Below are positions 1 to 61,050 of a DNA stretch of 61,050 nucleotides, piece after piece. The stretch's first letter is position 1; every line of letters starts with the position of its first letter. Source of the DNA: Bacteroidota bacterium (lineage in GTDB: Bacteria > Bacteroidota > Ignavibacteria > Ignavibacteriales > Ignavibacteriaceae). The position numbers and the translations under genes were made by a program. The notes beneath the pieces were generated by a model. That model saw only the letters and a list, made by a program, of their open reading frames with translations, ran no database searches and was not told the origin of the DNA. Where the stretch lies: NCBI GenBank assembly GCA_021831685.1, contig JAKBMG010000212.1:1-61050 (forward strand), read 5' to 3'.

Positions 1-1719
1 TGTAAGATTGCACGCAAAAATAATCCCGTCTGAAGATGTTTCAATATCGTCCAGTGGAAATGTCCCACCTGAGATTCCGGTTGTCCCTAATGTTCCAACA
101 GAATCACCGGTTGTTGCATCCAGAATTATAACAGATGATCCTGAAGATGCCGCATTAACAACATAAAGACGATTCTTTCCACCTTCATTATTGTACGCAA
201 AGCAACGCAACGCACTGTTCGTACTGAACCAGGTCGGAAGATTGCTTGTCGCACTCGACTTCTGCCATACTGTCGTCATTGTATTACTCACAGAACTACC
301 TGGGAACCAATTCGGATCTCCAATTGGCAACCCATCTGTACCGCCGGTTTTTAATGCCGCATTACTGTACTGGATATCCGTAGCTTCCGGAAGAGGCCAT
401 GCGGGAATCCAATTAGCAGCAGTTCCTACTTGAATCGGTTGATAACCATAAATATCGGTTGATGTAGTATGTGTTCTTATATCCGTAAAATATTTAAAGA
501 AACCAACACCATTTCCAGTATTATTGTTCAATACATTAAGAATTGAAGCACCGTATCCCGGGTCAACATTTAGATTTCCTGACTGTACTAAACCAGGCCA
601 ATGCGTTTTGTCGCTAAACATGTTTGTTGTTCGATGATTCATCCAACTGGTAGTATAAATTGAATCGGTATGTGCCGTATCATCCCAGGCAGTCCAGAAA
701 TCTGTAATCGCTTTTGGCATGAAATAAACATTGTTCTCTACTTGAATATTCCTTTTTGCTTCTGCTAACCACCTCAAGTTTGAATTCCCTACATCAGCAG
801 GATCGAAAACGCTATCTTTTGCGGCGTTAAGGGTATCTAAGTCAATAACTGAACCAATTTCCGGTGACCATAATTGATCCCACCATGGATATTCTGCCTT
901 GGTTATGCCACCGGCAAACGTTGAATAGAATATATTGTTGTTAATTTTAGCATCGGTAACATTAAAAATAAAAAGAGGATTTTTAAACATAATTACCACG
1001 CTGTTATGAGAAAATTCGAAATACTTTATATAGCTCTTTGTTACCGGACAGGAAGCATAGGCATTGACGCAGAGCATTGTGTTGTCTTTCATTACAACAG
1101 AATCAGTTATAGCCGAACCAGTCTCATTTCGTAAAACCTCCCCAGAGTACCAACCATTGGGTTGTACCATGTTTCTAAATTTACAATTTGTTATAAAGAA
1201 ATCATCCCAGTTTCCGCTATAACCTATTGCCCTTACAACCCATCCGTCGAATATTACGTTGTTTACATAGAGTTTTATATTATCAGCCGATATCCGCATA
1301 GCCCATGCATGTGGGGCAGCGTTATTAGTGGCTATTCCCAGTAAATAAAGATTCTTGAATGTTCCTATTGTCCCTGTTCCCTTCATAAGGAATAATTGTG
1401 TAGGTACCGAGCCATCATTAAGAACCCCTGGCTGGATACAAGGAGGTCTACCATTAGAGCCTAAAACTCCAATAACTGTCAAATTCGATTTGACTGTTAC
1501 TGGGCCCAAATATATATATGTCGTATCCAGGGAAACAAGTTTATATACGCTATGAGCTTGCAAACCACCTGAAGTTGTATCGCTATTAATAATCTGATCG
1601 AGACTTGCCGCGTTTGCATAAACGACAAGAGTATCGTTCCCACCAGCTAATGTTTTGCTTGGTGTAGTAAAGATTACTACCATAGCAATTATTATTACTG
1701 TGGTGAATATTTTTTCCAT
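1..1719 (-). CDS. Secreted protein, beta-helix-like with C-terminal propeller-like segment (3' end outside window)
   Basis: An open frame of 573 codons runs from an ATG at 1719 to the window edge with no stop, so the C-terminus is missing. A good Shine-Dalgarno (AAAGGAG) lies about 8 nt before the ATG. The first 25-30 residues are a signal peptide (MEKIFTTVIIIAMVVIFTTP). The body up to about residue 300 is rich in short Asn/Ile/Val strands such as NNVIFDG, NCKFRN and NNNIFYS, the look of a right-handed parallel beta-helix as in pectate-lyase-like proteins. The last 60 visible residues (RLYVVNAASSGSSVIILDA, then DDIETSSDGIIFACNL) look like a beta-propeller or DUF4623-type module. A T9SS tail may follow outside the window. 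It is probably a cell-surface glycan-binding or lyase protein at the end of the carbohydrate locus. No catalytic residues can be assigned. Confidence 0.72.
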   Translation of the reverse strand, partial: MEKIFTTVIIIAMVVIFTTPSKTLAGGNDTLVVYANAASLDQIINSDTTSGGLQAHSVYKLVSLDTTYIYLGPVTVKSNLTVIGVLGSNGRPPCIQPGVLNDGSVPTQLFLMKGTGTIGTFKNLYLLGIATNNAAPHAWAMRISADNIKLYVNNVIFDGWVVRAIGYSGNWDDFFITNCKFRNMVQPNGWYSGEVLRNETGSAITDSVVMKDNTMLCVNAYASCPVTKSYIKYFEFSHNSVVIMFKNPLFIFNVTDAKINNNIFYSTFAGGITKAEYPWWDQLWSPEIGSVIDLDTLNAAKDSVFDPADVGNSNLRWLAEAKRNIQVENNVYFMPKAITDFWTAWDDTAHTDSIYTTSWMNHRTTNMFSDKTHWPGLVQSGNLNVDPGYGASILNVLNNNTGNGVGFFKYFTDIRTHTTSTDIYGYQPIQVGTAANWIPAWPLPEATDIQYSNAALKTGGTDGLPIGDPNWFPGSSVSNTMTTVWQKSSATSNLPTWFSTNSALRCFAYNNEGGKNRLYVVNAASSGSSVIILDATTGDSVGTLGTTGISGGTFPLDDIETSSDGIIFACNLT

Positions 1720-1850
1720 GAAAAGACTCCTTTCAGAAGTTGATTTTTAAATGAGTTTTATAAAAGTGCCAATATTGAAAGAACTTATTATCTTATGAGC
1801 CTATCAGCGCTATTACAAGAGTATGTTTTCTACCTCCTTTCATTCTCTTA

Positions 1851-1882
1851 CAATTATATTAGTTTAAGGTTTACACGATAAA
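1851..1882 (-). promoter_or_regulatory. Candidate Bacteroidetes-type promoter for the secreted beta-helix protein
   Basis: On the minus strand TTTA (1882-1879) is followed after 20 nt by TATAATTG (1858-1851). This approximates the Bacteroidetes primary-sigma pattern TTTG-N19/21-TAnnTTTG. The -7 octamer is identical to the one at 26893-26900. Transcription would start near 1844 and give a leader of about 125 nt before the ATG at 1719. The assignment rests on pattern and position only. Confidence 0.4.
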
Positions 1883-1923
1883 ATTATTCTAAATTGTTTT
1901 TATTTGAATTCCAAACCTATTAA

Positions 1924-4845
1924 TTAAAAATTCCAGCGTAGCCCTAAATCCGCAGTCATTCCGTAATCTTGTTCGGACTGCGGTACGCCACCTCCTTGAA
2001 TCACACTGATATCGTTTGCTCCATTAATATTGTTGAGATCACCAAAAATTTGAAGCCCGGCCCAGGGTAATTCCTGCTTTGCAGCAAGATCCCAGCGCCT
2101 GTAAGCAGATGTGTTTGTCCTCAACTGCGGCCAGAAATTTAATCCTGTAAAGATATTTGCCTGATAAAGCATTGAAACACGGACTGAAAAACCTTGATAA
2201 TCAAATCCAAGCGAAAGATTAACGATATTATCGGGTTGATATAAAAGCCGATCTGTAAAAGATGTGTCAATAAAAGTGAGCGAGCGACCTGTAGACCTTG
2301 TATTTACATATGGGTACTGAGCTTTTGAAAAAATATGCGTGTAATTAACACTAAACACTAATCCTGACAATGGTCCGGGCAAATACCAGAAATGAGTTTG
2401 CCAGTCAAGCTCCATTCCATAGTCACTGATCATATAAGAGTTATTTACATAAGTATACACATTATATATTCCTGTAGGTTGTGAAGTTATTAATAGGCTA
2501 GATGGGAAATACTTTACAGCATTTGCTCCCGAAACATAATATGACCATGGATATATTAAATTGTTAATTTGTTTTATAAACCCGCCGACAGTAAATAATC
2601 CTATTGTATTATCATAAAAGGAAAAATATGCATCGTAGTTTGTTGAACGAGAGGGAATTAGTTTATAATTATTCCAGCTAATTGAATTTGTAGTACCCAC
2701 ATCAATTCTCGGTATGATAGCATCAAAATCCGGATAAGCTAATGTGTTCGTGTAAGAAAGACGAATATCAAACCAAGAAAGTGGTTTATACCGTAAAGAT
2801 ATATCGGGAAGCCAGTAGCCATGATCCTGGGTAACAGTAGTGTCATAGTGGTTATAGCTATAATATGACTCGGGGCTCTCTACGCCGCGAACTCCCGTAT
2901 ATGTCGTTTGAAGATCCTGATACCGGACACCGGGAATGAGTGTAAATTGCGAGCCAATGTTGAGTATTGACATTATATAAAAGGCGGCCTGATTTTCATG
3001 CCCGGTATAATTGTAAGAGGTCGATTGAAAATTATTGCGTCCATAGGCTATCCCACCATTATTATTTGCGATATATTGGACATTTTTCTCCAGAATATCA
3101 ACCATATTTGACAATATTCCATAATTCAATGGCGTACCCATCCTATAATCACCGTTAAGAAATTTTCCATAACTAAAATTCGGATCTGTAAAATATGTAA
3201 CAGGTATACTAGTACTATTATTTGGTAATGAAAGAGAAGAAGCGATTAAATTATCAACAAATTTTGCACCACCGTCCGTTAGTAATCCTCCGCCAAAATG
3301 AGTATAAGTATATGATCTTGTCTGGTATCTGTATTTCCCACCGAACTTAATTGCAACTCCAACCACATCTGATAGGTTTACATTAGTTTTCAAATCCAGA
3401 GACGCTGTCAGTGCGCGTTCCCTGGAAAAACTACTCCCGCTAGCAATTGAATTTAAAAAAGTACTAGAAAGATCATTGATAGCTGCTTTAGGAATATCCT
3501 GAGGATTTACATTTGCTGTATTATTAAACTGGCCAAGACCTGCCGATGTTTGCATAAAATTTGTTGTCCAAAAATTTGGACTCTTGGTCTCCGAGTAGGC
3601 GTGCGACAGCTTAGCAACCAAATGGAAAATAGATAGTTTTTGCTGAAAATCGAGACCATTAGTAATAATATTCAAGGTGCTGTTATTGCTTGATATTGAA
3701 TAGTAATGTTCATTGTTAGCTATGCCAAAATTTTCTCCCCGGGTTTGAGTGTTCGTATTTCCAGAGCTAACAAAATTTGTAAGTTTTATTTTCCCTTCAG
3801 GCAATTTATAATCCAATACAACTGCCCCATTATAACGCTGTAAGTCTCTGGGAATATCATAAAGATTGAGTCCTGTTATCCAGTATTGATTTATGTTGTT
3901 TCCCGCGTGTGTATATGAAGCTCCCATTTCATTCGAAGAAAGGTTTTTTCTCTCTATATCAACTTGAGCAAAGATTCCAAGCCGGTCATTCAAAAATCTA
4001 TCTTCAGCGCTACCGACATATTTATAATTGTTGAATTTATTATATGCGTTTGATAGATTATTATAACCCCCTTGTATGAGTAAATTAAATTGCGGAACTC
4101 CAGGCTCTTTAACTTTCGCTACCCTCATTTCAAAGTTCACCACGCCTCCAATTACATCAGCGTCCATATCGGGAGTAACTGTCTTTGAAACCTGAATGCC
4201 TTCGAGCATATTTGATGAGATCATACTTAAATTCACACTTCTATCACTTGAACTCGACGAAGACATTTGAATACCATCTATCATGATTTCATTATACTTA
4301 GGCGCTAAACCCCGGATAACTACCTCGTTCCCCTCTCCCCCGCTTCTGAGTACAGAAATGCCCGGTAGCCTGCCTACTGATTCCGCTGCATTTGCATCGG
4401 GTAATTCCTGAATTTTCGCTGCTGATACAACATTGATAATTTGGTCTGATGAAAGTTGCTGGTTAATTGCTTGCGACTGCCCGGTTGCTTGTGCTGTTAC
4501 AACAACAGTTTTCCCTTGAACACCAACAGGTTCTAATTTAAAATTTTGTTTAAGTTGCTCGCCATTTTTTATATTTATCTCTGTTGTTTGACCTTTATAT
4601 CCAATGTATGTCGCCCGAATTTTATATGTTCCCGGCAAAACATTTTGGATTAAATATTTCCCGTTCATATCTGTTGCTGCGCCCATACTTGTCCCAACAA
4701 GCATAATATTGGCTCCAAATAGGGGTTCGCCAGTCTTGGCATCTTTAACATAGCCTTCAATATTTGAAGTTGATGCAAAAACTTTCACAACCATAAAAGC
4801 TACAATAAAAACAATTCCACCTGGAATAAAAATATGTCTGTTCAT
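1924..4845 (-). CDS. TonB-dependent outer-membrane receptor with CarboxypepD_reg-like domain
   Basis: This is an outer-membrane beta-barrel importer energised by TonB, probably for oligosaccharides given its neighbours. A signal peptide (about residues 1-25) is followed by a carboxypeptidase-regulatory-like domain (NIEGYVKDAKTGEPLFGANI), then a TonB-box-like VVVTAQ and a plug domain with ELPDANAAESVGRLPGISVL and NEVVIRGLAPKYNEIMIDG. The rest is a barrel of roughly 700 residues ending in an aromatic residue (LGLRWNF), as barrel proteins do. The plug wording matches the TIGR01782-type receptors that work without SusD, and no SusD gene is nearby. An ATG nine codons upstream (4872) would overlap the previous gene. 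I chose 4845 because GAGG lies about 8 nt before it and a signal peptide follows directly. The length is about 973 residues. Confidence 0.93.
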   Translation of the reverse strand: MNRHIFIPGGIVFIVAFMVVKVFASTSNIEGYVKDAKTGEPLFGANIMLVGTSMGAATDMNGKYLIQNVLPGTYKIRATYIGYKGQTTEINIKNGEQLKQNFKLEPVGVQGKTVVVTAQATGQSQAINQQLSSDQIINVVSAAKIQELPDANAAESVGRLPGISVLRSGGEGNEVVIRGLAPKYNEIMIDGIQMSSSSSSDRSVNLSMISSNMLEGIQVSKTVTPDMDADVIGGVVNFEMRVAKVKEPGVPQFNLLIQGGYNNLSNAYNKFNNYKYVGSAEDRFLNDRLGIFAQVDIERKNLSSNEMGASYTHAGNNINQYWITGLNLYDIPRDLQRYNGAVVLDYKLPEGKIKLTNFVSSGNTNTQTRGENFGIANNEHYYSISSNNSTLNIITNGLDFQQKLSIFHLVAKLSHAYSETKSPNFWTTNFMQTSAGLGQFNNTANVNPQDIPKAAINDLSSTFLNSIASGSSFSRERALTASLDLKTNVNLSDVVGVAIKFGGKYRYQTRSYTYTHFGGGLLTDGGAKFVDNLIASSLSLPNNSTSIPVTYFTDPNFSYGKFLNGDYRMGTPLNYGILSNMVDILEKNVQYIANNNGGIAYGRNNFQSTSYNYTGHENQAAFYIMSILNIGSQFTLIPGVRYQDLQTTYTGVRGVESPESYYSYNHYDTTVTQDHGYWLPDISLRYKPLSWFDIRLSYTNTLAYPDFDAIIPRIDVGTTNSISWNNYKLIPSRSTNYDAYFSFYDNTIGLFTVGGFIKQINNLIYPWSYYVSGANAVKYFPSSLLITSQPTGIYNVYTYVNNSYMISDYGMELDWQTHFWYLPGPLSGLVFSVNYTHIFSKAQYPYVNTRSTGRSLTFIDTSFTDRLLYQPDNIVNLSLGFDYQGFSVRVSMLYQANIFTGLNFWPQLRTNTSAYRRWDLAAKQELPWAGLQIFGDLNNINGANDISVIQGGGVPQSEQDYGMTADLGLRWNF

Positions 4846-4864
4846 TTTGTTTTCCTCAATTATT

Positions 4865-5899
4865 CTATTCACTTAAAAATTTATTTATAGCTTTACCTAC
4901 TTTTGTCATTTCACAATCTGTGCCCATATGTCCACAATTATTGTTCAAAATTAAGGTTTCGGCATTAATTAATTTTGCAAAATCTATTGCAGGATGCGGG
5001 TTAACCATACGATCCTGCTTAGAGGCTATGATTAATACCTTTGCTTTTACAATATTAGCGGCTTCTTGCATATTGTCATTAAAGGGTTCTGAAATGTTCT
5101 GATCAATCATTGCACAAAGCTGGCTCATCCAGTTATATGGATTAAAAACTTTTGTGTATTGATTTTCTGTATCTTTAAGATATTTAGGAAATTCTGAGGG
5201 TTTAACATGCTCAACAAAGAAATCTGGAGTCTCTAAATTCAAAGCATGAATTGCTACAACAGTATTTTTTATAGATTCTTCGGAGGCGTTACAATTTAAT
5301 CCTTCTTTAATAGCAAGAAGCTCAGAATTCCACAATAAAAGGTCATTTGAAGTAAGCTTTGGTGAACCGACTGAAATTACAGCTCTGTCCATAAAATCCG
5401 GATAAGATACGATCCACTGAAACGTTTGCATACCTCCCATCGATGCACCCATTACACAAAAGACGTGGTTTAGCCGGAAAATTTTTGTTACAAGAATGTA
5501 TTCGCTATTTACCATATCTTTTATAGTAAAAGTGGGAAAAGAATTATTAGGTTGTAATTTACTATTTGATGGAGAGGAAGAAATACCATTTCCCAATGCG
5601 TCGATAGTGATTACAAAATATTTGGAACTATCAGCCATCATTCTGGAACCTGTTAAGCTTAATAAATCTTTTGAGCTACCACCGAACCATGTAGGGAATA
5701 GAATAACATTAGAGCGATTAGAATTTAGTTTACCGCATGTGTGATAACCGATTATACAATCCTTAATTACTTGCCCATTTTCAAGTTTAAAATTTCCTAT
5801 CTTTCCGAATTTTTGAATAGGTTGTGCTTGAATAAATAAAGGAATTAAGATCGCGAAGAATAATTTATGGTAAAAGTTTTTCATTTTATTTAGCTTCAT
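4865..5899 (-). CDS. Secreted MetX-like alpha/beta hydrolase
   Basis: The fold and sequence are those of the homoserine O-acetyltransferase (MetX) branch of the alpha/beta hydrolases. Visible features are FPTWFGG (oxyanion region, about 69-74), the nucleophile elbow GASMGGMQTF with Ser153, Asp296 in ASKQDRMV and His324 in NCGHMGTD, so the catalytic triad is complete. Unlike metabolic MetX it begins with a signal peptide (KNFYHKLFFAILIPLFIQA), placing it in the periplasm or outside, where acetyl-CoA is not available. I therefore infer a hydrolase or esterase, perhaps removing acyl groups from the glycan, rather than methionine synthesis. It ends 19 bp before the TonB receptor and is probably co-transcribed with it. 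A true acyltransferase role cannot be excluded. Confidence 0.82.
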   Translation of the reverse strand: MKLNKMKNFYHKLFFAILIPLFIQAQPIQKFGKIGNFKLENGQVIKDCIIGYHTCGKLNSNRSNVILFPTWFGGSSKDLLSLTGSRMMADSSKYFVITIDALGNGISSSPSNSKLQPNNSFPTFTIKDMVNSEYILVTKIFRLNHVFCVMGASMGGMQTFQWIVSYPDFMDRAVISVGSPKLTSNDLLLWNSELLAIKEGLNCNASEESIKNTVVAIHALNLETPDFFVEHVKPSEFPKYLKDTENQYTKVFNPYNWMSQLCAMIDQNISEPFNDNMQEAANIVKAKVLIIASKQDRMVNPHPAIDFAKLINAETLILNNNCGHMGTDCEMTKVGKAINKFLSE

Positions 5900-5940
5900 T
5901 TATATTCAAAAACAGACTAGTATATTGAATGAATATTATT

Positions 5941-6954
5941 CTAGTCATTATCAATCACTATATTATGATCAATTTGAGCATTACTAATAGATTTTAATGC
6001 AAAACTGCAAGCACCCAAAACTGCAGCTTCGCCATTATGAAAACCGGAGACAAGTATTTGAACTTTTCCTTTATAAAAATTTAATAAATATTTTTCAAAA
6101 TATTTATATGTGGGTTCAAGTAGAAGATTATCGGCATTTACTAAACCTCCCGACAAAATTATTGCTTGCGGATCAAAAAAGGCAACCATGTTTGCCATAG
6201 CCTTACCTAAAATTTCAGCGGTATAATCGAATGCTTTAAGGGCTATAGGATCATTATGAATCGCAAATTCACTAATTTGTTTGCTATTCAAATCTTCATA
6301 GTTTAGATTTCTTAACTCGCTTTTATCATTATCTTGACAGAGAAGGTTAAAGACTGTTTTTTTGATTCCTGTTGCTGAGACATAAGTTTCAAGGCAACCA
6401 TTTCGACCGCAGTTGCATTGTCTTCCGTTTATTTCAATTATTGTATGCCCAATTTCTCCGGCAAACCCATTTTCACCGTAAAGTAAATTCCCGTCAACGA
6501 CAATACCGGCTCCAAGGCCAGTACCAAGGGTCAGGACAATAAAATTTTTCATTCCCTTTGCTTTTCCAAAATTTTGTTCACCCAGAGCAGCTGCATTTGC
6601 ATCATTTATAAGAGAAATCGGGGTATGGAAATAATTTTTCATTATCTCAATAAAATCAACATTACCCCAATTTAGATTTGCGGGAGATTCAATAGTATTA
6701 GATAGATAATTAACTCCTGGTGCAGCCACTCCAATTCCTTCAAGGCTATATGAATTTTCATAAATTAAAAAAACTTCGTTTATCCTGGTTACTAATCGTT
6801 TCACAAAAGTGTTGATTCCATTATTAGGTAAAGTTGGGAACGAATCTTCGAAAAGGAGATTATAATTAAAATCAACAATCCCAATAACAGTATTTGTGCC
6901 CCCTATATCGACACCGATAATAATTTTTTCTTTATTTAAATTTTTATTGACCAT
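5941..6954 (-). CDS. ROK-family sugar kinase (zinc-containing type)
   Basis: This is a cytoplasmic ATP-dependent hexose or N-acetylhexosamine kinase of the ROK family. The phosphate-binding motif GVDIGGTNT is near the N-terminus, the catalytic Asp lies in LINDANAAALGE (about residue 118), and the ROK zinc motif is complete: His170 in GEIGHTII followed by CNCGRNGC (Cys180, 182, 187). FDPQAIILSGG marks the C-terminal nucleotide-binding lobe. The longest frame starts at a TTG (6987) with no ribosome site. The ATG at 6954 sits just before the conserved domain and is preferred, giving 337 residues. It lies between the MetX-like hydrolase and the GH2 gene, so its substrate is probably a sugar released by the locus (glucose, mannose, GlcNAc or ManNAc). 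The sequence alone does not say which. Confidence 0.88.
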   Translation of the reverse strand: MVNKNLNKEKIIIGVDIGGTNTVIGIVDFNYNLLFEDSFPTLPNNGINTFVKRLVTRINEVFLIYENSYSLEGIGVAAPGVNYLSNTIESPANLNWGNVDFIEIMKNYFHTPISLINDANAAALGEQNFGKAKGMKNFIVLTLGTGLGAGIVVDGNLLYGENGFAGEIGHTIIEINGRQCNCGRNGCLETYVSATGIKKTVFNLLCQDNDKSELRNLNYEDLNSKQISEFAIHNDPIALKAFDYTAEILGKAMANMVAFFDPQAIILSGGLVNADNLLLEPTYKYFEKYLLNFYKGKVQILVSGFHNGEAAVLGACSFALKSISNAQIDHNIVIDND

Positions 6955-7000
6955 TTTATTATTCGTTAGATCTATTTTCGAGATCAATTTTATTTTTATC

Positions 7001-9796
7001 CTATCTATTATTATCTATAATAACGGAAAAAGCAGAACCTTGTAAATCCTTTTTATCAAATTTTGCAATTAAGGTTTTTTCTTCGCCAGGGAAAAGTGTG
7101 ACAAAGTTATCATCCCAAAAAGTTGGGAGTACTTCATCGTTATTATCTTTTCTTATTATAGCTAGTCGGTTCATAAATGAAAGCTTTTTGGTTGGATTCT
7201 TTATCTTAACATGAACCCAATCTTCTCCGTTTATTTCTTCGACCTTATATGATAAATCCAATTTTACATTTTCAAGTTTTGATAATTCGGAAAAATTTGG
7301 CGTATTTTTAGTAGATTCCCAATAAAGATTGCTGGAAATAATTTTTCCGGTTTTATCTATTAGTTCAAGCTTAACAAAATAAATTGGGGTAATTTTTGAG
7401 AGTTGAGGTACACTAAATACATCCTGGTAACGATCTTCTCCCATATTTATTTCTTGTTCACGTTCCCATCTAACTTTCAGATTAAAATCATATAACATTG
7501 CCCTGACTTTTAAGTTATTTATTGGCTTATGATAAGTGTTTATTACAGACACTTGATAATCATTAGCATTCATCTGAATATGTAGCGGTTCACATGCTTT
7601 CTTTGTAAAATAATAACCTGCATTTGGGTTTAAATACCAATCATAAATCTGCCATAGAACGTCAGGATAACTTGAATTCAATTTCCACAGCATAACACCG
7701 CTGGTTATATTCCACATCCTGGAGTTGGCAGCCTCAAACATTGCGCGATAACCATCTGCATTCACTATCTGCGCTATACGGGCATAATCTGCAACACTCT
7801 TAGTATTAAAACCATATAAGTTTCTAATTGCATTGTCATAAGCTTTAAACGCATAACCGTTACCATCCCAAACTCCGTGTTCAGCCCACACACTATCTAA
7901 CGGAAATAATGGATTTCCTTTGCCACGGCCCAAATTGAAGATAAACTTTTTTAAACTACTTAGGGTAGGAACTGAGGGTATACCAAGTTCATCTCTAAAC
8001 ATTTGTTCTTTGACCTCATCAATTTTGTTAAAAAAATATTGCGATGGATGCCATGTATAGCCAGGAGCACCAATATCAGTTACGCCAATAGGAAGATCGT
8101 CCTTTATATATGGGGTAAATTTTTTCCAATCCCACAAGATACTTGATGAAGCAAGAAATGGGCGACTAATGTCTAATCTCTTTAAATCATTTTTCAATGC
8201 AAAATATAGATCGGGACCAGGAACATTCTCATTTTCAGCACACCAAACTACTAAACTTGGATTGTTCCTGTATCTTAAAATAATATCACGTTCATTTTTT
8301 ATTGCTAATAAATGATCCAACGGTAAATAAGCAGTTTTTGTCCCAGGTACAGTTATCCAGCACTGGTAAAATGTTTCCCACCACATCAGTCCATATTTAT
8401 CGCAGGCATTCATAAAATCTTCCTGCGGTGAAGGCATATCCTCACTTGCAACCATATTTATATTTGCATTAGCCAGTAGCCGAGCTTCATCATATATCTT
8501 CTTCCTATCATTATCTAATAGCATATCGGGTTGAAGCCAGCCGCCTTTACAAAATACTCTTTGCCCGTTTATGAAAAACACCCTACCATAATGTCCGTTA
8601 AGTTTGTTTAAATTGCTCGTTACCTCTCTAATTCCAAACATTGTATTTTTCTCTACAGAAACCTCTCCGTTCTGTTCAAAACTTAATTTCAAATTGTGCA
8701 GATATTGCTCTCCATAACCATTCGGCCACCATAGATGAGGATTCTTTATTGTTAGTTGATGGAAGTCACTGTAACTAAAGTATACCGTCACTGTATCATT
8801 TGCAGGTACTTTTACCTCTTTTTCAAATGTTATAGACTTCATATAGCCGGGAAATTTTTTAATATAATCACCCATATTCACTTCTGTCAAAAGGTTTATT
8901 CTTCCTTTCAACACTCCGGTTTGTTTCTTATTACTTGTATTAAATAGGGTAGCACTTATATCTAAATTAGCTACTGTAGTATCAGGTAAGAGTAATTTCG
9001 TCACAATATAAGGATTGATAATGTCTACAACGCCGGTGAAGCTTAAAAATACCTTTTGATAAATTCCCATATTTCTATCACGCACGGGTAGAGCACAATC
9101 CCAACCACCGGATATCTTTAGTGTAACATCCTTAAATAAATCCTCTGCTGGTCCACGGTTACCTCCGAATACCTTCATTTGGGTTCCTGGTATTCCCGGA
9201 TGATCTACCGGGTATATCTTAACAGCTAAATAATTTATCGATTCATCATTTATTGCATTGGTAACATTATACTTGAAACGCTGAAACATCCCAACCATTT
9301 CACTGGAATCCGCAATCATTTTCCCGTTAAGCCATACCTCAGCTCTATAGTTTATACCATCAAAATTTAGCCAAACTTGTTTTCCCTTATAATTATCAGG
9401 TATTTTAAATTCTGTTCTGAACCAATAGGGATTTTTCCATGGATTCACATGATTTGGAAGATAACTGTACTTTGCTAAATCGTGCTCAACGTTAAACTTA
9501 TCTGATATATCAGGAATTAAGTAATTATTCATATCTATGCGTGGATCAGGATAAACCCCATTCTTAACTAACCCATTTAAAACTGTTGTGGGCACTTCCA
9601 CCGGGTACCATTGCACTGTCGAATAATTACCTGTTGAAATTTCTTTCCCGCTTTCCTTTTCCAATACTGTTGATTTTAGATGCCATTTGGATAAAATAAT
9701 ATCATTATTTTTAGGAATGATATTTTCTTGCCCAAATAGACTTTGTGCTACACAAAAAAATAGAATTGAAAAAAGTATGGTTTTAAATATTTTCAT
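7001..9796 (-). CDS. Secreted glycoside hydrolase family 2 (beta-mannosidase / exo-beta-glucosaminidase-like)
   Basis: The 931-residue protein has a signal peptide (MKIFKTILFSILFFCVAQ...FGQ), then a GH2 sugar-binding domain (NPYWFRTEFKIP; LNFDGINYRAEVWLNGKMI), an immunoglobulin-like domain ending in LWWPNGYGEQ, and a TIM barrel. In the barrel, NPSLVVWCAENENVPG holds the Asn-Glu acid/base pair (Glu about 523), and FRDELGIPS (Glu about 603) is a plausible nucleophile. The overall layout resembles exo-beta-D-glucosaminidases and Man2A-type beta-mannosidases more than LacZ. An upstream ATG at 9844 overlaps the preceding kinase gene. I chose 9796 because AAGAG lies about 8 nt upstream and the signal peptide begins there. 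The mannosidases nearby make beta-mannosidase on an N-glycan core an attractive substrate guess, but glucosaminidase is equally compatible. Confidence 0.88.
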   Translation of the reverse strand: MKIFKTILFSILFFCVAQSLFGQENIIPKNNDIILSKWHLKSTVLEKESGKEISTGNYSTVQWYPVEVPTTVLNGLVKNGVYPDPRIDMNNYLIPDISDKFNVEHDLAKYSYLPNHVNPWKNPYWFRTEFKIPDNYKGKQVWLNFDGINYRAEVWLNGKMIADSSEMVGMFQRFKYNVTNAINDESINYLAVKIYPVDHPGIPGTQMKVFGGNRGPAEDLFKDVTLKISGGWDCALPVRDRNMGIYQKVFLSFTGVVDIINPYIVTKLLLPDTTVANLDISATLFNTSNKKQTGVLKGRINLLTEVNMGDYIKKFPGYMKSITFEKEVKVPANDTVTVYFSYSDFHQLTIKNPHLWWPNGYGEQYLHNLKLSFEQNGEVSVEKNTMFGIREVTSNLNKLNGHYGRVFFINGQRVFCKGGWLQPDMLLDNDRKKIYDEARLLANANINMVASEDMPSPQEDFMNACDKYGLMWWETFYQCWITVPGTKTAYLPLDHLLAIKNERDIILRYRNNPSLVVWCAENENVPGPDLYFALKNDLKRLDISRPFLASSSILWDWKKFTPYIKDDLPIGVTDIGAPGYTWHPSQYFFNKIDEVKEQMFRDELGIPSVPTLSSLKKFIFNLGRGKGNPLFPLDSVWAEHGVWDGNGYAFKAYDNAIRNLYGFNTKSVADYARIAQIVNADGYRAMFEAANSRMWNITSGVMLWKLNSSYPDVLWQIYDWYLNPNAGYYFTKKACEPLHIQMNANDYQVSVINTYHKPINNLKVRAMLYDFNLKVRWEREQEINMGEDRYQDVFSVPQLSKITPIYFVKLELIDKTGKIISSNLYWESTKNTPNFSELSKLENVKLDLSYKVEEINGEDWVHVKIKNPTKKLSFMNRLAIIRKDNNDEVLPTFWDDNFVTLFPGEEKTLIAKFDKKDLQGSAFSVIIDNNR

Positions 9797-9818
9797 CTGA
9801 TTTCTCTTGGAATAATTA

Positions 9819-10724
9819 TTAAAGTTTATTCTGTGGATATTCAATTGCCAAAGCCGCAGCTCCTATCAGTCCGGCATTTGCCCCTAACTTTGCACATACT
9901 ATTTTAGTCTTTGCAGCCGGAGTCGGACATATCTGTTTTCGAAGATTACTTTCCATAGAGGAAGAAAAAAACTTAAATGCATTAGATATTGAGCCGCCGA
10001 GAATTATTATTTCAGGATCTATCAAATTTATCGTCCATGAAACTGCAGCGGCTAAATGCTTGCCGAATTCGTCCCAGGTTTTTAACGCATTCGCGTTTTT
10101 CTCTTCTGCTAACAATGCAATTTCTAAAGCAGATTTATCTTCGCCGCAAATTTTTTTATGTATTTTTGAAACCCCTGAACCTGAAACAAGATCTTCTATT
10201 GTACCGTCCCCATATGGCGAAGGCCAAATTTCACCTGCTGATTCTGTAGAGCCTAGAAAAATTTTCTTATTAAGAATTATGGCACATCCGAGCCCTGTAC
10301 CAAGAGTAAATCCCACGACATTATTTAGCCCAACACCACTTCCAAAAAGCGCTTCACCGTATATCAAACAATTAGCATCATTATTCATATAAACCGGCAA
10401 AGCAAAATATTCTTCGATAGCATTTCTAAGTGGGTAAAAGTGCAAAGTCGGTAATTGAGGACATTCAAGGATAATACCGTTTTTTATGTCTAAAGGACCT
10501 GTAACTCCTAATCCTATTCCCTTAACATCAAAAACCTTTGCTTTAATTCTTCCAAGCACTTCTTCAATTGACCCGGTGATTCTTTTAATAATTTTTCCCG
10601 GTTCTTCATTAGGATTTGTTGGAATTTTTACTGGTTCACCCAATATTTTACCTTCAGTAGTCATTGCACCCGTCAATATTTTGGTCCCGCCAAAATCAAC
10701 TCCGATAAGTATCTTATTTTCCAA
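9819..10724 (-). CDS. ROK-family sugar kinase lacking the zinc motif
   Basis: A 301-residue ROK protein with GVDFGGTKILTG at the N-terminus, the catalytic Asp in VYMNNDANCLIYGE (Asp116), the glycine-rich GFTLGTGLGCAI and DPEIIILGGS. Where most ROK kinases have GH(x)nCxCGxxGCxE, this one reads ESAGEIWPSPYGDGTIEDLVSG, so the zinc-binding His and Cys residues are absent. Some family members lack zinc, so activity is still expected. The start is a TTG; there is no ATG between it and the in-frame stop just upstream. It is the first kinase after the SIS-domain gene, with a 43-bp gap. Having two dissimilar ROK kinases in one locus suggests two different sugars are phosphorylated. Confidence 0.85.
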   Translation of the reverse strand: MENKILIGVDFGGTKILTGAMTTEGKILGEPVKIPTNPNEEPGKIIKRITGSIEEVLGRIKAKVFDVKGIGLGVTGPLDIKNGIILECPQLPTLHFYPLRNAIEEYFALPVYMNNDANCLIYGEALFGSGVGLNNVVGFTLGTGLGCAIILNKKIFLGSTESAGEIWPSPYGDGTIEDLVSGSGVSKIHKKICGEDKSALEIALLAEEKNANALKTWDEFGKHLAAAVSWTINLIDPEIIILGGSISNAFKFFSSSMESNLRKQICPTPAAKTKIVCAKLGANAGLIGAAALAIEYPQNKL

Positions 10725-10767
10725 ATTGGCTTTTCTTTCTATACTTTAATTTAACATCTAATCGATT

Positions 10768-11820
10768 CTATTCTGTTAACGTCACCTTACCGCCATGAAT
10801 AAAATTTCCTGGTTCATAACCTTTCGCTAAAGCTAAATAATTAACCATTAGTTGAACCGGTACTATACTCTGGATTGAAAACAAGAATTCATCTGGCTGA
10901 TCTATAGTAATTGTCCTAATGTTTGAATCAGATAAATGTGGACTTTTATTTGTGATAATTATTACTTTACCATGATATTTGGCAATATCAGTCGCCATCA
11001 ATATACTCTGAGCATAGGTTTGACCTTCAGCAGCAAATAATATTGAGTTAAAACCAGGCTTAACCATTTCCATTGGCCCGTGTCGAAACTCTCCCCCTAA
11101 AGTCCCTGCAGCAGGTATTTTTGCAGCTTCTTTGAACATCAGTTCACTTTGAAGGGCTGTCGAAAATGATGGTCCTCTACCGATAAATTGTATAAATTCT
11201 ATTTCACCAAAGAAATTTAACTCATCATCAATTAAAGTTTTATAACTTGAAAGTAATTCTTTAACATCAGTTATTAATTTTTTAATTTTTATAATTTTAT
11301 CTTTTCCCCACTTACCGCTAAGATACCAACCGAGTATTGACATAACTAAAGTTATTGAGATGTATGTCTTAGTAGAAGTCATTTCTTCCTTACCAGCCAT
11401 ACTCAATAATGATTCTCGTGTCTTCTGGAATAAAAAACTTTTTTCATCATTACTAACTCCTACACAAAAGAAATTTGTAGGAAGCATTTCTAAGAATTTA
11501 ACAACTTCAAAACTTTCACCGGATTGTGAAACACAGACTATTAATGTTTTTTCAGTAATCATTGAGAAATGATAGTAAAGGAGTTCACTTGTATTCACAG
11601 CAAAAGAAGGAAATCCGAGACTATTGAATAAACAGGATGCAGCGTAAGAAGTAAAGTAAGAGCTCCCCATTCCGGTAAAAATTATTTGCTGAAAATTTTC
11701 TTTTTGAAATAACAGCCTGATTTTCTTTAGGCTCTTATCTCCTATCGAACTGGAATAATATTCCAAAGTCGATTCAAGAGATTTTGGTTGTTCTAATATT
11801 TCAGCTAAAAACTTATTCAT
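10768..11820 (-). CDS. Two-SIS-domain sugar-phosphate isomerase/deaminase (GlmS isomerase-half / AgaS-like)
   Basis: About 350 residues containing two SIS domains and no glutamine amidotransferase domain. The first SIS has IFTGMGSSYFTSYAAS and the sugar-phosphate loop VSQSGES; the second has FIGRGPSFSTALQSELMFKEAAKIPA and GGEFRHGPMEM, the hallmark of the GlmS isomerase half. Stand-alone proteins of this kind act as glucosamine-6-phosphate or galactosamine-6-phosphate deaminase/isomerases. The longest frame starts at 11874. The ATG at 11820 overlaps the stop of the previous gene as ATGA, the usual coupled arrangement, and leads straight into the domain. With the ROK kinases it could turn phosphorylated amino sugars into fructose-6-phosphate. 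The exact substrate is inferred from context. Confidence 0.87.
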   Translation of the reverse strand: MNKFLAEILEQPKSLESTLEYYSSSIGDKSLKKIRLLFQKENFQQIIFTGMGSSYFTSYAASCLFNSLGFPSFAVNTSELLYYHFSMITEKTLIVCVSQSGESFEVVKFLEMLPTNFFCVGVSNDEKSFLFQKTRESLLSMAGKEEMTSTKTYISITLVMSILGWYLSGKWGKDKIIKIKKLITDVKELLSSYKTLIDDELNFFGEIEFIQFIGRGPSFSTALQSELMFKEAAKIPAAGTLGGEFRHGPMEMVKPGFNSILFAAEGQTYAQSILMATDIAKYHGKVIIITNKSPHLSDSNIRTITIDQPDEFLFSIQSIVPVQLMVNYLALAKGYEPGNFIHGGKVTLTE

Positions 11821-12758
11821 TTTATTGCTTTCACCATACTTAATTCCCAGTTCCATTTTGCTAAGTCTAAACAATGTGAGTAAAAAATGTACAGTTGATT
11901 ATCAAAAACATATTGAAATGCGCAGGCATCATCATTAAATAGAACCGGGTTATTACTTAATTCTTTGTATTTTCCTTCGATATTTTTACTCTCATAACCT
12001 AAGGTTACCCATTTGTTATCCCATTTAGGTCCAATTGCTTCAATTAACAAATAGAATCTGTTGTTAAAAAAGGTAATAGATGGCGCAGCAATTGTAAGAT
12101 GTGACGATAAAAGAGTTTTGGGCGTTGATTCTTTCAACTTATCAACATATTTGCTTTTTCTTATTTCTATATTCCATACATTCTTGCCCGGATTTTTACT
12201 TCTTTCTATACCGTTATAATAAACTAAATAAAAATTTCTATCTTGTTTATCAAAATAAATGAACGGATTTTGGTTTTGCTTCCCTTTCTCTCTCGGGACA
12301 ACAACTACTTTATTAATGAAATGTATCCCATCTTTACTTGAGAGCATTACTATACGACTATCATTTTCCTTATTATATTCCGCATAGAAAATGTAAAATA
12401 CAGAATGATCCAGCACTACAGTGGGCCATCTACAATCTCCATTAATAATTGGATTTCCCTTGTATTTATCCCAATGGATTAAGTCATTACTTCTTACTAA
12501 CCCCGCTTTTCGTAAATCCGGATCGCCTCCATAGTATGCGAGACCATAGTATCCCCAGTATTTATAGCCGTCTCTATTAGCTTCAACTACAGAGAGAGTA
12601 TGTGCTTTGTTGTAGTCCCATTTGCCGCTATCGCCTACGATAATTACCTTGCTCATTGAAAGAGCAGGATAGTTTCCTTCTTGGGCATATTGCTTGATAC
12701 TGCAAAACAGAACCATCGATAATATAATCAGACTGTTTCTAAGAATTTTAATACTCAT
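11817..12758 (-). CDS. Secreted five-bladed beta-propeller glycosidase-like protein (GH43/GH130-like)
   Basis: A signal peptide (KILRNSLIILSMVLFCSIKQYAQ) is followed by repeated propeller blades typical of GH32/43/130-like folds: KYWGYYGLAYYGG, VRSNDLIHWDKYKGNPI, FYIFYAEYN, IVMLSSKDGIHF, FYLVYYNGI, FYLLIEAIG, LYIFYSHCL. The pattern of surface Asp-x-x-x-W after each blade supports the fold. I cannot place the catalytic acids with certainty, so the family is uncertain, and a carbohydrate-binding non-enzyme remains possible. The gene lies between the DeoR regulator and the SIS-domain gene and overlaps the latter by 4 bp (ATGA), so it belongs to the same operon. Confidence 0.75.
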   Translation of the reverse strand: MSIKILRNSLIILSMVLFCSIKQYAQEGNYPALSMSKVIIVGDSGKWDYNKAHTLSVVEANRDGYKYWGYYGLAYYGGDPDLRKAGLVRSNDLIHWDKYKGNPIINGDCRWPTVVLDHSVFYIFYAEYNKENDSRIVMLSSKDGIHFINKVVVVPREKGKQNQNPFIYFDKQDRNFYLVYYNGIERSKNPGKNVWNIEIRKSKYVDKLKESTPKTLLSSHLTIAAPSITFFNNRFYLLIEAIGPKWDNKWVTLGYESKNIEGKYKELSNNPVLFNDDACAFQYVFDNQLYIFYSHCLDLAKWNWELSMVKAIK

Positions 12759-12794
12759 TTATTTTACCTTTATTTTTTGAAATCAATTATTTTT

Positions 12795-13577
12795 TTATAC
12801 AATAATTACTTTAACTCCAATTTCATTTAGTTTTTTTATTTCAAGTTTATCCATTTTTTTGGTTGTGATTATTTTATCTATTTCTTTTATCTGACAAATT
12901 ACGCCTAAGCTTCTTCTTCCAAATTTGGATGAATCAACTAAGAGAATGTTTTCACCTGCCCTCTGCATCATTACTCGGCTTGTATTTGCTTCTGAAATAT
13001 CCGGGGTAGTTAGTCCAATTTCATAATCAACTCCATCAACTCCATGAAATAGTTTATCAGCCGATATTTTTTTAAGGATATCTTCCGCTAGCGGACCAAC
13101 CAAAGTAGAAGAATTCTTTTGTAATGCACCACCGGTTAATATTATTTCTAATTCGCTGTTTGCCAATTCGAGGGCTATGTTTACTGCATTTGTAATTACT
13201 GTAATACCCTTAATGTTTTTCATTTTTCTTGCTAACTGGGTTGTCGTTGATCCCGAATCAAGTATAATTACATCTCCTTCGGATATCAGCTTGACTGCTT
13301 CGTTTGCAATGCGTTCCTTTTCGCCAGCATTAAGTTTCTCTTTTTCGTTTAAGGCAAGTCCATGAAACAAAGGTTTGTAAAGTATCGCTCCTCCATGGGT
13401 TCTCTTAAGTACACCCTCACTTTCCAGGATATCAAGATCTTTTCGGATTGTCACAGCGGTAGTTTTGAAAGTATTACAAAGATCAGTTATTAATACTCGA
13501 TTTTCTTTTTCGAGTATTTTCATAATTCCCCGCATCCGTTCTTCCTGAAATATCTTAAGTCCGCTATTTGTTTGCAT
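12795..13577 (-). CDS. DeoR-family transcriptional regulator (AgaR/GlpR-like)
   Basis: The N-terminal winged helix-turn-helix (about 15-65: RMRGIMKILEKENRVLITDL, then TTAVTIRKDLDILESEGVLK and RTHGGA) is followed by the DeoR sensor domain, which binds a sugar phosphate (GDVIILDSGSTTTQLARKM, ITNAVNIALELA, ILTGGALQKNSSTLVGP, LLVDSSKFGR). Such repressors normally respond to phosphosugars such as GlcN6P, GalN6P or tagatose phosphates, which fits the adjacent SIS and ROK genes. A GTG three codons upstream is possible, but AGGTG lies 6 nt before the ATG at 13577. Genes 12758 to 7001 follow in the same direction and are probably its operon. A degenerate second copy of this gene lies at 15371-15720. 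Confidence 0.93.
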   Translation of the reverse strand: MQTNSGLKIFQEERMRGIMKILEKENRVLITDLCNTFKTTAVTIRKDLDILESEGVLKRTHGGAILYKPLFHGLALNEKEKLNAGEKERIANEAVKLISEGDVIILDSGSTTTQLARKMKNIKGITVITNAVNIALELANSELEIILTGGALQKNSSTLVGPLAEDILKKISADKLFHGVDGVDYEIGLTTPDISEANTSRVMMQRAGENILLVDSSKFGRRSLGVICQIKEIDKIITTKKMDKLEIKKLNEIGVKVIIV

Positions 13578-13676
13578 TTGTTTCACCTATATTAATTGTT
13601 CTTATTGTAGGTAGTTTATTCTGCTTGTCTTTTTGATAAATCTAAAAATTATGTATCTAACTATTCTCCGTATTTA

Positions 13677-15350
13677 TCATTTAAGCAAAATCATACTTTT
13701 TGATATCGCTTTATTATTCACTCTTAATTGATAAAAATAAACTCCGCTCGCAATGTTTTGACTGCCTAAAGCCAGGTTTGACATATTAAGACTAACTTTA
13801 TAACTTCCGGGCGATTTATAATCGTTCACCAAACTCATTATTTCTGACCCAAGTATATTATAAATCTTTAATGATACATATGAGAGCTTTTTCAAAGAAT
13901 AACTAATCGTTGTTGATGGATTAAATGGATTGGGATAATTCTGAAATAATTCAAATGAATTATCGGTTAAAGTAACTGGTGATTCATTTACCGAAGTTAA
14001 TACAGATGGGTCGAACGATTCAAACTTGATTGCATCAGCAACTACGTATGATCCGGTTGTTCCGGCATCGGAGATAATTACAGCATCAGTTGAATCTCCA
14101 CTGAATTCATAGCTTCCAATTAGTTGCCATGAGGAACCGTTTGTGGATTGATCAATTTTTACCGTATCAGTTTTGCCTTTATGCTTAATTATTATTGGAG
14201 TATTTGTACATCTATTTGAACTGGCAACCCACCACGCATAAACATTGTAATTTGCATCCGCAGGCAATTCTGGGTTAAATAAATAATAAGCAGAACCATC
14301 TCCTAATACATGCAGCATCGATTTCGTCGCTCCCCAGAATCCCGGGTTTGAGCTCTCAAACCAACCACCACCGACTTGAGCTGCACTACTAGTGTCGCCG
14401 GTATCAATGATCTTGTTATACAGAGGGTTTTTTGGTATGTTAAGGGAGTCTATATTTGTGACCGCAAGTATTGCCGGAACCGCACGTTGTTCGGTAGGTG
14501 CGTTTACATATTGACTACCTATTGCCATTTGTGTAGAACCACCGCCATCCAGATTTATTGCTTCAACACAGCCCAAGCTTTTCATAATCTGTGCTAATCC
14601 GGGTAAGCTAATACCTTGACTAGACGCCTGTCCTCCATCGGCAACAAGCATGATTACATGTTTATCTGACGTGTAACCTACTGCTGTTCGGGAATCACTA
14701 TTCGTTTCTCCAACACCTGAACCCCACATTATTTCCTGGTTGTATGTTACATTAATCGTATCATCTTTAATTAATGTTGGGCCGCCTCCTATACCAACAA
14801 GCAAATCTTTATATGGAGTTCCTTCATTCATTGTTGGTGCTGATTTTGGATTTGGATCATTATTCGAATAGGGTAAAGGATTAGGAAAAGTATAAATGTC
14901 ATTAACCGAATTCCCGAATTGATATATCCAATCAACGCTTAGAGACCGGTCGGCATTCATTCCGAAGAAACTCCTTATAACCGGATACGCCGTTGAATTT
15001 CTGGATACAGCCTGGACATTTATAGCTTTAACTTCATTTGGATAAACAACAGCAGAGAGGGGAGCAGATCCACTGAAAAATCCTCCGTTAATTGCAGCAT
15101 AGGCTCCGACTTTTGAAGTAAAAGCCGGAAGTGTCATATCTGTACTTGAGGCATATGGTCGTATAGCTATTAGGGGATTATTAAGATCAACATCCAAATA
15201 CCAAATTTTCAAAACCGGAGATGTTCCAGTACCTGCGAATATCCTTACTCCTATTGGCAAGTTATAATTTGATGTTATTTCCTGCCAGGTTATTGATTGA
15301 GCTAACAGAACATTAGTTAATATAAAAGATAGTAATATTAATTTTTTCAT
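13677..15350 (-). CDS. Secreted phosphodiester glycosidase: NAGPA domain + golvesin-like domain + T9SS sorting tail
   Basis: The domains in order are a signal peptide (1-18), an NAGPA/DUF2233 domain (about 40-300) with AINGGFF (86-92), SRTAVGYT (220-227) and the signature EAINLDGGGSTQM, a golvesin/xanthan-lyase-type accessory domain (about 313-452, with YNKIIDTGD, GGWFESSN and SYVVADAIKFE), and a type A T9SS sorting domain (466-557) opening FELFQNYPNPFNPSTT and ending MILLK. The human NAGPA enzyme removes GlcNAc from GlcNAc-phospho-mannose; bacterial relatives cleave sugar-phosphodiesters. The T9SS tail implies export to the cell surface or medium, the only such tail seen complete in this window. 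Sitting beside alpha-mannosidase genes it could uncover or strip phospho-linked sugars. It lies between the intact DeoR gene and the DeoR pseudogene. Confidence 0.9.
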   Translation of the reverse strand: MKKLILLSFILTNVLLAQSITWQEITSNYNLPIGVRIFAGTGTSPVLKIWYLDVDLNNPLIAIRPYASSTDMTLPAFTSKVGAYAAINGGFFSGSAPLSAVVYPNEVKAINVQAVSRNSTAYPVIRSFFGMNADRSLSVDWIYQFGNSVNDIYTFPNPLPYSNNDPNPKSAPTMNEGTPYKDLLVGIGGGPTLIKDDTINVTYNQEIMWGSGVGETNSDSRTAVGYTSDKHVIMLVADGGQASSQGISLPGLAQIMKSLGCVEAINLDGGGSTQMAIGSQYVNAPTEQRAVPAILAVTNIDSLNIPKNPLYNKIIDTGDTSSAAQVGGGWFESSNPGFWGATKSMLHVLGDGSAYYLFNPELPADANYNVYAWWVASSNRCTNTPIIIKHKGKTDTVKIDQSTNGSSWQLIGSYEFSGDSTDAVIISDAGTTGSYVVADAIKFESFDPSVLTSVNESPVTLTDNSFELFQNYPNPFNPSTTISYSLKKLSYVSLKIYNILGSEIMSLVNDYKSPGSYKVSLNMSNLALGSQNIASGVYFYQLRVNNKAISKSMILLK

Positions 15351-15370
15351 AATTAATTTTTAATATTGTT

Positions 15371-15720
15371 TTAAAATCTATTAGTTGGGCATGAATCAAG
15401 TAAAACCACATCTCCTTCAAATATCATCTTGATGGCTTCACTTGTACTATATTCCTTTTCTATAGCATTAAGTTTTTCTTTTTCGCTTAATGCAAGCCCA
15501 TGAAACAAAGGTTTATATAATATTACCTCGCCGTGTTCTTTTAAGAACTCCTTCACTCTCTAATAAGTCAAGTTCTTTCCGGGTTGTCACCGCTGTTGTA
15601 TTGAAAGTTATACAAAAATCACCTGCCAAAATTCGATTTTCTTTTTCGAATATTTTTATAATTCCTCGCACTGCTTTTCATGAAAAATCTTAACCTTGCT
15701 GTTAGTTACTATTTGTTTCA
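15371..15720 (-). pseudogene. Decayed partial duplicate of the DeoR-family regulator gene
   Basis: This stretch reads, across two frame changes, as the first half of the DeoR gene at 12795-13577. MKQIVTNSKVKIFHEKQ is followed by a one-base loss, then in another frame FEKENRILAGDFCITFNTTA and LDLLESEGVLKRT, then a second one-base loss, then ILYKPLFHGLALSEKEKLNA and FEGDVVLLDSCPTN before a stop. Homology ends at the position matching LDSGSTTTQ in the intact gene, so the sensor domain is missing. Similarity continues upstream into the non-coding leader (15721-15760 matches 13587-13640: CTATATTAATTrTTCTTATT). A GTP-like or TTG restart cannot rescue it. This is a duplication followed by decay. Confidence 0.88.
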
Positions 15721-15855
15721 TCTATATTAATTATTCTTATTATATGTAGTCTACTTTTCTTCTCTTTTTGAATTTTAAAAATTTTGCTTTCCTTTGCTTA
15801 TTTATTAGAAGATCCCATTATATTTCTTTTACTTTGTTTTACTTTTTTATTATTT

Positions 15856-15895
15856 CAATAATATTTATTTATATTTTAAAAAGCAAATTAATTTG
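15856..15895 (-). promoter_or_regulatory. Promoter with overlapping perfect 12-bp palindrome (operator candidate)
   Basis: On the minus strand CAAATTAATTTG (15895-15884) is a perfect palindrome whose last four bases, TTTG, form a -33 box. After 20 nt comes TATTATTG (15863-15856), a -7 box of Bacteroidetes type. The 25 bp around the palindrome (ending GCTTTTTAAAATAT) recur almost unchanged at 26907-26932. It would drive the DeoR pseudogene region and then the phosphodiester glycosidase. The palindrome is a natural repressor-binding candidate. Confidence 0.6.
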
Positions 15896-16091
15896 AATAT
15901 TATTTTAAAATTTTTCCTAAAAATAATTTCTTTTACTTTTGTTTTATAATAATATGCGTGGGTATTAAATGATTGCATTTGCTTTGTTATTCTTAGTTTT
16001 AATTAAAAAACAAATACTGTTTGGTAAGTTAAAAGAAGAGAGACTTTTGACCCAGAAGTTTATTGTAAACGAGTAAAACACAATGTGAGTG
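15896..16091. other. Intergenic region upstream of the promoter at 15856-15895
   Basis: No coding frame or RNA gene is visible. It is very AT-rich and contains a small inverted repeat (AAATG attg CATTT near 15967-15980) of unknown meaning. It separates the symporter genes from the DeoR pseudogene. No convincing terminator hairpin for the symporter gene could be found. Confidence 0.4.
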
Positions 16092-17543
16092 CTACTCGCT
16101 ATCTAAATAATCATCTAAACTAATATTTGACATGGGCTGGAACAGAAAAGTTAAAGCTAGAAGCAATATAATCTCTACAACTAAACCGTACAATCCTACC
16201 CATACACCTTTGTAAATAGCCACCTTAAAATGTACAAGGAAAAGCATATACGTTGTAACTAAAATGCCAGATACGGTAGCTATACCTGCTGGGATTTTAT
16301 TAACTCTGTTTGTAAACAGAGGGACAAATATAAGTGGGAAAAGTTGAACTACCCAAGAACCTGCCATAAGTTGAAGTGTAATAATAAAAGAAGGACTCAT
16401 TGCAAGGCTTGTAAATAAGGCAAGCAAAATTATTACCGCAACTGAAATTTTACTGATAAGCTTTTCTGTTGTATCGCTAATATTCTTATTTATTAGGTTT
16501 TTATATATATTTCTGGTGAACAGATTGGCAGATGCTATTGACATGATAGAAGCAGGAATCATACTACCTAAAATTATAATAGAGCCAATTATTGCAGTGA
16601 AAACTGGGCCAAAAGTTTTAGATATTATTTCTGGGAAAGCCATATTAGGATTCTTTAGTTGGGGGTCAATGAATAAAGCGGCAAAACCTAAAAGCGTTAT
16701 TAAAAGCAACATAATGTTGTAAATAGGCAATATAATGGCATTCTTTTTGATTATCTTAGCGTTCTTTGCAGAATATACGCTAGTTATTGCGTGCGGATAT
16801 AAGAATAAGGCGGCAGCAGAACCAAATGCAAGTGTTGCAAATACACTTATCTGCCCGGCAGATAACACGGATTTTGTAGGATAGTGCGCATTATACCACA
16901 CAAACATTTGGCCAATTGATCCAAAATAATGAATGGGTATATATATAATCAAAAAAAGCACCATAGCCCAAACAAAAAAATCTTTAATAAAAGCAGTTAA
17001 AGCGGTGGCTCTAATTCCATTAAATATTGTAAAACCCATAACCAGCAATAAAGATAATATGATTGTAATATTAGAAGGAACGTGTGTTACACTAAGCATA
17101 AAGTTCATACCAAAGATTTGCAAGCCAATATATGGAAGCTCGGCTAAAATGCCGACTATGGCAACTATTAAGGCTAAAGTTTTTGAATTAAAAGCCTTCT
17201 CTACATAATCACCAGCTGTTATGAAATTGTGTTTGCGTGCAACATTCCATAAACGAGGCATAGTTAAAAATACAATTGGATAAGTCATAATAACATAAGA
17301 AGTTGCAAAAAGCGCTAAAACCCCTTCCCCATACGCTAAACCTGGTACAGCTATAAGGGTATATGCAGTATATACATCTCCACCTATCAAAAACCAGACT
17401 ATAAATGTACCAAATCTTCTTCCACCTAAACTCCATTCGGTAATGTCGTTGTCTAGCGACGGTTTGAATTTACTTGCGTAAAATCCGACAATACCAACGA
17501 TGATCATAAAGGCTAACATAATAACAAGTTCAAGTATATTCAT
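16092..17543 (-). CDS. Sodium:solute symporter family transporter (SSS/SLC5)
   Basis: A 483-residue integral membrane protein with about 13 hydrophobic helices and the SSS signature region (SLGGRRFGTFIVWFLIGGDV; YTAYTLIAVPGLAYGEG; AGDYVEKAFNSK; NGIRATALTAFIKDFFVW). It most resembles the monocarboxylate/pantothenate-type branch, which imports small organic acids or sugars with Na+ across the inner membrane. It starts one base after the stop of the DUF3311 gene (TAAATG), an arrangement typical for this branch. In this locus it may import a breakdown product such as a monosaccharide or sugar acid. Substrate specificity cannot be read from the sequence. Confidence 0.9.
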   Translation of the reverse strand: MNILELVIMLAFMIIVGIVGFYASKFKPSLDNDITEWSLGGRRFGTFIVWFLIGGDVYTAYTLIAVPGLAYGEGVLALFATSYVIMTYPIVFLTMPRLWNVARKHNFITAGDYVEKAFNSKTLALIVAIVGILAELPYIGLQIFGMNFMLSVTHVPSNITIILSLLLVMGFTIFNGIRATALTAFIKDFFVWAMVLFLIIYIPIHYFGSIGQMFVWYNAHYPTKSVLSAGQISVFATLAFGSAAALFLYPHAITSVYSAKNAKIIKKNAIILPIYNIMLLLITLLGFAALFIDPQLKNPNMAFPEIISKTFGPVFTAIIGSIIILGSMIPASIMSIASANLFTRNIYKNLINKNISDTTEKLISKISVAVIILLALFTSLAMSPSFIITLQLMAGSWVVQLFPLIFVPLFTNRVNKIPAGIATVSGILVTTYMLFLVHFKVAIYKGVWVGLYGLVVEIILLLALTFLFQPMSNISLDDYLDSE

Positions 17544-17759
17544 TTATGATCTCTTTTCCTTTGTAAGGTTTTCAATATAATATGCAATTGAGATAAGAAT
17601 AATAGTAACTATATCCATAACAATTAAGAAAAAAGACATAAAATTTAATCCAAATAATATTTTACTTTTATTATAAAAAGGTATGCCAAATGAAAGTATA
17701 ACTATTGGTATCATTGCTAATATCCACACCGCCGGATGATATCGTTTATATTTTTTCAT
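17544..17759 (-). CDS. DUF3311 small membrane protein, symporter partner
   Basis: A 71-residue protein with two hydrophobic helices (AVWILAMIPIVILSFGIPFY and FFLIVMDIVTIILISIAYYI) and a Lys/Arg-rich C-terminus. DUF3311 proteins are encoded next to SSS symporters of the MctP/YhjB type, as here, and are thought to be accessory subunits. A strong ribosome site (GGAGAGCAT) lies just before the ATG. The stop abuts the ATG of the symporter, so translation is probably coupled. Confidence 0.85.
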   Translation of the reverse strand: MKKYKRYHPAVWILAMIPIVILSFGIPFYNKSKILFGLNFMSFFLIVMDIVTIILISIAYYIENLTKEKRS

Positions 17760-18165
17760 ATGCTCTCCTTAAATATTTCTTTAAAGTGAATCACTACTGT
17801 CCAGTTTAGAACTTTCTCTCTTCCTAGGATCAATTTTTCTCTTTAGCTTCGATTAGGATATCAATTCTGAACTTTATTTAAACTACTTCCGGCAAGGTTC
17901 AAGATGTTAATATCTTAAATCTAATCTCTGTTGAGCCCTCTTCAATTTATATGATGGGCAAAGGTTATGTCGGCTTTAAAAGATTATTTTCAATCAAGAA
18001 TAAAAATGCTTTCTTTTAAACAAAGTCCTTATAAATCAGAGACTTAACAAAAGCGAAAAACTTAACTCAGAACTATTGCCCAGATAACCAATTGTTTTTA
18101 TCCAACTTTTAACGGGATGGCTGTGCTGTTTTTTCATTAATTACGTAATTTATTTAATGGATGTA
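17760..18165. other. Intergenic region, 406 bp
   Basis: No gene or RNA is recognisable; every frame has frequent stops. A 12-bp palindrome AATTACGTAATT (18139-18150) lies just downstream of the GH92 stop, and flanking CATTAA/TTAATG could extend it to a weak hairpin, but no run of T follows. The promoter of the DUF3311-symporter pair should be here, yet I found no good match to the TTTG/TAnnTTTG pattern. Confidence 0.35.
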
Positions 18166-20436
18166 CTATTTATTGCTCATTGACGGCGGAAAATCCTTCT
18201 TTTCGCTTCCCCAGCTTTTATTCGGCTTATCTCCCATAGTCAAGATCAAAGTTCCGCCCTCAAGAATTTCCTTATGATAAATATAAGTGCGATTTAATTG
18301 TTTCCCATTCAACTCAGCAGATTGAATGAATTTATTTATTGTAGAAACATTTCTTGCAATAACTATAAAATATTTTCCTTTTCCCACGGAAATGGAAACT
18401 TTATTAAACATTGGACTGCCGATAACATAAATTCCATCTGAAGGATTAACCGGGTAAAACCCGATAGAACTAAATACATACCATGCCGACATTTGACCGC
18501 AGTCATCATTTCCGCACAGCCCGTTTGTAGAATCAGTATATAAAGTTTCCATAATTTTTCTCACTCTTTTCTGAGTTTTCCATGGTTCTCCTGCATAATT
18601 GTATAAATATGCAATATGATGACTTGGCTCATTGCCTTGTGCATATTGTCCTAACATTCCAGAAATATCCGGGGGGACATTTGTTCCTTCAACAACAGGC
18701 GACCAATCAAAAAGCGAATCAAGCCTTTCGATAAAATGTTTTGTTTCTCCCATTATTTGTACAAGCCCTGCAACATCCTGAGGTACAAACCAATTCCACT
18801 GCCATGCATCGCCTTCAATATAATTGCTGTCAACTTGACTTGGACTGAATGGTTTTCTCCAACTGCCGTTACTTCCCTTCCCTCTAAAAAAATAAGTTGA
18901 AGTATCAAATAAATTCTTGTAATAACCTGCGCGCTTCATAAATAAATTATAGTCATCTTCTTTATTCAAATGCTTAGCTAATTGAGCAATACACCAATCT
19001 TCATAAGAATATTCCAAAGTTCTGGAGACTGAATAATTTGCTTTGTCAGCAGGTACAAAACCAAGATCTTTATAATATTTTAATCCAAAATGATTTTGCA
19101 TTGCGCTTTTTTTCATTGCCTCATAAGCTTCTTTGATATTAAAACCATGAAAGCCTTTCAGAATTGCATCAGCTATAACAGGTACTGCAGGATATCCAAT
19201 CATTGTATTGGTTTCATTCCCTTCAAGCTCCCAAACCGGAAGCAAACCGGTTTCTTCATAATGTGCCAACATTGATCTAATAAAATCATTTACCCGGTTT
19301 TGTTCTATTATGGTAAATAGAGGATGTTCTGCACGGAAAGTATCCCACAATGAAAAAACTGTGTATTGATTGTACCCAACAGCTTTATGGATTAAACTAT
19401 CGGCCCCTTTAAAATCACCGTTTACATCACTGAATAAACTTGGTTCTATCATTGTATGATATAAAGCAGTATAAAATATCTCCTTTAAGCTTTTGTCGGG
19501 GGTATCTATCTCTATTTTCCCTAATTCCTTTTGCCAGGCATTAGCAGCAGATTCTTCAACTCTTTTAAAATTCCAACTCGGAATTTCGGCATTCAAATTT
19601 TCCATTGCTCCATTTATGCTTACTGATGAAATCCCAGTCTTAACTAAAATGACTTCATCCTTGTGCGTTTTGAATTTAAAAATCCCCTCAAGCAATTTCC
19701 CTTTTTCTTCGTTATTATTTATCATCAGGTGATTATTTAAATCAATAAAATAGCTATTAAATGGCTTTGAAAATTTAGTTGCAAAATAAACCCGCTGATC
19801 TTTAGCCCATCCAGTTGACATCCTATATCCAACAATTGTGTTGTCATTAATTACTTTGATATATGTTGATGTTGTTTTATCCCAATTTAAACTATGACCA
19901 AGATTTAATACTATGACAGCATCGTCAGATTTTGGAAAAGTATATTTTTGAAATCCTGCGCGTTTTGTCGCTGTTAGTTCAGCTTTGATACTGAATGATT
20001 CTAATAAAACAGAATAATAGCCCGGCTTAGCAGTTTCATGCTTGTGAGAAATTTGAGAATGAAGCGAAATTAATTTTGATGAATCGGCATCTGTTTTTAT
20101 TGACATCACAGCCGGCATATACAAAATATCACAAAGATCGCCTATTCCTGTTCCGCTTAAATGAGTATGGCTAAAGCCAATTATGACAGTATCCGAATAA
20201 TTGTATCCTGAGCACCAATCCCATCCGGAAGTGCCGTTATCAGGGCTAAGTTGGACCATTCCGAAGGGGACAACAGCTCCTGGAAATGTATGGCCATGTT
20301 CTGCTGTTCCTATGAAAGGATTTACAAATTTATTTGGGTCAATATTATTACTTCCACTTTGAGCAAAATTATTTGATGTCAGAACAGTCATGCATAAGAA
20401 AAAAATGATTTGAGACATATTTATCAAAGTTTTCAT
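18166..20436 (-). CDS. Secreted GH92 alpha-1,2-type mannosidase
   Basis: A 756-residue GH92 enzyme, an exo-acting calcium-dependent alpha-mannosidase. After a signal peptide (about 1-25), the N-terminal lobe opens with the family signature VNPFIGTAEHGHTFPGAVVP and DNGTSGWDWCSGYNYSD. The catalytic lobe carries LLPVWELEGNETNTMIGYPA (general-acid region), GDAWQWNWFVPQD, and GNDDCGQMSAWYVFSSIGFY, which contains the conserved Asp pair used to activate water and bind calcium. The usual GNEDMGQMSAW here has Asp in place of Glu, a mild change. It lies between the GH125 gene (73-bp gap) and the symporter and is probably co-transcribed with GH125 and GH3. It would trim alpha-1,2 (or 1,3/1,4) mannose from N-glycans or mannans in the periplasm. 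Confidence 0.95.
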   Translation of the reverse strand: MKTLINMSQIIFFLCMTVLTSNNFAQSGSNNIDPNKFVNPFIGTAEHGHTFPGAVVPFGMVQLSPDNGTSGWDWCSGYNYSDTVIIGFSHTHLSGTGIGDLCDILYMPAVMSIKTDADSSKLISLHSQISHKHETAKPGYYSVLLESFSIKAELTATKRAGFQKYTFPKSDDAVIVLNLGHSLNWDKTTSTYIKVINDNTIVGYRMSTGWAKDQRVYFATKFSKPFNSYFIDLNNHLMINNNEEKGKLLEGIFKFKTHKDEVILVKTGISSVSINGAMENLNAEIPSWNFKRVEESAANAWQKELGKIEIDTPDKSLKEIFYTALYHTMIEPSLFSDVNGDFKGADSLIHKAVGYNQYTVFSLWDTFRAEHPLFTIIEQNRVNDFIRSMLAHYEETGLLPVWELEGNETNTMIGYPAVPVIADAILKGFHGFNIKEAYEAMKKSAMQNHFGLKYYKDLGFVPADKANYSVSRTLEYSYEDWCIAQLAKHLNKEDDYNLFMKRAGYYKNLFDTSTYFFRGKGSNGSWRKPFSPSQVDSNYIEGDAWQWNWFVPQDVAGLVQIMGETKHFIERLDSLFDWSPVVEGTNVPPDISGMLGQYAQGNEPSHHIAYLYNYAGEPWKTQKRVRKIMETLYTDSTNGLCGNDDCGQMSAWYVFSSIGFYPVNPSDGIYVIGSPMFNKVSISVGKGKYFIVIARNVSTINKFIQSAELNGKQLNRTYIYHKEILEGGTLILTMGDKPNKSWGSEKKDFPPSMSNK

Positions 20437-20509
20437 TTTAATTTTCGTTCTTTATAGGTTATTTGGAATTCATTGCTTTTTAAAAATTCTTCAATTTTTA
20501 ATTTTAGTT

Positions 20510-21961
20510 TTAAATTTCATTTAATATGTGTGGCTTCTCGTGATATAATTTAAGAATAAGTTCTCCAAAAAGAGTATTCGCCCATGCAAACCATTTACGA
20601 GAATATTTACCAGGATCGTCTTTGTCGAACGATTCGTGCATAAATCCGGTACCCGCTGAACTTTTAACTAATGTTTTTAAGCATCTTAATATTTCGTTAT
20701 CATCAGTTGTAGTAAAAGCACGAATTATAATGCTTATTGGCCAGATTTTGTTTAAGCCTGTGTGCGAGCTTCCTATTCCTTCTCCTGCCTTTCCTTTGAA
20801 GAAATATGGATTACTATCGCTCAATAAAAATTTTCTGGTATTCTGATAAAGAGGATCATCTTGTTGTAAAGAATTTAAGAAAGGCATTCCGAGCAAGCTA
20901 GGAACATTTGCATCATCCATAAAAAGTTGATTGCCAAATCCATCGACTTCATATGATAAAATTTTTCCGTAGGATAGATGATTTGCAGGAGCAAAATTAT
21001 GAAGCGCTTCTTCAACTTCTGCGGCAAGAGCTGAATATTGGCGGGCAAAATTTTCATCTTTTATTATTAAAGAAAACATTTCAGATAACTGACGGAGTGA
21101 GACAACTGCAAAATAATTTGACGGAATTAAAAAAGGGAAAATCGTAGCATCATCCGACGGTCTGAAGATAGAGCAGATTAGTCCGTTCGGCTTAATTGGA
21201 TTGCCATAGCCGCCATCGGCAACAGTACTTTCTTGATATGCAGTAACTCTTTGAAATTTATAAGGGCCTTCTCCATTTTTTCGTTGTTGCTGCTTAAAGG
21301 TTATTAAAATCAGTTTCATAGCGGACTGCCATTGCTCATCAAAGCAAGAAGTATCTCCGGTGGTTTTCCAGTAACCATAAGCTAGTCTAATAGGATAGCA
21401 AAGAGAATCGATTTCCCATTTACGTTCGTGAAGCTCAGGTTTCATGACAGTTAAATCTTTATCCCACTCGCTCCCAGTTGGACCATAATTAAAAGCATTA
21501 GCATATGGATCAATTAAGATACATTTTGTCTGACGATTAATTACTCCTGCTAAAAGATTTTTTAATTTATCATCCTTATTTGCTAGAGGAAGATATGGAT
21601 AAACTTGTGCGCTCGAATCGCGCAGCCACATTGCGTTTATGTCGCCGGTAATAACAAAAGTATCCGGCTTACCGTTGAGAATTTGGAAATTAACGGTCGT
21701 ATCGAGTGTATTAGGAAAACAATTTTCAAAAAGTCCGGCAAGATCATTATTGGTGATGACGCTTTTTACTTCTTTAATTTTTTCTTCTACTGCTTGACTA
21801 ATGAACTTGCGTTCGGCTAATGGGATACGATGATTTGTGGGATTAGCTGCCTTATTAACCTGATTATTTTGACTTAATGAAGAAGGAAAAGAAAAGTTAG
21901 GCATTGAAAGAGCGACAACAGCGAGTCCGCTTGTTTTTATAAATTTTCTTCTTGAATGCAT
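20510..21961 (-). CDS. GH125 exo-alpha-1,6-mannosidase with Tat-like signal
   Basis: A 483-residue member of GH125 (DUF1237), which removes non-reducing alpha-1,6-linked mannose by inversion. Diagnostic segments are TGDINAMWLRDSSAQVYPYL, CILIDPYANAFNYGP, ELHERKWEIDSLCYPIRLAY (conserved acidic active-site region), VADGGYGNPIKPNGLICSIF, RPSDDATIFPFLIPSNYF and GFMHESFDKDDPGKYSRKWFAWANTLFGE. It begins MHSRRKFIKTSGLAVVALS, a twin-arginine-like signal, so it is probably folded in the cytoplasm and exported to the periplasm. TAGGA lies 5 nt before the ATG. Its pairing with GH92 is typical of bacterial loci for N-glycan or fungal mannan breakdown. Confidence 0.95.
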   Translation of the reverse strand: MHSRRKFIKTSGLAVVALSMPNFSFPSSLSQNNQVNKAANPTNHRIPLAERKFISQAVEEKIKEVKSVITNNDLAGLFENCFPNTLDTTVNFQILNGKPDTFVITGDINAMWLRDSSAQVYPYLPLANKDDKLKNLLAGVINRQTKCILIDPYANAFNYGPTGSEWDKDLTVMKPELHERKWEIDSLCYPIRLAYGYWKTTGDTSCFDEQWQSAMKLILITFKQQQRKNGEGPYKFQRVTAYQESTVADGGYGNPIKPNGLICSIFRPSDDATIFPFLIPSNYFAVVSLRQLSEMFSLIIKDENFARQYSALAAEVEEALHNFAPANHLSYGKILSYEVDGFGNQLFMDDANVPSLLGMPFLNSLQQDDPLYQNTRKFLLSDSNPYFFKGKAGEGIGSSHTGLNKIWPISIIIRAFTTTDDNEILRCLKTLVKSSAGTGFMHESFDKDDPGKYSRKWFAWANTLFGELILKLYHEKPHILNEI

Positions 21962-22115
21962 TTGTCCTACCTAAAATATTTTTAATAAATATTATTTTCT
22001 GCTAAAACAGTTATAAAGACTTTATCGATAGTAAAATTTGATTTAAACTTTAACTCCAAGCCATGAAAAAAGGTTTGAGTATTTCATTCTTCAGTTCGTC
22101 ATTTTTTTATTATAA

Positions 22116-24467
22116 TTATTTAATTGTCAGCTTCACCGTAGTCAAATCTTGCTTTCTTGAAGAATTTCCGACCATTACATCAAAGATACCAGGTTCAACG
22201 CCGTAGTGCATGTTAATATTATAGTAAGAGAGTTTATCCGGCGTAATTAGTAATTGTACCGTTTTTGTTTCGCCGGGTTCAAGAGATATTCTTTTGAAGT
22301 CTTTCAATTCTTCTACAGGCCTGGTAACCGAGCTTACCTCTTGATGAATATACATTTGAAGAACTTCATCTCCTTTTACGTTGCCCGTGTTTGTTACATC
22401 GGCAAAAACTTTAACACTGTCTGATTTATTGATCGTTTGATTTTCTAATCTTACATCACTTATCTTGAATGTAGTATAGCTCAATCCGTATCCAAAATGG
22501 TAAAGTGGATGTGAAGGATCAAATAAGTATTCTCTAAATTTTGACGGCTTGTGATCGTAAAAATCAGGCAGTTCATCTGAGTGCACCGGGATAGAGATTG
22601 ATAATTTTCCGCCCGGATTGGATTTACCTAATAAAACATTAGCCACAGCATAACCAGTTTCCTGCCCCAAATAAAAACATTCAATTATTGATGGAACTAT
22701 TTTGTTGATGTACTTGAAGCACAAGGGTCCTCCGCTGAACAATAAAACAACAATGGGTTTTCCCGTATTATGAATTTCTTTAACTAATTCATTTTGATCT
22801 GCGCGCAATTCAAGGCTGGCATTATCACCTCTATGATAATCAGCCCATGCTTCTCTCTGCATTAAATGATTTGCACCAAGACAAAGGATTACAATATCAC
22901 TCTGCTTTGCAACTTTAACCGCATTTTTAATAAGTTTTTTATTTATTGCCTCAGAGACTAATCGAACCGTATCTGAACTGATATACGGATTTTCTTCCGT
23001 CAGTTTAACACCTTGACTAAAAAGTATTTGTGCTTTATTACCAACATAATCCTTTAGCCCTTTTAAAATGGTTATTCTTTGTTTCGGTTCCTTGGCATAG
23101 CTTCCTATTTCTGTGTAATCAGCGAAAGGACCAATGACGGCTATTGTTTTATATCTTTTTAAGTCCAGCGGCAATAAATTATTATCATTTTTCAGAAGGG
23201 CCATTGATTCCTCAGCCATTTTCTGTGAGGTTTTGCGATGAGATTCACAACCCGCAATTTTTACTGCATAATCAGGATCAACATAAGGATGGTCAAACAA
23301 GCCAAGTTGGAATTTCAATCTTAAAATTCTTCTTACTGATTTGTCAATAAGTGATTCGTCAAGTTTATTTTCTTCAACTAATTTTGTGAGATTTTTGTAG
23401 GACTGAATTGTGGGGAGATCAACATCAACACCGGCATTAACAGCAAGAAGAGCAGCATCCGCTTCATCTTTTGCTATATGTTGGGGGTTAATTAATCCTG
23501 GAATTCCATACCAGTCTGAGACCACAATTCCTTTGAAGCCCCACTGATTCCTTAAAAGGTCTGTAAGCAGCCATTTATTTGCATGAGAAGGAACTCCGTC
23601 TATCTCATTATATGAAGCCATCACACATTTAACGCCAGCATCTTGAACAGCTGCTTTGAAAGGCTTCAGCATTATATCGAGCAAAGTTCTTTCATCAACA
23701 TCCGGCGGGGCGATGTTCCTTCCTCCTTCAGGACTGCCGTGAGCCGCAAAGTGTTTCATTGTTGCAGCCACATGATGCCTGTCAATCAAAGGCAAAGTAT
23801 TACCTTGAAGACCCGTAATTGCCGCGACACCCATTCTTGAGACAAGGTATGGATCTTCGCCATAAGTCTCTTCTGTTCTTCCCCAGCGTGGTTCTCTTCC
23901 AAGGTCAAGAATAGGAGTTAATACTTCGTTTGTTCCTCTGGAACTAGCTTCGTTTGCAATTTCAGTAAATACTTTATGAACTAAAGCCGGATCAAAACTG
24001 CATGCCATTGCTATCGGTGTCGGATAGTCAGTTGCTTGAATTGCATTAAATCCGTGTAATGCTTCTTCGTGCATAATTACCGGAATTCCAAGTCTGCTTT
24101 TTTCAATAAAAAGTTTTTGGATCGCATTACAAAGTTCGGCATTTTCACGAGGCTTGCGATTTATCGATGCGCTGAAAGAAGGGAGAGAATATTCGCCAAT
24201 TCCATTTTTTAGATCTTCCGTCGTAAATAGCTTTGTACCTTTCCCTTTTATCAAATCTTCCATTGGATATTCTAATGGAAGGCACATCATTTGATTTACT
24301 TTTTCCTGCAAAGTCATTCTTGAGAGTAAATCTTCAACCCTTTTATTGATGGACTGTTTTGGATCTTTGTAAATAGGTTTTGAATTCCCTGTTTGTGCAA
24401 ATACTTCGCCTGCTATTATAACTAACGATAAGATTACCTGAAATAGTTTCTTCATTAAAACACTCAT
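22116..24467 (-). CDS. Secreted GH3 beta-glycosidase
   Basis: A 783-residue three-domain GH3 enzyme. It has a signal peptide (about 1-25), a (beta/alpha)8 domain with IPVIMHEEALHGF, LGREPRWGRTEETYGEDPYL, MKHFAAHGSPEGGRN and the nucleophile Asp in GIVVSDWYGIPG, then an alpha/beta sandwich (SIPVHSDELPDFYDHKPSKF) and a C-terminal fibronectin-III-like domain (DEVLQMYIHQEVSSVTRPVE, then LKDF). Such enzymes remove terminal beta-linked glucose, xylose or related sugars in the periplasm. The three-domain layout is that of beta-glucosidase/xylosidase rather than the short NagZ type. A second start four codons in (24455) is possible. It leads the GH125-GH92 group, 154 bp upstream of GH125. Confidence 0.94.
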   Translation of the reverse strand: MSVLMKKLFQVILSLVIIAGEVFAQTGNSKPIYKDPKQSINKRVEDLLSRMTLQEKVNQMMCLPLEYPMEDLIKGKGTKLFTTEDLKNGIGEYSLPSFSASINRKPRENAELCNAIQKLFIEKSRLGIPVIMHEEALHGFNAIQATDYPTPIAMACSFDPALVHKVFTEIANEASSRGTNEVLTPILDLGREPRWGRTEETYGEDPYLVSRMGVAAITGLQGNTLPLIDRHHVAATMKHFAAHGSPEGGRNIAPPDVDERTLLDIMLKPFKAAVQDAGVKCVMASYNEIDGVPSHANKWLLTDLLRNQWGFKGIVVSDWYGIPGLINPQHIAKDEADAALLAVNAGVDVDLPTIQSYKNLTKLVEENKLDESLIDKSVRRILRLKFQLGLFDHPYVDPDYAVKIAGCESHRKTSQKMAEESMALLKNDNNLLPLDLKRYKTIAVIGPFADYTEIGSYAKEPKQRITILKGLKDYVGNKAQILFSQGVKLTEENPYISSDTVRLVSEAINKKLIKNAVKVAKQSDIVILCLGANHLMQREAWADYHRGDNASLELRADQNELVKEIHNTGKPIVVLLFSGGPLCFKYINKIVPSIIECFYLGQETGYAVANVLLGKSNPGGKLSISIPVHSDELPDFYDHKPSKFREYLFDPSHPLYHFGYGLSYTTFKISDVRLENQTINKSDSVKVFADVTNTGNVKGDEVLQMYIHQEVSSVTRPVEELKDFKRISLEPGETKTVQLLITPDKLSYYNINMHYGVEPGIFDVMVGNSSRKQDLTTVKLTIK

Positions 24468-24787
24468 TGTTTTGTAACTAAAATGTATAAATTTAGCCGA
24501 CGAAATCTTAAATCACCCTTTTGAGAATGATTACGCAGAATAATTTGAAACAAATTTTGCGGAATTAATATTTTAAACCTGGCTCATAAATATTGGCTGA
24601 AACTTGAATCTAATGTCAACAAAAACAACTTCTAATATTTAAGCTTTTTGCCTTCATTTTTTTAATAAAATTTTCAACTTCCTAACAAACTTTTAATTTG
24701 TATTTGATATCATTCTCTAAATTTTAGCAAAAATTCTTTCTTTAATAAGAAAATTTGTCTATGTCTACCATTTAGAATACTCGTCTA
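24468..24787. other. Intergenic region, 320 bp, upstream of GH3
   Basis: No gene is visible. It should hold the promoter of GH3. A tight inverted repeat AATTTG aaa CAAATT (24542-24556) uses the same half-sites as the CAAATTAATTTG palindrome seen at two other promoters, in the opposite arrangement, so it may be a regulator site, but no -7 box sits at the right distance. Confidence 0.35.
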
Positions 24788-26647
24788 TTATTTTAATTTC
24801 CCATATAAATCAATAGGTAGATCAAAAGGATGTAAATAATAATCAATAATCACAGCAACCATTCTTCTATTCAATTGTAAATTTTCATCAAATGTTTTGT
24901 TAAATTGAAATTTTTCCCAATCATGCTTAATCTGTGATGGTGAAATTTTACTTCCCGCCATTGAAATTATTTTCAGAATAGAAGGAATAGTCAATGTCTC
25001 ACCAGTTGCATCATTGTAGTTATCAAATATAGGATAATAGCTTTTCAAACCCTGCACCAGTTCGTATTGACTAATTGGACGATCGGGGTAAAACCAGGTT
25101 TGGTTTTCCCAATTATATGGATTGCCCACCCCTTTTATTATACCTGTTACACCTATTCTTTGAATTGACTTAAAATTTGGGTCATTGGGCTTTACGTCAA
25201 TATAAGGTAGTAAATAAGCATTAGCATTTAACAATTTCTTTTGAATCTTTCTAACACTTACTGCTCTTGGCTCAATATTATTTTCTGTACAGAAAGCAGC
25301 GAGAACACCCGCAGCTTGACCAGTAAGTAATACAACGGGCCCTAGCCGGGTAGCACCATTCACTACATTGGAAACAGAAATTCCCTTTTCGGATACTATT
25401 AATCCATCAATCTTTTCCGGTATTAGGCAACCTAGCGGAACACCAAATGATGGAACATTTGGGAATTCCCGTTTAGGCTCATTAGGGGCCTCAGTAATAT
25501 GAAGATCAGTAGGATAATCACCAACGGAAATAGCCGTTCGATACAATTTTTCGGGCTGTGAATAAGGATGCAACAAATAATTTTCCGTCAACCGAACTAC
25601 ACCTCTTACCCTCCTTCCTTCCCGGTTATAGGGGATAAAAGGAAGTTTATCTTTGGTTGGGTATTCATCATTAGCCAGCCCTAAGTTTTTATATCCCAAT
25701 GAATGTTGTATATAATAAACAAAACACAAAGTTTTTTCCTTAGCAGCCTTATATGCTTTTTCTCTTTGTTCATAATTCATTTCTATAGCATTCAAATAAA
25801 AATCATTGCCGTGATCAGGCCAACAAATCATGTATTTATGATTAGGCAATTTACCATAATTCAACATTGACTTACTATCCACTGAAGCATCAGGACATTC
25901 TACACTTTTACAGGAACAAACAAATGAAGAGGAGTCATAGGAAGCCGGTCGGGGTATTGTTTTATCAGTACCACGACCATAGTCTTTCAATGTAGCTACA
26001 TAAGTAATATCCTGAATGATATCATTAGCGGAATCGAGAGCACATGCTTCTCCCGTATAAGATTTAGCTTCCATCCCAACATCATACCTCGCTCCCGCAT
26101 CCGCAAAGACATCACCCAATTCTGTTGCATCAATAACCACTTTAGCAAAAATTTTAAATCGTTTCCCTTCATTATTAATAAATACTGCTCCTATTACTTT
26201 ATCTCCTTGCTTTAAAACATGAAGGAAGCGGTAATTATAAATAACTTGTAATTTTTTTTCATTTGCGGCTAAAGTTTTAAAAATATTATTACCAACATGA
26301 GGCTCCCATAAGGTATTACTTACCCATCCTGTTGAAACTGAGGACTTATTACCATAATACTTATATAATGCTTCACGGAATTCCTTCCAAATGCCGGAGG
26401 GTAATCTATCATTTCCATCTGCTTCACTTATTCCAGCAGCAGTTAGCATACCGCCCAACCAACTGGTTCGATCTACAATAATAGTTTTAGCACCATACCT
26501 CGCACTTTGAATTCCCGCAGCTGTTCCGCCTGTACCACCCCCGACCACCAAAACGTCAGTTTGTCTTTCGCTAACATTTCCATCAAATTTCTGAGCATAT
26601 ATAGTTACAAACACAAATAATACTGCAAACAAGGTTAGTTCTTTCAT
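24788..26647 (-). CDS. Secreted FAD-dependent oxidoreductase (PF12831 type)
   Basis: A 619-residue protein with a signal peptide (1-18) followed by an FAD-binding dinucleotide fold: TDVLVVGGGTGGTAAGIQSA (31-50), then TIIVDRTSWLGGMLTAAGIS, VVIDATELGDVFADAGARYD and, near the C-terminus, GATRLGPVVLLTGQAAGVLA. This is the FAD_oxidored family that often sits in polysaccharide gene clusters of Bacteroidetes and Planctomycetes. Its reaction there is unknown, and it may oxidise a sugar or alter a glycoside before cleavage. It has its own promoter (26893-26932) sharing an operator-like palindrome with the one in front of the phosphodiester glycosidase, and a leader of about 240 nt. It may be the first gene of the transcription unit leading to GH3. 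Confidence 0.88.
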   Translation of the reverse strand: MKELTLFAVLFVFVTIYAQKFDGNVSERQTDVLVVGGGTGGTAAGIQSARYGAKTIIVDRTSWLGGMLTAAGISEADGNDRLPSGIWKEFREALYKYYGNKSSVSTGWVSNTLWEPHVGNNIFKTLAANEKKLQVIYNYRFLHVLKQGDKVIGAVFINNEGKRFKIFAKVVIDATELGDVFADAGARYDVGMEAKSYTGEACALDSANDIIQDITYVATLKDYGRGTDKTIPRPASYDSSSFVCSCKSVECPDASVDSKSMLNYGKLPNHKYMICWPDHGNDFYLNAIEMNYEQREKAYKAAKEKTLCFVYYIQHSLGYKNLGLANDEYPTKDKLPFIPYNREGRRVRGVVRLTENYLLHPYSQPEKLYRTAISVGDYPTDLHITEAPNEPKREFPNVPSFGVPLGCLIPEKIDGLIVSEKGISVSNVVNGATRLGPVVLLTGQAAGVLAAFCTENNIEPRAVSVRKIQKKLLNANAYLLPYIDVKPNDPNFKSIQRIGVTGIIKGVGNPYNWENQTWFYPDRPISQYELVQGLKSYYPIFDNYNDATGETLTIPSILKIISMAGSKISPSQIKHDWEKFQFNKTFDENLQLNRRMVAVIIDYYLHPFDLPIDLYGKLK

Positions 26648-26892
26648 AATTCAATATTTCCATTTTTTATACATATTTTTAAAATCTAATTCGATAGTAT
26701 TCTTGGACTAACAGATTCACTAATTGCTTCACTTTTTTTTCTATTCAACAGAAAATCTTCTCAAGATTGAATTTTTGCTTCCCATTTTAAGTAACTATAA
26801 AAATTAAATTACTATAATATAATTTTGTTTTGATTTCTTTTATTTTATTTAACCATTCATTTTTGTTTCTTTTTCTTTTTTTTTCTTTGTTT

Positions 26893-26932
26893 CAATTATA
26901 ATAGAACATATTTTAAAAAGCAAATTCATTTG
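26893..26932 (-). promoter_or_regulatory. Promoter with palindromic operator-like motif, upstream of FAD oxidoreductase
   Basis: On the minus strand CAAATGAATTTG (26932-26921), a one-mismatch palindrome, ends in a TTTG -33 box. Exactly 20 nt later comes TATAATTG (26900-26893). The stretch from the palindrome through CTTTTTAAAATAT is the same as at 15870-15895 except for one base, and an A-rich early leader follows in both. The shared block outside any gene argues for common regulation. Confidence 0.62.
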
Positions 26933-27580
26933 TACCTTTCTTGTTGAAAAAAACAAAGAGAAATTGGTAAAAATTTTAATGAACCATTTTGATTTATTAT
27001 ACCATGTTGATTCTTGGCATGGTTATTTTAGCCTTACCATCAATGTAAAACGATTATCATGCAGAATTTATTTTTACAGAATGCAAGTTGGTATTTATGT
27101 AGAAACGAAAAAGTTAATGCTGATGAAATAGTAAGCTTGTTTTTCTTATGACAAATACTTTAAAATATCTGCCTTCTAAAAACCTACAACTTTCACTATA
27201 TTATTTCTCAACAAATGAAAGTCTTTTTTTTTTCTGAAGGATGGAAGTTGAGCGGGCAAACTTTTATATCCCAAAAGTGTTTAAAGAAGTGACCATAAAA
27301 TTTTGGGAATTATATTACTATTGTTCTCGTATATGCTGAACAAATTTAATTGGTTATCGGAATCATTATTCTAAAATTTGTAGTCAACATCCCTTGTAAG
27401 TTCTAAAATTGGATTTTTTCAAAAATGTATATATTTAAAATCTATAATAAAGTTTAGAGCGACAAATTTATATCCAATCTTTTGTATGGAAATCAGGAAT
27501 TTTTTATTTCCAATTTATTTTGGACGGATGTTTATTTAATATGAAAAATTTCTTTAAGAAAATTCTGAGTAACAAAAAAA
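26933..27580. other. Gene-poor intergenic region, about 650 bp
   Basis: No frame longer than a few dozen codons and no RNA gene can be recognised. It contains an imperfect hairpin ACCATG...CATGGT (about 27000-27023) and a poly-T run near 27226. It marks the border between the carbohydrate locus and the housekeeping genes. Decayed coding sequence cannot be excluded, but I could not read any family from it. Confidence 0.3.
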
Positions 27581-28258
27581 TCATTCAATATCCTTTGGAT
27601 TGGTAGAAATTGAAATTGTGTGGGCCACTTTCCCTTCGTCAATAATAACAGCGCTTAGTTTATTTCCCGAATATGCAGATGTATCAATATAAACTACGTT
27701 ATTTTCCTTTTTGAAAGTAACATCATTTACCCTTGAATGACCGATAACTTGAAGCTTACCAACATTTAGCAGCTCATCCCGTGTCCAAATTATTCCATGC
27801 GGTTTTTCCAAATCATTTCTTAAAACATTTTCTAAAAAGCTAAAATTTCCATTAAGAAATTTCTTGTAATATTTAGAAATACCAGCGTGAGAAATAAGGC
27901 AGCCTTCTAAATCCAAAATAACCGGGGAATTGATTATACACTCGAGATGTTCGGATAATTTTTCGAAATGATCATCATAAGAGGCAACCGTTTTTTCATA
28001 ACCGTTGTAAAGCCAGGTGGTCCCCATTTCACTAGATGGGTGTTTCATAAAATAATAGAACATGAGATCATGATTGCCGGCAGTAAAAGTCAGTTTTTGT
28101 GAGATGAAAAAATCAATGACCTCATAACTGAAATTTCCTCTATCAACCAAATCGCCAACGCTATAAATAGTAATTCTAGGGAAATCGGTTTTTAATTTCT
28201 GCACTAACTTTTGAAGTGTTAGAAAACAACCGTGAATGTCACCAATTACAGCAATCAT
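27581..28258 (-). CDS. Metallophosphoesterase, PP1-type serine/threonine phosphatase-like
   Basis: A 225-residue calcineurin-type phosphoesterase with the full metal-binding set: GDIHG (residues 6-10), GDLVDRG (about 35-41), GNHD (about 62-65), SHAGIS and GHSRV. The small size and order match bacterial PrpA/PrpB and lambda-phosphatase-like enzymes, which dephosphorylate phosphoproteins or, in some members, diadenosine tetraphosphate. It is cytoplasmic. It lies 31 bp downstream of the CoA-transferase gene and may be transcribed with it. Substrate is unknown. Confidence 0.9.
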   Translation of the reverse strand: MIAVIGDIHGCFLTLQKLVQKLKTDFPRITIYSVGDLVDRGNFSYEVIDFFISQKLTFTAGNHDLMFYYFMKHPSSEMGTTWLYNGYEKTVASYDDHFEKLSEHLECIINSPVILDLEGCLISHAGISKYYKKFLNGNFSFLENVLRNDLEKPHGIIWTRDELLNVGKLQVIGHSRVNDVTFKKENNVVYIDTSAYSGNKLSAVIIDEGKVAHTISISTNPKDIE

Positions 28259-28289
28259 AAAAATTCATTCTAAAGTAAAGAATAAAGAA

Positions 28290-29645
28290 TTAGATATAAT
28301 TATTTTTGCGAGCATATTCGTAAAGCCCGTCACGAAAATTCGGGTGGGCAATATTGATAAGTGATTTAACTCTTTCTCTTATCGTTTTGCCGAACAATTG
28401 AGCGTGACCGTATTCAGTAACTACATAATGAACATCACCACGTCCAGTAACAACTCCGGCGCCTTGATTAAGGAATGGAACGACTCTGGAAATTTTAAAA
28501 TCTTTTGTTGTTGAAGGCAATGCGATAATTGGCTTGCCTCCTTCGGAACGGGAAGCGCCTCTAATAAAATCAAGCTGACCGCCAAAGCCGCTAAACAATT
28601 TTGGACCTATTGAATCAGAACAAACTTGACCAGTTATGTCAACTTCAATTGCGGAATTAATAGCTATCATTTTATTATTTTTTGCAATCACAAAAGGATC
28701 ATTGACATATTCTTGAGGATGGAATTCAATCATAGGGTTATTATTAATAAATTTATATAACCGTTTTGTACCAAGGACAAAACCGGCAACAATTTTTCCA
28801 GGGTGCAAAGTTTTCATTTCGTTAGTGATAACCCCCTTTTCCACTAACTCAATTGTGCCGTCCGAAAACATTTCCGAATGAATTCCGAGTGCTTTGCTGC
28901 TCGACAAATATTTAAGGACAAAATCCGGTATTGCTCCGATGCCCATTTGTAAAGTTGAGCCATCTTCGATAAGTCCGGCAATATTGAAAGCAATTTTTTT
29001 ATTTATTTCGGTCATTTCCGGAGAAGTTTCTCTTTCACCTTGAGGAAGCTCTGAGATCTCTTCATCCACTTCAACGATATAATTAATTTTATTAATATGG
29101 ATAAAACTATCTCCCAAAGTTCTAGGCATATTTTTATTAACTTGAGCAATAATAACCTTAGCCTTCTCTGCACCGGTTTTAGTTAAACCAACTTCAACGC
29201 CGAAGCTACAAAAGCCATGTTCGTCCGGGGGCGAAACATGGATGAAAGCCGCGTCAAGTTTTATAATTCCTTTAGAAAAAAGGAGCGGAGTTTCATACAA
29301 GAAAATAGGAGTAAAATCTGCGCGACCCTCTCTAACAGCATTCCGGGTATTTGCGCCGATAAAGAAAGCATTATGCCTAAAATGTTTTTCGAGTCCAGAA
29401 GCAAGATAAGAAATATTACCAACTGCCAGTGCATGCATTATCTCAACGTTTTCAAGCTCTTCTTTACGTCTAACCAGAGCATCAATTAGGACAGTAGGGA
29501 ATGCGCAATTAGAGTGAGCCAAAATTTTATCACCGGACTTAATAACCTTAACCGCTTCGTCAGCCGAAACAATTTTCTGAGTGTAAGTTTTAAGGATATT
29601 AAACGGTATAGAATTTGTGGTTTTGAAATCTTCGATTGAAACCAT
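28290..29645 (-). CDS. Acetyl-CoA hydrolase/transferase family protein (4-hydroxybutyrate/butyrate CoA-transferase-like)
   Basis: A 451-residue family I-type CoA-transferase of the Cat1/Cat2/AbfT branch. The N-terminal half contains NTRNAVREGRADFTPIFLYE and VSPPDEHGFCSFGVEV. The C-terminal half contains LQMGIGAIPDFVL, the catalytic Glu258 in GIHSEMFSDG, GFGGQLDFIRGAS and VVTEYGHAQLFGKTIRERV. Such enzymes move CoA between acetyl-CoA and carboxylic acids such as 4-hydroxybutyrate, succinate or propionate, often in fermentative acetate formation with ATP saving. It is cytoplasmic. It follows the alanine dehydrogenase gene by 38 bp, consistent with an amino-acid fermentation unit. The exact acid is not determined. 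Confidence 0.92.
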   Translation of the reverse strand: MVSIEDFKTTNSIPFNILKTYTQKIVSADEAVKVIKSGDKILAHSNCAFPTVLIDALVRRKEELENVEIMHALAVGNISYLASGLEKHFRHNAFFIGANTRNAVREGRADFTPIFLYETPLLFSKGIIKLDAAFIHVSPPDEHGFCSFGVEVGLTKTGAEKAKVIIAQVNKNMPRTLGDSFIHINKINYIVEVDEEISELPQGERETSPEMTEINKKIAFNIAGLIEDGSTLQMGIGAIPDFVLKYLSSSKALGIHSEMFSDGTIELVEKGVITNEMKTLHPGKIVAGFVLGTKRLYKFINNNPMIEFHPQEYVNDPFVIAKNNKMIAINSAIEVDITGQVCSDSIGPKLFSGFGGQLDFIRGASRSEGGKPIIALPSTTKDFKISRVVPFLNQGAGVVTGRGDVHYVVTEYGHAQLFGKTIRERVKSLINIAHPNFRDGLYEYARKNNYI

Positions 29646-29683
29646 ATGATTCTCTTACTTAGATTAATTTAAAAATAGAATTT

Positions 29684-30805
29684 CTAATTAGTAGAAAATA
29701 TTCTAAGCCGTCTATATTCAAAATTAAAAATATTAGCCACAGCTTCGTTGGAAACATATCCTTTATAAGTGCAAACGCCATTTGCTAAACCTGTATCTCC
29801 GAGCAATGCGTTTGATAAACCGTTATCAGCAATATTTTGAATATACGGCAGCGAAGCATTATTCAAACCATAACTTGCTGTTTTTGAAACAAGAGCAGGC
29901 ATATTTGGGACACAGTAGTGAATTACGTCATGCAAATAATAAGTTGGGTCTGAGATGGTTTTAATATGGCTTGTTTCAATGCAGCCACCCTGATCAATCG
30001 AGACGTCGATAATCACAGCGCCTTTTTTCATTTGCTTTACCATATCTTCGGAAACCAGGTGAGGAGTTTTTTCACCTTTTATTAAAACAGCACCTATAAG
30101 CACATCAGCAAACTTAACACCTCTTGAAATAGTATATGGATTAGCCATCACGGTAGTTAATTGTTGATGAAAAGTGGAATCAATTTTTCTTAAGCGATTA
30201 AGATCTTTATCCAACACAATAACCTGAGCACCTCTTCCAAGCGCTGCTCTGGCTGCTGTTGTTCCGACGACGCCAGCGCCGAGAATAACGACTGCAGCAG
30301 GAGCCACGCCTGTAATTCCTCCCAGCAAAATTCCTCGGCCGCCTTTTGTATAGCTTTCAAGATATCGTTCAGCAATTTGAATAGATAGCTGCCCAGCAAT
30401 TTCACTCATCGAGTGCAAAACCGGAAGTCCCGATTCATTTTCAATAAGTTCATATCCGATTGCAGTTATGTTTTTCTTCAAAAGGTCTTCAATAGTTGAT
30501 TTATTTCCGATAGCTAAATGAAGAAAAGAAAATAAGATTTGATTTTCCTGAAGTAAACTAAGTTCGATATCAGATAGCGGTGTAACTTTAGCAATTAGCT
30601 CAGTTCTTCGGTAAACCTCTTCGGCGCTGTAAACAATTGTTGCACCTGCCTGCCGGTATTCTTCATCGCTAAAATTGCTCCCTTCACCAGCACCACTTTG
30701 AAAATAAATTGTATGCCCCGATCTTGTTAATGAATCAACGCCAGCCGGAGCTAATGCCACTCGTTTTTCTTCCTGAATATTTTCTTTAGGAATTCCTATT
30801 CTCAT
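29684..30805 (-). CDS. ald: Alanine dehydrogenase
   Basis: A 373-residue NAD-dependent L-alanine dehydrogenase (pyruvate + NH4+ + NADH to and from alanine). The start MRIGIPKENIQEEKRVALAP is characteristic. Lys in AKVTPL (about 73) and His96 in FSFLHLAIG correspond to the substrate-binding and catalytic residues. VVILGAGVVGTTAARAALG is the NAD-binding loop, and DVSIDQGGCIETS and VPNMPALVSKTAS follow in order. The length fits the family. The protein acts in the cytoplasm in alanine degradation or nitrogen assimilation. It is followed by the CoA-transferase and preceded by the hydroxyacid dehydrogenase. Confidence 0.96.
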   Translation of the reverse strand: MRIGIPKENIQEEKRVALAPAGVDSLTRSGHTIYFQSGAGEGSNFSDEEYRQAGATIVYSAEEVYRRTELIAKVTPLSDIELSLLQENQILFSFLHLAIGNKSTIEDLLKKNITAIGYELIENESGLPVLHSMSEIAGQLSIQIAERYLESYTKGGRGILLGGITGVAPAAVVILGAGVVGTTAARAALGRGAQVIVLDKDLNRLRKIDSTFHQQLTTVMANPYTISRGVKFADVLIGAVLIKGEKTPHLVSEDMVKQMKKGAVIIDVSIDQGGCIETSHIKTISDPTYYLHDVIHYCVPNMPALVSKTASYGLNNASLPYIQNIADNGLSNALLGDTGLANGVCTYKGYVSNEAVANIFNFEYRRLRIFSTN

Positions 30806-30887
30806 ATGATTTCACTTTCGTTAGTAGTTATTGCTACTTTACTCGACTAACATATTTAATTTCCGTCTCAAATTCAAAAAAACATTT

Positions 30888-31841
30888 TTAATTGACCGGA
30901 GTAATAGGTTTTTTTCCTGATAAAACAGCGATGACATTTTTTGCTGCAAGTATAGCCATATTATTGCGGGCGTCAATTGTAGCGCTTCCGAGATGCGGAA
31001 GGAGAACGACATTTTTTAATTTATAAAGATCAGGATTTAGCACAGGTTCATTTTCGTAGACATCTAAACCTGCAGCGAATATTTTTTCCCTTTTAAGAAT
31101 ATTGATTAAGGCTTTTTCGTCAACAATATCACCGCGAGCAGTATTAATAAAGATTGCCTTCTCCTTTAGCAATAATAATTTTTTCTTATCTAATAGATGA
31201 AAAGTTTTAGGATTAAGAGGAAGGTGAACTGAAATAATATCGGAATGTTTTAACAAAAATTCCAAAGAGACTTTTTTTGCAGCAATTTTGTTTTCCAAAA
31301 ATGCATTTCGAGAATTAGAAAAATAAATTATCTTTGTTCCGAAAGACTTAGCTCTTATAGCAGTTGCAGTACCAATTCTTCCTGCCCCAAGAATTCCGAA
31401 GACCTTATTTTTCAGTTCTACGCCAAGCAACAGTTTTGGCAACCAACCATTAAATTTTTTTAGGCGTACGAGCTCAACTCCTTCAACAAATCTTCTTGCA
31501 CACGCCAGAGTTAAGGCTATTGCAAGGTCGGCAGTTGCGTCAGTTAAAACGTCCGGCGTATTAGTAACAGTAATTCCCTTTTGCTTGGCGTATTTGATAT
31601 CAATATTATTAAAGCCGACTGCGTAGTTAGCAATAACCTTGCAATTTGACATTTTATCAAGTATTATCGCATCAAATTTATCTGTTAAAAGAGAAATTAC
31701 AGCATCAACATTTTTTATACTCTTCAGTAATTCGTTTTTAGAAATTGGTTTGTTTTTGGGGTAGACGGAGACTTCAAAATTTTTAGCTTTCAAAAGCTTT
31801 GAAGCTATTTCAGGAATTTCTTGCGTTATAAAAACTTTCAT
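30888..31841 (-). CDS. D-2-hydroxyacid dehydrogenase (glyoxylate/hydroxypyruvate reductase-like)
   Basis: A 317-residue NAD(P)-dependent dehydrogenase of the D-isomer family. The coenzyme loop is FGILGAGRIGTATAIRAKSF. The catalytic Arg lies in INTARGDIVDEKALI, the Glu in DVYENEPVLNP and the His in VVLLPHLGSATIDAR, all in the expected order. The closest style is glyoxylate/hydroxypyruvate reductase (GhrB/GyaR) rather than phosphoglycerate dehydrogenase, since no regulatory ACT domain follows. It is cytoplasmic. It lies 18 bp downstream of the SpmAB-like gene and may be co-transcribed with it. The preferred substrate is inferred only at family level. Confidence 0.92.
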   Translation of the reverse strand: MKVFITQEIPEIASKLLKAKNFEVSVYPKNKPISKNELLKSIKNVDAVISLLTDKFDAIILDKMSNCKVIANYAVGFNNIDIKYAKQKGITVTNTPDVLTDATADLAIALTLACARRFVEGVELVRLKKFNGWLPKLLLGVELKNKVFGILGAGRIGTATAIRAKSFGTKIIYFSNSRNAFLENKIAAKKVSLEFLLKHSDIISVHLPLNPKTFHLLDKKKLLLLKEKAIFINTARGDIVDEKALINILKREKIFAAGLDVYENEPVLNPDLYKLKNVVLLPHLGSATIDARNNMAILAAKNVIAVLSGKKPITPVN

Positions 31842-31859
31842 ATTCTTCTATATTTTTAT

Positions 31860-33491
31860 TTATCCAAACAATAATCTAACAATAAATAAAGCAGCAAGAA
31901 CTCCGACAATATCTGCAATCAATCCTGCCGAAAGAGCATGCCTTATCCGCTTGATATTAACAGCGCCAAAATAGACAGCTAATACATAAAAAGTTGTTTC
32001 TGAGCTTCCGTACAAAGTTGAGACTAAAATTCCTATGAATGAATCAGGGCCGTGGACTGAAATTATTTCAGCCATTATGCCTAGTGAGCCGCTGCCTGAA
32101 AGAGGGCGCATAAAAGCCATAGGCACAGCCTCGGCGGGAAGACCGATTAAGTCGGTCACCGGGTGAAGAATATTTATTAGCCATTGCATCGCCCCTCCTG
32201 CTCTAAAAATTCCGATTGCAACCAGCATCGCAACCAGGTACGGAATAATTTTTACTGCAATGGTAAATCCTTCCTTAGCTCCTTCAACAAATTTTTCATA
32301 GACTCTAACTTTCTTAATTGCGCCGTAGCCGATAAATATTATTATTAGCAAAGGAATTGCCAGAGTTGAAAATATTTGTAAAATATTCCTTGCGGCGCCA
32401 GGAGAGAAGAAACTTAATCGCTGAAGAATATCTTTGCCAATGCCGGAAAAAATAATTATGAGTATAAGGAGGATGAAACCGACAATGGCAGAAATATTTT
32501 TTAAGTTACTCTTTGCCCAAAAGGTAAATTCATTTTTTTTGATTGGAAATTTTTCTAAAATCTTTGCAGCAGTAACACCAGCTATGGTCGCACAGAAAGA
32601 GGCAAATAAAGATGTCCCAATTATTATTGCGGGTTCAGAGCTTCCGGAAGCTGCCCGGATTGCAATTGCAGTGGCAGGGATCAATGTTATACCAGCCGTA
32701 TTTATTGCAAGGAAAGTGCACATTGCATTTGTAGCAACTCCTTTTTCGGGATTAAGTTCATTCAGTTCTTCCATCGCCTTCAGACCAAAAGGTGTAGCGG
32801 CATTTCCGAGTCCTAACATGTTTGCAGAAATATTCATGATCATTGAACCCATCGCGGGGTGTTCTGGTGGAACATCGGGAAATAATTTTTTAGTAACCGG
32901 TTTTAACCATCTTGCAATTATCGAAATCAAACCCGCATCTTCAGCAACCTTCATAACTCCAAGCCAAAGCGCCATAACACCGATTAAGCCTAGCGAAATA
33001 CTTACTGCACTTCCGGCATAATCTAAAGCAGCCGAGGTTACATCTTTAAGTTTTAGAAACGAAACATTCTCAAGGACGATATGAGCCTTCGCAATAGAAG
33101 GAGAGAGTAAGGAATCAATTTTTATTTTTCCGTTAAGATATTCATTATTCCCGGACGCCGAAGCCATTTCCTGCCATATTTTTGGATCAGTACTTGAGAT
33201 TTTAAAGTTAATTACATCTTTGGCAGCATTTGCATGATGGGTAACAATAGCAGGAATAGAAATATCTTGATAAATATTCTCTTTGTAGAAATTAGAAAAG
33301 TCAGCAGCTTTAATACTTAGAATTGTATGATAAGATTTTTCTTGATTTTTTTGAAATCCACCGGGGAATTCTAATGTTACGATTAGTGGGTTTCCGTTTT
33401 GAAATTTATTTTGGCTTTGATCAATTATGTCTGTAGTGATTGCGGTACCAATACCAAAAAAAAGTAGAGCTAGCCAAACATAATTTAGCAT
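31860..33491 (-). CDS. Fused SpmA-SpmB-type nucleoside-recognition (Gate) membrane protein
   Basis: A 543-residue inner-membrane protein with two Gate/nucleoside-recognition domains in one chain. After an N-terminal helix and a soluble segment of about 120 residues, the SpmA-like half (about 150-330) has GVMKVAEDAGLISIIARWL, GSMIMNISANMLGLGNAATP and INTAGITLIPATAIAIRA. The SpmB-like half (about 370-543) has FVEGAKEGFTIAVKIIPYLV and MRPLSGSGSLGIMAEII, then LVSTLYGSSETTFYVLAVYFGAV. SpmA and SpmB are separate spore-maturation proteins in Bacillus. Fused forms are common in non-spore-forming Bacteroidota, where the function is unknown (transport is suspected). The inserted soluble segment near the N-terminus is unusual for the separate proteins. 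Confidence 0.88.
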   Translation of the reverse strand: MLNYVWLALLFFGIGTAITTDIIDQSQNKFQNGNPLIVTLEFPGGFQKNQEKSYHTILSIKAADFSNFYKENIYQDISIPAIVTHHANAAKDVINFKISSTDPKIWQEMASASGNNEYLNGKIKIDSLLSPSIAKAHIVLENVSFLKLKDVTSAALDYAGSAVSISLGLIGVMALWLGVMKVAEDAGLISIIARWLKPVTKKLFPDVPPEHPAMGSMIMNISANMLGLGNAATPFGLKAMEELNELNPEKGVATNAMCTFLAINTAGITLIPATAIAIRAASGSSEPAIIIGTSLFASFCATIAGVTAAKILEKFPIKKNEFTFWAKSNLKNISAIVGFILLILIIIFSGIGKDILQRLSFFSPGAARNILQIFSTLAIPLLIIIFIGYGAIKKVRVYEKFVEGAKEGFTIAVKIIPYLVAMLVAIGIFRAGGAMQWLINILHPVTDLIGLPAEAVPMAFMRPLSGSGSLGIMAEIISVHGPDSFIGILVSTLYGSSETTFYVLAVYFGAVNIKRIRHALSAGLIADIVGVLAALFIVRLLFG

Positions 33492-33542
33492 TAAAACTTC
33501 CGATAAATAATATTAATGAATTTCATTTAAGCAAATAAAAGA

Positions 33543-34007
33543 CTATCCACCTGTTTCTTCAACTGCCTGAATTTCTTCAGTATCAATAAAAAATATTTTA
33601 TTAAAGACCGGAAGATCTGTACTTTCATTAAATTCTTTAACATATTTCATCGAATAATTCTTTACAAGATCATCCATCAATTTTTGTTCTTCAACCCGTT
33701 TCAAGAAACCTTTTATGGAGATTGAAAGGAAATCATAAGTAGGCAAATTATCAAGCTCAACTCGTTTTTTAGGTTTGATGTTTCTGAGAACAGTGAAACT
33801 TGATTTGACTTCTATGTGAATTTTATCGAACAACTCATCTTCACTCGTTGGGAAAATATACACATTTTTATCCAAGTAAATAAATGTAACTGCAAGCTGA
33901 ACAATTTTCTCTTCTTGTGTATAAAAGGAAAGGATTCCACAAGTATTATTCTTTAATTCATTTTCTATCGTTTCTAGATTTCTGAGTTGCTGAACATTTT
34001 TAAACAT
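33543..34007 (-). CDS. Pyridoxamine 5'-phosphate oxidase-like split-barrel protein
   Basis: A 154-residue protein that resembles the flavin-binding split-barrel (PPOX-like) group: NTCGILSFYTQEEKIVQLAV, VYIFPTSEDELFDKI, SSFTVLRNIKPKKRVEL, YDFLSISIKGFLKRVEEQK. No membrane segment or signal peptide is present. Members of this group are often annotated only as general-stress or heme/flavin-binding proteins, and no catalytic residue can be named. It lies 28 bp after the helicase-nuclease gene. The assignment is by overall pattern and moderate. Confidence 0.6.
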   Translation of the reverse strand: MFKNVQQLRNLETIENELKNNTCGILSFYTQEEKIVQLAVTFIYLDKNVYIFPTSEDELFDKIHIEVKSSFTVLRNIKPKKRVELDNLPTYDFLSISIKGFLKRVEEQKLMDDLVKNYSMKYVKEFNESTDLPVFNKIFFIDTEEIQAVEETGG

Positions 34008-34035
34008 ACTTTATCCGGATATTGTTAATTAGACT

Positions 34036-37000
34036 TTATTTTTTAATACAGTAAGAATAATTTATTGAAAATTTACATTCGCTGCAGTGATTTGCGTTTT
34101 TAACAAAATTACCGCCCTGTAAATTTTCAATCATTGATTTTATTTGATTTTTTATTTCGCTCAAATCAGATGCATTTATTTCTTTATCAACAGATAGAGC
34201 CGGAAACTCAAGAAATAAAAGTTTCATCTCTAATTTTGTAAAGTCAGGAAATAATTTACTTACAATATAGGAATAAAATTTCATTTGATTTAAATAAATT
34301 TTTGATCTTTCCTGAATTTCCTTTTCCGATATGTCGTCAGTTTTATAGTCAATAATAATAATTTTATTATCATCAAAAATAATCTTGTCGATAATACCGT
34401 AGAGTATATTTTTCCCTTCTTCAACAAAAATTTCAAACTCATTTTTATAATTTGAGAATGCTTTAATCCGTTTATAAGAATCAGATGAATAAAATCTCAA
34501 AAGCTGCTCGATTATATTTTTTTTAAATCCCGCCTCATGTTGCGCTGCTATATTACCAGCCTTTATTTCATCATTTATGATCAATTCTAAATTTTTTTCA
34601 ACAGTTGTAGGAATTGATTCAATTTCTAATAATTTATGGATTATGCTTCCTTTTATCTTTGAAAGGTCATAATTGCTCTGATATTCATTCTCTTCATTTT
34701 TGTTTTTGAATTCAAATTCAAAATCATTTTTTTTTGCAGTCAAATTTCTGTGAAGAACTTTTTCCATAATCTCACTCAGACCGAAGTTGTAAGTCAGTCT
34801 ATATTTCATTTGACATTGAGAGTAGATTGAAAATTTTGAGGCTGAAATTATTTCTTGCGAAGGATGATCTTCAATAATGTCCAATAATAAATTCTTAGCA
34901 ACAAAGCCGGTACTTATTACGGGATTTTCCGGTAGAATAATATCTGTTTCATTTTTTACCGGAATATTTAGAGAAAGAGTTTTAGTAATATTACTAAACC
35001 GATCTCCGTCAAAAATCAAGGAAGTGAGATTAGATTCGAGTAGATGGTTTTCGCTATTAAAATTTATGTTCAAGCCTTGTTGCAGAAGTCCCATAAAGGA
35101 TTCTTTACTAAAAGACATATCCTTAACCGGGGTGGCTGAAATAAATAAATAATATTTTGCTCTTGTTACTCCCACGTAAAATAATCTTTTAACTTCCGCA
35201 ATATTCTTCTTGTACTTTATCAAATTGTTAATTCCAATTATGGGCGCAGAAATATATTCATCAAAATATTTTTCGTTCAAAGGAAGTTTGGCAAGTAATC
35301 CGAAATCTTTACTAATGGTGATTGATTTACTTTTTGTTGAATCACTCTTTGGACTATCTCCGCTATTGAATAAAATCACTACGGGAAATTCTAAACCTTT
35401 TGCCTGATGCAAAGTCATTATTTTAACAGAATTTGCATCATCAGCTATGGAAGCTTGCGCTTCCTCTTGAGATTGTTCGATTGACTCTTTTAGGTAAGTA
35501 ACATAATCATATAATGTTTTATATCCTTGTGAGTCATAATTATTAGTAAGCTGAATTAGTTTTTGAATATTTGCTAACTCTTGTACACCGTCAGGTCTAG
35601 ATGCAATGACTGATAAGAAGTTTGATCCATTTAAAATTTCTCTTAAGAGAGATATAAAATCGGAGTTACCGGACCCATTTTTAATTTCCATAATTGGCTG
35701 GAATGTTTTAAAGAATTGCTTATTTACTGATATATAATTTTTTACTTTTGTCCAAAGTGTTTTTCCATTTTGAAGAGATATATCAAATATTTGCGAATCG
35801 GAAAGGGAAAGAAATGGAGAGCGTAAAATACCAGTTAATGCAGCGTCATTATCTTCATCAAGAAGAAAAGCAAAATAATTGTATATGTCGTAAATAGTCT
35901 GTCGTTTATAAAATTCTTTTCCGCCTACGATTAGAAATGGAACGCCATATTTAATAAAAACTTTTTCAAGCTCGATAAAAGATTTTCTTTTTCTACAAAG
36001 GACAGCAATATCTCCCCAGTTAATATTAAGTTGTTCATCGTTGCTTCCAACAAGCTGCAATATTTTTCTCGTAACGATTTCAGATTCAGAAAATTGTGGT
36101 ATAATTAAATTTTGATCTTTGACTGGATTTATTTTGGGTAGTAATACTTCAACATGCCCTTGAATGCCGTCGTTCAAAGCGCAAACCAAATCCGAATGTT
36201 CTACCTCATTAAATAGTCTATTTGGATTATTAAATAATTTCCTGAAAAGAGAATTTGTAAAAAGGCATAATTCGGGGGCCATTCTAAAACTATCCGGTAA
36301 TGAAAGCAAAGAAGCATCGCCTTCTATTTCCCTAATGTTTTTTTTGGTTCGATTAAATACTTCCAACTCAGCATCCCTGAACATATAAATGCTCTGCTTT
36401 TCATCTCCAACTACAAACAAATTTCCTTTCCTTAAATCTTCTAAAATCGGGAGGAAAATATTGTACTGGATTTCATTTGTATCTTGATATTCATCGATAA
36501 GTAAATATTTGAACTTATCAGACAAGGCTTTACGTACAGAATTTATTTTCAAAATGTCTTGAGTAAACAAAAGGATATCTTCATAGTCCAAGTAACCATT
36601 TTCTTTTTTTCTGTGGGAATATATTTTAAGTGCATTATTGAAAAAGTTAATAACTGTTTTACCAAAATGAGCAAGTTCGTTTTCTATTTCTTCATGATTA
36701 TCAATCGGCATGATCATTTCAAGTTCGGAAAATATCTCCTCTATTTGGTTAACTTCATTACCAAGATTTTCGATAGAATGCTTGCCTAAGTAACCATTAA
36801 TTTTTACACTGCCAGTTTTTGTAGTTATCAGGTTTTTAATTTTCAACAGCATTAATAATTTATCCCAGAATCTTTCCAGTGACAGATTATCGTTCAACAA
36901 ATTATTTATAGATGAGGCAATAACATTTTTGATATTTACATCAAGAACGGCACTATTAATAGACCGGATAAGATTGATAGCGTTCTCAATTTTGTTGATA

Positions 37001-37641
37001 AATATTTTTTCAGAATATTCCATAAATGAATCAAAAAAGAATTTTGAGATTTCTGTTTCTTTCAGGCTATAAATATTTTTTGTGATTGTTAATACGTTTT
37101 TGCGACGCTTAATTAGCGATACAATTTGGTCTGAAAAATTCTTTTTTGAAGCAAATACCCTGACCAGATATTTCATGTTGATTTCTTCATCCGGTACATT
37201 TAATGCATTTTTAATTGCTTCTTCGATAGCTAATTCGATAAGTTCTGATGAAACCTTTTCATCCACCGGTATAAAATTTGAGTCAAGCTTAGCTTCGACG
37301 GGATATTCCCTTAATATATCGATACAAAAAGAATGGATAGTAGAGATATTTGCCGAAACAAGTTGTTGCCTAATTTCTTCAAGCCTTATTTTTTCCCGTA
37401 TGTCACTACTGTAGGAAAGTTTTCTTTCTATCTCCCCTGCAATTTTTTTATACAACTCACCGGCAGCTTTGTCAGTAAAGGTAATAGCTGCAATATTTCG
37501 AAGCGAAATATTTTCTTTCAATGCAATTTCCAGATAACGGCTTGCAAGAACAAGTGTTTTACCTGAACCAGCATTTGCTGTTAAGGAGATATGGTTCTTA
37601 AAGTTTAATGCTCTTATTTGATGATCTGTTAATGTATTCAT
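34036..37641 (-). CDS. UvrD/RecB-like helicase-nuclease (AddA-like) with C-terminal cysteine cluster
   Basis: A 1201-residue superfamily I helicase fused to a PD-(D/E)XK nuclease, the layout of AddA/RecB used in double-strand-break end processing. Helicase motifs: ANAGSGKT (Walker A, 22-29), AAITFTDKAAGEL, YLLIDEYQDTNEIQY (motif II), VVGDEKQSIYMFRDA (motif III), VKIMTLHQAKGLEFPVVILF (motif V) and LFYVGVTRAKYYLFIS (motif VI). Nuclease: His1002 in GSIIHKLLE, Asp1084 in GIIDK, Asp1098 and Lys1100 in DYKTD. Cys943 (IYSQCQMKYRL) and Cys1186, 1189, 1198 at the C-terminus are spaced like the Fe-S cluster of AddB/Cas4-type nucleases, which AddA normally lacks. No AddB partner gene is in the window. 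It sits between the histidine kinase and the split-barrel gene. Confidence 0.92.
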   Translation of the reverse strand: MNTLTDHQIRALNFKNHISLTANAGSGKTLVLASRYLEIALKENISLRNIAAITFTDKAAGELYKKIAGEIERKLSYSSDIREKIRLEEIRQQLVSANISTIHSFCIDILREYPVEAKLDSNFIPVDEKVSSELIELAIEEAIKNALNVPDEEINMKYLVRVFASKKNFSDQIVSLIKRRKNVLTITKNIYSLKETEISKFFFDSFMEYSEKIFINKIENAINLIRSINSAVLDVNIKNVIASSINNLLNDNLSLERFWDKLLMLLKIKNLITTKTGSVKINGYLGKHSIENLGNEVNQIEEIFSELEMIMPIDNHEEIENELAHFGKTVINFFNNALKIYSHRKKENGYLDYEDILLFTQDILKINSVRKALSDKFKYLLIDEYQDTNEIQYNIFLPILEDLRKGNLFVVGDEKQSIYMFRDAELEVFNRTKKNIREIEGDASLLSLPDSFRMAPELCLFTNSLFRKLFNNPNRLFNEVEHSDLVCALNDGIQGHVEVLLPKINPVKDQNLIIPQFSESEIVTRKILQLVGSNDEQLNINWGDIAVLCRKRKSFIELEKVFIKYGVPFLIVGGKEFYKRQTIYDIYNYFAFLLDEDNDAALTGILRSPFLSLSDSQIFDISLQNGKTLWTKVKNYISVNKQFFKTFQPIMEIKNGSGNSDFISLLREILNGSNFLSVIASRPDGVQELANIQKLIQLTNNYDSQGYKTLYDYVTYLKESIEQSQEEAQASIADDANSVKIMTLHQAKGLEFPVVILFNSGDSPKSDSTKSKSITISKDFGLLAKLPLNEKYFDEYISAPIIGINNLIKYKKNIAEVKRLFYVGVTRAKYYLFISATPVKDMSFSKESFMGLLQQGLNINFNSENHLLESNLTSLIFDGDRFSNITKTLSLNIPVKNETDIILPENPVISTGFVAKNLLLDIIEDHPSQEIISASKFSIYSQCQMKYRLTYNFGLSEIMEKVLHRNLTAKKNDFEFEFKNKNEENEYQSNYDLSKIKGSIIHKLLEIESIPTTVEKNLELIINDEIKAGNIAAQHEAGFKKNIIEQLLRFYSSDSYKRIKAFSNYKNEFEIFVEEGKNILYGIIDKIIFDDNKIIIIDYKTDDISEKEIQERSKIYLNQMKFYSYIVSKLFPDFTKLEMKLLFLEFPALSVDKEINASDLSEIKNQIKSMIENLQGGNFVKNANHCSECKFSINYSYCIKK

Positions 37642-37654
37642 AAAAATATTTTAT

Positions 37655-40600
37655 TTATACTTTTAGTCCCGGAAGAATAATTTTGAATTCCGTTCCTGAT
37701 TCAATCCCATCAACAAGACTTATGCTACCTGATGAACTTTCAAGAAATCTTTTTGCCAATTTAAGTCCGAGACCCATTCCTTTATCTTTAGTTGAAAAAT
37801 TGGGTTCAAAAATTTTATGTTTGATTCCTTCGGGAATTCCGCTGCCGTCATCTTTAACGAGAACGACATAATTAGTTTCAGAAGAGCTTACTCTGATAAT
37901 AATATTTCTTGCGCCTGCTTGAATCGAATTTCTTATTAAGTTTATTAACATTCTTCTAAGTTGGGTTTTATCACTTTCAATCATTGCTTCCTCAACTTCA
38001 TTGGAAATAAATATTTTAATTTTTTCTTCAACGAAAAGATTAGTAGTATCATTAATAACATTTATTAAATCAATTTTTTCAAAATTAAGATTAGGCATTC
38101 TGGCAAATCTTGAAAACTCAGAAGCAATCAAACTAAGATTTTCTATTTGATTCATTATAGTGGAAGAAACTTTTTCAAAAATTGAATCAAAATTCGGGTT
38201 TTTATCTTTATAAGAAACGATTAATTGTTGTATTGCTAATTTCATTGGAGTTAATGGATTTTTAATTTCATGTGCGACTTGCTTAGCCATTTCCTTCCAA
38301 GCATTTTCTCTTTCAAGTTCGGCGAGTTCTGACTGGTTCTTCTTAAGTTCATTTGTCATCGAATTAAATCCCGTTAGTAGCTCTTTGATTTCACCTCTTT
38401 CAGTTGAATTTAGTTGAACGTTAAAATCACCGTGAGCTACCGAGTCGGTTGCCTTAGTAAGCCTCCTGATAGGTTCGGAAATTTTATTTGCTAGCACAGT
38501 GCTTAGAATAATCATCAGCAACGTAGCAAAAGAATAGACGCCGAAAAGAAAGACATCTAGATCAACGACAGAGAATGATAAATGGACTTTATTAAAGGCA
38601 TCGTTCACACCGATAATGAAGGGTCTGTCACCGAGGTTAAATATTTTATAATATGAATCATAAACAAAATTCTCAATCCGTTCTTGAGTTAAATATTCCC
38701 GGTAGTTTAGATAATTTAGTGCATAATATACTTGAGGATTTAATCTGTCCGTGAAAAGACCGCTTTTATAAAATTGATCCCGTGAATTATAGAATTGATT
38801 GTTGCCGTCATAAATAGCGAAAGAAATATTCATGTCTCTTGCCGCATTTTGAAATGCAATTATATAATTGGCTGTTTTGCCTTCGTGAAACTCTTCTCTT
38901 ATATTATTTTCAAGATAAACAGTTCTTTCGCTCAGCTCGTCAAGAATAGCCGAGCGCCTTTTATCTTCAATTATTTGGCGATTGTAAATTGCAAGAATTA
39001 AAACAGGAATTATTGAAACAAATAAGAAAGCAATCAGAAGTTGAGTCCTGAAAGTATATTTAATTTTCCTTACGTTTGTTGCAAAAACTAATAATGAAAA
39101 TACAATGATGAATATGCTATGGATCAAAAATATTTTGAAAAAATTAAATAGGTCCCATGATATTTTTTTATCCCTTGCTGCAACAGCTGTAATTTTTTCG
39201 ACACCGTTTTGATTTGTTTTGATGGCAAAAATAAAAAAATTCTGACCATTTAAGGAGAGATTAAACCATGCTTCGTTATCACCGTTAAAATCAGCGCTAA
39301 GTATAGGTTTTATTTGATTCCGGGAGGGATAAATATCTCCGTAAACTTGAGCTAATTTTGAATCATTAAATAAAAATATCTTTAAATTTGCAATATCAAG
39401 AACTGAATTGATATTGTTGTTTTTTGATTCTAAGAAATCGGGAATATCATTCACAAACAAAGTTTTAAGATCATAGCCGATAACAGCAGATAAGTATCCC
39501 ACCTTTATTCCTCGATCCATAATCGGAATAACCCCTAATACAACCTTCTTTACTGTATCTCCGGGTTGATTTATTTCAACCAATCTCGGGATAGTAGTAT
39601 TATCATTAATAAATTGTTTGATATTAATAGATTTTGGATTAATCCCTATTGAAAAATTTCCAAGGGGGTTTAAGTTTTTATCATAAATCCCTAACGAAGA
39701 ATTTATGGATTCCTTTTGAAGTGAACTTTCTGCCCATAATTTGAAAGCTTCTGCACTATAGTTTGTACTGCCATTATTGAAGCTATCAATTATTTTTTGA
39801 TTCTTCGCCGAATTAGACAAAGTTTCCTTAATTAAAAAACGCAAAAGATTATCGTTCGGTCTGTTAATTTCTAATGCAGTAGTTTTTAACGATTGTTTTT
39901 CTAATTCAATGTTAAAATAATTCATCAAAGTTATTGTTAGTACGGATGCGGCGATTGCGACATATATATAATAGAAACCTTCGCTAACCTTAACAAAATG
40001 AATTTGATAAGTAAGGATAAAAACAATGGTAATAAAAAGGAAACTTATAACCGGAGTAATTAGTGGTTCATTTTCATATAACAAAAAAATCACGCCAAAA
40101 ACTTGAAAGTAGAAATAAAGATAAAGAAGCACTTTCTTTTGTTTCTTACTATCGCTTTCATTAAAAAACGAAGTTAGGTATAAAAGAAGACCGCACAAAA
40201 CTACCACAACAGAGATTCCGAAAATAAGAGCACTAAGGTTCATGATTATTGAAGGAAGATTTGGGATTAAGTTCGGTTCCTTAAAGTATCTTAGAGTTGA
40301 ATCAAAGATTACACTTTTAATTGTGGCACTTAAGCCTCTAATAGCCCAGAAGAACAATACAGAAACTAGAAAAAGATAAATCCAGAAATATTTTTTCTGT
40401 AGTGATATCTTGCTCATTCCAAAATGAAGATAACTTTGGAAATATTGATATCCTTTGATAATTATTAATAAAAAGAATAACGACGATATCAAAAATTCAA
40501 TCGGCGATTTTACGATACCTCCGCCAAAAGTTGAAGAAAAATATGCCGGGTCTACGAGATTTCCTTCCAACAAACCGGTTGGAAAACCGGTATAGAAAAG

Positions 40601-41494
40601 TAATAACCTAAAGGTCACCAAATAAAAAGTCAGAAGTATAAATTTAGACACTCGATACTTAAGATTATAAAAGTCCTTTCTGAATCCTAACCCTACAAAC
40701 AAAAATCCAAGCGACATTAATATTGATTGAATTGTGTTTACGGTTTCATATAATGTGCTCACAGCAATATTCAAAGCAGGCTTATAGAAAGTTACCATGC
40801 CAATTTTATCACCGTTATTATTAGTCAAATCAAACGAATATTTCCTTCCATCACTAGTTTTTTCTTCAAAGGGATTGAAGGCAATATCAAATTGAGTTAA
40901 ATATTTTGCTGATATTTCTTTTGTAAAGTTAATGTCCTCAAAGTATGAGTTTTGCAAAGAAAAATGTTTTTCAAAGGGATCGCTGACAACAAAATAAAAT
41001 TGATCGCTGTCAATGAAGATTGTATCGGTAACAGTTAAATAAGTAATTAGTTCCGTTGAATAAAAATGTGCTTCGCCGGCGGGATAAGACAGAGGTAAAA
41101 TATCAATTTGCGGAACTGCAATCTGGTTATTCCATGCAATCAGTTTTCCGTTTGGTGCAAGGACTTCAATGGATAATTTTTTATATCGATCCATATTTAC
41201 AAGTTTAAGCAGAGAGGCATAGGATGAATTTTGAGGATTTAGAGTGCTTCGTAATTCCGACTTAAAATTTTTTTCAAGAGTTAATAGATTATTTTCTTTT
41301 TGCTTATAAAGATAGGTCACTGAATTTTGAATTTTTAGAATCTTGCTGGATAATATTTTTTCCCAATTATCTTCAAGGTTTTTCACAAGAATGGGTGTAA
41401 TGATACCAGAAGCAAAAATCAAAATTAAAATAAAAAAGACGATAGCAAAATAGATTCTATCGCCTTTAATTTTATTGAAAAGTTTTTGATACAT
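37655..41494 (-). CDS. Very large membrane sensor histidine kinase
   Basis: A 1279-residue sensor kinase. One N-terminal transmembrane helix (about 17-37) precedes a roughly 210-residue periplasmic domain. Eight or so further helices follow up to about residue 540, then a second extracytoplasmic domain, two helices (SIFIIVFSLLVFATNV; LIAFLFVSIIPVLILAIY), a third smaller loop domain and a last helix. HAMP (KISEPIRRLTKATDSVAHGD, then FNVQL) leads into the H-box QVAHEIKNPLTPMKLAIQQL with phospho-accepting His1075, the N-box NLIRNSIQAG, and ATP-lid motifs DDGSGIP and GMGLGLKLAKRFLE. The H-box and HAMP are of the NtrY type. No response regulator gene is adjacent, so the partner is elsewhere. Its ATG abuts the DUF4783 stop (1-bp overlap), suggesting co-transcription. 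Confidence 0.92.
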   Translation of the reverse strand: MYQKLFNKIKGDRIYFAIVFFILILIFASGIITPILVKNLEDNWEKILSSKILKIQNSVTYLYKQKENNLLTLEKNFKSELRSTLNPQNSSYASLLKLVNMDRYKKLSIEVLAPNGKLIAWNNQIAVPQIDILPLSYPAGEAHFYSTELITYLTVTDTIFIDSDQFYFVVSDPFEKHFSLQNSYFEDINFTKEISAKYLTQFDIAFNPFEEKTSDGRKYSFDLTNNNGDKIGMVTFYKPALNIAVSTLYETVNTIQSILMSLGFLFVGLGFRKDFYNLKYRVSKFILLTFYLVTFRLLLFYTGFPTGLLEGNLVDPAYFSSTFGGGIVKSPIEFLISSLFFLLIIIKGYQYFQSYLHFGMSKISLQKKYFWIYLFLVSVLFFWAIRGLSATIKSVIFDSTLRYFKEPNLIPNLPSIIMNLSALIFGISVVVVLCGLLLYLTSFFNESDSKKQKKVLLYLYFYFQVFGVIFLLYENEPLITPVISFLFITIVFILTYQIHFVKVSEGFYYIYVAIAASVLTITLMNYFNIELEKQSLKTTALEINRPNDNLLRFLIKETLSNSAKNQKIIDSFNNGSTNYSAEAFKLWAESSLQKESINSSLGIYDKNLNPLGNFSIGINPKSINIKQFINDNTTIPRLVEINQPGDTVKKVVLGVIPIMDRGIKVGYLSAVIGYDLKTLFVNDIPDFLESKNNNINSVLDIANLKIFLFNDSKLAQVYGDIYPSRNQIKPILSADFNGDNEAWFNLSLNGQNFFIFAIKTNQNGVEKITAVAARDKKISWDLFNFFKIFLIHSIFIIVFSLLVFATNVRKIKYTFRTQLLIAFLFVSIIPVLILAIYNRQIIEDKRRSAILDELSERTVYLENNIREEFHEGKTANYIIAFQNAARDMNISFAIYDGNNQFYNSRDQFYKSGLFTDRLNPQVYYALNYLNYREYLTQERIENFVYDSYYKIFNLGDRPFIIGVNDAFNKVHLSFSVVDLDVFLFGVYSFATLLMIILSTVLANKISEPIRRLTKATDSVAHGDFNVQLNSTERGEIKELLTGFNSMTNELKKNQSELAELERENAWKEMAKQVAHEIKNPLTPMKLAIQQLIVSYKDKNPNFDSIFEKVSSTIMNQIENLSLIASEFSRFARMPNLNFEKIDLINVINDTTNLFVEEKIKIFISNEVEEAMIESDKTQLRRMLINLIRNSIQAGARNIIIRVSSSETNYVVLVKDDGSGIPEGIKHKIFEPNFSTKDKGMGLGLKLAKRFLESSSGSISLVDGIESGTEFKIILPGLKV

Positions 41495-41949
41495 CAGTTA
41501 ATAGTTATCTGAGTAATTTTCCATCTTTTGCCGACATGCTTTAAGGAGACATAAACTTCCGAAGTTTCATGCTTTCCTCTAAAAAGATATTTATATGTTC
41601 CAGTAGCAAAAGGATTGTTTTCGTCACTATGAACATTATCGAAATTAAAATAAGTAACCCGGTATAATTTGAAAAAATCTACAAGAACGTAATATGCTTG
41701 ATTTGAACTGTAATATCCTGTTATGCCGCTAAATAAATTTATATAAGTTTGAGCGCTTAGATATTTTGAAATCATTCTCACTTTTCCTGCAGAAATTCCA
41801 TTTTCAATTTCACTGAAAATAAAAGCAGGATTTTGATTATAGATTCCTTCAGCTTTATCATTTAATTTATTTTCCTGAGCAATCATTAGTGAGCTAACAA
41901 TCCCAAGAGTAAAAAATATTAATAATATTTGAAATCTTATTCTTATCAT
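41494..41949 (-). CDS. DUF4783 family exported protein
   Basis: A 151-residue protein with a signal peptide (about 1-24, ending LMIAQ) and a small alpha+beta domain of the NTF2-like DUF4783 type, common in Bacteroidota: GISAGKVRMISKYLSAQTYI, NLF, SSNQAYYVLVDFFKLYRV, TGTYKYLFRGKHETSEVYVS, KHVGKRWKITQITI. Its role is unknown; NTF2-like folds bind small ligands or partner proteins. The last base of its stop is the first base of the histidine-kinase start, so it may be functionally linked to that sensor. Confidence 0.8.
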   Translation of the reverse strand: MIRIRFQILLIFFTLGIVSSLMIAQENKLNDKAEGIYNQNPAFIFSEIENGISAGKVRMISKYLSAQTYINLFSGITGYYSSNQAYYVLVDFFKLYRVTYFNFDNVHSDENNPFATGTYKYLFRGKHETSEVYVSLKHVGKRWKITQITIN

Positions 41950-42046
41950 TTATTTTGAGCAAATTTAAGTAATTAAATTAAATAAGTCTACTTTGGAATT
42001 AATTGAAGCTCCAAGAGTAAAAAAGTAATTCTTCGACTCTGTTACT

Positions 42047-42856
42047 TTAACGCCTATTTAATTTGGACTCTTCCAACGCGCCTCTTACTTTGGAAATATT
42101 TGAACGTTTAAGCTGATTATTTTTAGCTACCGCTTGGAAAGCCCAATCAAAAACCATTCTCTCATTAGTTATGTTGCTAACTCGAATTTTTGCATAGTGA
42201 TTGTCCCAAGTCCAAATTACATAGGTATGCCCAACAATAGCGGCAGCATCTTTTGTCGGGGACCAACCAGAAGTAGGAGCATAGCTAATATCATAAATAT
42301 TATTAGTCGGTCCCATATCCTGAATATCGGAATCAGTCCAAACATCTATATAAAAGTTTCCATTATAATTCTCAAAAAAGAAATCGGCTGTAGAATCATT
42401 ATATGCCACATCACTAAAGGTTGTAAATGAAAATCCACCGGTATTAGGGAAGTTCCTATAATCGAAAACTGTCTCATTAAAACCTTCTGGACGCGGAGTA
42501 GCGCTTACGTTATCGGGGCTTAATACGCTTTCATTTCCATTAAAATCATAGGCAGTAACGGCGTAATAAATTGTGATGCTGTTTTGAGCACCGTTATCAT
42601 CATAATAATTATTTTTTGTTGTACCAATTAGGGTGTACTTTCCATTATAACTCAAGGCATAATAAACATTATACCCGGCAATATCGCTTTCCGGATTCTT
42701 ATTCCAGGTAATTTCCACTGTATTATCTCCGTTTATAACCTGAACACCAGTGGGATGTGAAGGTGGCTGGTTATTCATTACTGGATTAACCTTATTACAA
42801 GAAGCAAGAATAAAAATTGATAAGAATGCGGATGTAAATAATATAATTTTTCTCAT
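42047..42856 (-). CDS. Lipoprotein with fibronectin type III domain
   Basis: A 269-residue lipoprotein: the signal peptide ends with the lipobox ILASC, giving Cys20 as the lipidated residue. A single fibronectin-III domain (about 35-120) follows, with PTGVQVINGDNTVEITWNKN, GYNVYYALSYNGKYTLIG and YYAVTAYDFNGNESVLS. The C-terminal 150 residues (DYRNFPNTGGFSFTTFSDVA; GHTYVIWTWDNHYAKIRVSN) have no family I recognise and look like a beta-rich domain. Very similar architectures are widespread as surface lipoproteins in Ignavibacteria. It is a stand-alone gene with about 97 bp to the next one. Confidence 0.85.
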   Translation of the reverse strand: MRKIILFTSAFLSIFILASCNKVNPVMNNQPPSHPTGVQVINGDNTVEITWNKNPESDIAGYNVYYALSYNGKYTLIGTTKNNYYDDNGAQNSITIYYAVTAYDFNGNESVLSPDNVSATPRPEGFNETVFDYRNFPNTGGFSFTTFSDVAYNDSTADFFFENYNGNFYIDVWTDSDIQDMGPTNNIYDISYAPTSGWSPTKDAAAIVGHTYVIWTWDNHYAKIRVSNITNERMVFDWAFQAVAKNNQLKRSNISKVRGALEESKLNRR

Positions 42857-43002
42857 TTGGATACCTTAAGAAATTGTTATACACATTAAAATCAAAATAG
42901 ATGCCAAACAAATTGGTTAAGTTTACTCAAAAAAAGAAAGAATTGCTTATTATTTGTATACTATAATGAACATCTTGTACTAAAATATTTTTTGAAATGT
43001 GC

Positions 43003-44295
43003 TCATAAATTCAAGAATTCATCCTGGTAAAACATTTTTGATTTGTTAATTACTCCCAGTGCTTTTCCAGTAAGTAGTCTTTTATCGAACGGAGAATTTT
43101 TAGATTTGCTTTTTGATCTATTAATGTCAAAAGTAAAGATTTCAGTTAAATCAAGAATTGTAAAATTCGCTATTTGTCCTACTTCAAAATTCGGAACTGG
43201 CAGATTTAATATTTTCCTTGGATTGATGGACATTTTTTCAATAAGTTGTCCGAGGGTAATTATCTTTTTGTGATATAATTCTGTTAATGCCAATCCTACT
43301 TGAGTTTCCAGTCCCGTAATTCCATTAGGTGCATGTTCAAACTCTGCTTCCTTTTCTTCGGCGGAATGAGGTGCGTGGTCACTTGCAATACAATCAATCG
43401 TTCCGTCCTTTAATCCAAGAAGTATTTCATCAACATCGGCTTTAGTCCTTAATGGTGGATTCATCTTGAAATTTGTATCATAAGTTTTTAGCGAGTCGTC
43501 GATCAAAGTAAAATGATGAGGCGTAACCTCGGAAGTTACAGAAATTCCTTTTTGTTTTGCTTCGCGGACCATTTCGACTGATTTTTTCGTGCTTAAATGA
43601 GCAATATGAATTTTTCCGCCGGTATATTCCGCAAGCAAGATATCTCTAATTACAATTAATTCTTCAGCTACAGATGGAATAGGTGGCAAACCAAGCATAG
43701 TTGAGTTGAGACCTTCATTCATAGCTCCGCCTGATAAAGTCTCATCTTCGCAGTGTTCTATGATTGGAACATTATACATTTTAGAATATTCAAAAGCCCG
43801 TTTCAAAATTCCTGAAGTTTTTATTGCGACACCGTCATCCGAAAAGCCAACGACGCCAGCTTCATAAAGTTCAGCCATAGGGGAAATATATTCTCCCTTA
43901 CGACCCAAAGTTGCAGCTCCGATAACTTCGACATCAACTAGGTGATCTTTTGATTGCTTCTTAATAAAACTTACCACCTCGGCGGAATCGATTGCCGGCT
44001 CAGTATTCGGCATGCAAGCAATTCCGGTAAAACCGCCGTTAGCAGCGGCATTACAGCCCGATTGCACTGTTTCTTCATCTTCCCTTCCTGGCTCTCTTAA
44101 ATGGACATGCATATCAAAAAAACCAGGCACGATGTGTTTGTTTGAAAGATCAAAAACCTTAACACCGGAAATTTCTTCAGGATTTATTTTACCGATTTTT
44201 GAAATAACACCATCAGTAAGAAGAATATCTATTCCCTTTTCATCAATTTTTTGTACCGGATGAAAAAGTGAAACATTTTTTAGGATAACTTTCAT
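43003..44295 (-). CDS. pyrC: Dihydroorotase
   Basis: A 430-residue class I dihydroorotase of the amidohydrolase superfamily, which cyclises carbamoyl-aspartate to dihydroorotate in UMP synthesis. The zinc ligands His63 and His65 are in DMHVHLREPGREDEETV, the carbamylated-Lys region follows, IEHCED and IHIAHLSTK supply further His ligands, and the catalytic Asp is in IASDHAPHSAEEKE. PNTEPAIDSAEVV is also diagnostic. The length is typical of the PyrC/AllB long form. The gene is the last of pyrR-pyrB-pyrC, with a 10-bp gap after pyrB. Confidence 0.95.
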   Translation of the reverse strand: MKVILKNVSLFHPVQKIDEKGIDILLTDGVISKIGKINPEEISGVKVFDLSNKHIVPGFFDMHVHLREPGREDEETVQSGCNAAANGGFTGIACMPNTEPAIDSAEVVSFIKKQSKDHLVDVEVIGAATLGRKGEYISPMAELYEAGVVGFSDDGVAIKTSGILKRAFEYSKMYNVPIIEHCEDETLSGGAMNEGLNSTMLGLPPIPSVAEELIVIRDILLAEYTGGKIHIAHLSTKKSVEMVREAKQKGISVTSEVTPHHFTLIDDSLKTYDTNFKMNPPLRTKADVDEILLGLKDGTIDCIASDHAPHSAEEKEAEFEHAPNGITGLETQVGLALTELYHKKIITLGQLIEKMSINPRKILNLPVPNFEVGQIANFTILDLTEIFTFDINRSKSKSKNSPFDKRLLTGKALGVINKSKMFYQDEFLNL

Positions 44296-44305
44296 TTTTA
44301 CTCCG

Positions 44306-45232
44306 CTAATTCAAAGTTCCAAGTAAGTATAAAACAGCCATTCTAACTGCTACACCATTAGTAACTTGCTTCAATATTATTTGATTCAACCCGTCGGCTA
44401 CGCCGGAGGATAGCTCAACGCCGCGGTTGATTGGACCGGGGTGAAGAATTAAAATATCCTTACCGTTTTTTTCCAGGCGTTCCCCAGTAATTCCAAAATA
44501 TTTTGCATATTCTCTGATAGAAGGGAAATATTCCCGCGCTTTTCTTTCAAGTTGAATACGCAGAACATTTAAGACATCATTTTCCTGAATAGCCTCGTCA
44601 ATATTATAAATTACTTTAACCCCGAGGTCCTCAATATTTTTAGGAATCATTGTAGAAGGACCGCATACAGAGACTTCTGCACCCATTGTTTTTAAACCAT
44701 AGATATTAGATAATGCAACTCTGCTATGGGCAACATCGCCAACAATGCACACTTTCAGTCCTTCAATTTTTCTAAGTTTCTCTCTAATGGAATACATATC
44801 TAGCAATCCTTGAGTCGGATGTTCGTGTATTCCATCGCCAGCATTAATAATATTAGCATCTGAGATTTTAGTCAAATAAAGAGGCGTCCCCGCAGCGGAA
44901 TGCCTAACAACAACCATATCGACTTTCATCGCTTCAATATTTTTTATTGTATCTTTAAACGATTCTCCTTTGCTGACGCTACTTGCAGAGACAGCAAAAT
45001 TTATTGAATCTGCCGACAATCTCTTTTCCGCTAGCTCAAATGAAATTCTTGTTCTTGTGGAGCTTTCATAAAAAAGATTAACAACTGTTTTTCCTTGTAG
45101 TGTAGGAACCCTTTTAATTGGTCTTTCCAACACTTCCCTAAATGTAGATGCAGTGTCTAAAATTAATTGAATATCTTCTTTTGGAACCCCTTGTAGGCCT
45201 AACAAATGTCTGTTAGATAAAGGCATAATCAT
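44306..45232 (-). CDS. pyrB: Aspartate carbamoyltransferase catalytic subunit
   Basis: A 308-residue transcarbamoylase that joins carbamoyl phosphate and aspartate, the committed step of pyrimidine synthesis. The carbamoyl-phosphate loop FYESSTRTRISFELAEKRL (54-72) is intact, followed by the conserved ISDANIINAGDGIHEHPTQG and LLDMYSIREKL. LHPGPINRGVELSS closes the aspartate side. No regulatory PyrI gene is nearby, as in Gram-positive type organisms that use PyrR. The start ATG at 45232 has a second ATG two codons in; both are close to GAGAA. The gene is 11 bp from pyrR and 10 bp from pyrC. Confidence 0.96.
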   Translation of the reverse strand: MIMPLSNRHLLGLQGVPKEDIQLILDTASTFREVLERPIKRVPTLQGKTVVNLFYESSTRTRISFELAEKRLSADSINFAVSASSVSKGESFKDTIKNIEAMKVDMVVVRHSAAGTPLYLTKISDANIINAGDGIHEHPTQGLLDMYSIREKLRKIEGLKVCIVGDVAHSRVALSNIYGLKTMGAEVSVCGPSTMIPKNIEDLGVKVIYNIDEAIQENDVLNVLRIQLERKAREYFPSIREYAKYFGITGERLEKNGKDILILHPGPINRGVELSSGVADGLNQIILKQVTNGVAVRMAVLYLLGTLN

Positions 45233-45243
45233 TTCTCATTTGT

Positions 45244-45789
45244 TTAATTGTTTTCCATTTCCATTAAATAAATTGCATCTTCGCCGTCAACTTCCGACAT
45301 TTTGACTTTTACTTCTTCGTTAATAGAAGTAGGGATATTTTTCCCAACATAATCTGCACGAATCGGAAGTTCACGATGCCCGCGATCTACTAAGACAAAA
45401 AGTTGGATCGTGTTAGGTCTGCCCATATCCATTATAGCATTTAGTGCTGATCTAACTGTACGTCCAGTAAAAAGCACATCATCAACAAGGATGATATCTT
45501 TTTCATTTATGTTGAAAGTAATATTTGATACCGATACTTCGGGCTGCTTAAGCCGGACTCTAAAATCATCGCGGTATAACGTAACGTCCAAAATACCAAA
45601 AGGAAGCTCTATCTTTTCGATTTCTTTGATCTTTTCAAACAGCCTCTTGGCAAGATATTCCCCGCGAGTTCTCATACCCATCAGCACAAGATTTTTGGAG
45701 CCTTTATTACGTTCAAGAATCTCATGTGCTATTCTGGTTACAATTCTCTCAAGCCCATTTTGATCGACTAATTTTGATTTTATATTCAT
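45244..45789 (-). CDS. pyrR: Bifunctional PyrR: pyr operon attenuation regulator / uracil phosphoribosyltransferase
   Basis: A 181-residue type I phosphoribosyltransferase. The PRPP-binding signature is DIILVDDVLFTGRTVRSALN (about 99-118). The N-terminus has LVLMGMRTRGEYLAKRL and the C-terminus RGHRELPIRADYVGKNIPTS, all PyrR hallmarks. PyrR binds a specific hairpin in pyr mRNA when UMP is high and promotes termination; it also makes UMP from uracil. It is the first gene of pyrR-pyrB-pyrC. The leader in front of it (45790-45894) contains a PyrR-box-like hairpin and a terminator, so autoregulation is likely. Confidence 0.94.
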   Translation of the reverse strand: MNIKSKLVDQNGLERIVTRIAHEILERNKGSKNLVLMGMRTRGEYLAKRLFEKIKEIEKIELPFGILDVTLYRDDFRVRLKQPEVSVSNITFNINEKDIILVDDVLFTGRTVRSALNAIMDMGRPNTIQLFVLVDRGHRELPIRADYVGKNIPTSINEEVKVKMSEVDGEDAIYLMEMENN

Positions 45790-45791
45790 AT

Positions 45792-45827
45792 AAAAAAAAT
45801 CCTCCGTGGAAAAATTTTCCTTGGAGG
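45792..45827 (-). terminator. Intrinsic terminator (attenuator) in the pyrR leader
   Basis: On the minus strand CCTCC aa GGAAAA / TTTTCC ac GGAGG forms a stable hairpin that runs straight into ATTTTTTTTA. It ends only about 10 nt before the pyrR ATG. The 3' arm GGAGG also looks like the Shine-Dalgarno of pyrR, so folding this hairpin would both end transcription and hide the ribosome site. The position between a leader and an open pyr gene is that of an attenuator, not of an end-of-gene terminator. Confidence 0.85.
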
Positions 45828-45863
45828 TTACCTTATAATTTTTTTATTTAATTCCATCTTCAT

Positions 45864-45894
45864 CCTTTTCTATCTCTCGGGACAGAGTTAAAGG
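45864..45894 (-). promoter_or_regulatory. PyrR-binding hairpin candidate in pyr leader
   Basis: On the minus strand a 31-nt hairpin has a lower stem CCTTT/AAAGG, a 5' bulge, a short upper stem and an apex containing TCCCGAGAGAT. The known PyrR recognition consensus is ARUCCNGNGAGGYU; here TGTCCCGAGAGATA matches most fixed positions. It lies about 40 nt upstream of the terminator at 45792-45827, the right order for an anti-antiterminator. I could not define a clear antiterminator pairing between the two. Confidence 0.7.
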
Positions 45895-46391
45895 TTAATT
45901 TTCATTTCTTTAATAAAATTAAACATAATAAATCTAAAAGTAAAGCTTAATATTACTTGAGGAATCGCAATCTCTAAACTATATTTTTTGATGCCCCAGT
46001 TTGATAAAACTTTTCAAATAGCTTTCCAAAAGTCATTAATTATCCTTCATTTTTATTGAACGCAGCATTTAGTGCTTTACAATGAAAAATCTGTCCAAAG
46101 TTTTACTTAGGTGAAATAGTATCGGCCATTTTGTCACACTATTTTTTCTGCAATTTTTAGATAAGAATTATAGGCCTGGTGGAGGCTTGTCATAGGCTTG
46201 TTAGAAGCCTGGTAGAAATGGGAAAAATATAAGGAAAAAAGACTAAGGTGTGACAAAATTGACAAAAGTGTTAGGTAGAAGAAGGATGAGGGATGAATGG
46301 AATGGTATAATAGTGGGAAATCCCCAAATATTCCATTATTCTACTTGGTTTGACATGTGCGTTATTAGAGGTGGGCTTAATTAAATAAATA
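45895..46391. other. Intergenic region upstream of the pyr leader
   Basis: Apart from the 132-bp repeat element listed separately, nothing is recognisable. The pyr promoter should lie in the first 60 bp (45900-45960); the best -7 candidate, TATGTTTA on the minus strand near 45929, lacks a convincing partner box. A small GGG-aaat-CCC palindrome occurs near 46317. No gene is visible in any frame. Confidence 0.4.
46128..46259. repeat. 132-bp element: 12-bp perfect terminal inverted repeats enclosing four 11-bp tandem repeats
   Basis: ATTTTGTCACAC at 46128-46139 is exactly mirrored by GTGTGACAAAAT at 46248-46259, and the similarity continues inward imperfectly for about 20 more bases (runs of TTTTTTC). 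Between them are four contiguous 11-bp units: AGGCCTGGTGG, AGGCTTGTCAT, AGGCTTGTTAG, AAGCCTGGTAG (46172-46215). No coding frame is present. It could be a miniature inverted-repeat element or a multi-site regulatory region; no target duplication is obvious. Confidence 0.7.
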
Positions 46392-46422
46392 TTAAGGGAT
46401 CTCAAAATTTGAGATCCCTTAA
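46392..46422 (-). terminator. Intrinsic terminator of the OmpA-family gene
   Basis: AAGGGATCTCAAA (46394-46406) and TTTGAGATCCCTT (46408-46420) are perfect inverted repeats, giving a 13-bp stem or an 11-bp stem with a small loop. It lies about 22 bp after the OmpA stop codon. The following T content on the minus strand is only moderate (AATATTTATTT), so termination strength is uncertain. Confidence 0.8.
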
Positions 46423-46443
46423 AAATATTATTTTATTCTAAAA

Positions 46444-47586
46444 TTATTTAATGACCTTAAACTCAATTCTTCTGTTTAGAGCCCTGCCTTCAGCAGTCTT
46501 ATTTGAAACAATCGGATTTTCTTCACCCAATCCGGCAGTAGTCAATCTACTTGCATCAACACCTTTAGCAACCAAGAATTGCTTCACCGCTTCGGCTCTT
46601 TTAAGCGACAACTTTTTATTGTATTTATCGGAACCGATATTGTCGGTATATCCTTGAATTTCAACATTTACACCCGGGTTTTGTAGCAATGTTTCTGCAG
46701 CATTATAAAGAATCGGCATTGATTCGGGTTTGAGTGTAGCTTTATTAAAATCAAAATTAACTCCAATCAGCACCCAATTAGTTGGAGCAGGAGCGTTGCT
46801 TACAACAGCAGGAGTATTCTTCTTAACTATACCTTCGATCCTATTGTAATCAACTTCCGTAGGTTGGGTTTGATATTTTTTAACTATATCTTCTATTTTT
46901 CCATAATCAACAACGCCTACGCCATCATACATATCAGACAAGTGAGATTGAGGTCCTTTACCAAAATAATAAACAGCACCTATGTCAAATGTCATATATG
47001 AATCCAAATTACCGCCTAATAGCCCATTCCCAATTGTTCCATAAACTCCGTCAAATGAGTTTGTGGAAGGTGTATGATAATCAATTTCGGTTTTTATCTT
47101 CCAATCCGGGCTAAGCCCCCACTCAGCTCCAAACAAAAGATTCATTTGATAATCGATATGATTTTTATTTAGATTTGCTATACGTGAGCCTGTAATTGAA
47201 TTCGAGAATCCACCAATTCCTACTCCGAGATAAGGTGAAATATACTCGGCGGGCACAAGATAATAAATCAAATCAAAATTAGCTTCAAGAACATTATTCT
47301 TAATATTATCTCTTGTGTCTTTGAGAAAAATATAATTTCCCTCTAATCTTAAGCCAATATGTTCGGTAAAGTTTCTTTGGAGGGACAGGTATCCTCCAAA
47401 TTGAGTACCCAATTTATCATTAGAGTATGAGTTAAAACTAATATATCTTGGATAAGTAAAGCCAAATCCGAAGTTCCAACTATTTTGAGCTAACCAATCA
47501 TATTTTGAAGTCGTTTGCTGAGCAAATAAATTGCCGGCAAGTAGGATAGAGAAAGAAAACAACATCACAAGAAAATACTTTTTCAT
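46444..47586 (-). CDS. OmpA-family outer-membrane protein
   Basis: A 380-residue protein with a signal peptide (1-22, ending LFAQ), an N-terminal eight-stranded barrel-like domain (about 25-205: NSWNFGFGFTYPRYISFNSY; HIGLRLEGNYIFL; YISPYLGVGIGGF; YMTFDIGAVYYFG) and a C-terminal OmpA peptidoglycan-binding domain (about 270-380: VLIGVNFDFNKATLKPESMP; VEIQGYTDNIGSDKYNKKLS; RAEAVKQFLVAKGVDASRLT; ALNRRIEFKVI). The conserved Asp and Arg that bind diaminopimelate (TDNIGS..., LNRRIEF) are present. It anchors the outer membrane to the cell wall. GGAGGG lies about 8 nt before the ATG. It is a single gene with its own terminator at 46392-46422. Confidence 0.93.
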   Translation of the reverse strand: MKKYFLVMLFSFSILLAGNLFAQQTTSKYDWLAQNSWNFGFGFTYPRYISFNSYSNDKLGTQFGGYLSLQRNFTEHIGLRLEGNYIFLKDTRDNIKNNVLEANFDLIYYLVPAEYISPYLGVGIGGFSNSITGSRIANLNKNHIDYQMNLLFGAEWGLSPDWKIKTEIDYHTPSTNSFDGVYGTIGNGLLGGNLDSYMTFDIGAVYYFGKGPQSHLSDMYDGVGVVDYGKIEDIVKKYQTQPTEVDYNRIEGIVKKNTPAVVSNAPAPTNWVLIGVNFDFNKATLKPESMPILYNAAETLLQNPGVNVEIQGYTDNIGSDKYNKKLSLKRAEAVKQFLVAKGVDASRLTTAGLGEENPIVSNKTAEGRALNRRIEFKVIK

Positions 47587-47782
47587 TTTTAACCCTCCAA
47601 TAATTGTACGAATAAAATGTTACAATATAATAACTTGCAACTTATTAGAATAACTTGTATAAAAATAATCTTTTAGGAGTTAAAATCAAGTGTTAAGGTT
47701 ACTTGGCATTTTATTTAAAACAATCTATCTTTGTTTTTGCAAAAAAATAATTAATTTAAATTAACTATTACTTTCACAAACA

Positions 47783-47839
47783 CGGGGTGTAGCGCAGCCC
47801 GGTTAGCGCGTCCCGATTCAATCGGGAAGGTCCCCGGTT
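47783..47839 (+). pseudogene. 5' part of a split tRNA-Pro-like gene with UCA anticodon
   Basis: The first 28 bases (CGGGGTG TA GCGC ... GCGC G) are identical to those of the intact tRNA-Pro at 47923. The anticodon arm then differs: TCCCG ATTCAAT CGGGA, giving anticodon UCA at positions 34-36. Variable loop, 5' T-stem (CCCGG) and the first two T-loop bases follow, then the homology ends abruptly in AT-rich DNA. The missing 3' part is found at 48281-48298, downstream of the GIY-YIG gene. Confidence 0.8.
47808..47839 (+). repeat. 32-bp direct repeat, left copy (att-like)
   Basis: Identical to 48249-48280. It begins GCGTCCCGATTC and ends GGTCCCCGGTT, spanning the end of the D-stem through the first two T-loop bases of the split tRNA. 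The copies are 441 bp apart and bracket the intact tRNA-Pro and GIY-YIG gene. A single cross-over between them would restore a complete 75-nt tRNA-like gene. Confidence 0.88.
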
Positions 47840-47922
47840 TATGGAATTTTAATTTATCTGAAAATTATAAAGTGTTCAGTTTGTTCTTTTTATTTATCAA
47901 TTTTTATTTCAAAATATGTTTT

Positions 47923-47997
47923 CGGGGTGTAGCGCAGCCCGGTTAGCGCGCTTCGTTCGGGACGAAGAGGTCCCCGGTTCGAATCCGGGCACCCCGA
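47923..47997 (+). tRNA. tRNA-Pro (anticodon CGG)
   Basis: A 75-nt cloverleaf: acceptor CGGGGTG/CACCCCG, D-stem GCGC/GCGC with a 10-nt loop, anticodon stem CTTCG/CGAAG with loop TTCGGGA (anticodon CGG at 34-36), variable AGGTC, T-stem CCCGG/CCGGG with loop TTCGAAT, and discriminator A. CCA is not encoded. C1-G72 and A73 are typical proline identity elements. It reads CCG codons. The ATG of the GIY-YIG gene begins two bases after its last base. Confidence 0.96.
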
Positions 47998-47998
47998 C

Positions 47999-48247
47999 AT
48001 GAGCTTTTGTACTTATATTTTATTTAGCCAAGCAGTGAACAAATATTATATTGGCAGCACCAATAACATTCTGCGAAGGTTAGACGAACATAATTCAAGA
48101 CAATCAGCTTCTACCAAAGCTGGTGTTCCATGGAAGCTAGTCTTCATGAAAGAATTTGTTCTTAAATCAGATGCTATTAAACTTGAATATAAACTCAAGA
48201 AAATGAAAAGCAGAAAATATCTTGAGTGGTTCATTAATAACAGTTAA
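47999..48247 (+). CDS. Small GIY-YIG nuclease-superfamily protein
   Basis: An 82-residue single-domain GIY-YIG protein. The degenerate first motif is YIL (6-8), the second YYIGS (16-20), followed by the conserved Arg in RRLDEHN (26-32), VPWKLVFMKEF (43-53), and the metal-binding Glu63 in IKLEYKLKKMKSRKYLEWFI. All catalytic positions of the family are kept, so it could cut DNA. Proteins like this (UvrC-N-like, YhbQ-like) are very abundant in Bacteroidota, and I recall them next to tRNA genes, which I cannot check here. The ATG starts right after tRNA-Pro and the stop (48245-48247) abuts the partial tRNA copy. There is no ribosome site other than the tRNA 3' end, so translation may be weak or depend on tRNA processing. 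Confidence 0.88.
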   Translation: MSFCTYILFSQAVNKYYIGSTNNILRRLDEHNSRQSASTKAGVPWKLVFMKEFVLKSDAIKLEYKLKKMKSRKYLEWFINNS

Positions 48248-48248
48248 T

Positions 48249-48298
48249 GCGTCCCGATTCAATCGGGAAGGTCCCCGGTTCGAATCCGGGCACCCCGA
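48249..48298 (+). pseudogene. 3' part of the split tRNA-Pro-like gene
   Basis: Starts in the D-stem end (GCG), carries the same TCCCG ATTCAAT CGGGA anticodon arm (UCA) as 47783-47839, and continues through a complete T-arm and acceptor 3' strand CACCCCG with discriminator A. The 5' acceptor and D-arm are absent, so it cannot fold as a tRNA. Its first 32 bases are the right copy of the direct repeat. Joined to the left part it would make a full 75-nt cloverleaf. Confidence 0.82.
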
Positions 48299-48318
48299 CA
48301 AACTTAGACTAAAATATT

Positions 48319-48816
48319 ATGGCTCAAAATCATTCTTTTGATATAGTTTCTGAGATTGACTTGCAAGAAGCTGATAATGCGGTTAACCAAGCGATTAAGG
48401 AAATTCATCAGCGTTATGACTTAAAAGATTCTAACACTGAAATTGAACTTAATAAAAAAGAGAAGCTTATTTCGATTAACACCAAGGATGATTATTCGTT
48501 AAAAGCTAGTATTGATATTCTTCAAACCAGATTTATTAGAAGGGGTATCTCAGTAAAAGCTCTGAAAATTGAGGAGCCGGAGCCAGCAGCAAACGGTAGG
48601 TTAAAATCAGAAATAGCACTACAAAGCGGTATTTCAGGGGACAATTCGAAAATAATTACAAAAATGATTAAAGAATCAAAACTTAAGGTTACCGCGCAAA
48701 TTCAAGATGAAAAAATAAGAGTGCAAGCTACAAAGATAGACGATCTTCAAGCAGTGATAAAATTAATCAAGGATGCTGAATTAAATTTTCCAACTCAATT
48801 TGTCAACTTGAAGTAA
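48319..48816 (+). CDS. yajQ: YajQ-family nucleotide-binding protein
   Basis: A 165-residue UPF0234/YajQ protein. The start MAQNHSFDIVSEIDLQEADN and segments QAIKEIHQRYDLKDSNTEIE, LQTRFIRRGISVKALKI and QAVIKLIKDAELNFPTQFVN are diagnostic, and the length fits the family (about 160). Members bind nucleotides, and some plant-pathogen homologues bind cyclic di-GMP and affect gene expression. The protein is cytoplasmic. It is the only ordinary protein gene on the plus strand, lying 20 bp after the partial tRNA and convergent with ftsZ. No obvious terminator separates it from ftsZ in the 58-bp gap. Confidence 0.95.
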   Translation: MAQNHSFDIVSEIDLQEADNAVNQAIKEIHQRYDLKDSNTEIELNKKEKLISINTKDDYSLKASIDILQTRFIRRGISVKALKIEEPEPAANGRLKSEIALQSGISGDNSKIITKMIKESKLKVTAQIQDEKIRVQATKIDDLQAVIKLIKDAELNFPTQFVNLK

Positions 48817-48874
48817 TCTATTAAAATCTTCCCTTAAGCATTCCTATACAATATATCGACGAACTATCTGAATC

Positions 48875-50170
48875 TTAATCCATAATCATTCTTAAAAAAG
48901 AAGAACTATCTTCATCATCATCTTTATTTTCAGAATTCACTTTATTTGTTTTATCTTTAGCCCAGTTGTACCTTGAGGCGTCAAAGTTAAATCCGCTTTT
49001 GGGCGTTTCTTCATCTTTAGTTTTATCTTTGTCCTTATCATCAACAGAAGATTTTGGGCTTTTGACTCTGAAGAAGGTTGGTACATCCAAGTCATTTTGA
49101 TCTACTTCGGAGTTTTCTAAGAAATTAAAACCGCCCCGGACAGATTCCTGATTTTTATATTTCTCTTGAGAATTCTTATTTGTTTTTGCATTAAAATTTT
49201 GGCGTGCGCTTTCAAACCCGGTAGCAATAACAGTGTAGGACACATAATCATTCATCTCTTCTTTTCTTACGCAGCCGAAAATTACATTTGATTCTTCGCC
49301 GGCTGCTTCAAAAATAACGTTATTTCCTTCGTTAATTTCCTGCATGGTAAGATTGCTTGAGCCAGTAACATTTAATAGGACGCTTTTAGCGCCTTTAATA
49401 TTAACACCTTCTAATAAAGGACTGGAAATTGCTTTTTGTGCAGCTTCAATGGCGCGATTTTCTCCACTCGCAATTCCGCACCCCATTAAAGCTTCTCCGC
49501 TTTGATTCATTACGGCACGAACATCAGCAAAATCAACATTAATTAATCCTTCGATAGTTATTATATCGGCAATACCGCGGGTTGCTTCATACAAAACTTC
49601 GTTTGGTTTATCAAATGCTGCAAATGCATTTATGCTTTTATCAAGAATACTTAATAGCCTTTCATTAGGAATGATTATCAAGCTATCTACATGCTGCTTT
49701 AATTCTTGGATTCCTTGTTCGGCATTTAACATTCTCTTTTTACCTTCCCAGCGGAAAGGTTTAGTAACAATTCCGACAACGAGCGAGCCAATACTTTTAG
49801 CAATTGAGGCGACAACGGGGGCACCCCCGGTTCCGGTACCGCCGCCCATACCGGCAGTAACAAAAACCATATCACTTCCTGAAAGAACTTCGGCAAGTTT
49901 TTCTCTATCTTCTTCAAGAGATTTTTTACCTACGTTGGGATCTGCACCTGCACCAAGTCCGCGAGTAATGTTAGTTCCGACTTGTATTTTGTGCGTTGCG
50001 CTGCTACTGTTTAGAACTTGAGCGTCAGTATTAACAGCAATATATTCAACTCCGACAAGCCCTCTTTTAATCATGCTTTCAATAGCATTGCAACCACCGC
50101 CGCCAACTCCTACAACTTTTAATATTGCGGACATAGACCTGCTTTTATCAAGTGTGGCAAATCGCGTCAT
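48875..50170 (-). CDS. ftsZ: Cell division protein FtsZ
   Basis: A 431-residue tubulin-like GTPase that forms the division ring. The nucleotide signature is intact: VGGGGCNAIESM, NTDAQVL, AGMGGGTGTGGAPVVASIAK, and the synergy-loop NVDFADVRAVMNQSG. The FtsA-binding tail peptide (usually D/E-I-P-x-F-L-R at the very end) appears internally as LDVPTFFRVKS at about 361-371, followed by about 65 further acidic, Lys-rich residues ending SSSFLRMIMD. This may put two partner-binding peptides on one tail. A strong AAGGAGG precedes the ATG at 50170. It is the last gene of the dcw operon, 21 bp after ftsA. Confidence 0.97.
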   Translation of the reverse strand: MTRFATLDKSRSMSAILKVVGVGGGGCNAIESMIKRGLVGVEYIAVNTDAQVLNSSSATHKIQVGTNITRGLGAGADPNVGKKSLEEDREKLAEVLSGSDMVFVTAGMGGGTGTGGAPVVASIAKSIGSLVVGIVTKPFRWEGKKRMLNAEQGIQELKQHVDSLIIIPNERLLSILDKSINAFAAFDKPNEVLYEATRGIADIITIEGLINVDFADVRAVMNQSGEALMGCGIASGENRAIEAAQKAISSPLLEGVNIKGAKSVLLNVTGSSNLTMQEINEGNNVIFEAAGEESNVIFGCVRKEEMNDYVSYTVIATGFESARQNFNAKTNKNSQEKYKNQESVRGGFNFLENSEVDQNDLDVPTFFRVKSPKSSVDDKDKDKTKDEETPKSGFNFDASRYNWAKDKTNKVNSENKDDDEDSSSFLRMIMD

Positions 50171-50191
50171 TGTGACCTCCTTATTTGAAGT

Positions 50192-51442
50192 TTATAATTC
50201 ATCAAAAAATTGTTGTACTCTTTTAAACATTCCTGTAAATTTATTTTTCCCTTGAGCCTTTTTTGGTTTGATCAGGACTTGATATTCGCTTGATTTTCCA
50301 CCAGGGATTCCTCTTATTAAACCTGCGACTGTTGCAAACTCCGGGCTTTCAATTTCATTTGACAATCCGGTGCCTAATTCCTGAGGTACGCCGATGCGTG
50401 TCGGAAGTCCGAATACCTCTTCTGCTAATTCAGTACATCCTTTCAAAAGCGAGCCGCCGCCAGTTAAAACTATTCCGGCTTTGATTTTATTTTTGAACCC
50501 TGCGCTTCTAATTTCATTATCAACCAATGCAAAAAGTTCTCGCATTCTGAGGCTGATTATTTGTGTTAACAGGCTAATAGGAATTTTTGCATTTCCTCTT
50601 GCACCAACACCGCGGATCAAGATATCTTCATCTTTGATAATAGCGTTTTCAGTTGCATAACCGTAATCCTTTTTTAATTTTTCGGCTTCTTCCGTGATTA
50701 CTCCAAGCGACTCGCGGATGTCGTTCGTTACTTGATTTCCGGCAACGCCGATAACTTTTGTATGCTTAATTGCTTTATTGTGAAATATTGCGATGTCCGT
50801 GGTTCCTCCACCGATATCTATTAAAGCAACTCCTAAATCTTTCTCACTTTCTTCAAGAACAGATGAACTTGATGCTATGGGTTGCAGAATGTAATCTTGA
50901 ACTTGAAGTCCGGCACGTTCAACAGATTTTTTTATATTTTGTATTGCCGGTATTGAAGCAAGCACGATATGATTAGTAGCCTCTAGTCTCGAGCCTGACA
51001 TTCCTATTGGATTTTCAATACCGCCTTGATAATCGACCATAAATTCTTCCGGGATAATATGCAATATCTGCCGGTCAGATGGAATTCTAATTGTTCTTAC
51101 ATCGGCTTCAAGTCTTTCAAGGTCAGCTTTTGTAATTTCCTTATCTTCACCGCTAATGGTGACATAATTTCTATGTCGAATGCTGGTAATGTGTTCTCCG
51201 GCGACCCCTACATTAACGATGTTTATTTCTATACCTGCTCTGTTTGAAGCAATAGAAACAGCTTCTCTTATAGCTTCAGCAGTTTTACCTATGTTTGCAA
51301 CAAGACCTTTATGTAAACCTTCTGACGGAGCAACTCCGAATCCTAAAATATTTATACGATTGCTGTCTTCAATCCGTTCGGCAATTACCGCACAAACTTT
51401 AGTCGTTCCTAAATCCAACCCTGCAAGAATATTTTTTTTCAT
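50192..51442 (-). CDS. ftsA: Cell division protein FtsA
   Basis: A 416-residue actin-like protein that tethers FtsZ to the membrane. ATP-fold motifs include NILAGLDLGTTKVCAVIAE, VALIDIGGGTTDIAIF and AGIVLTGGGSLLKGCTELAE. The SHS2 insertion (NVGVAGEHITSIRHRNYVTI) is present. The C-terminal amphipathic helix GMFKRVQQFFDEL is the membrane anchor. The start ATG overlaps the ftsQ stop by four bases (ATGA), indicating translational coupling in the dcw operon. Confidence 0.96.
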   Translation of the reverse strand: MKKNILAGLDLGTTKVCAVIAERIEDSNRINILGFGVAPSEGLHKGLVANIGKTAEAIREAVSIASNRAGIEINIVNVGVAGEHITSIRHRNYVTISGEDKEITKADLERLEADVRTIRIPSDRQILHIIPEEFMVDYQGGIENPIGMSGSRLEATNHIVLASIPAIQNIKKSVERAGLQVQDYILQPIASSSSVLEESEKDLGVALIDIGGGTTDIAIFHNKAIKHTKVIGVAGNQVTNDIRESLGVITEEAEKLKKDYGYATENAIIKDEDILIRGVGARGNAKIPISLLTQIISLRMRELFALVDNEIRSAGFKNKIKAGIVLTGGGSLLKGCTELAEEVFGLPTRIGVPQELGTGLSNEIESPEFATVAGLIRGIPGGKSSEYQVLIKPKKAQGKNKFTGMFKRVQQFFDEL

Positions 51443-52209
51443 TCACTTAGACCTGTTTCTTCAGCTTTACCAAGGAAAATTTCATTTGCAAATCTTAAAT
51501 CAATATAATCACTATTATCAACAAGATTATTTCCGTTAAGCATTCCCTTCATCATTATTTCTAAATAAACCATTTTTTTTGCTTCATCGCCCTTGCCGAA
51601 AATAACCGGAGGTTTAATGCCGGAAAATGACAATATTATTTCGCTTCCGTTTCTAAGATCAATTTCCGAAAGCTTCTTAGATAATTCTATACTTGATAAT
51701 TTGGCCGCTTCAATAATTTTAAAAGCTTCAACAATGTCATCTGCTTCGTGATAAGAAAGTGCTATAAAATTATTTTGGACATTCGCATTGCTGATAACCG
51801 GCAGATCAACAAATTTAGTATCATTCAACATTGGCAAAATTTGAAATTTCTCAGTTATAAAATACGGTTCGCCATTATTGATTATAACTGCCATTATTAT
51901 TTTTTCAGTTACAAAAACTTTTACCAATCCATTGCCGGCATATTCAACATCGACATTGTCAAGGTAAGGATGCTTTTCAAAACGCTCTTTAATAGCCGGT
52001 AGCGTTAAATCATTATAAATAGAAAGATCATTAAGCTTAGCGTATTTCAGATAATCACTTTCTGAAAGAAGTTTATTACCACGTACCTCAATCATTTTGA
52101 CCTCATCTTTATTATTTTTTTTATTAGTAGAAAAGATCAAAAATATTAAACATGAAATTAATACAATGAGAAATAAAGTGCTCAATATTTTACTTTTTTT
52201 TTCTAACAT
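51439..52209 (-). CDS. ftsQ: Cell division protein FtsQ
   Basis: A 256-residue single-pass membrane protein (helix ILSTLFLIVLISCLIFLIFS near the N-terminus) with a POTRA domain (EVRGNKLLSESDYLKYAKLN, TLPAIKERFEKHPYLDNVDV, GLVKVFVTEK) and an FtsQ beta-domain (LPVISNANVQ, DLRNGSEIILSF, YLEIMMKGMLNG, DYIDLRF). It links cytoplasmic and periplasmic division proteins. Position between murC (2-bp gap) and ftsA confirms the identity. It is one of the least conserved divisome genes, hence slightly lower certainty on details. Confidence 0.9.
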   Translation of the reverse strand: MLEKKSKILSTLFLIVLISCLIFLIFSTNKKNNKDEVKMIEVRGNKLLSESDYLKYAKLNDLSIYNDLTLPAIKERFEKHPYLDNVDVEYAGNGLVKVFVTEKIIMAVIINNGEPYFITEKFQILPMLNDTKFVDLPVISNANVQNNFIALSYHEADDIVEAFKIIEAAKLSSIELSKKLSEIDLRNGSEIILSFSGIKPPVIFGKGDEAKKMVYLEIMMKGMLNGNNLVDNSDYIDLRFANEIFLGKAEETGLSE

Positions 52210-52211
52210 TT

Positions 52212-53585
52212 TTACAATGCTTTAACAAGTTCAACAAATTTTTCTCCGTACTTCCAAATATCCCCGGCGCCCATAGTAACAAATATATCACCGTCCTTTT
52301 TCAGTTCAATTAACTTTTTGGGGATATCATTTTTATCCTTAACATAGATAACATTTTTATGTCCAAACTTTTTAGCTGATTCGGTAATAAGCTCGCCGCT
52401 GATTCCATCAATTGGTTCTTCACGAGCAGGATAAACATCAGTGCAGATAAAAATATCCGAGTTAAGAAACGACCTTCCAAACTCATGATAAAAATCTCTT
52501 GTCCGCGTATAAAGGTGCGGTTGAAAAACTGCAATTAACCTTCGATCCCAGCCATTTCTAATTCCGGCTAAAGTTGCGCTAGTTTCGGTTGGATGGTGTG
52601 CATAATCGTCAATCACTAAAATTTCTTTGTTATATTTTATTTCGAACCTTCTGTAAACACCGGAGAATGATTCTAGAGCTTTCTTAATTACATCAAAACC
52701 GATCCCAAGCTCCTTTGCAATACAAATTGCAACAAGAGAGTTTTTGATATTATGGACACCCGGAATTTTCAAAGTAATTTTTCCTAAATCTTCACCCTTA
52801 TATTTTACAGAGTACGAGCTTGAAAATTCGTTAAAAGAAATATCAGTCGCCCGGATATCCGCTTGAGTGGTTAATCCGTAAGTTAAAATCTTTTTATTTA
52901 TATAAGGAATTATATCCTGAAGCGCAGGTTCATCCATACATAGAACAACAAAGCCGTAAAAAGGAACTTTATTAGCGAACTCAATGAATGCGGATTTTAT
53001 ATCGTCCAAATCTTTATATGTATCTAGATGCTCGCTTTCTAAAGTAGTAATCGCTGCAATGGTTGGTGTAAGTTTTAAAAATGTTCTATCGAATTCATCC
53101 GCTTCAACAACTATAAATTCTCCATCGCCTAAACGTGCGTTAGTGCCTCCAAGTCCGCTTAATTTTCCGCCAACGATAATTGTAGGATCAATTCCGCCTT
53201 CAGTTAAGGTTAATCCAACCATCGATGTAGTTGTAGTTTTTCCGTGAGTCCCGGCGATACCAATTCCATATTTCATCCGCATACACTCTGCAAGCATTTC
53301 AGATCGTTTAATAATTGGAATTTTTCTTTCAATCGCCGCTTGAACTTCGGGGTTGTCTATCATTACTGCAGATGAATAAACAAGAACATCCGCATCTTTC
53401 AGGTTTTCCGGAGAATGCCCTTCATAAACTTTGATTCCGAGGCTACTGAGACGGGCAGTAACATCTGACAATGATCTATCCGAACCAGATATTTCGAAAC
53501 CCTGGTTTAAGAGTATTTCTGCTATTCCACTCATACCTATGCCGCCGATACCGACAAAGTGAACTTTTTTAATATTCTTGAACAT
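52212..53585 (-). CDS. murC: UDP-N-acetylmuramate--L-alanine ligase
   Basis: A 457-residue Mur ligase that adds L-Ala to UDP-MurNAc. KKVHFVGIGGIGMSGIAEIL at the N-terminus binds the UDP substrate; GIAGTHGKTTTTSMVGL is the ATP loop; EADEFDRTFLKLTP, DDYAHHPTETSATL and AVFQPHLYTRTRDF are MurC-specific. It is cytoplasmic. The gene abuts the PH-like membrane protein gene upstream and ftsQ downstream; murB and ddl, which often sit here, are missing. Confidence 0.97.
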   Translation of the reverse strand: MFKNIKKVHFVGIGGIGMSGIAEILLNQGFEISGSDRSLSDVTARLSSLGIKVYEGHSPENLKDADVLVYSSAVMIDNPEVQAAIERKIPIIKRSEMLAECMRMKYGIGIAGTHGKTTTTSMVGLTLTEGGIDPTIIVGGKLSGLGGTNARLGDGEFIVVEADEFDRTFLKLTPTIAAITTLESEHLDTYKDLDDIKSAFIEFANKVPFYGFVVLCMDEPALQDIIPYINKKILTYGLTTQADIRATDISFNEFSSSYSVKYKGEDLGKITLKIPGVHNIKNSLVAICIAKELGIGFDVIKKALESFSGVYRRFEIKYNKEILVIDDYAHHPTETSATLAGIRNGWDRRLIAVFQPHLYTRTRDFYHEFGRSFLNSDIFICTDVYPAREEPIDGISGELITESAKKFGHKNVIYVKDKNDIPKKLIELKKDGDIFVTMGAGDIWKYGEKFVELVKAL

Positions 53586-54056
53586 TTATAATTTCCTGGG
53601 TTTCTCTTTTAACATTTGAAATTTTTTAATTAATGCTTCTTCATTTTCATAATCAGAAGGTCTAATAATAATCGGTCTTCGTCTATTTTTAATTTTTAAT
53701 CTTATAAGCCGAAAAACTTTGTTATTAAATCTTTCGCGTCTTTTGGAAATTTTTATTTGAATAATATCTTCTGTTTTAAAAGTTTTCAACCTTGATTTTT
53801 CAATAAATGAAATCTGTTCATCAGTAATTTCCAAAAATCTTTTTCTATAGACATTGTATAACAAACCAATCAATGAAAAAATCACAATAAATCCAAAGAA
53901 ATAAATTATCGGATCTTTAACAATAAAAATAAATGAGTCTTCGACAAATTCTCCCCGGATAATTACATATAAAATAAATACTACAAAGTAGATAATCGTT
54001 GACTGATAATAAAACGACAAATTGTACTTGAAAATATTTTTATCCGTTTCTGTCAT
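53586..54056 (-). CDS. Two-helix membrane protein with PH-like domain, inside dcw operon
   Basis: A 156-residue protein with two transmembrane helices (STIIYFVVFILYVIIRGEF; IIYFFGFIVIFSLIGLLYNV) followed by a basic cytoplasmic domain of about 80 residues (FLEITDEQISFIEKSRLKTF, DIIQIKISKRRE, VFRLIRLKIKNRRRPIIIRP) resembling bacterial PH (bPH/YcxB-type) folds. It fits no standard dcw gene. It overlaps murG by four bases (ATGA) and its stop abuts murC, so it is made together with them. The function is unknown; a role in organising wall synthesis at the membrane is only a guess from position. Confidence 0.72.
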   Translation of the reverse strand: MTETDKNIFKYNLSFYYQSTIIYFVVFILYVIIRGEFVEDSFIFIVKDPIIYFFGFIVIFSLIGLLYNVYRKRFLEITDEQISFIEKSRLKTFKTEDIIQIKISKRRERFNNKVFRLIRLKIKNRRRPIIIRPSDYENEEALIKKFQMLKEKPRKL

Positions 54057-55156
54057 ACTTCAACCGCATATTTAATTGCACGTGCTGCTATTTCTTCGGC
54101 TGCGTCTGGTTTACTTAATAACAAAGCATTCATCTTTAATTGTAATAGTTTTTCTGGATTAAAAATGATTGAAAGCACTTCATCTGTTAATTTTGAGCTT
54201 AAAATTTTATCTTCCATCAAAATTGCAGCATTCTTTTCTGATAAGGACTTTGCATTATAATATTGATGGTTCTCAGTAACGTTAGGTGAAGGTACCAAAA
54301 TTGACGGAATACCAAGGGTGAGTAATTCCGCGATAGTTGTAGCGCCAGCCCTTGCAAGCATTAAATCGCATGCAGAATAGGCTATATCCATCTTAACTAT
54401 GAACGGCATCACTAAAATATTGGGTGAAGTAAATATTCTATATTTTTCATAATAATTTTTCCCAGTTTGCCAAATAACCTGAATTTGATTTTCTTCAAGT
54501 TTTTTCAAAGAACCGGCGACTGCATCATTTATTGAGCCTGCGCCTAAACTTCCCCCAACGATTAATAAAGTCTTCTTTGAATCTGATAAATTAAATTCCT
54601 TCAACGCATCATTTTTGTTAATCGATCCTAAATTTTTTCTTACCGGATTCCCAGTAAAAAATATTTTTTCTTTATTCTTAAAATATTTTTTTGAGTCTTC
54701 AAAACCGACATGGATCTCATCAGCAAATTTTTCCAACATTTTAGAAGTAACTCCCGGATAACTATTTTGTTCAAGTAAAATTATTTTTGCACCAAATAAT
54801 GATGAAGCAAATATTGCAGGACCGGCAACATAGCCGCCTGAGCCAATTGCAACTTGAGGCTTAAAATTTAAATTGATAAAAATAGATTGAATGACAGATA
54901 CAATTACTTTCAGAGGGAAAAGTAAATTCTCAAAATTAATTTTTCTCGAAAATCCTTTTATCCAAATTGACTTGAATTTATATCCTAATTCCGGAATCAC
55001 TTTGCTTTCAATTTTGGATTTTGTGCCAACAAACATTATTTGTGCATTAGGCAATTTAATTTTAATCCTTTCGGCTACAGCTACTGCTGGAAATAAATGA
55101 CCACCAGTTCCACCGCCGGCAAATAAAAATCTATATTTTTTATTTTCTGTACTCAT
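54053..55156 (-). CDS. murG: Lipid II synthase MurG (UDP-GlcNAc transferase)
   Basis: A 367-residue GT28 glycosyltransferase that adds GlcNAc to lipid I at the inner face of the membrane. The N-terminal FAGGGTGGHLFPAVAVAERI and the middle IGSGGYVAGPAIFASSLFGA and HEQ-equivalent LLEQNSYPGVTSKMLEKFA are family signatures. ARAGATTIAELLTLGIPSIL and VPSPNVTENHQYYNAKSL form the donor site. Its ATG overlaps the ftsW stop (ATGA). Confidence 0.97.
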   Translation of the reverse strand: MSTENKKYRFLFAGGGTGGHLFPAVAVAERIKIKLPNAQIMFVGTKSKIESKVIPELGYKFKSIWIKGFSRKINFENLLFPLKVIVSVIQSIFINLNFKPQVAIGSGGYVAGPAIFASSLFGAKIILLEQNSYPGVTSKMLEKFADEIHVGFEDSKKYFKNKEKIFFTGNPVRKNLGSINKNDALKEFNLSDSKKTLLIVGGSLGAGSINDAVAGSLKKLEENQIQVIWQTGKNYYEKYRIFTSPNILVMPFIVKMDIAYSACDLMLARAGATTIAELLTLGIPSILVPSPNVTENHQYYNAKSLSEKNAAILMEDKILSSKLTDEVLSIIFNPEKLLQLKMNALLLSKPDAAEEIAARAIKYAVEV

Positions 55157-56280
55157 GCCGGAACAGTTTCATTTATATTTTGATTAATCGGCTTTTTCAC
55201 CGCCGCACTTGAAAAAGCAATGTTGATTAAAATTCCGACTGAGATGCAAAGAAAGATTAAAGATGTACCTCCGTAGCTAATAAATGGTAACGGAAGACCA
55301 GTAGTAGGGACTAATCCTGTTGCTACTGCAACATTTACAAACGCATAAATAGTAACGGACATTGTGATACCAAAAGCAAGAAGCTGCCCAAATTTATCTT
55401 TAGCCTTTTTAGCAACGAGAATTCCTGCAAGAAATAAAATCAGATAACAACAAAGTACAATAACCGATCCTAGAAACCCTAATTCTTCGCCTAAGATTGC
55501 AAAGATAAAATCACCATAAGCCTCCGGAAGGAATAGGTTACTTTGAAGGCTATGCCCCATACCGACGCCAAATATTCCTCCACTCCCTAATCCGAGCAAT
55601 GCTTGTTTAACTTGGATATTTGCAGTGCCTCCGTGCTGAGCCGCATGAATAAAAGTTAAAATTCTTTCTCTTGAATGTGCTATTGTCATAGCAATAATTC
55701 CGGCGAATATTAAACAGCCTAAAGCAGTAACAAGTAGATGACTTAATTTTGCGCCGCCTACATAAAGTAGCATAAAAGATACAAATACTAAAAGAACTCC
55801 GTTGCTGACATTTGGTTGCGCCAAGACTAAACCGGCAATGACTATAACCCAAAACAGCAAATAAAGAAATCCTTCTTTATAATTTTGTAATACATCCTTC
55901 TTAACTTCTAGCAAAACTGCCAGGTGAATAATTAAAATTAGCTTTGCTATATCTGCAGGTTGAAAAGAGAAAAATCCTAAGTTTATCCAGCGCCCCGCAC
56001 CTTTTATTTCCGGCGCAATAAACAGAGTAAGAAGAAGTAAAAATGTTATTGCAATAATTGCTGCCTTGCTGAATTTCTTATAAATTTCATAAGGAATTGC
56101 GCTGAAGAAAATTAAACATGCAATACCGACTACAACTTTTGCAAAATGATAATTAAATAAATGAAAAAGACTATCGAACTTAAATTCGCTATAAGTGCTG
56201 CTTGCGCTCATTACTATTATTAATCCAAGCAACATCAATATGAATGCATCAAAAAATATTATGACAGCTAACTTTTTCAT
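55153..56280 (-). CDS. ftsW: Peptidoglycan polymerase FtsW (SEDS family)
   Basis: A 375-residue SEDS protein with about ten transmembrane helices. GLIIVMSASSTYSEFKFDSL, KGAGRWINLGFFSFQPADIA (the periplasmic loop with conserved Trp/Pro), GIFGVGMGHSLQSNLFLPEA, DFIFAILGEELGFLGS and GLVPTTGLPLPFISYGGTSL are the family motifs, including the catalytic Asp in the last outer loop region (YGDF). It polymerises lipid II during septation with a partner PBP. It abuts murD and overlaps murG. Confidence 0.96.
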   Translation of the reverse strand: MKKLAVIIFFDAFILMLLGLIIVMSASSTYSEFKFDSLFHLFNYHFAKVVVGIACLIFFSAIPYEIYKKFSKAAIIAITFLLLLTLFIAPEIKGAGRWINLGFFSFQPADIAKLILIIHLAVLLEVKKDVLQNYKEGFLYLLFWVIVIAGLVLAQPNVSNGVLLVFVSFMLLYVGGAKLSHLLVTALGCLIFAGIIAMTIAHSRERILTFIHAAQHGGTANIQVKQALLGLGSGGIFGVGMGHSLQSNLFLPEAYGDFIFAILGEELGFLGSVIVLCCYLILFLAGILVAKKAKDKFGQLLAFGITMSVTIYAFVNVAVATGLVPTTGLPLPFISYGGTSLIFLCISVGILINIAFSSAAVKKPINQNINETVPA

Positions 56281-57627
56281 TTATAATTTACTTACTGCTT
56301 CTTTAAAAACTTCGCCTCTGTGCTCATAGCTCCGGAACATGTCAAAACTTGCGCATGCCGGTGAGAGCAGAACAACTTCATTTGCCCTTGCCTCCCGACT
56401 TGCTTCCAAAATTGCATCCTCAAGGGACTTCATTATTTCAACTTTTACTGTCTTATGGAAAAAATTAAAAATCTTTTCTGCTGAGGTTCCTATAGCATAA
56501 ATCTTTTTCACTTTTTCAATAATTAAGTCTTTAATCTGATTGTAATCGTTGCCTTTATCAAGCCCGCCAAGTATTAGAAATATCGGCTCATCAAAGCTGC
56601 GCAAAGCATACCATACAGCATCAATGTTAGTTGCCTTAGAATCGTTTATATACTTTACCCCCGCAAGTTCTCTTACCATTTCAAGTCTGTGATCCACTCC
56701 AGGGAATGATCCTAAAGCTGCTATTATTTTTTGATTGTCTGCATCAAATATTTTTGCAGCCATTATTGCAGCCATTGCGTTGGCATAATTGTGTTCGCCT
56801 TTTAAGTTAATCTCAGAAGTTTTACATGTAAATACTAGTTCTTTATTTTCATAAAATAATATTTTCCCATCTTTCAAAAAACTTCCGTTATCTTCTTTAG
56901 TTGAAGTTGAGAAATAAAAATCACGGCTTTGGTGTTTCGATAGTGATTTTATTAATGACTCGCTGTCTCTGTTTAATATCAGAAAATCATTGCTGTTTTG
57001 ATTTAGATAAATCCTAAGCTTTGCGGCGATATAATTTTGCAGCTTATAATCATATCTATTTAAATGATCTGGCGTAATGTTTAATATCATCGCGATCTTG
57101 GGCCTGAATCTGTCTATAAAATCTAGTTGGAAACTTGAAACTTCAAGTACTACAATATCATTTTCACTTACATCAAGAGCTATCTCAGAGAAAGCTTCAC
57201 CTATATTTCCGGCAACATATGTTTTGAATCCGCATTCCTTAAAAATATGTCCGGTTAAGCTTGTTGTCGTTGTCTTTCCATTTGTACCCGTAATGGCTAT
57301 TATCTTACCTTTGCAAAAATTATAAGCTAATTCAATTTCACTAATTATCTTAATTTTTCTTTCAGTGGCTTTCTGAATGATAGCTGAATTTGTCGGAACT
57401 CCTGGGCTAATTACTAAAAGATCGCACTGGAATATTTTTTCTGTATGAGTGCCAACTTCATATTCAATCTCATTTTCTTTCAAAACCTTGATTGAGTCTT
57501 CTAATTTATCTGCATTTCCGGAATCACTTACGAATGGAATTCCGCCAAGACGTTTTATTAGCTTTGCAGCACCAACACCGCTTTTAACTGCACCAATAAT
57601 CGATATTTTTTTATCTTTTATTTCCAT
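56281..57627 (-). CDS. murD: UDP-N-acetylmuramoylalanine--D-glutamate ligase
   Basis: A 448-residue Mur ligase adding D-Glu. The ATP loop is AITGTNGKTTTTSLTGHIF. VLEVSSFQLDFIDRFRPKIA, LNITPDHLNRYDYKLQNYIA, GVDHRLEMVRELAGVKYIND and SKATNIDAVWYALRSF (with GGLDKGNDY) are MurD signatures, and LLSPACASFDMFRSYEHRGE ends the C-terminal domain. Its ATG is separated from the mraY stop by a one-base overlap (TAATG). Confidence 0.97.
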   Translation of the reverse strand: MEIKDKKISIIGAVKSGVGAAKLIKRLGGIPFVSDSGNADKLEDSIKVLKENEIEYEVGTHTEKIFQCDLLVISPGVPTNSAIIQKATERKIKIISEIELAYNFCKGKIIAITGTNGKTTTTSLTGHIFKECGFKTYVAGNIGEAFSEIALDVSENDIVVLEVSSFQLDFIDRFRPKIAMILNITPDHLNRYDYKLQNYIAAKLRIYLNQNSNDFLILNRDSESLIKSLSKHQSRDFYFSTSTKEDNGSFLKDGKILFYENKELVFTCKTSEINLKGEHNYANAMAAIMAAKIFDADNQKIIAALGSFPGVDHRLEMVRELAGVKYINDSKATNIDAVWYALRSFDEPIFLILGGLDKGNDYNQIKDLIIEKVKKIYAIGTSAEKIFNFFHKTVKVEIMKSLEDAILEASREARANEVVLLSPACASFDMFRSYEHRGEVFKEAVSKL

Positions 57628-58736
57628 TATCTAATCTTAAACGAAGCTAAACTTACAATGGCTAAAATTATTGCAATTATGTAAAATCGAATAACTATCT
57701 TTGGTTCTGGCCAGCCAAGCATTTCAAAATGATGATGCATTGGTGCCATTTTAAAAACTCGTCTACCTTCGCCGTATTTTTTCTTTGTGTACTTGAAATA
57801 TAATCTTTGAACGATTACTGAAATTGTTTCCATAAAAAATACGCCCCCCAATATCGGGATAAGCAATTCTTTCTTTATTAACACAGCTATAATTCCAAAA
57901 GCGCCACCTAAGGCAAGTGAGCCAGTATCACCCATAAAAACTTGCGCTGGATAAGAATTGAACCAGAGAAATCCTAAAGAAGCACCTATTAAGGCTGCAA
58001 TATAAACTGTTAATTCTCCTGAACCCGGCAAATAAATAATATTGAGATAATTTGAATAGATTGCGTTACCTGTTACATAGCTCATAAAAACCAAAGCCAG
58101 CATAACAATGATCGTAACGCCTATTGCCAAACCATCTAGCCCGTCGGTTAAATTAACAGCGTTTGATGTGGCAGTTACTATAAAAATCACAACCGGGATA
58201 TAGAGAATAGAAAAATCAAAATTTACATTTTTCAAAAATGGAACTGTCGTAACCGAATGAACTCCAGCAAACTGCGGCGAGAAATAAATAACGGAGCCTA
58301 CAATTAATCCAATTAAAACCTGACCAAGAAGCTTATACCGCGCAATCAATCCATTGGGAGATTTTTTAATAACTTTTAAATAATCATCTAAAAATCCAAC
58401 AGCGCTTAGCCAAATTGTTCCGGCTAAAATTAAAATTATGTAAATGCTTTTTATATCAGCCCAAAGTAGCACGGGCACAATTACCGAAAGAATAATTATT
58501 ATTCCCCCCATGGTAGGAGTTCCGGCTTTTGACCAGTGAAATTTTGGACCATCAGCCTTTTTAGCTTCTCCAATTTGATGTTTCACAAGGAGCTTAATTA
58601 TTTTCGGACCAAGATAAAGCGAAAGAAGAAGACCGGTTATTGCGGCTAATGCCATTCTAAAGGACAAGAATCGGAAGATCTTAAATCCTGGAGGACTAAA
58701 AACTTTATTTATATATTCAAATAGATAGTATAGCAT
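57627..58736 (-). CDS. mraY: Phospho-N-acetylmuramoyl-pentapeptide transferase
   Basis: A 369-residue integral membrane enzyme that makes lipid I from UDP-MurNAc-pentapeptide and undecaprenyl phosphate. It has about ten helices. KKADGPKFHWSKAGTPTMGG, VGFLDDYLKVIKKSPNGL (acidic DD pair), NAVNLTDGLDGLAIGV, VFMGDTGSLALGGAFG and RRVFKMAPMHHHFEMLGWPE (the HHH motif) are diagnostic. Overlaps both murF and murD by one base (TAATG). Confidence 0.97.
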   Translation of the reverse strand: MLYYLFEYINKVFSPPGFKIFRFLSFRMALAAITGLLLSLYLGPKIIKLLVKHQIGEAKKADGPKFHWSKAGTPTMGGIIIILSVIVPVLLWADIKSIYIILILAGTIWLSAVGFLDDYLKVIKKSPNGLIARYKLLGQVLIGLIVGSVIYFSPQFAGVHSVTTVPFLKNVNFDFSILYIPVVIFIVTATSNAVNLTDGLDGLAIGVTIIVMLALVFMSYVTGNAIYSNYLNIIYLPGSGELTVYIAALIGASLGFLWFNSYPAQVFMGDTGSLALGGAFGIIAVLIKKELLIPILGGVFFMETISVIVQRLYFKYTKKKYGEGRRVFKMAPMHHHFEMLGWPEPKIVIRFYIIAIILAIVSLASFKIR

Positions 58737-60130
58737 TAATCATTCGCCTTAGCTTCAATTGTTTGAACAAATTCCTCCATTTTCATTCCCCTTGAACCTT
58801 TGACAAGAATTATGCTGTCAGTAAAGTTCATAAGCAATAAAAACTCTTTAAGTGAATTTCTGTTTCTAAAATGTTTAATTTTAATCTTTTGATTTTTTAA
58901 CGACTCTGTTAAATTTTTCATAAAAGGGCCAATCGTATAGACGTTTCCAATTTTATTTTCTTTAATTGATATAGCCAAATTTTTGTGAAGTTTAGCAGCA
59001 GATTCACCTAGCTCCAACATATCGCCGAGAATTGCTATTTTATTTTTATATAAACTCATTTTTGCCATTACAAAGAAGGCAGCTGCCATTGACTCCGGGT
59101 TTGCATTATAAGTATCATCAATCAAAATAAAATTTTTAAATCGCTTAACATTTAGTCTTTTTTCTACTGGTTTTAGGCTTTTAATACCGGCTAAAATTTG
59201 AGATTTAGTCAGGCCCAAATTAATAGCTATGGCAAGTGACGCAACAAAATTCTTAGCACTGTTTTCTCCATATAAGGGAATTTCAAAATTCATTTTTCGA
59301 CTCTGATATTCAATTGTTATAACTGGTCTTCCATCCTCAGTATAATCAGTTATTGTTCCCTTTACATCAGCATATAAGTTCAATAATGAATATGAAATTT
59401 TTTTTGTGAATTTCCTTCCTATTTCTTTTAATAATTTATCATCGAGGTTGATAATCACCATACCGCCCTTAGCAGCGGTAATTTTGAATAAAAACGATTT
59501 TTCTTTCAGTACGCCTTTTCGATCCTTTAAGAATTCTAGATGCGAATCTCCGATATTGGTAATTAAAGAATAATCCGGCTGTAAAATTCCGGCTGTATAT
59601 TTTATCTCCCCGAAATGATTTGTACCTAATTCAGCGACGAGTACATCATGTTTTTGGTTTGTACTAAAAATCGTCAGAGGAACGCCAATGTGATTATTAT
59701 GGTTGGCTACTGTTTTATTTACAATATATTTTTGGCATAATAATTCAGAAAGCATATCTTTTGTCGATGTCTTCCCATTACTTCCAGAAATACCAATTAC
59801 TTTTGCCCTTAATTTACTTCTCCAAACTTTAGCTAAACTTCCTAATGCATCTGTAGTATTCCGAACTGTAACTAACGGGATTTTTAAATCGGAAAATTCT
59901 TCGTATTTTTTTTCATCAATAACAACAACCGATGCTCCATTTTTTATTGCTTGGCGAACAAAATTATGACCATCCAACTTTTCTCCATTTATGGCTACAA
60001 AGAGAGAGTTTTTCAATACAATTCTCGAATCAATCGATACCGAAGTTACAGGATTAAACTTCTCCGCATTATATATAATTGCGGTAGGCAATTCAAAAAA
60101 ATCATTAAGGGTTAGGTTTAACTTCTTCAT
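58736..60130 (-). CDS. murF: UDP-MurNAc-tripeptide--D-alanyl-D-alanine ligase
   Basis: A 464-residue Mur ligase adding D-Ala-D-Ala. The N-terminal VTSVSIDSRIVLKNSLFVAI and GEKLDGHNFVRQAIKNGASV bind UDP; GISGSNGKTSTKDMLSELL is the ATP loop; AELGTNHFGEIKYTAGILQP and LIDDTYNANPESMAAAF, then ILGDMLELGESAAKLH, are MurF-specific. Its ATG overlaps the murE stop (ATGA). Confidence 0.97.
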   Translation of the reverse strand: MKKLNLTLNDFFELPTAIIYNAEKFNPVTSVSIDSRIVLKNSLFVAINGEKLDGHNFVRQAIKNGASVVVIDEKKYEEFSDLKIPLVTVRNTTDALGSLAKVWRSKLRAKVIGISGSNGKTSTKDMLSELLCQKYIVNKTVANHNNHIGVPLTIFSTNQKHDVLVAELGTNHFGEIKYTAGILQPDYSLITNIGDSHLEFLKDRKGVLKEKSFLFKITAAKGGMVIINLDDKLLKEIGRKFTKKISYSLLNLYADVKGTITDYTEDGRPVITIEYQSRKMNFEIPLYGENSAKNFVASLAIAINLGLTKSQILAGIKSLKPVEKRLNVKRFKNFILIDDTYNANPESMAAAFFVMAKMSLYKNKIAILGDMLELGESAAKLHKNLAISIKENKIGNVYTIGPFMKNLTESLKNQKIKIKHFRNRNSLKEFLLLMNFTDSIILVKGSRGMKMEEFVQTIEAKAND

Positions 60131-61050
60131 AATCGCAAATATTTCTCCGCAATTTCTTTATCGGAAAAATGATTTCTAACACCTTTAATTTCCTGATAAG
60201 TCTCATGCCCTTTCCCGGCAATTAATATAACTGCATTTTCTTCTGAATTTTGAATAGCTGTCTTTATTGCTTCTTCTCTGTTTTCAATTACTAAATAATT
60301 GTGTGTTTTTATTCCCTTTTTAATTTCTTCGATAATCATATCCGGATCTTCAAATCGCGGATTATCAGAAGTTATAAAGATTCTCTTACTCAATTCCGCA
60401 GCGATTTTGCCCATTATCGGTCTTTTCGTTTTGTCTCTATTTCCACCGCATCCAAAAACTGTATACACGGGAATATCTTCCTTAACAATCTTTTTAATTG
60501 CAAGAAGCGCTTTCTCCAAACTATCTGCCGTATGTGAGTAATCTACTATAACCTTTTTATTTCCCCTGCCGATTACCTCAAATCTTCCGGGAACTTGACT
60601 CGTATTCTTAATTCCTTTTAATGCAACACTCGGGTCAATTCCTAGTAAGGTTGTAACTGCAAATGCAGCACATGCATTGTAAGCATTAAATTCACCTACC
60701 AGTGATGTCGTTCCATTAAATTTCTCACCCTTATATTCAATCGAGAATGTCGTTCCCTCTAAATTGAATTGAATATCTCTTAATTTATAATCTGAATTGG
60801 ATGCGGCTCCATAAGAATAAACTTTTGCTTTAGAATCTTTTATCAGGGCTAGGCTATTCTTATCATCCGAATTATAAACCCCAATGGCCGACTGCGATAA
60901 TGAATTGAATAGAATTTTCTTGGCATCAAAATAATTTTCAAATGTCTTGTGGAAATCAAGATGATCCGAAGTAATATTTGTAAAAACTGCCGCTGCAAAA
61001 TTTAAATCATATACTCTATCTAACACCAACGAATGTGAAGATACATCTAT
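60127..61050 (-). CDS. murE: UDP-MurNAc-dipeptide--meso-diaminopimelate ligase (5' end outside window)
   Basis: The frame stays open to the window edge, starting with IDVSSHSLVLDRVYDLNF, the middle of MurE; the N-terminal UDP-binding domain and ATP loop lie outside. FTNITSDHLDFHKTFENYFD, KALLAIKKIV, VFGCGGNRDKTKRPIMGKIA and TSDNPRFEDPDMIIEEI are present. DNPR is the motif that selects meso-diaminopimelate rather than lysine. An internal TTG at 61029 is not the true start. It is the first dcw gene visible here. Confidence 0.95.
   Translation of the reverse strand: MDVSSHSLVLDRVYDLNFAAAVFTNITSDHLDFHKTFENYFDAKKILFNSLSQSAIGVYNSDDKNSLALIKDSKAKVYSYGAASNSDYKLRDIQFNLEGTTFSIEYKGEKFNGTTSLVGEFNAYNACAAFAVTTLLGIDPSVALKGIKNTSQVPGRFEVIGRGNKKVIVDYSHTADSLEKALLAIKKIVKEDIPVYTVFGCGGNRDKTKRPIMGKIAAELSKRIFITSDNPRFEDPDMIIEEIKKGIKTHNYLVIENREEAIKTAIQNSEENAVILIAGKGHETYQEIKGVRNHFSDKEIAEKYLRL

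Follow-up and report, generated by a model that had tools for sequence, protein, structure and literature searches.

A tRNA-Pro locus with a stand-alone GIY-YIG gene and hairpin-swapped tRNA copies, a probable member of a homing-type nuclease family in bacterial tRNA genes

The locus lies in a 61,050-nt stretch of a draft contig (JAKBMG010000212.1; hereafter the window) from a Bacteroidota bacterium of the Ignavibacteriaceae. Its upstream flank is an OmpA-type outer membrane gene on the reverse strand (46444..47586, identified from sequence only), and all that follows is ordered along the forward strand. A damaged 5′ copy of tRNA-Pro (47783..47839) consists of the acceptor and D arm, a palindrome, TCCCGATTCAATCGGGA (47811..47827), standing in for the 17-nt anticodon stem-loop, and a sequence cut off in the T loop. 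An AT-rich spacer (47840..47922), which probably contains the promoter of the next gene, leads to an intact tRNA-Pro(CGG) at 47923..47997 (ARAGORN; Rfam 65.7 bits) and an 82-codon GIY-YIG nuclease gene (47999..48247; UPF0213/Slx1-like fold). A damaged 3′ copy (48243..48298) follows, with the end of the D arm, the same palindrome (48252..48268) in place of the anticodon stem-loop, an intact T arm and the 3′ strand of the acceptor, and it runs on without a break into the flank leading to a gene at 48319..48816 that we take to be yajQ. This last gene lies outside the element and, in relatives, marks the tRNA-Pro site by synteny. When the DNA of the genome was searched with the 75-mer, matches fell at the three copies of the locus only, with 47923..47997 the sole intact match of its kind.

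The GIY-YIG reading frame is independent, following the intact tRNA directly and lying in no intron or intein; a group I intron was rejected, as Rfam matches nothing but tRNA in the window. The start codon sits 1 base past the 3′ end of the tRNA (47997-47999), as it does in three relatives (L034, L050, L054), and from this position tRNA 3′ processing could free a nearly leaderless nuclease mRNA. The coordinates given by a first-pass annotation for the exact 32-bp repeat (47808-47839 = 48249-48280), the intact tRNA and the nuclease gene all hold. That annotation had placed the start of the 3′ tRNA half at 48249, past the GIY-YIG stop; its end stands, but the tRNA-derived piece begins at 48243 (GTTAATGCG, with two mismatches against GTTAGCGCG), so that the stop codon of the nuclease gene falls within tRNA-derived sequence.

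In both damaged copies the anticodon stem-loop of the intact tRNA, CTTCGTTCGGGACGAAG, is exchanged for the perfect palindrome, and the swap is exact to the base at the foot of the anticodon stem; none such is expected (100 shuffles). The two copies had been proposed to be halves of one tRNA gene that recombination across the 32-bp repeat could restore. Such a join does remove 441 bp and leave a 75-mer that scores as a tRNA, with anticodon TCA, but the product carries the hairpin and is not the ancestral tRNA-Pro. Since the palindrome loop and its length vary among relatives (16-19 nt and more), the joined 75-mer is not an ancestral tRNA, and we rejected the idea of restorable halves, the palindrome having replaced the anticodon arm in both copies and the join giving a TCA-type tRNA-like form whose loop is not fixed in relatives. 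The ancestral gene is, judging by its conserved synteny with yajQ, the intact copy. The palindromes, which the first-pass annotation had passed over, belong to the system generally.

The 82-aa product matches PF01541 (62.9 bits, Pfam), and the expected catalytic residues Y6, Y17, G19, R27, H31 and E63 are invariant among seven aligned sequences. A confident structure model (pLDDT 90.6) finds its best Foldseek matches in UPF0213 and Slx1, so that domain match, catalytic Tyr/Arg/Glu and fold all place the protein in the GIY-YIG superfamily. It resembles the small UPF0213/COG2827-type proteins (1zg2, 1ywl), which are themselves a small GIY-YIG domain, and Slx1, a branched-DNA nuclease, in being closest to them by sequence and fold; we know of no member of either group that is mobile or tRNA-bound. 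The window protein is the catalytic domain alone: neither Pfam nor the structure model gave a separate DNA-binding domain, a feature of free-standing homing endonucleases of the SegB type. Between-species dN/dS was 0.05-0.29 wherever dS could be estimated, which by these sequence comparisons indicates that proteins of this type are under purifying selection.

Many genomes of the order have yajQ following tRNA-Pro(CGG) in conserved synteny, and this site could be compared in 22 genomes: nine hold the nuclease gene, one (G011) retains what reads as a short, decayed remnant of it, and 12 are empty, with 19 nt from the tRNA end to yajQ in one empty example (G004). Pieces of tRNA accompany every occupied or remnant allele (10/10) and no empty one (0/12; p = 1.5e-6), and the pattern needs at least seven gains or losses on the YajQ tree. 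In one relative (G012) a damaged copy and its spacer are tandemly repeated. A patchy distribution, with some alleles of a conserved gene left empty, is a feature of free-standing homing endonucleases, and the mobile-unit idea of the first-pass annotation, which an absence of empty sites in relatives would have defeated, thus survives this comparison.

Short GIY-YIG genes adjoin tRNAs far more often than expected. Three closed relatives contain 28 short GIY-YIG clusters, of which 17 are at most 111 bp away from a tRNA, against 0.40 expected, and all 17 are on the strand of the tRNA; random placement reached this proximity in 0 of 20,000 trials, and none of six UvrC-size controls falls within 3 kb of a tRNA, ruling out chance proximity. 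The 80 best relatives in 84,980 species include 70 with a tRNA no more than 500 bp away, in 69 cases on the same strand; these come under 14 NCBI phylum names, and in 63 of 69 a tRNA fragment of 14 nt or longer is close by. Aureibaculum flavum A20 and Belliella calami DSM 107340 each carry a unit. Together with the empty sites, this enrichment, whose absence would likewise have told against the mobile-unit idea, supports the earlier proposal of a small tRNA-tied unit that retains a functional tRNA. Adjacency is not common to all GIY-YIG genes: among the best matches in other genomes of the phylum just 4 of 24 stand beside a tRNA, which assigns the habit to this sub-lineage, and a clade of 43 proteins is tRNA-free. 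The genome of the window contains a total of four further short GIY-YIG genes near the cut-off; two of these stand next to tRNA-Met and tRNA-Val, and at each there is a partial tRNA copy that carries a palindrome. Tandem arrays are common in the closed relatives (five copies at Leu, five at Asp, three at Ser and three at Arg).

Nuclease lineages largely follow tRNA isotypes. When 148 proteins from the order are placed in a tree, they group by isotype rather than by genome, with 31 isotype changes against 90.5 on shuffling, and a tree including other phyla has 53 changes against at least 107 in 100 shuffles, with, for example, Ignavibacteria and Chlorobiota proteins pairing on tRNA-Asp; both trees rest on 72 columns and have low support, with most forks unresolved. 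Fidelity is imperfect, as labels for Ser, Met, Val and Ala are spread over the cross-phylum tree, and vertical descent at orthologous tRNA loci may account for part of the grouping. The break in the tRNA copy usually falls at the same base throughout a lineage while the palindromes differ. Anticodon stem-loops are swapped at 28|46 in Pro (eight loci), 25|43 in Lys and 27|45 in Met; other fixed breakpoints are 51|60 in Asp, identical in Ignavibacteria and Chlorobiota, 38|57 in Cys, 22|34 in Ser(GCT) and 22|32 in Asn. Several isotypes have in common a T-loop site, GGTTC|GAATCC, occupied by small hairpins. Isotype grouping and recurrent breakpoints thus give the target-specific lineages expected of free-standing homing endonucleases, albeit imperfectly. 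The separate short GIY-YIG clade without a nearby tRNA occupies 43 rows of the 148-protein tree (L008, L011, L014, L024, L098, L111, L112, L164, L167 and others); dRS3-like palindromes, e.g. ATTCCCGCTTTCGCGGGAATGACA, border several of its genes, which suggests a wider partnership of GIY-YIG genes and palindromes.

These data bear on the explanation that tandem tRNA duplication with decay, or a mis-assembly, produced the arrangement. tRNA genes do duplicate readily and the window is a draft contig, but the same architecture recurs in closed genomes and under 14 phylum names, the breakpoints are precise and recurrent, and the protein is under purifying selection, making an accident or artefact scarcely credible.

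The hairpins were examined in 144 different inserts chosen solely by the tRNA sequence on either side and then tested for stems. A stem of at least six pairs was found in 98 of the 144, compared with 1 of 144 shuffled inserts and 24 of 2,880 random genomic segments, and selection by the tRNA flanks before the stem test rejects the palindromes as a search artefact. The commonest insert arm is TCCCG, and arm positions vary in a paired fashion. Inserts in the T loop often resemble two consecutive small hairpins, as with TCCCAAAGGGA CTCATTCTGAG in L135 (others are L023, L061, L080, L081, L104, L114, L147 and L153). The tRNA pieces have a consistent polarity: 368 are on the strand of the tRNA and seven on the opposite one, same-strand pieces downstream of an intact tRNA are 3′ ends in 125 cases and 5′ ends in two, and those upstream are 5′ ends in 97 and 3′ ends in four. 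This is the polarity expected from insertion within a tRNA with one whole copy restored.

Palindromes and tRNA pieces also occur away from nuclease genes. TCCCGA palindromes are dispersed genome-wide, with ten in the genome of the window against one for the reversed control and up to 115 in another (G036), and they outnumber the reversed control in the majority of the 60 genomes. Genome-wide palindrome figures come from pattern counts and sampled windows; one of these windows is mostly N, and palindrome densities taken from them are approximate. One palindrome of the window's genome, TCCCGATTTTATCGGGA, lies within an apparent 23S rRNA gene (C115:26805-26821; L040, position about 1501). Hairpin-carrying tRNA pieces without a nuclease in cis were found in 12 of 40 control regions (G030, G056) and in 1 of 17 in the genome of the window, so we rejected the idea that they are exclusive to nuclease loci. 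Long hairpin-tRNA tandem arrays that adjoin tRNAs but have no GIY-YIG gene in cis include Leu 77-bp, Val 136-bp and Thr 111-bp units as well as Glu (L218 1-640, L226, L198, L206). In G030 one T-loop insert type is found in several different tRNAs; three further copies lie away from tRNAs (L237, L238, L239; G030:C1:142368, 2443282 and 2933518), and in L238 and L239 the insert is enclosed by a further inverted repeat, with arms CCCTCTCC...GGAGAGGG.

The arrays without an adjacent nuclease imply that a nuclease acting in trans, or other machinery, makes or keeps some of them. In the latter case, a REP-type HUH/RAYT transposase, or replication slippage and template switching at tRNA hairpins, would make the duplications, and the GIY-YIG gene would merely settle among them as safe surroundings or profit from them. 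The dispersed TCCCGA-type palindromes, the sharing of one G030 insert type among different tRNAs and the presence of Y1_Tnp (IS200/RAYT type) genes in all four genomes tested are consistent with such a role. The unit itself has no HUH (Y1) transposase ORF in or beside it, however, and, judged by position, no Y1_Tnp gene listed for the closed genomes adjoins a tRNA array; breakpoint position and isotype track the nuclease lineage, and tRNA pieces at the yajQ site are confined to occupied and remnant alleles. We therefore regard other machinery as an unlikely source of the duplications.

In open-access papers we found nothing that connects bacterial GIY-YIG proteins with REP, dRS3, UPF0213 or tRNA mobility, and SegB alone came close. 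The paper on it (PMC13096335, which cites the 2008 SegB paper) presents SegB of phages T4/T6 as a free-standing GIY-YIG homing endonuclease that cuts within tRNA genes, recognises the motif RAWTSGAAC, whose complement GTTCSAWTY is T-loop sequence, amplifies tRNA-segB segments in tandem and shows no isotype preference in its co-localisation. The first-pass statement that short tRNA-bound GIY-YIG forms are not described as mobile units therefore stands for bacterial chromosomes, as far as open papers go, but not for phages. Like SegB, as it is portrayed there, the present units have a stand-alone GIY-YIG gene adjoining tRNA genes, and the complement of the SegB motif matches the T-loop insertion site of some of them. 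Unlike SegB, so far as that text describes it, they are chromosomal, largely follow one lineage per tRNA isotype and carry palindrome-replaced tRNA copies; and the 82-aa protein, unlike SegB or I-TevI, has no separate DNA-binding domain. The window protein had no match in the phage and plasmid collections searched, and carriage by either was rejected on this ground.

Other known systems share single traits. REP/REPIN sequences with their RAYT likewise combine short dispersed palindromes, a single-gene nuclease, arrays and lineage-specific hairpins, and the TCCCGA palindromes supply the many genomic copies typical of them, but here the nuclease is GIY-YIG, not HUH, and the palindromes recur at set places within the tRNA copies. 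Where group I introns occupy tRNA genes, they target the anticodon region with the involvement of a homing nuclease (PMC3984707); the anticodon region is a presumed target here too, but the functional tRNA is duplicated and uninterrupted. Integrative elements at tRNA sites also carry a tRNA piece and leave the gene whole after insertion, whereas the present unit has no integrase, measures about 0.3-0.5 kb and has a hairpin at one junction.

We consider it likely that the locus is a member of a widespread family of free-standing, homing-type GIY-YIG genes in tRNA genes, whose nuclease we infer to be a DNA-cutting enzyme, and the arrangement found across many bacterial phyla has the look of a selfish genetic element of a kind not yet described. 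By analogy, the units may work like a homing endonuclease of the SegB kind combined with REP-like hairpins. We write homing-type rather than homing endonuclease because most of the homing features considered are present, a separate DNA-binding domain is absent and cutting is presumed.

Each nuclease lineage is largely dedicated to one tRNA isotype and, where there are copies enough to tell, to one internal position. If the intact tRNA is written X-r-Y, with r the replaced segment, insertion would leave one junction as X-r-Y, a complete tRNA, and the other as a partial copy with a hairpin h for r, giving upstream units of the form X-h-y-spacer and downstream units of the form Y-spacer-nuclease-x-h. 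The nuclease would cut the DNA of the tRNA gene in or close to r, perhaps in the form of an extruded hairpin, which the Slx1-like fold makes conceivable, and recombination repair would then copy the cassette or duplicate it in tandem. The hairpin scar may render a copy uncuttable, or may be the recognition structure of the nuclease. One intact tRNA would be kept because loss of an essential tRNA would kill the host. An awkward point is that in the occupied allele the damaged copies lack r while the intact tRNA retains it, so that the donor, which keeps the presumed target, would itself be open to cutting.

The damaged copies might instead act as RNA, as transcribed decoys or regulators, with the GIY-YIG protein binding or cutting the cognate tRNA or the decoys, for example in defence against tRNA-cleaving toxins. 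Upstream units often have an AT-rich promoter-like stretch ahead of the tRNA 5′ part, nuclease lineages are isotype-specific, and phage tRNAs can, according to the SegB paper, serve as decoys or supplements (PMC13096335). The downstream copies, however, have no tRNA 5′ acceptor strand, and the palindrome loops vary freely, with no consistent anticodon. The characterised GIY-YIG enzymes are, to our knowledge, cutters of DNA, and the nearest folds are UPF0213 and the branched-DNA nuclease Slx1. We judge an RNA-level role to be very improbable.

Beyond the homing-type reading, we entertain, tentatively and with considerable doubt, a new class of mobile element. Its hairpin-marked units would be driven by a stand-alone Slx1-like GIY-YIG nuclease that puts a REP-like hairpin where the tRNA had a stem-loop, and non-autonomous arrays would be mobilised in trans. 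Such an element would be a GIY-YIG counterpart of RAYT/REP, found under no fewer than 14 phylum names, and the tRNA-free clade would serve ordinary dispersed palindromes.

If the homing-type reading is true, the tRNA genes of many bacterial phyla, including candidate-phyla lineages, would house selfish nucleases of one family, often restricted to a single tRNA and a single site in it, of which we found no description in open-access papers. It would make sense of one class of small 'GIY-YIG' genes, of tRNA pieces with interruptions and tRNA fragments in tandem, and perhaps of part of the palindromes scattered in genomes. It would also provide many natural target sites for studying the specificity of an 80-residue nuclease, and a chromosomal parallel to phage SegB.
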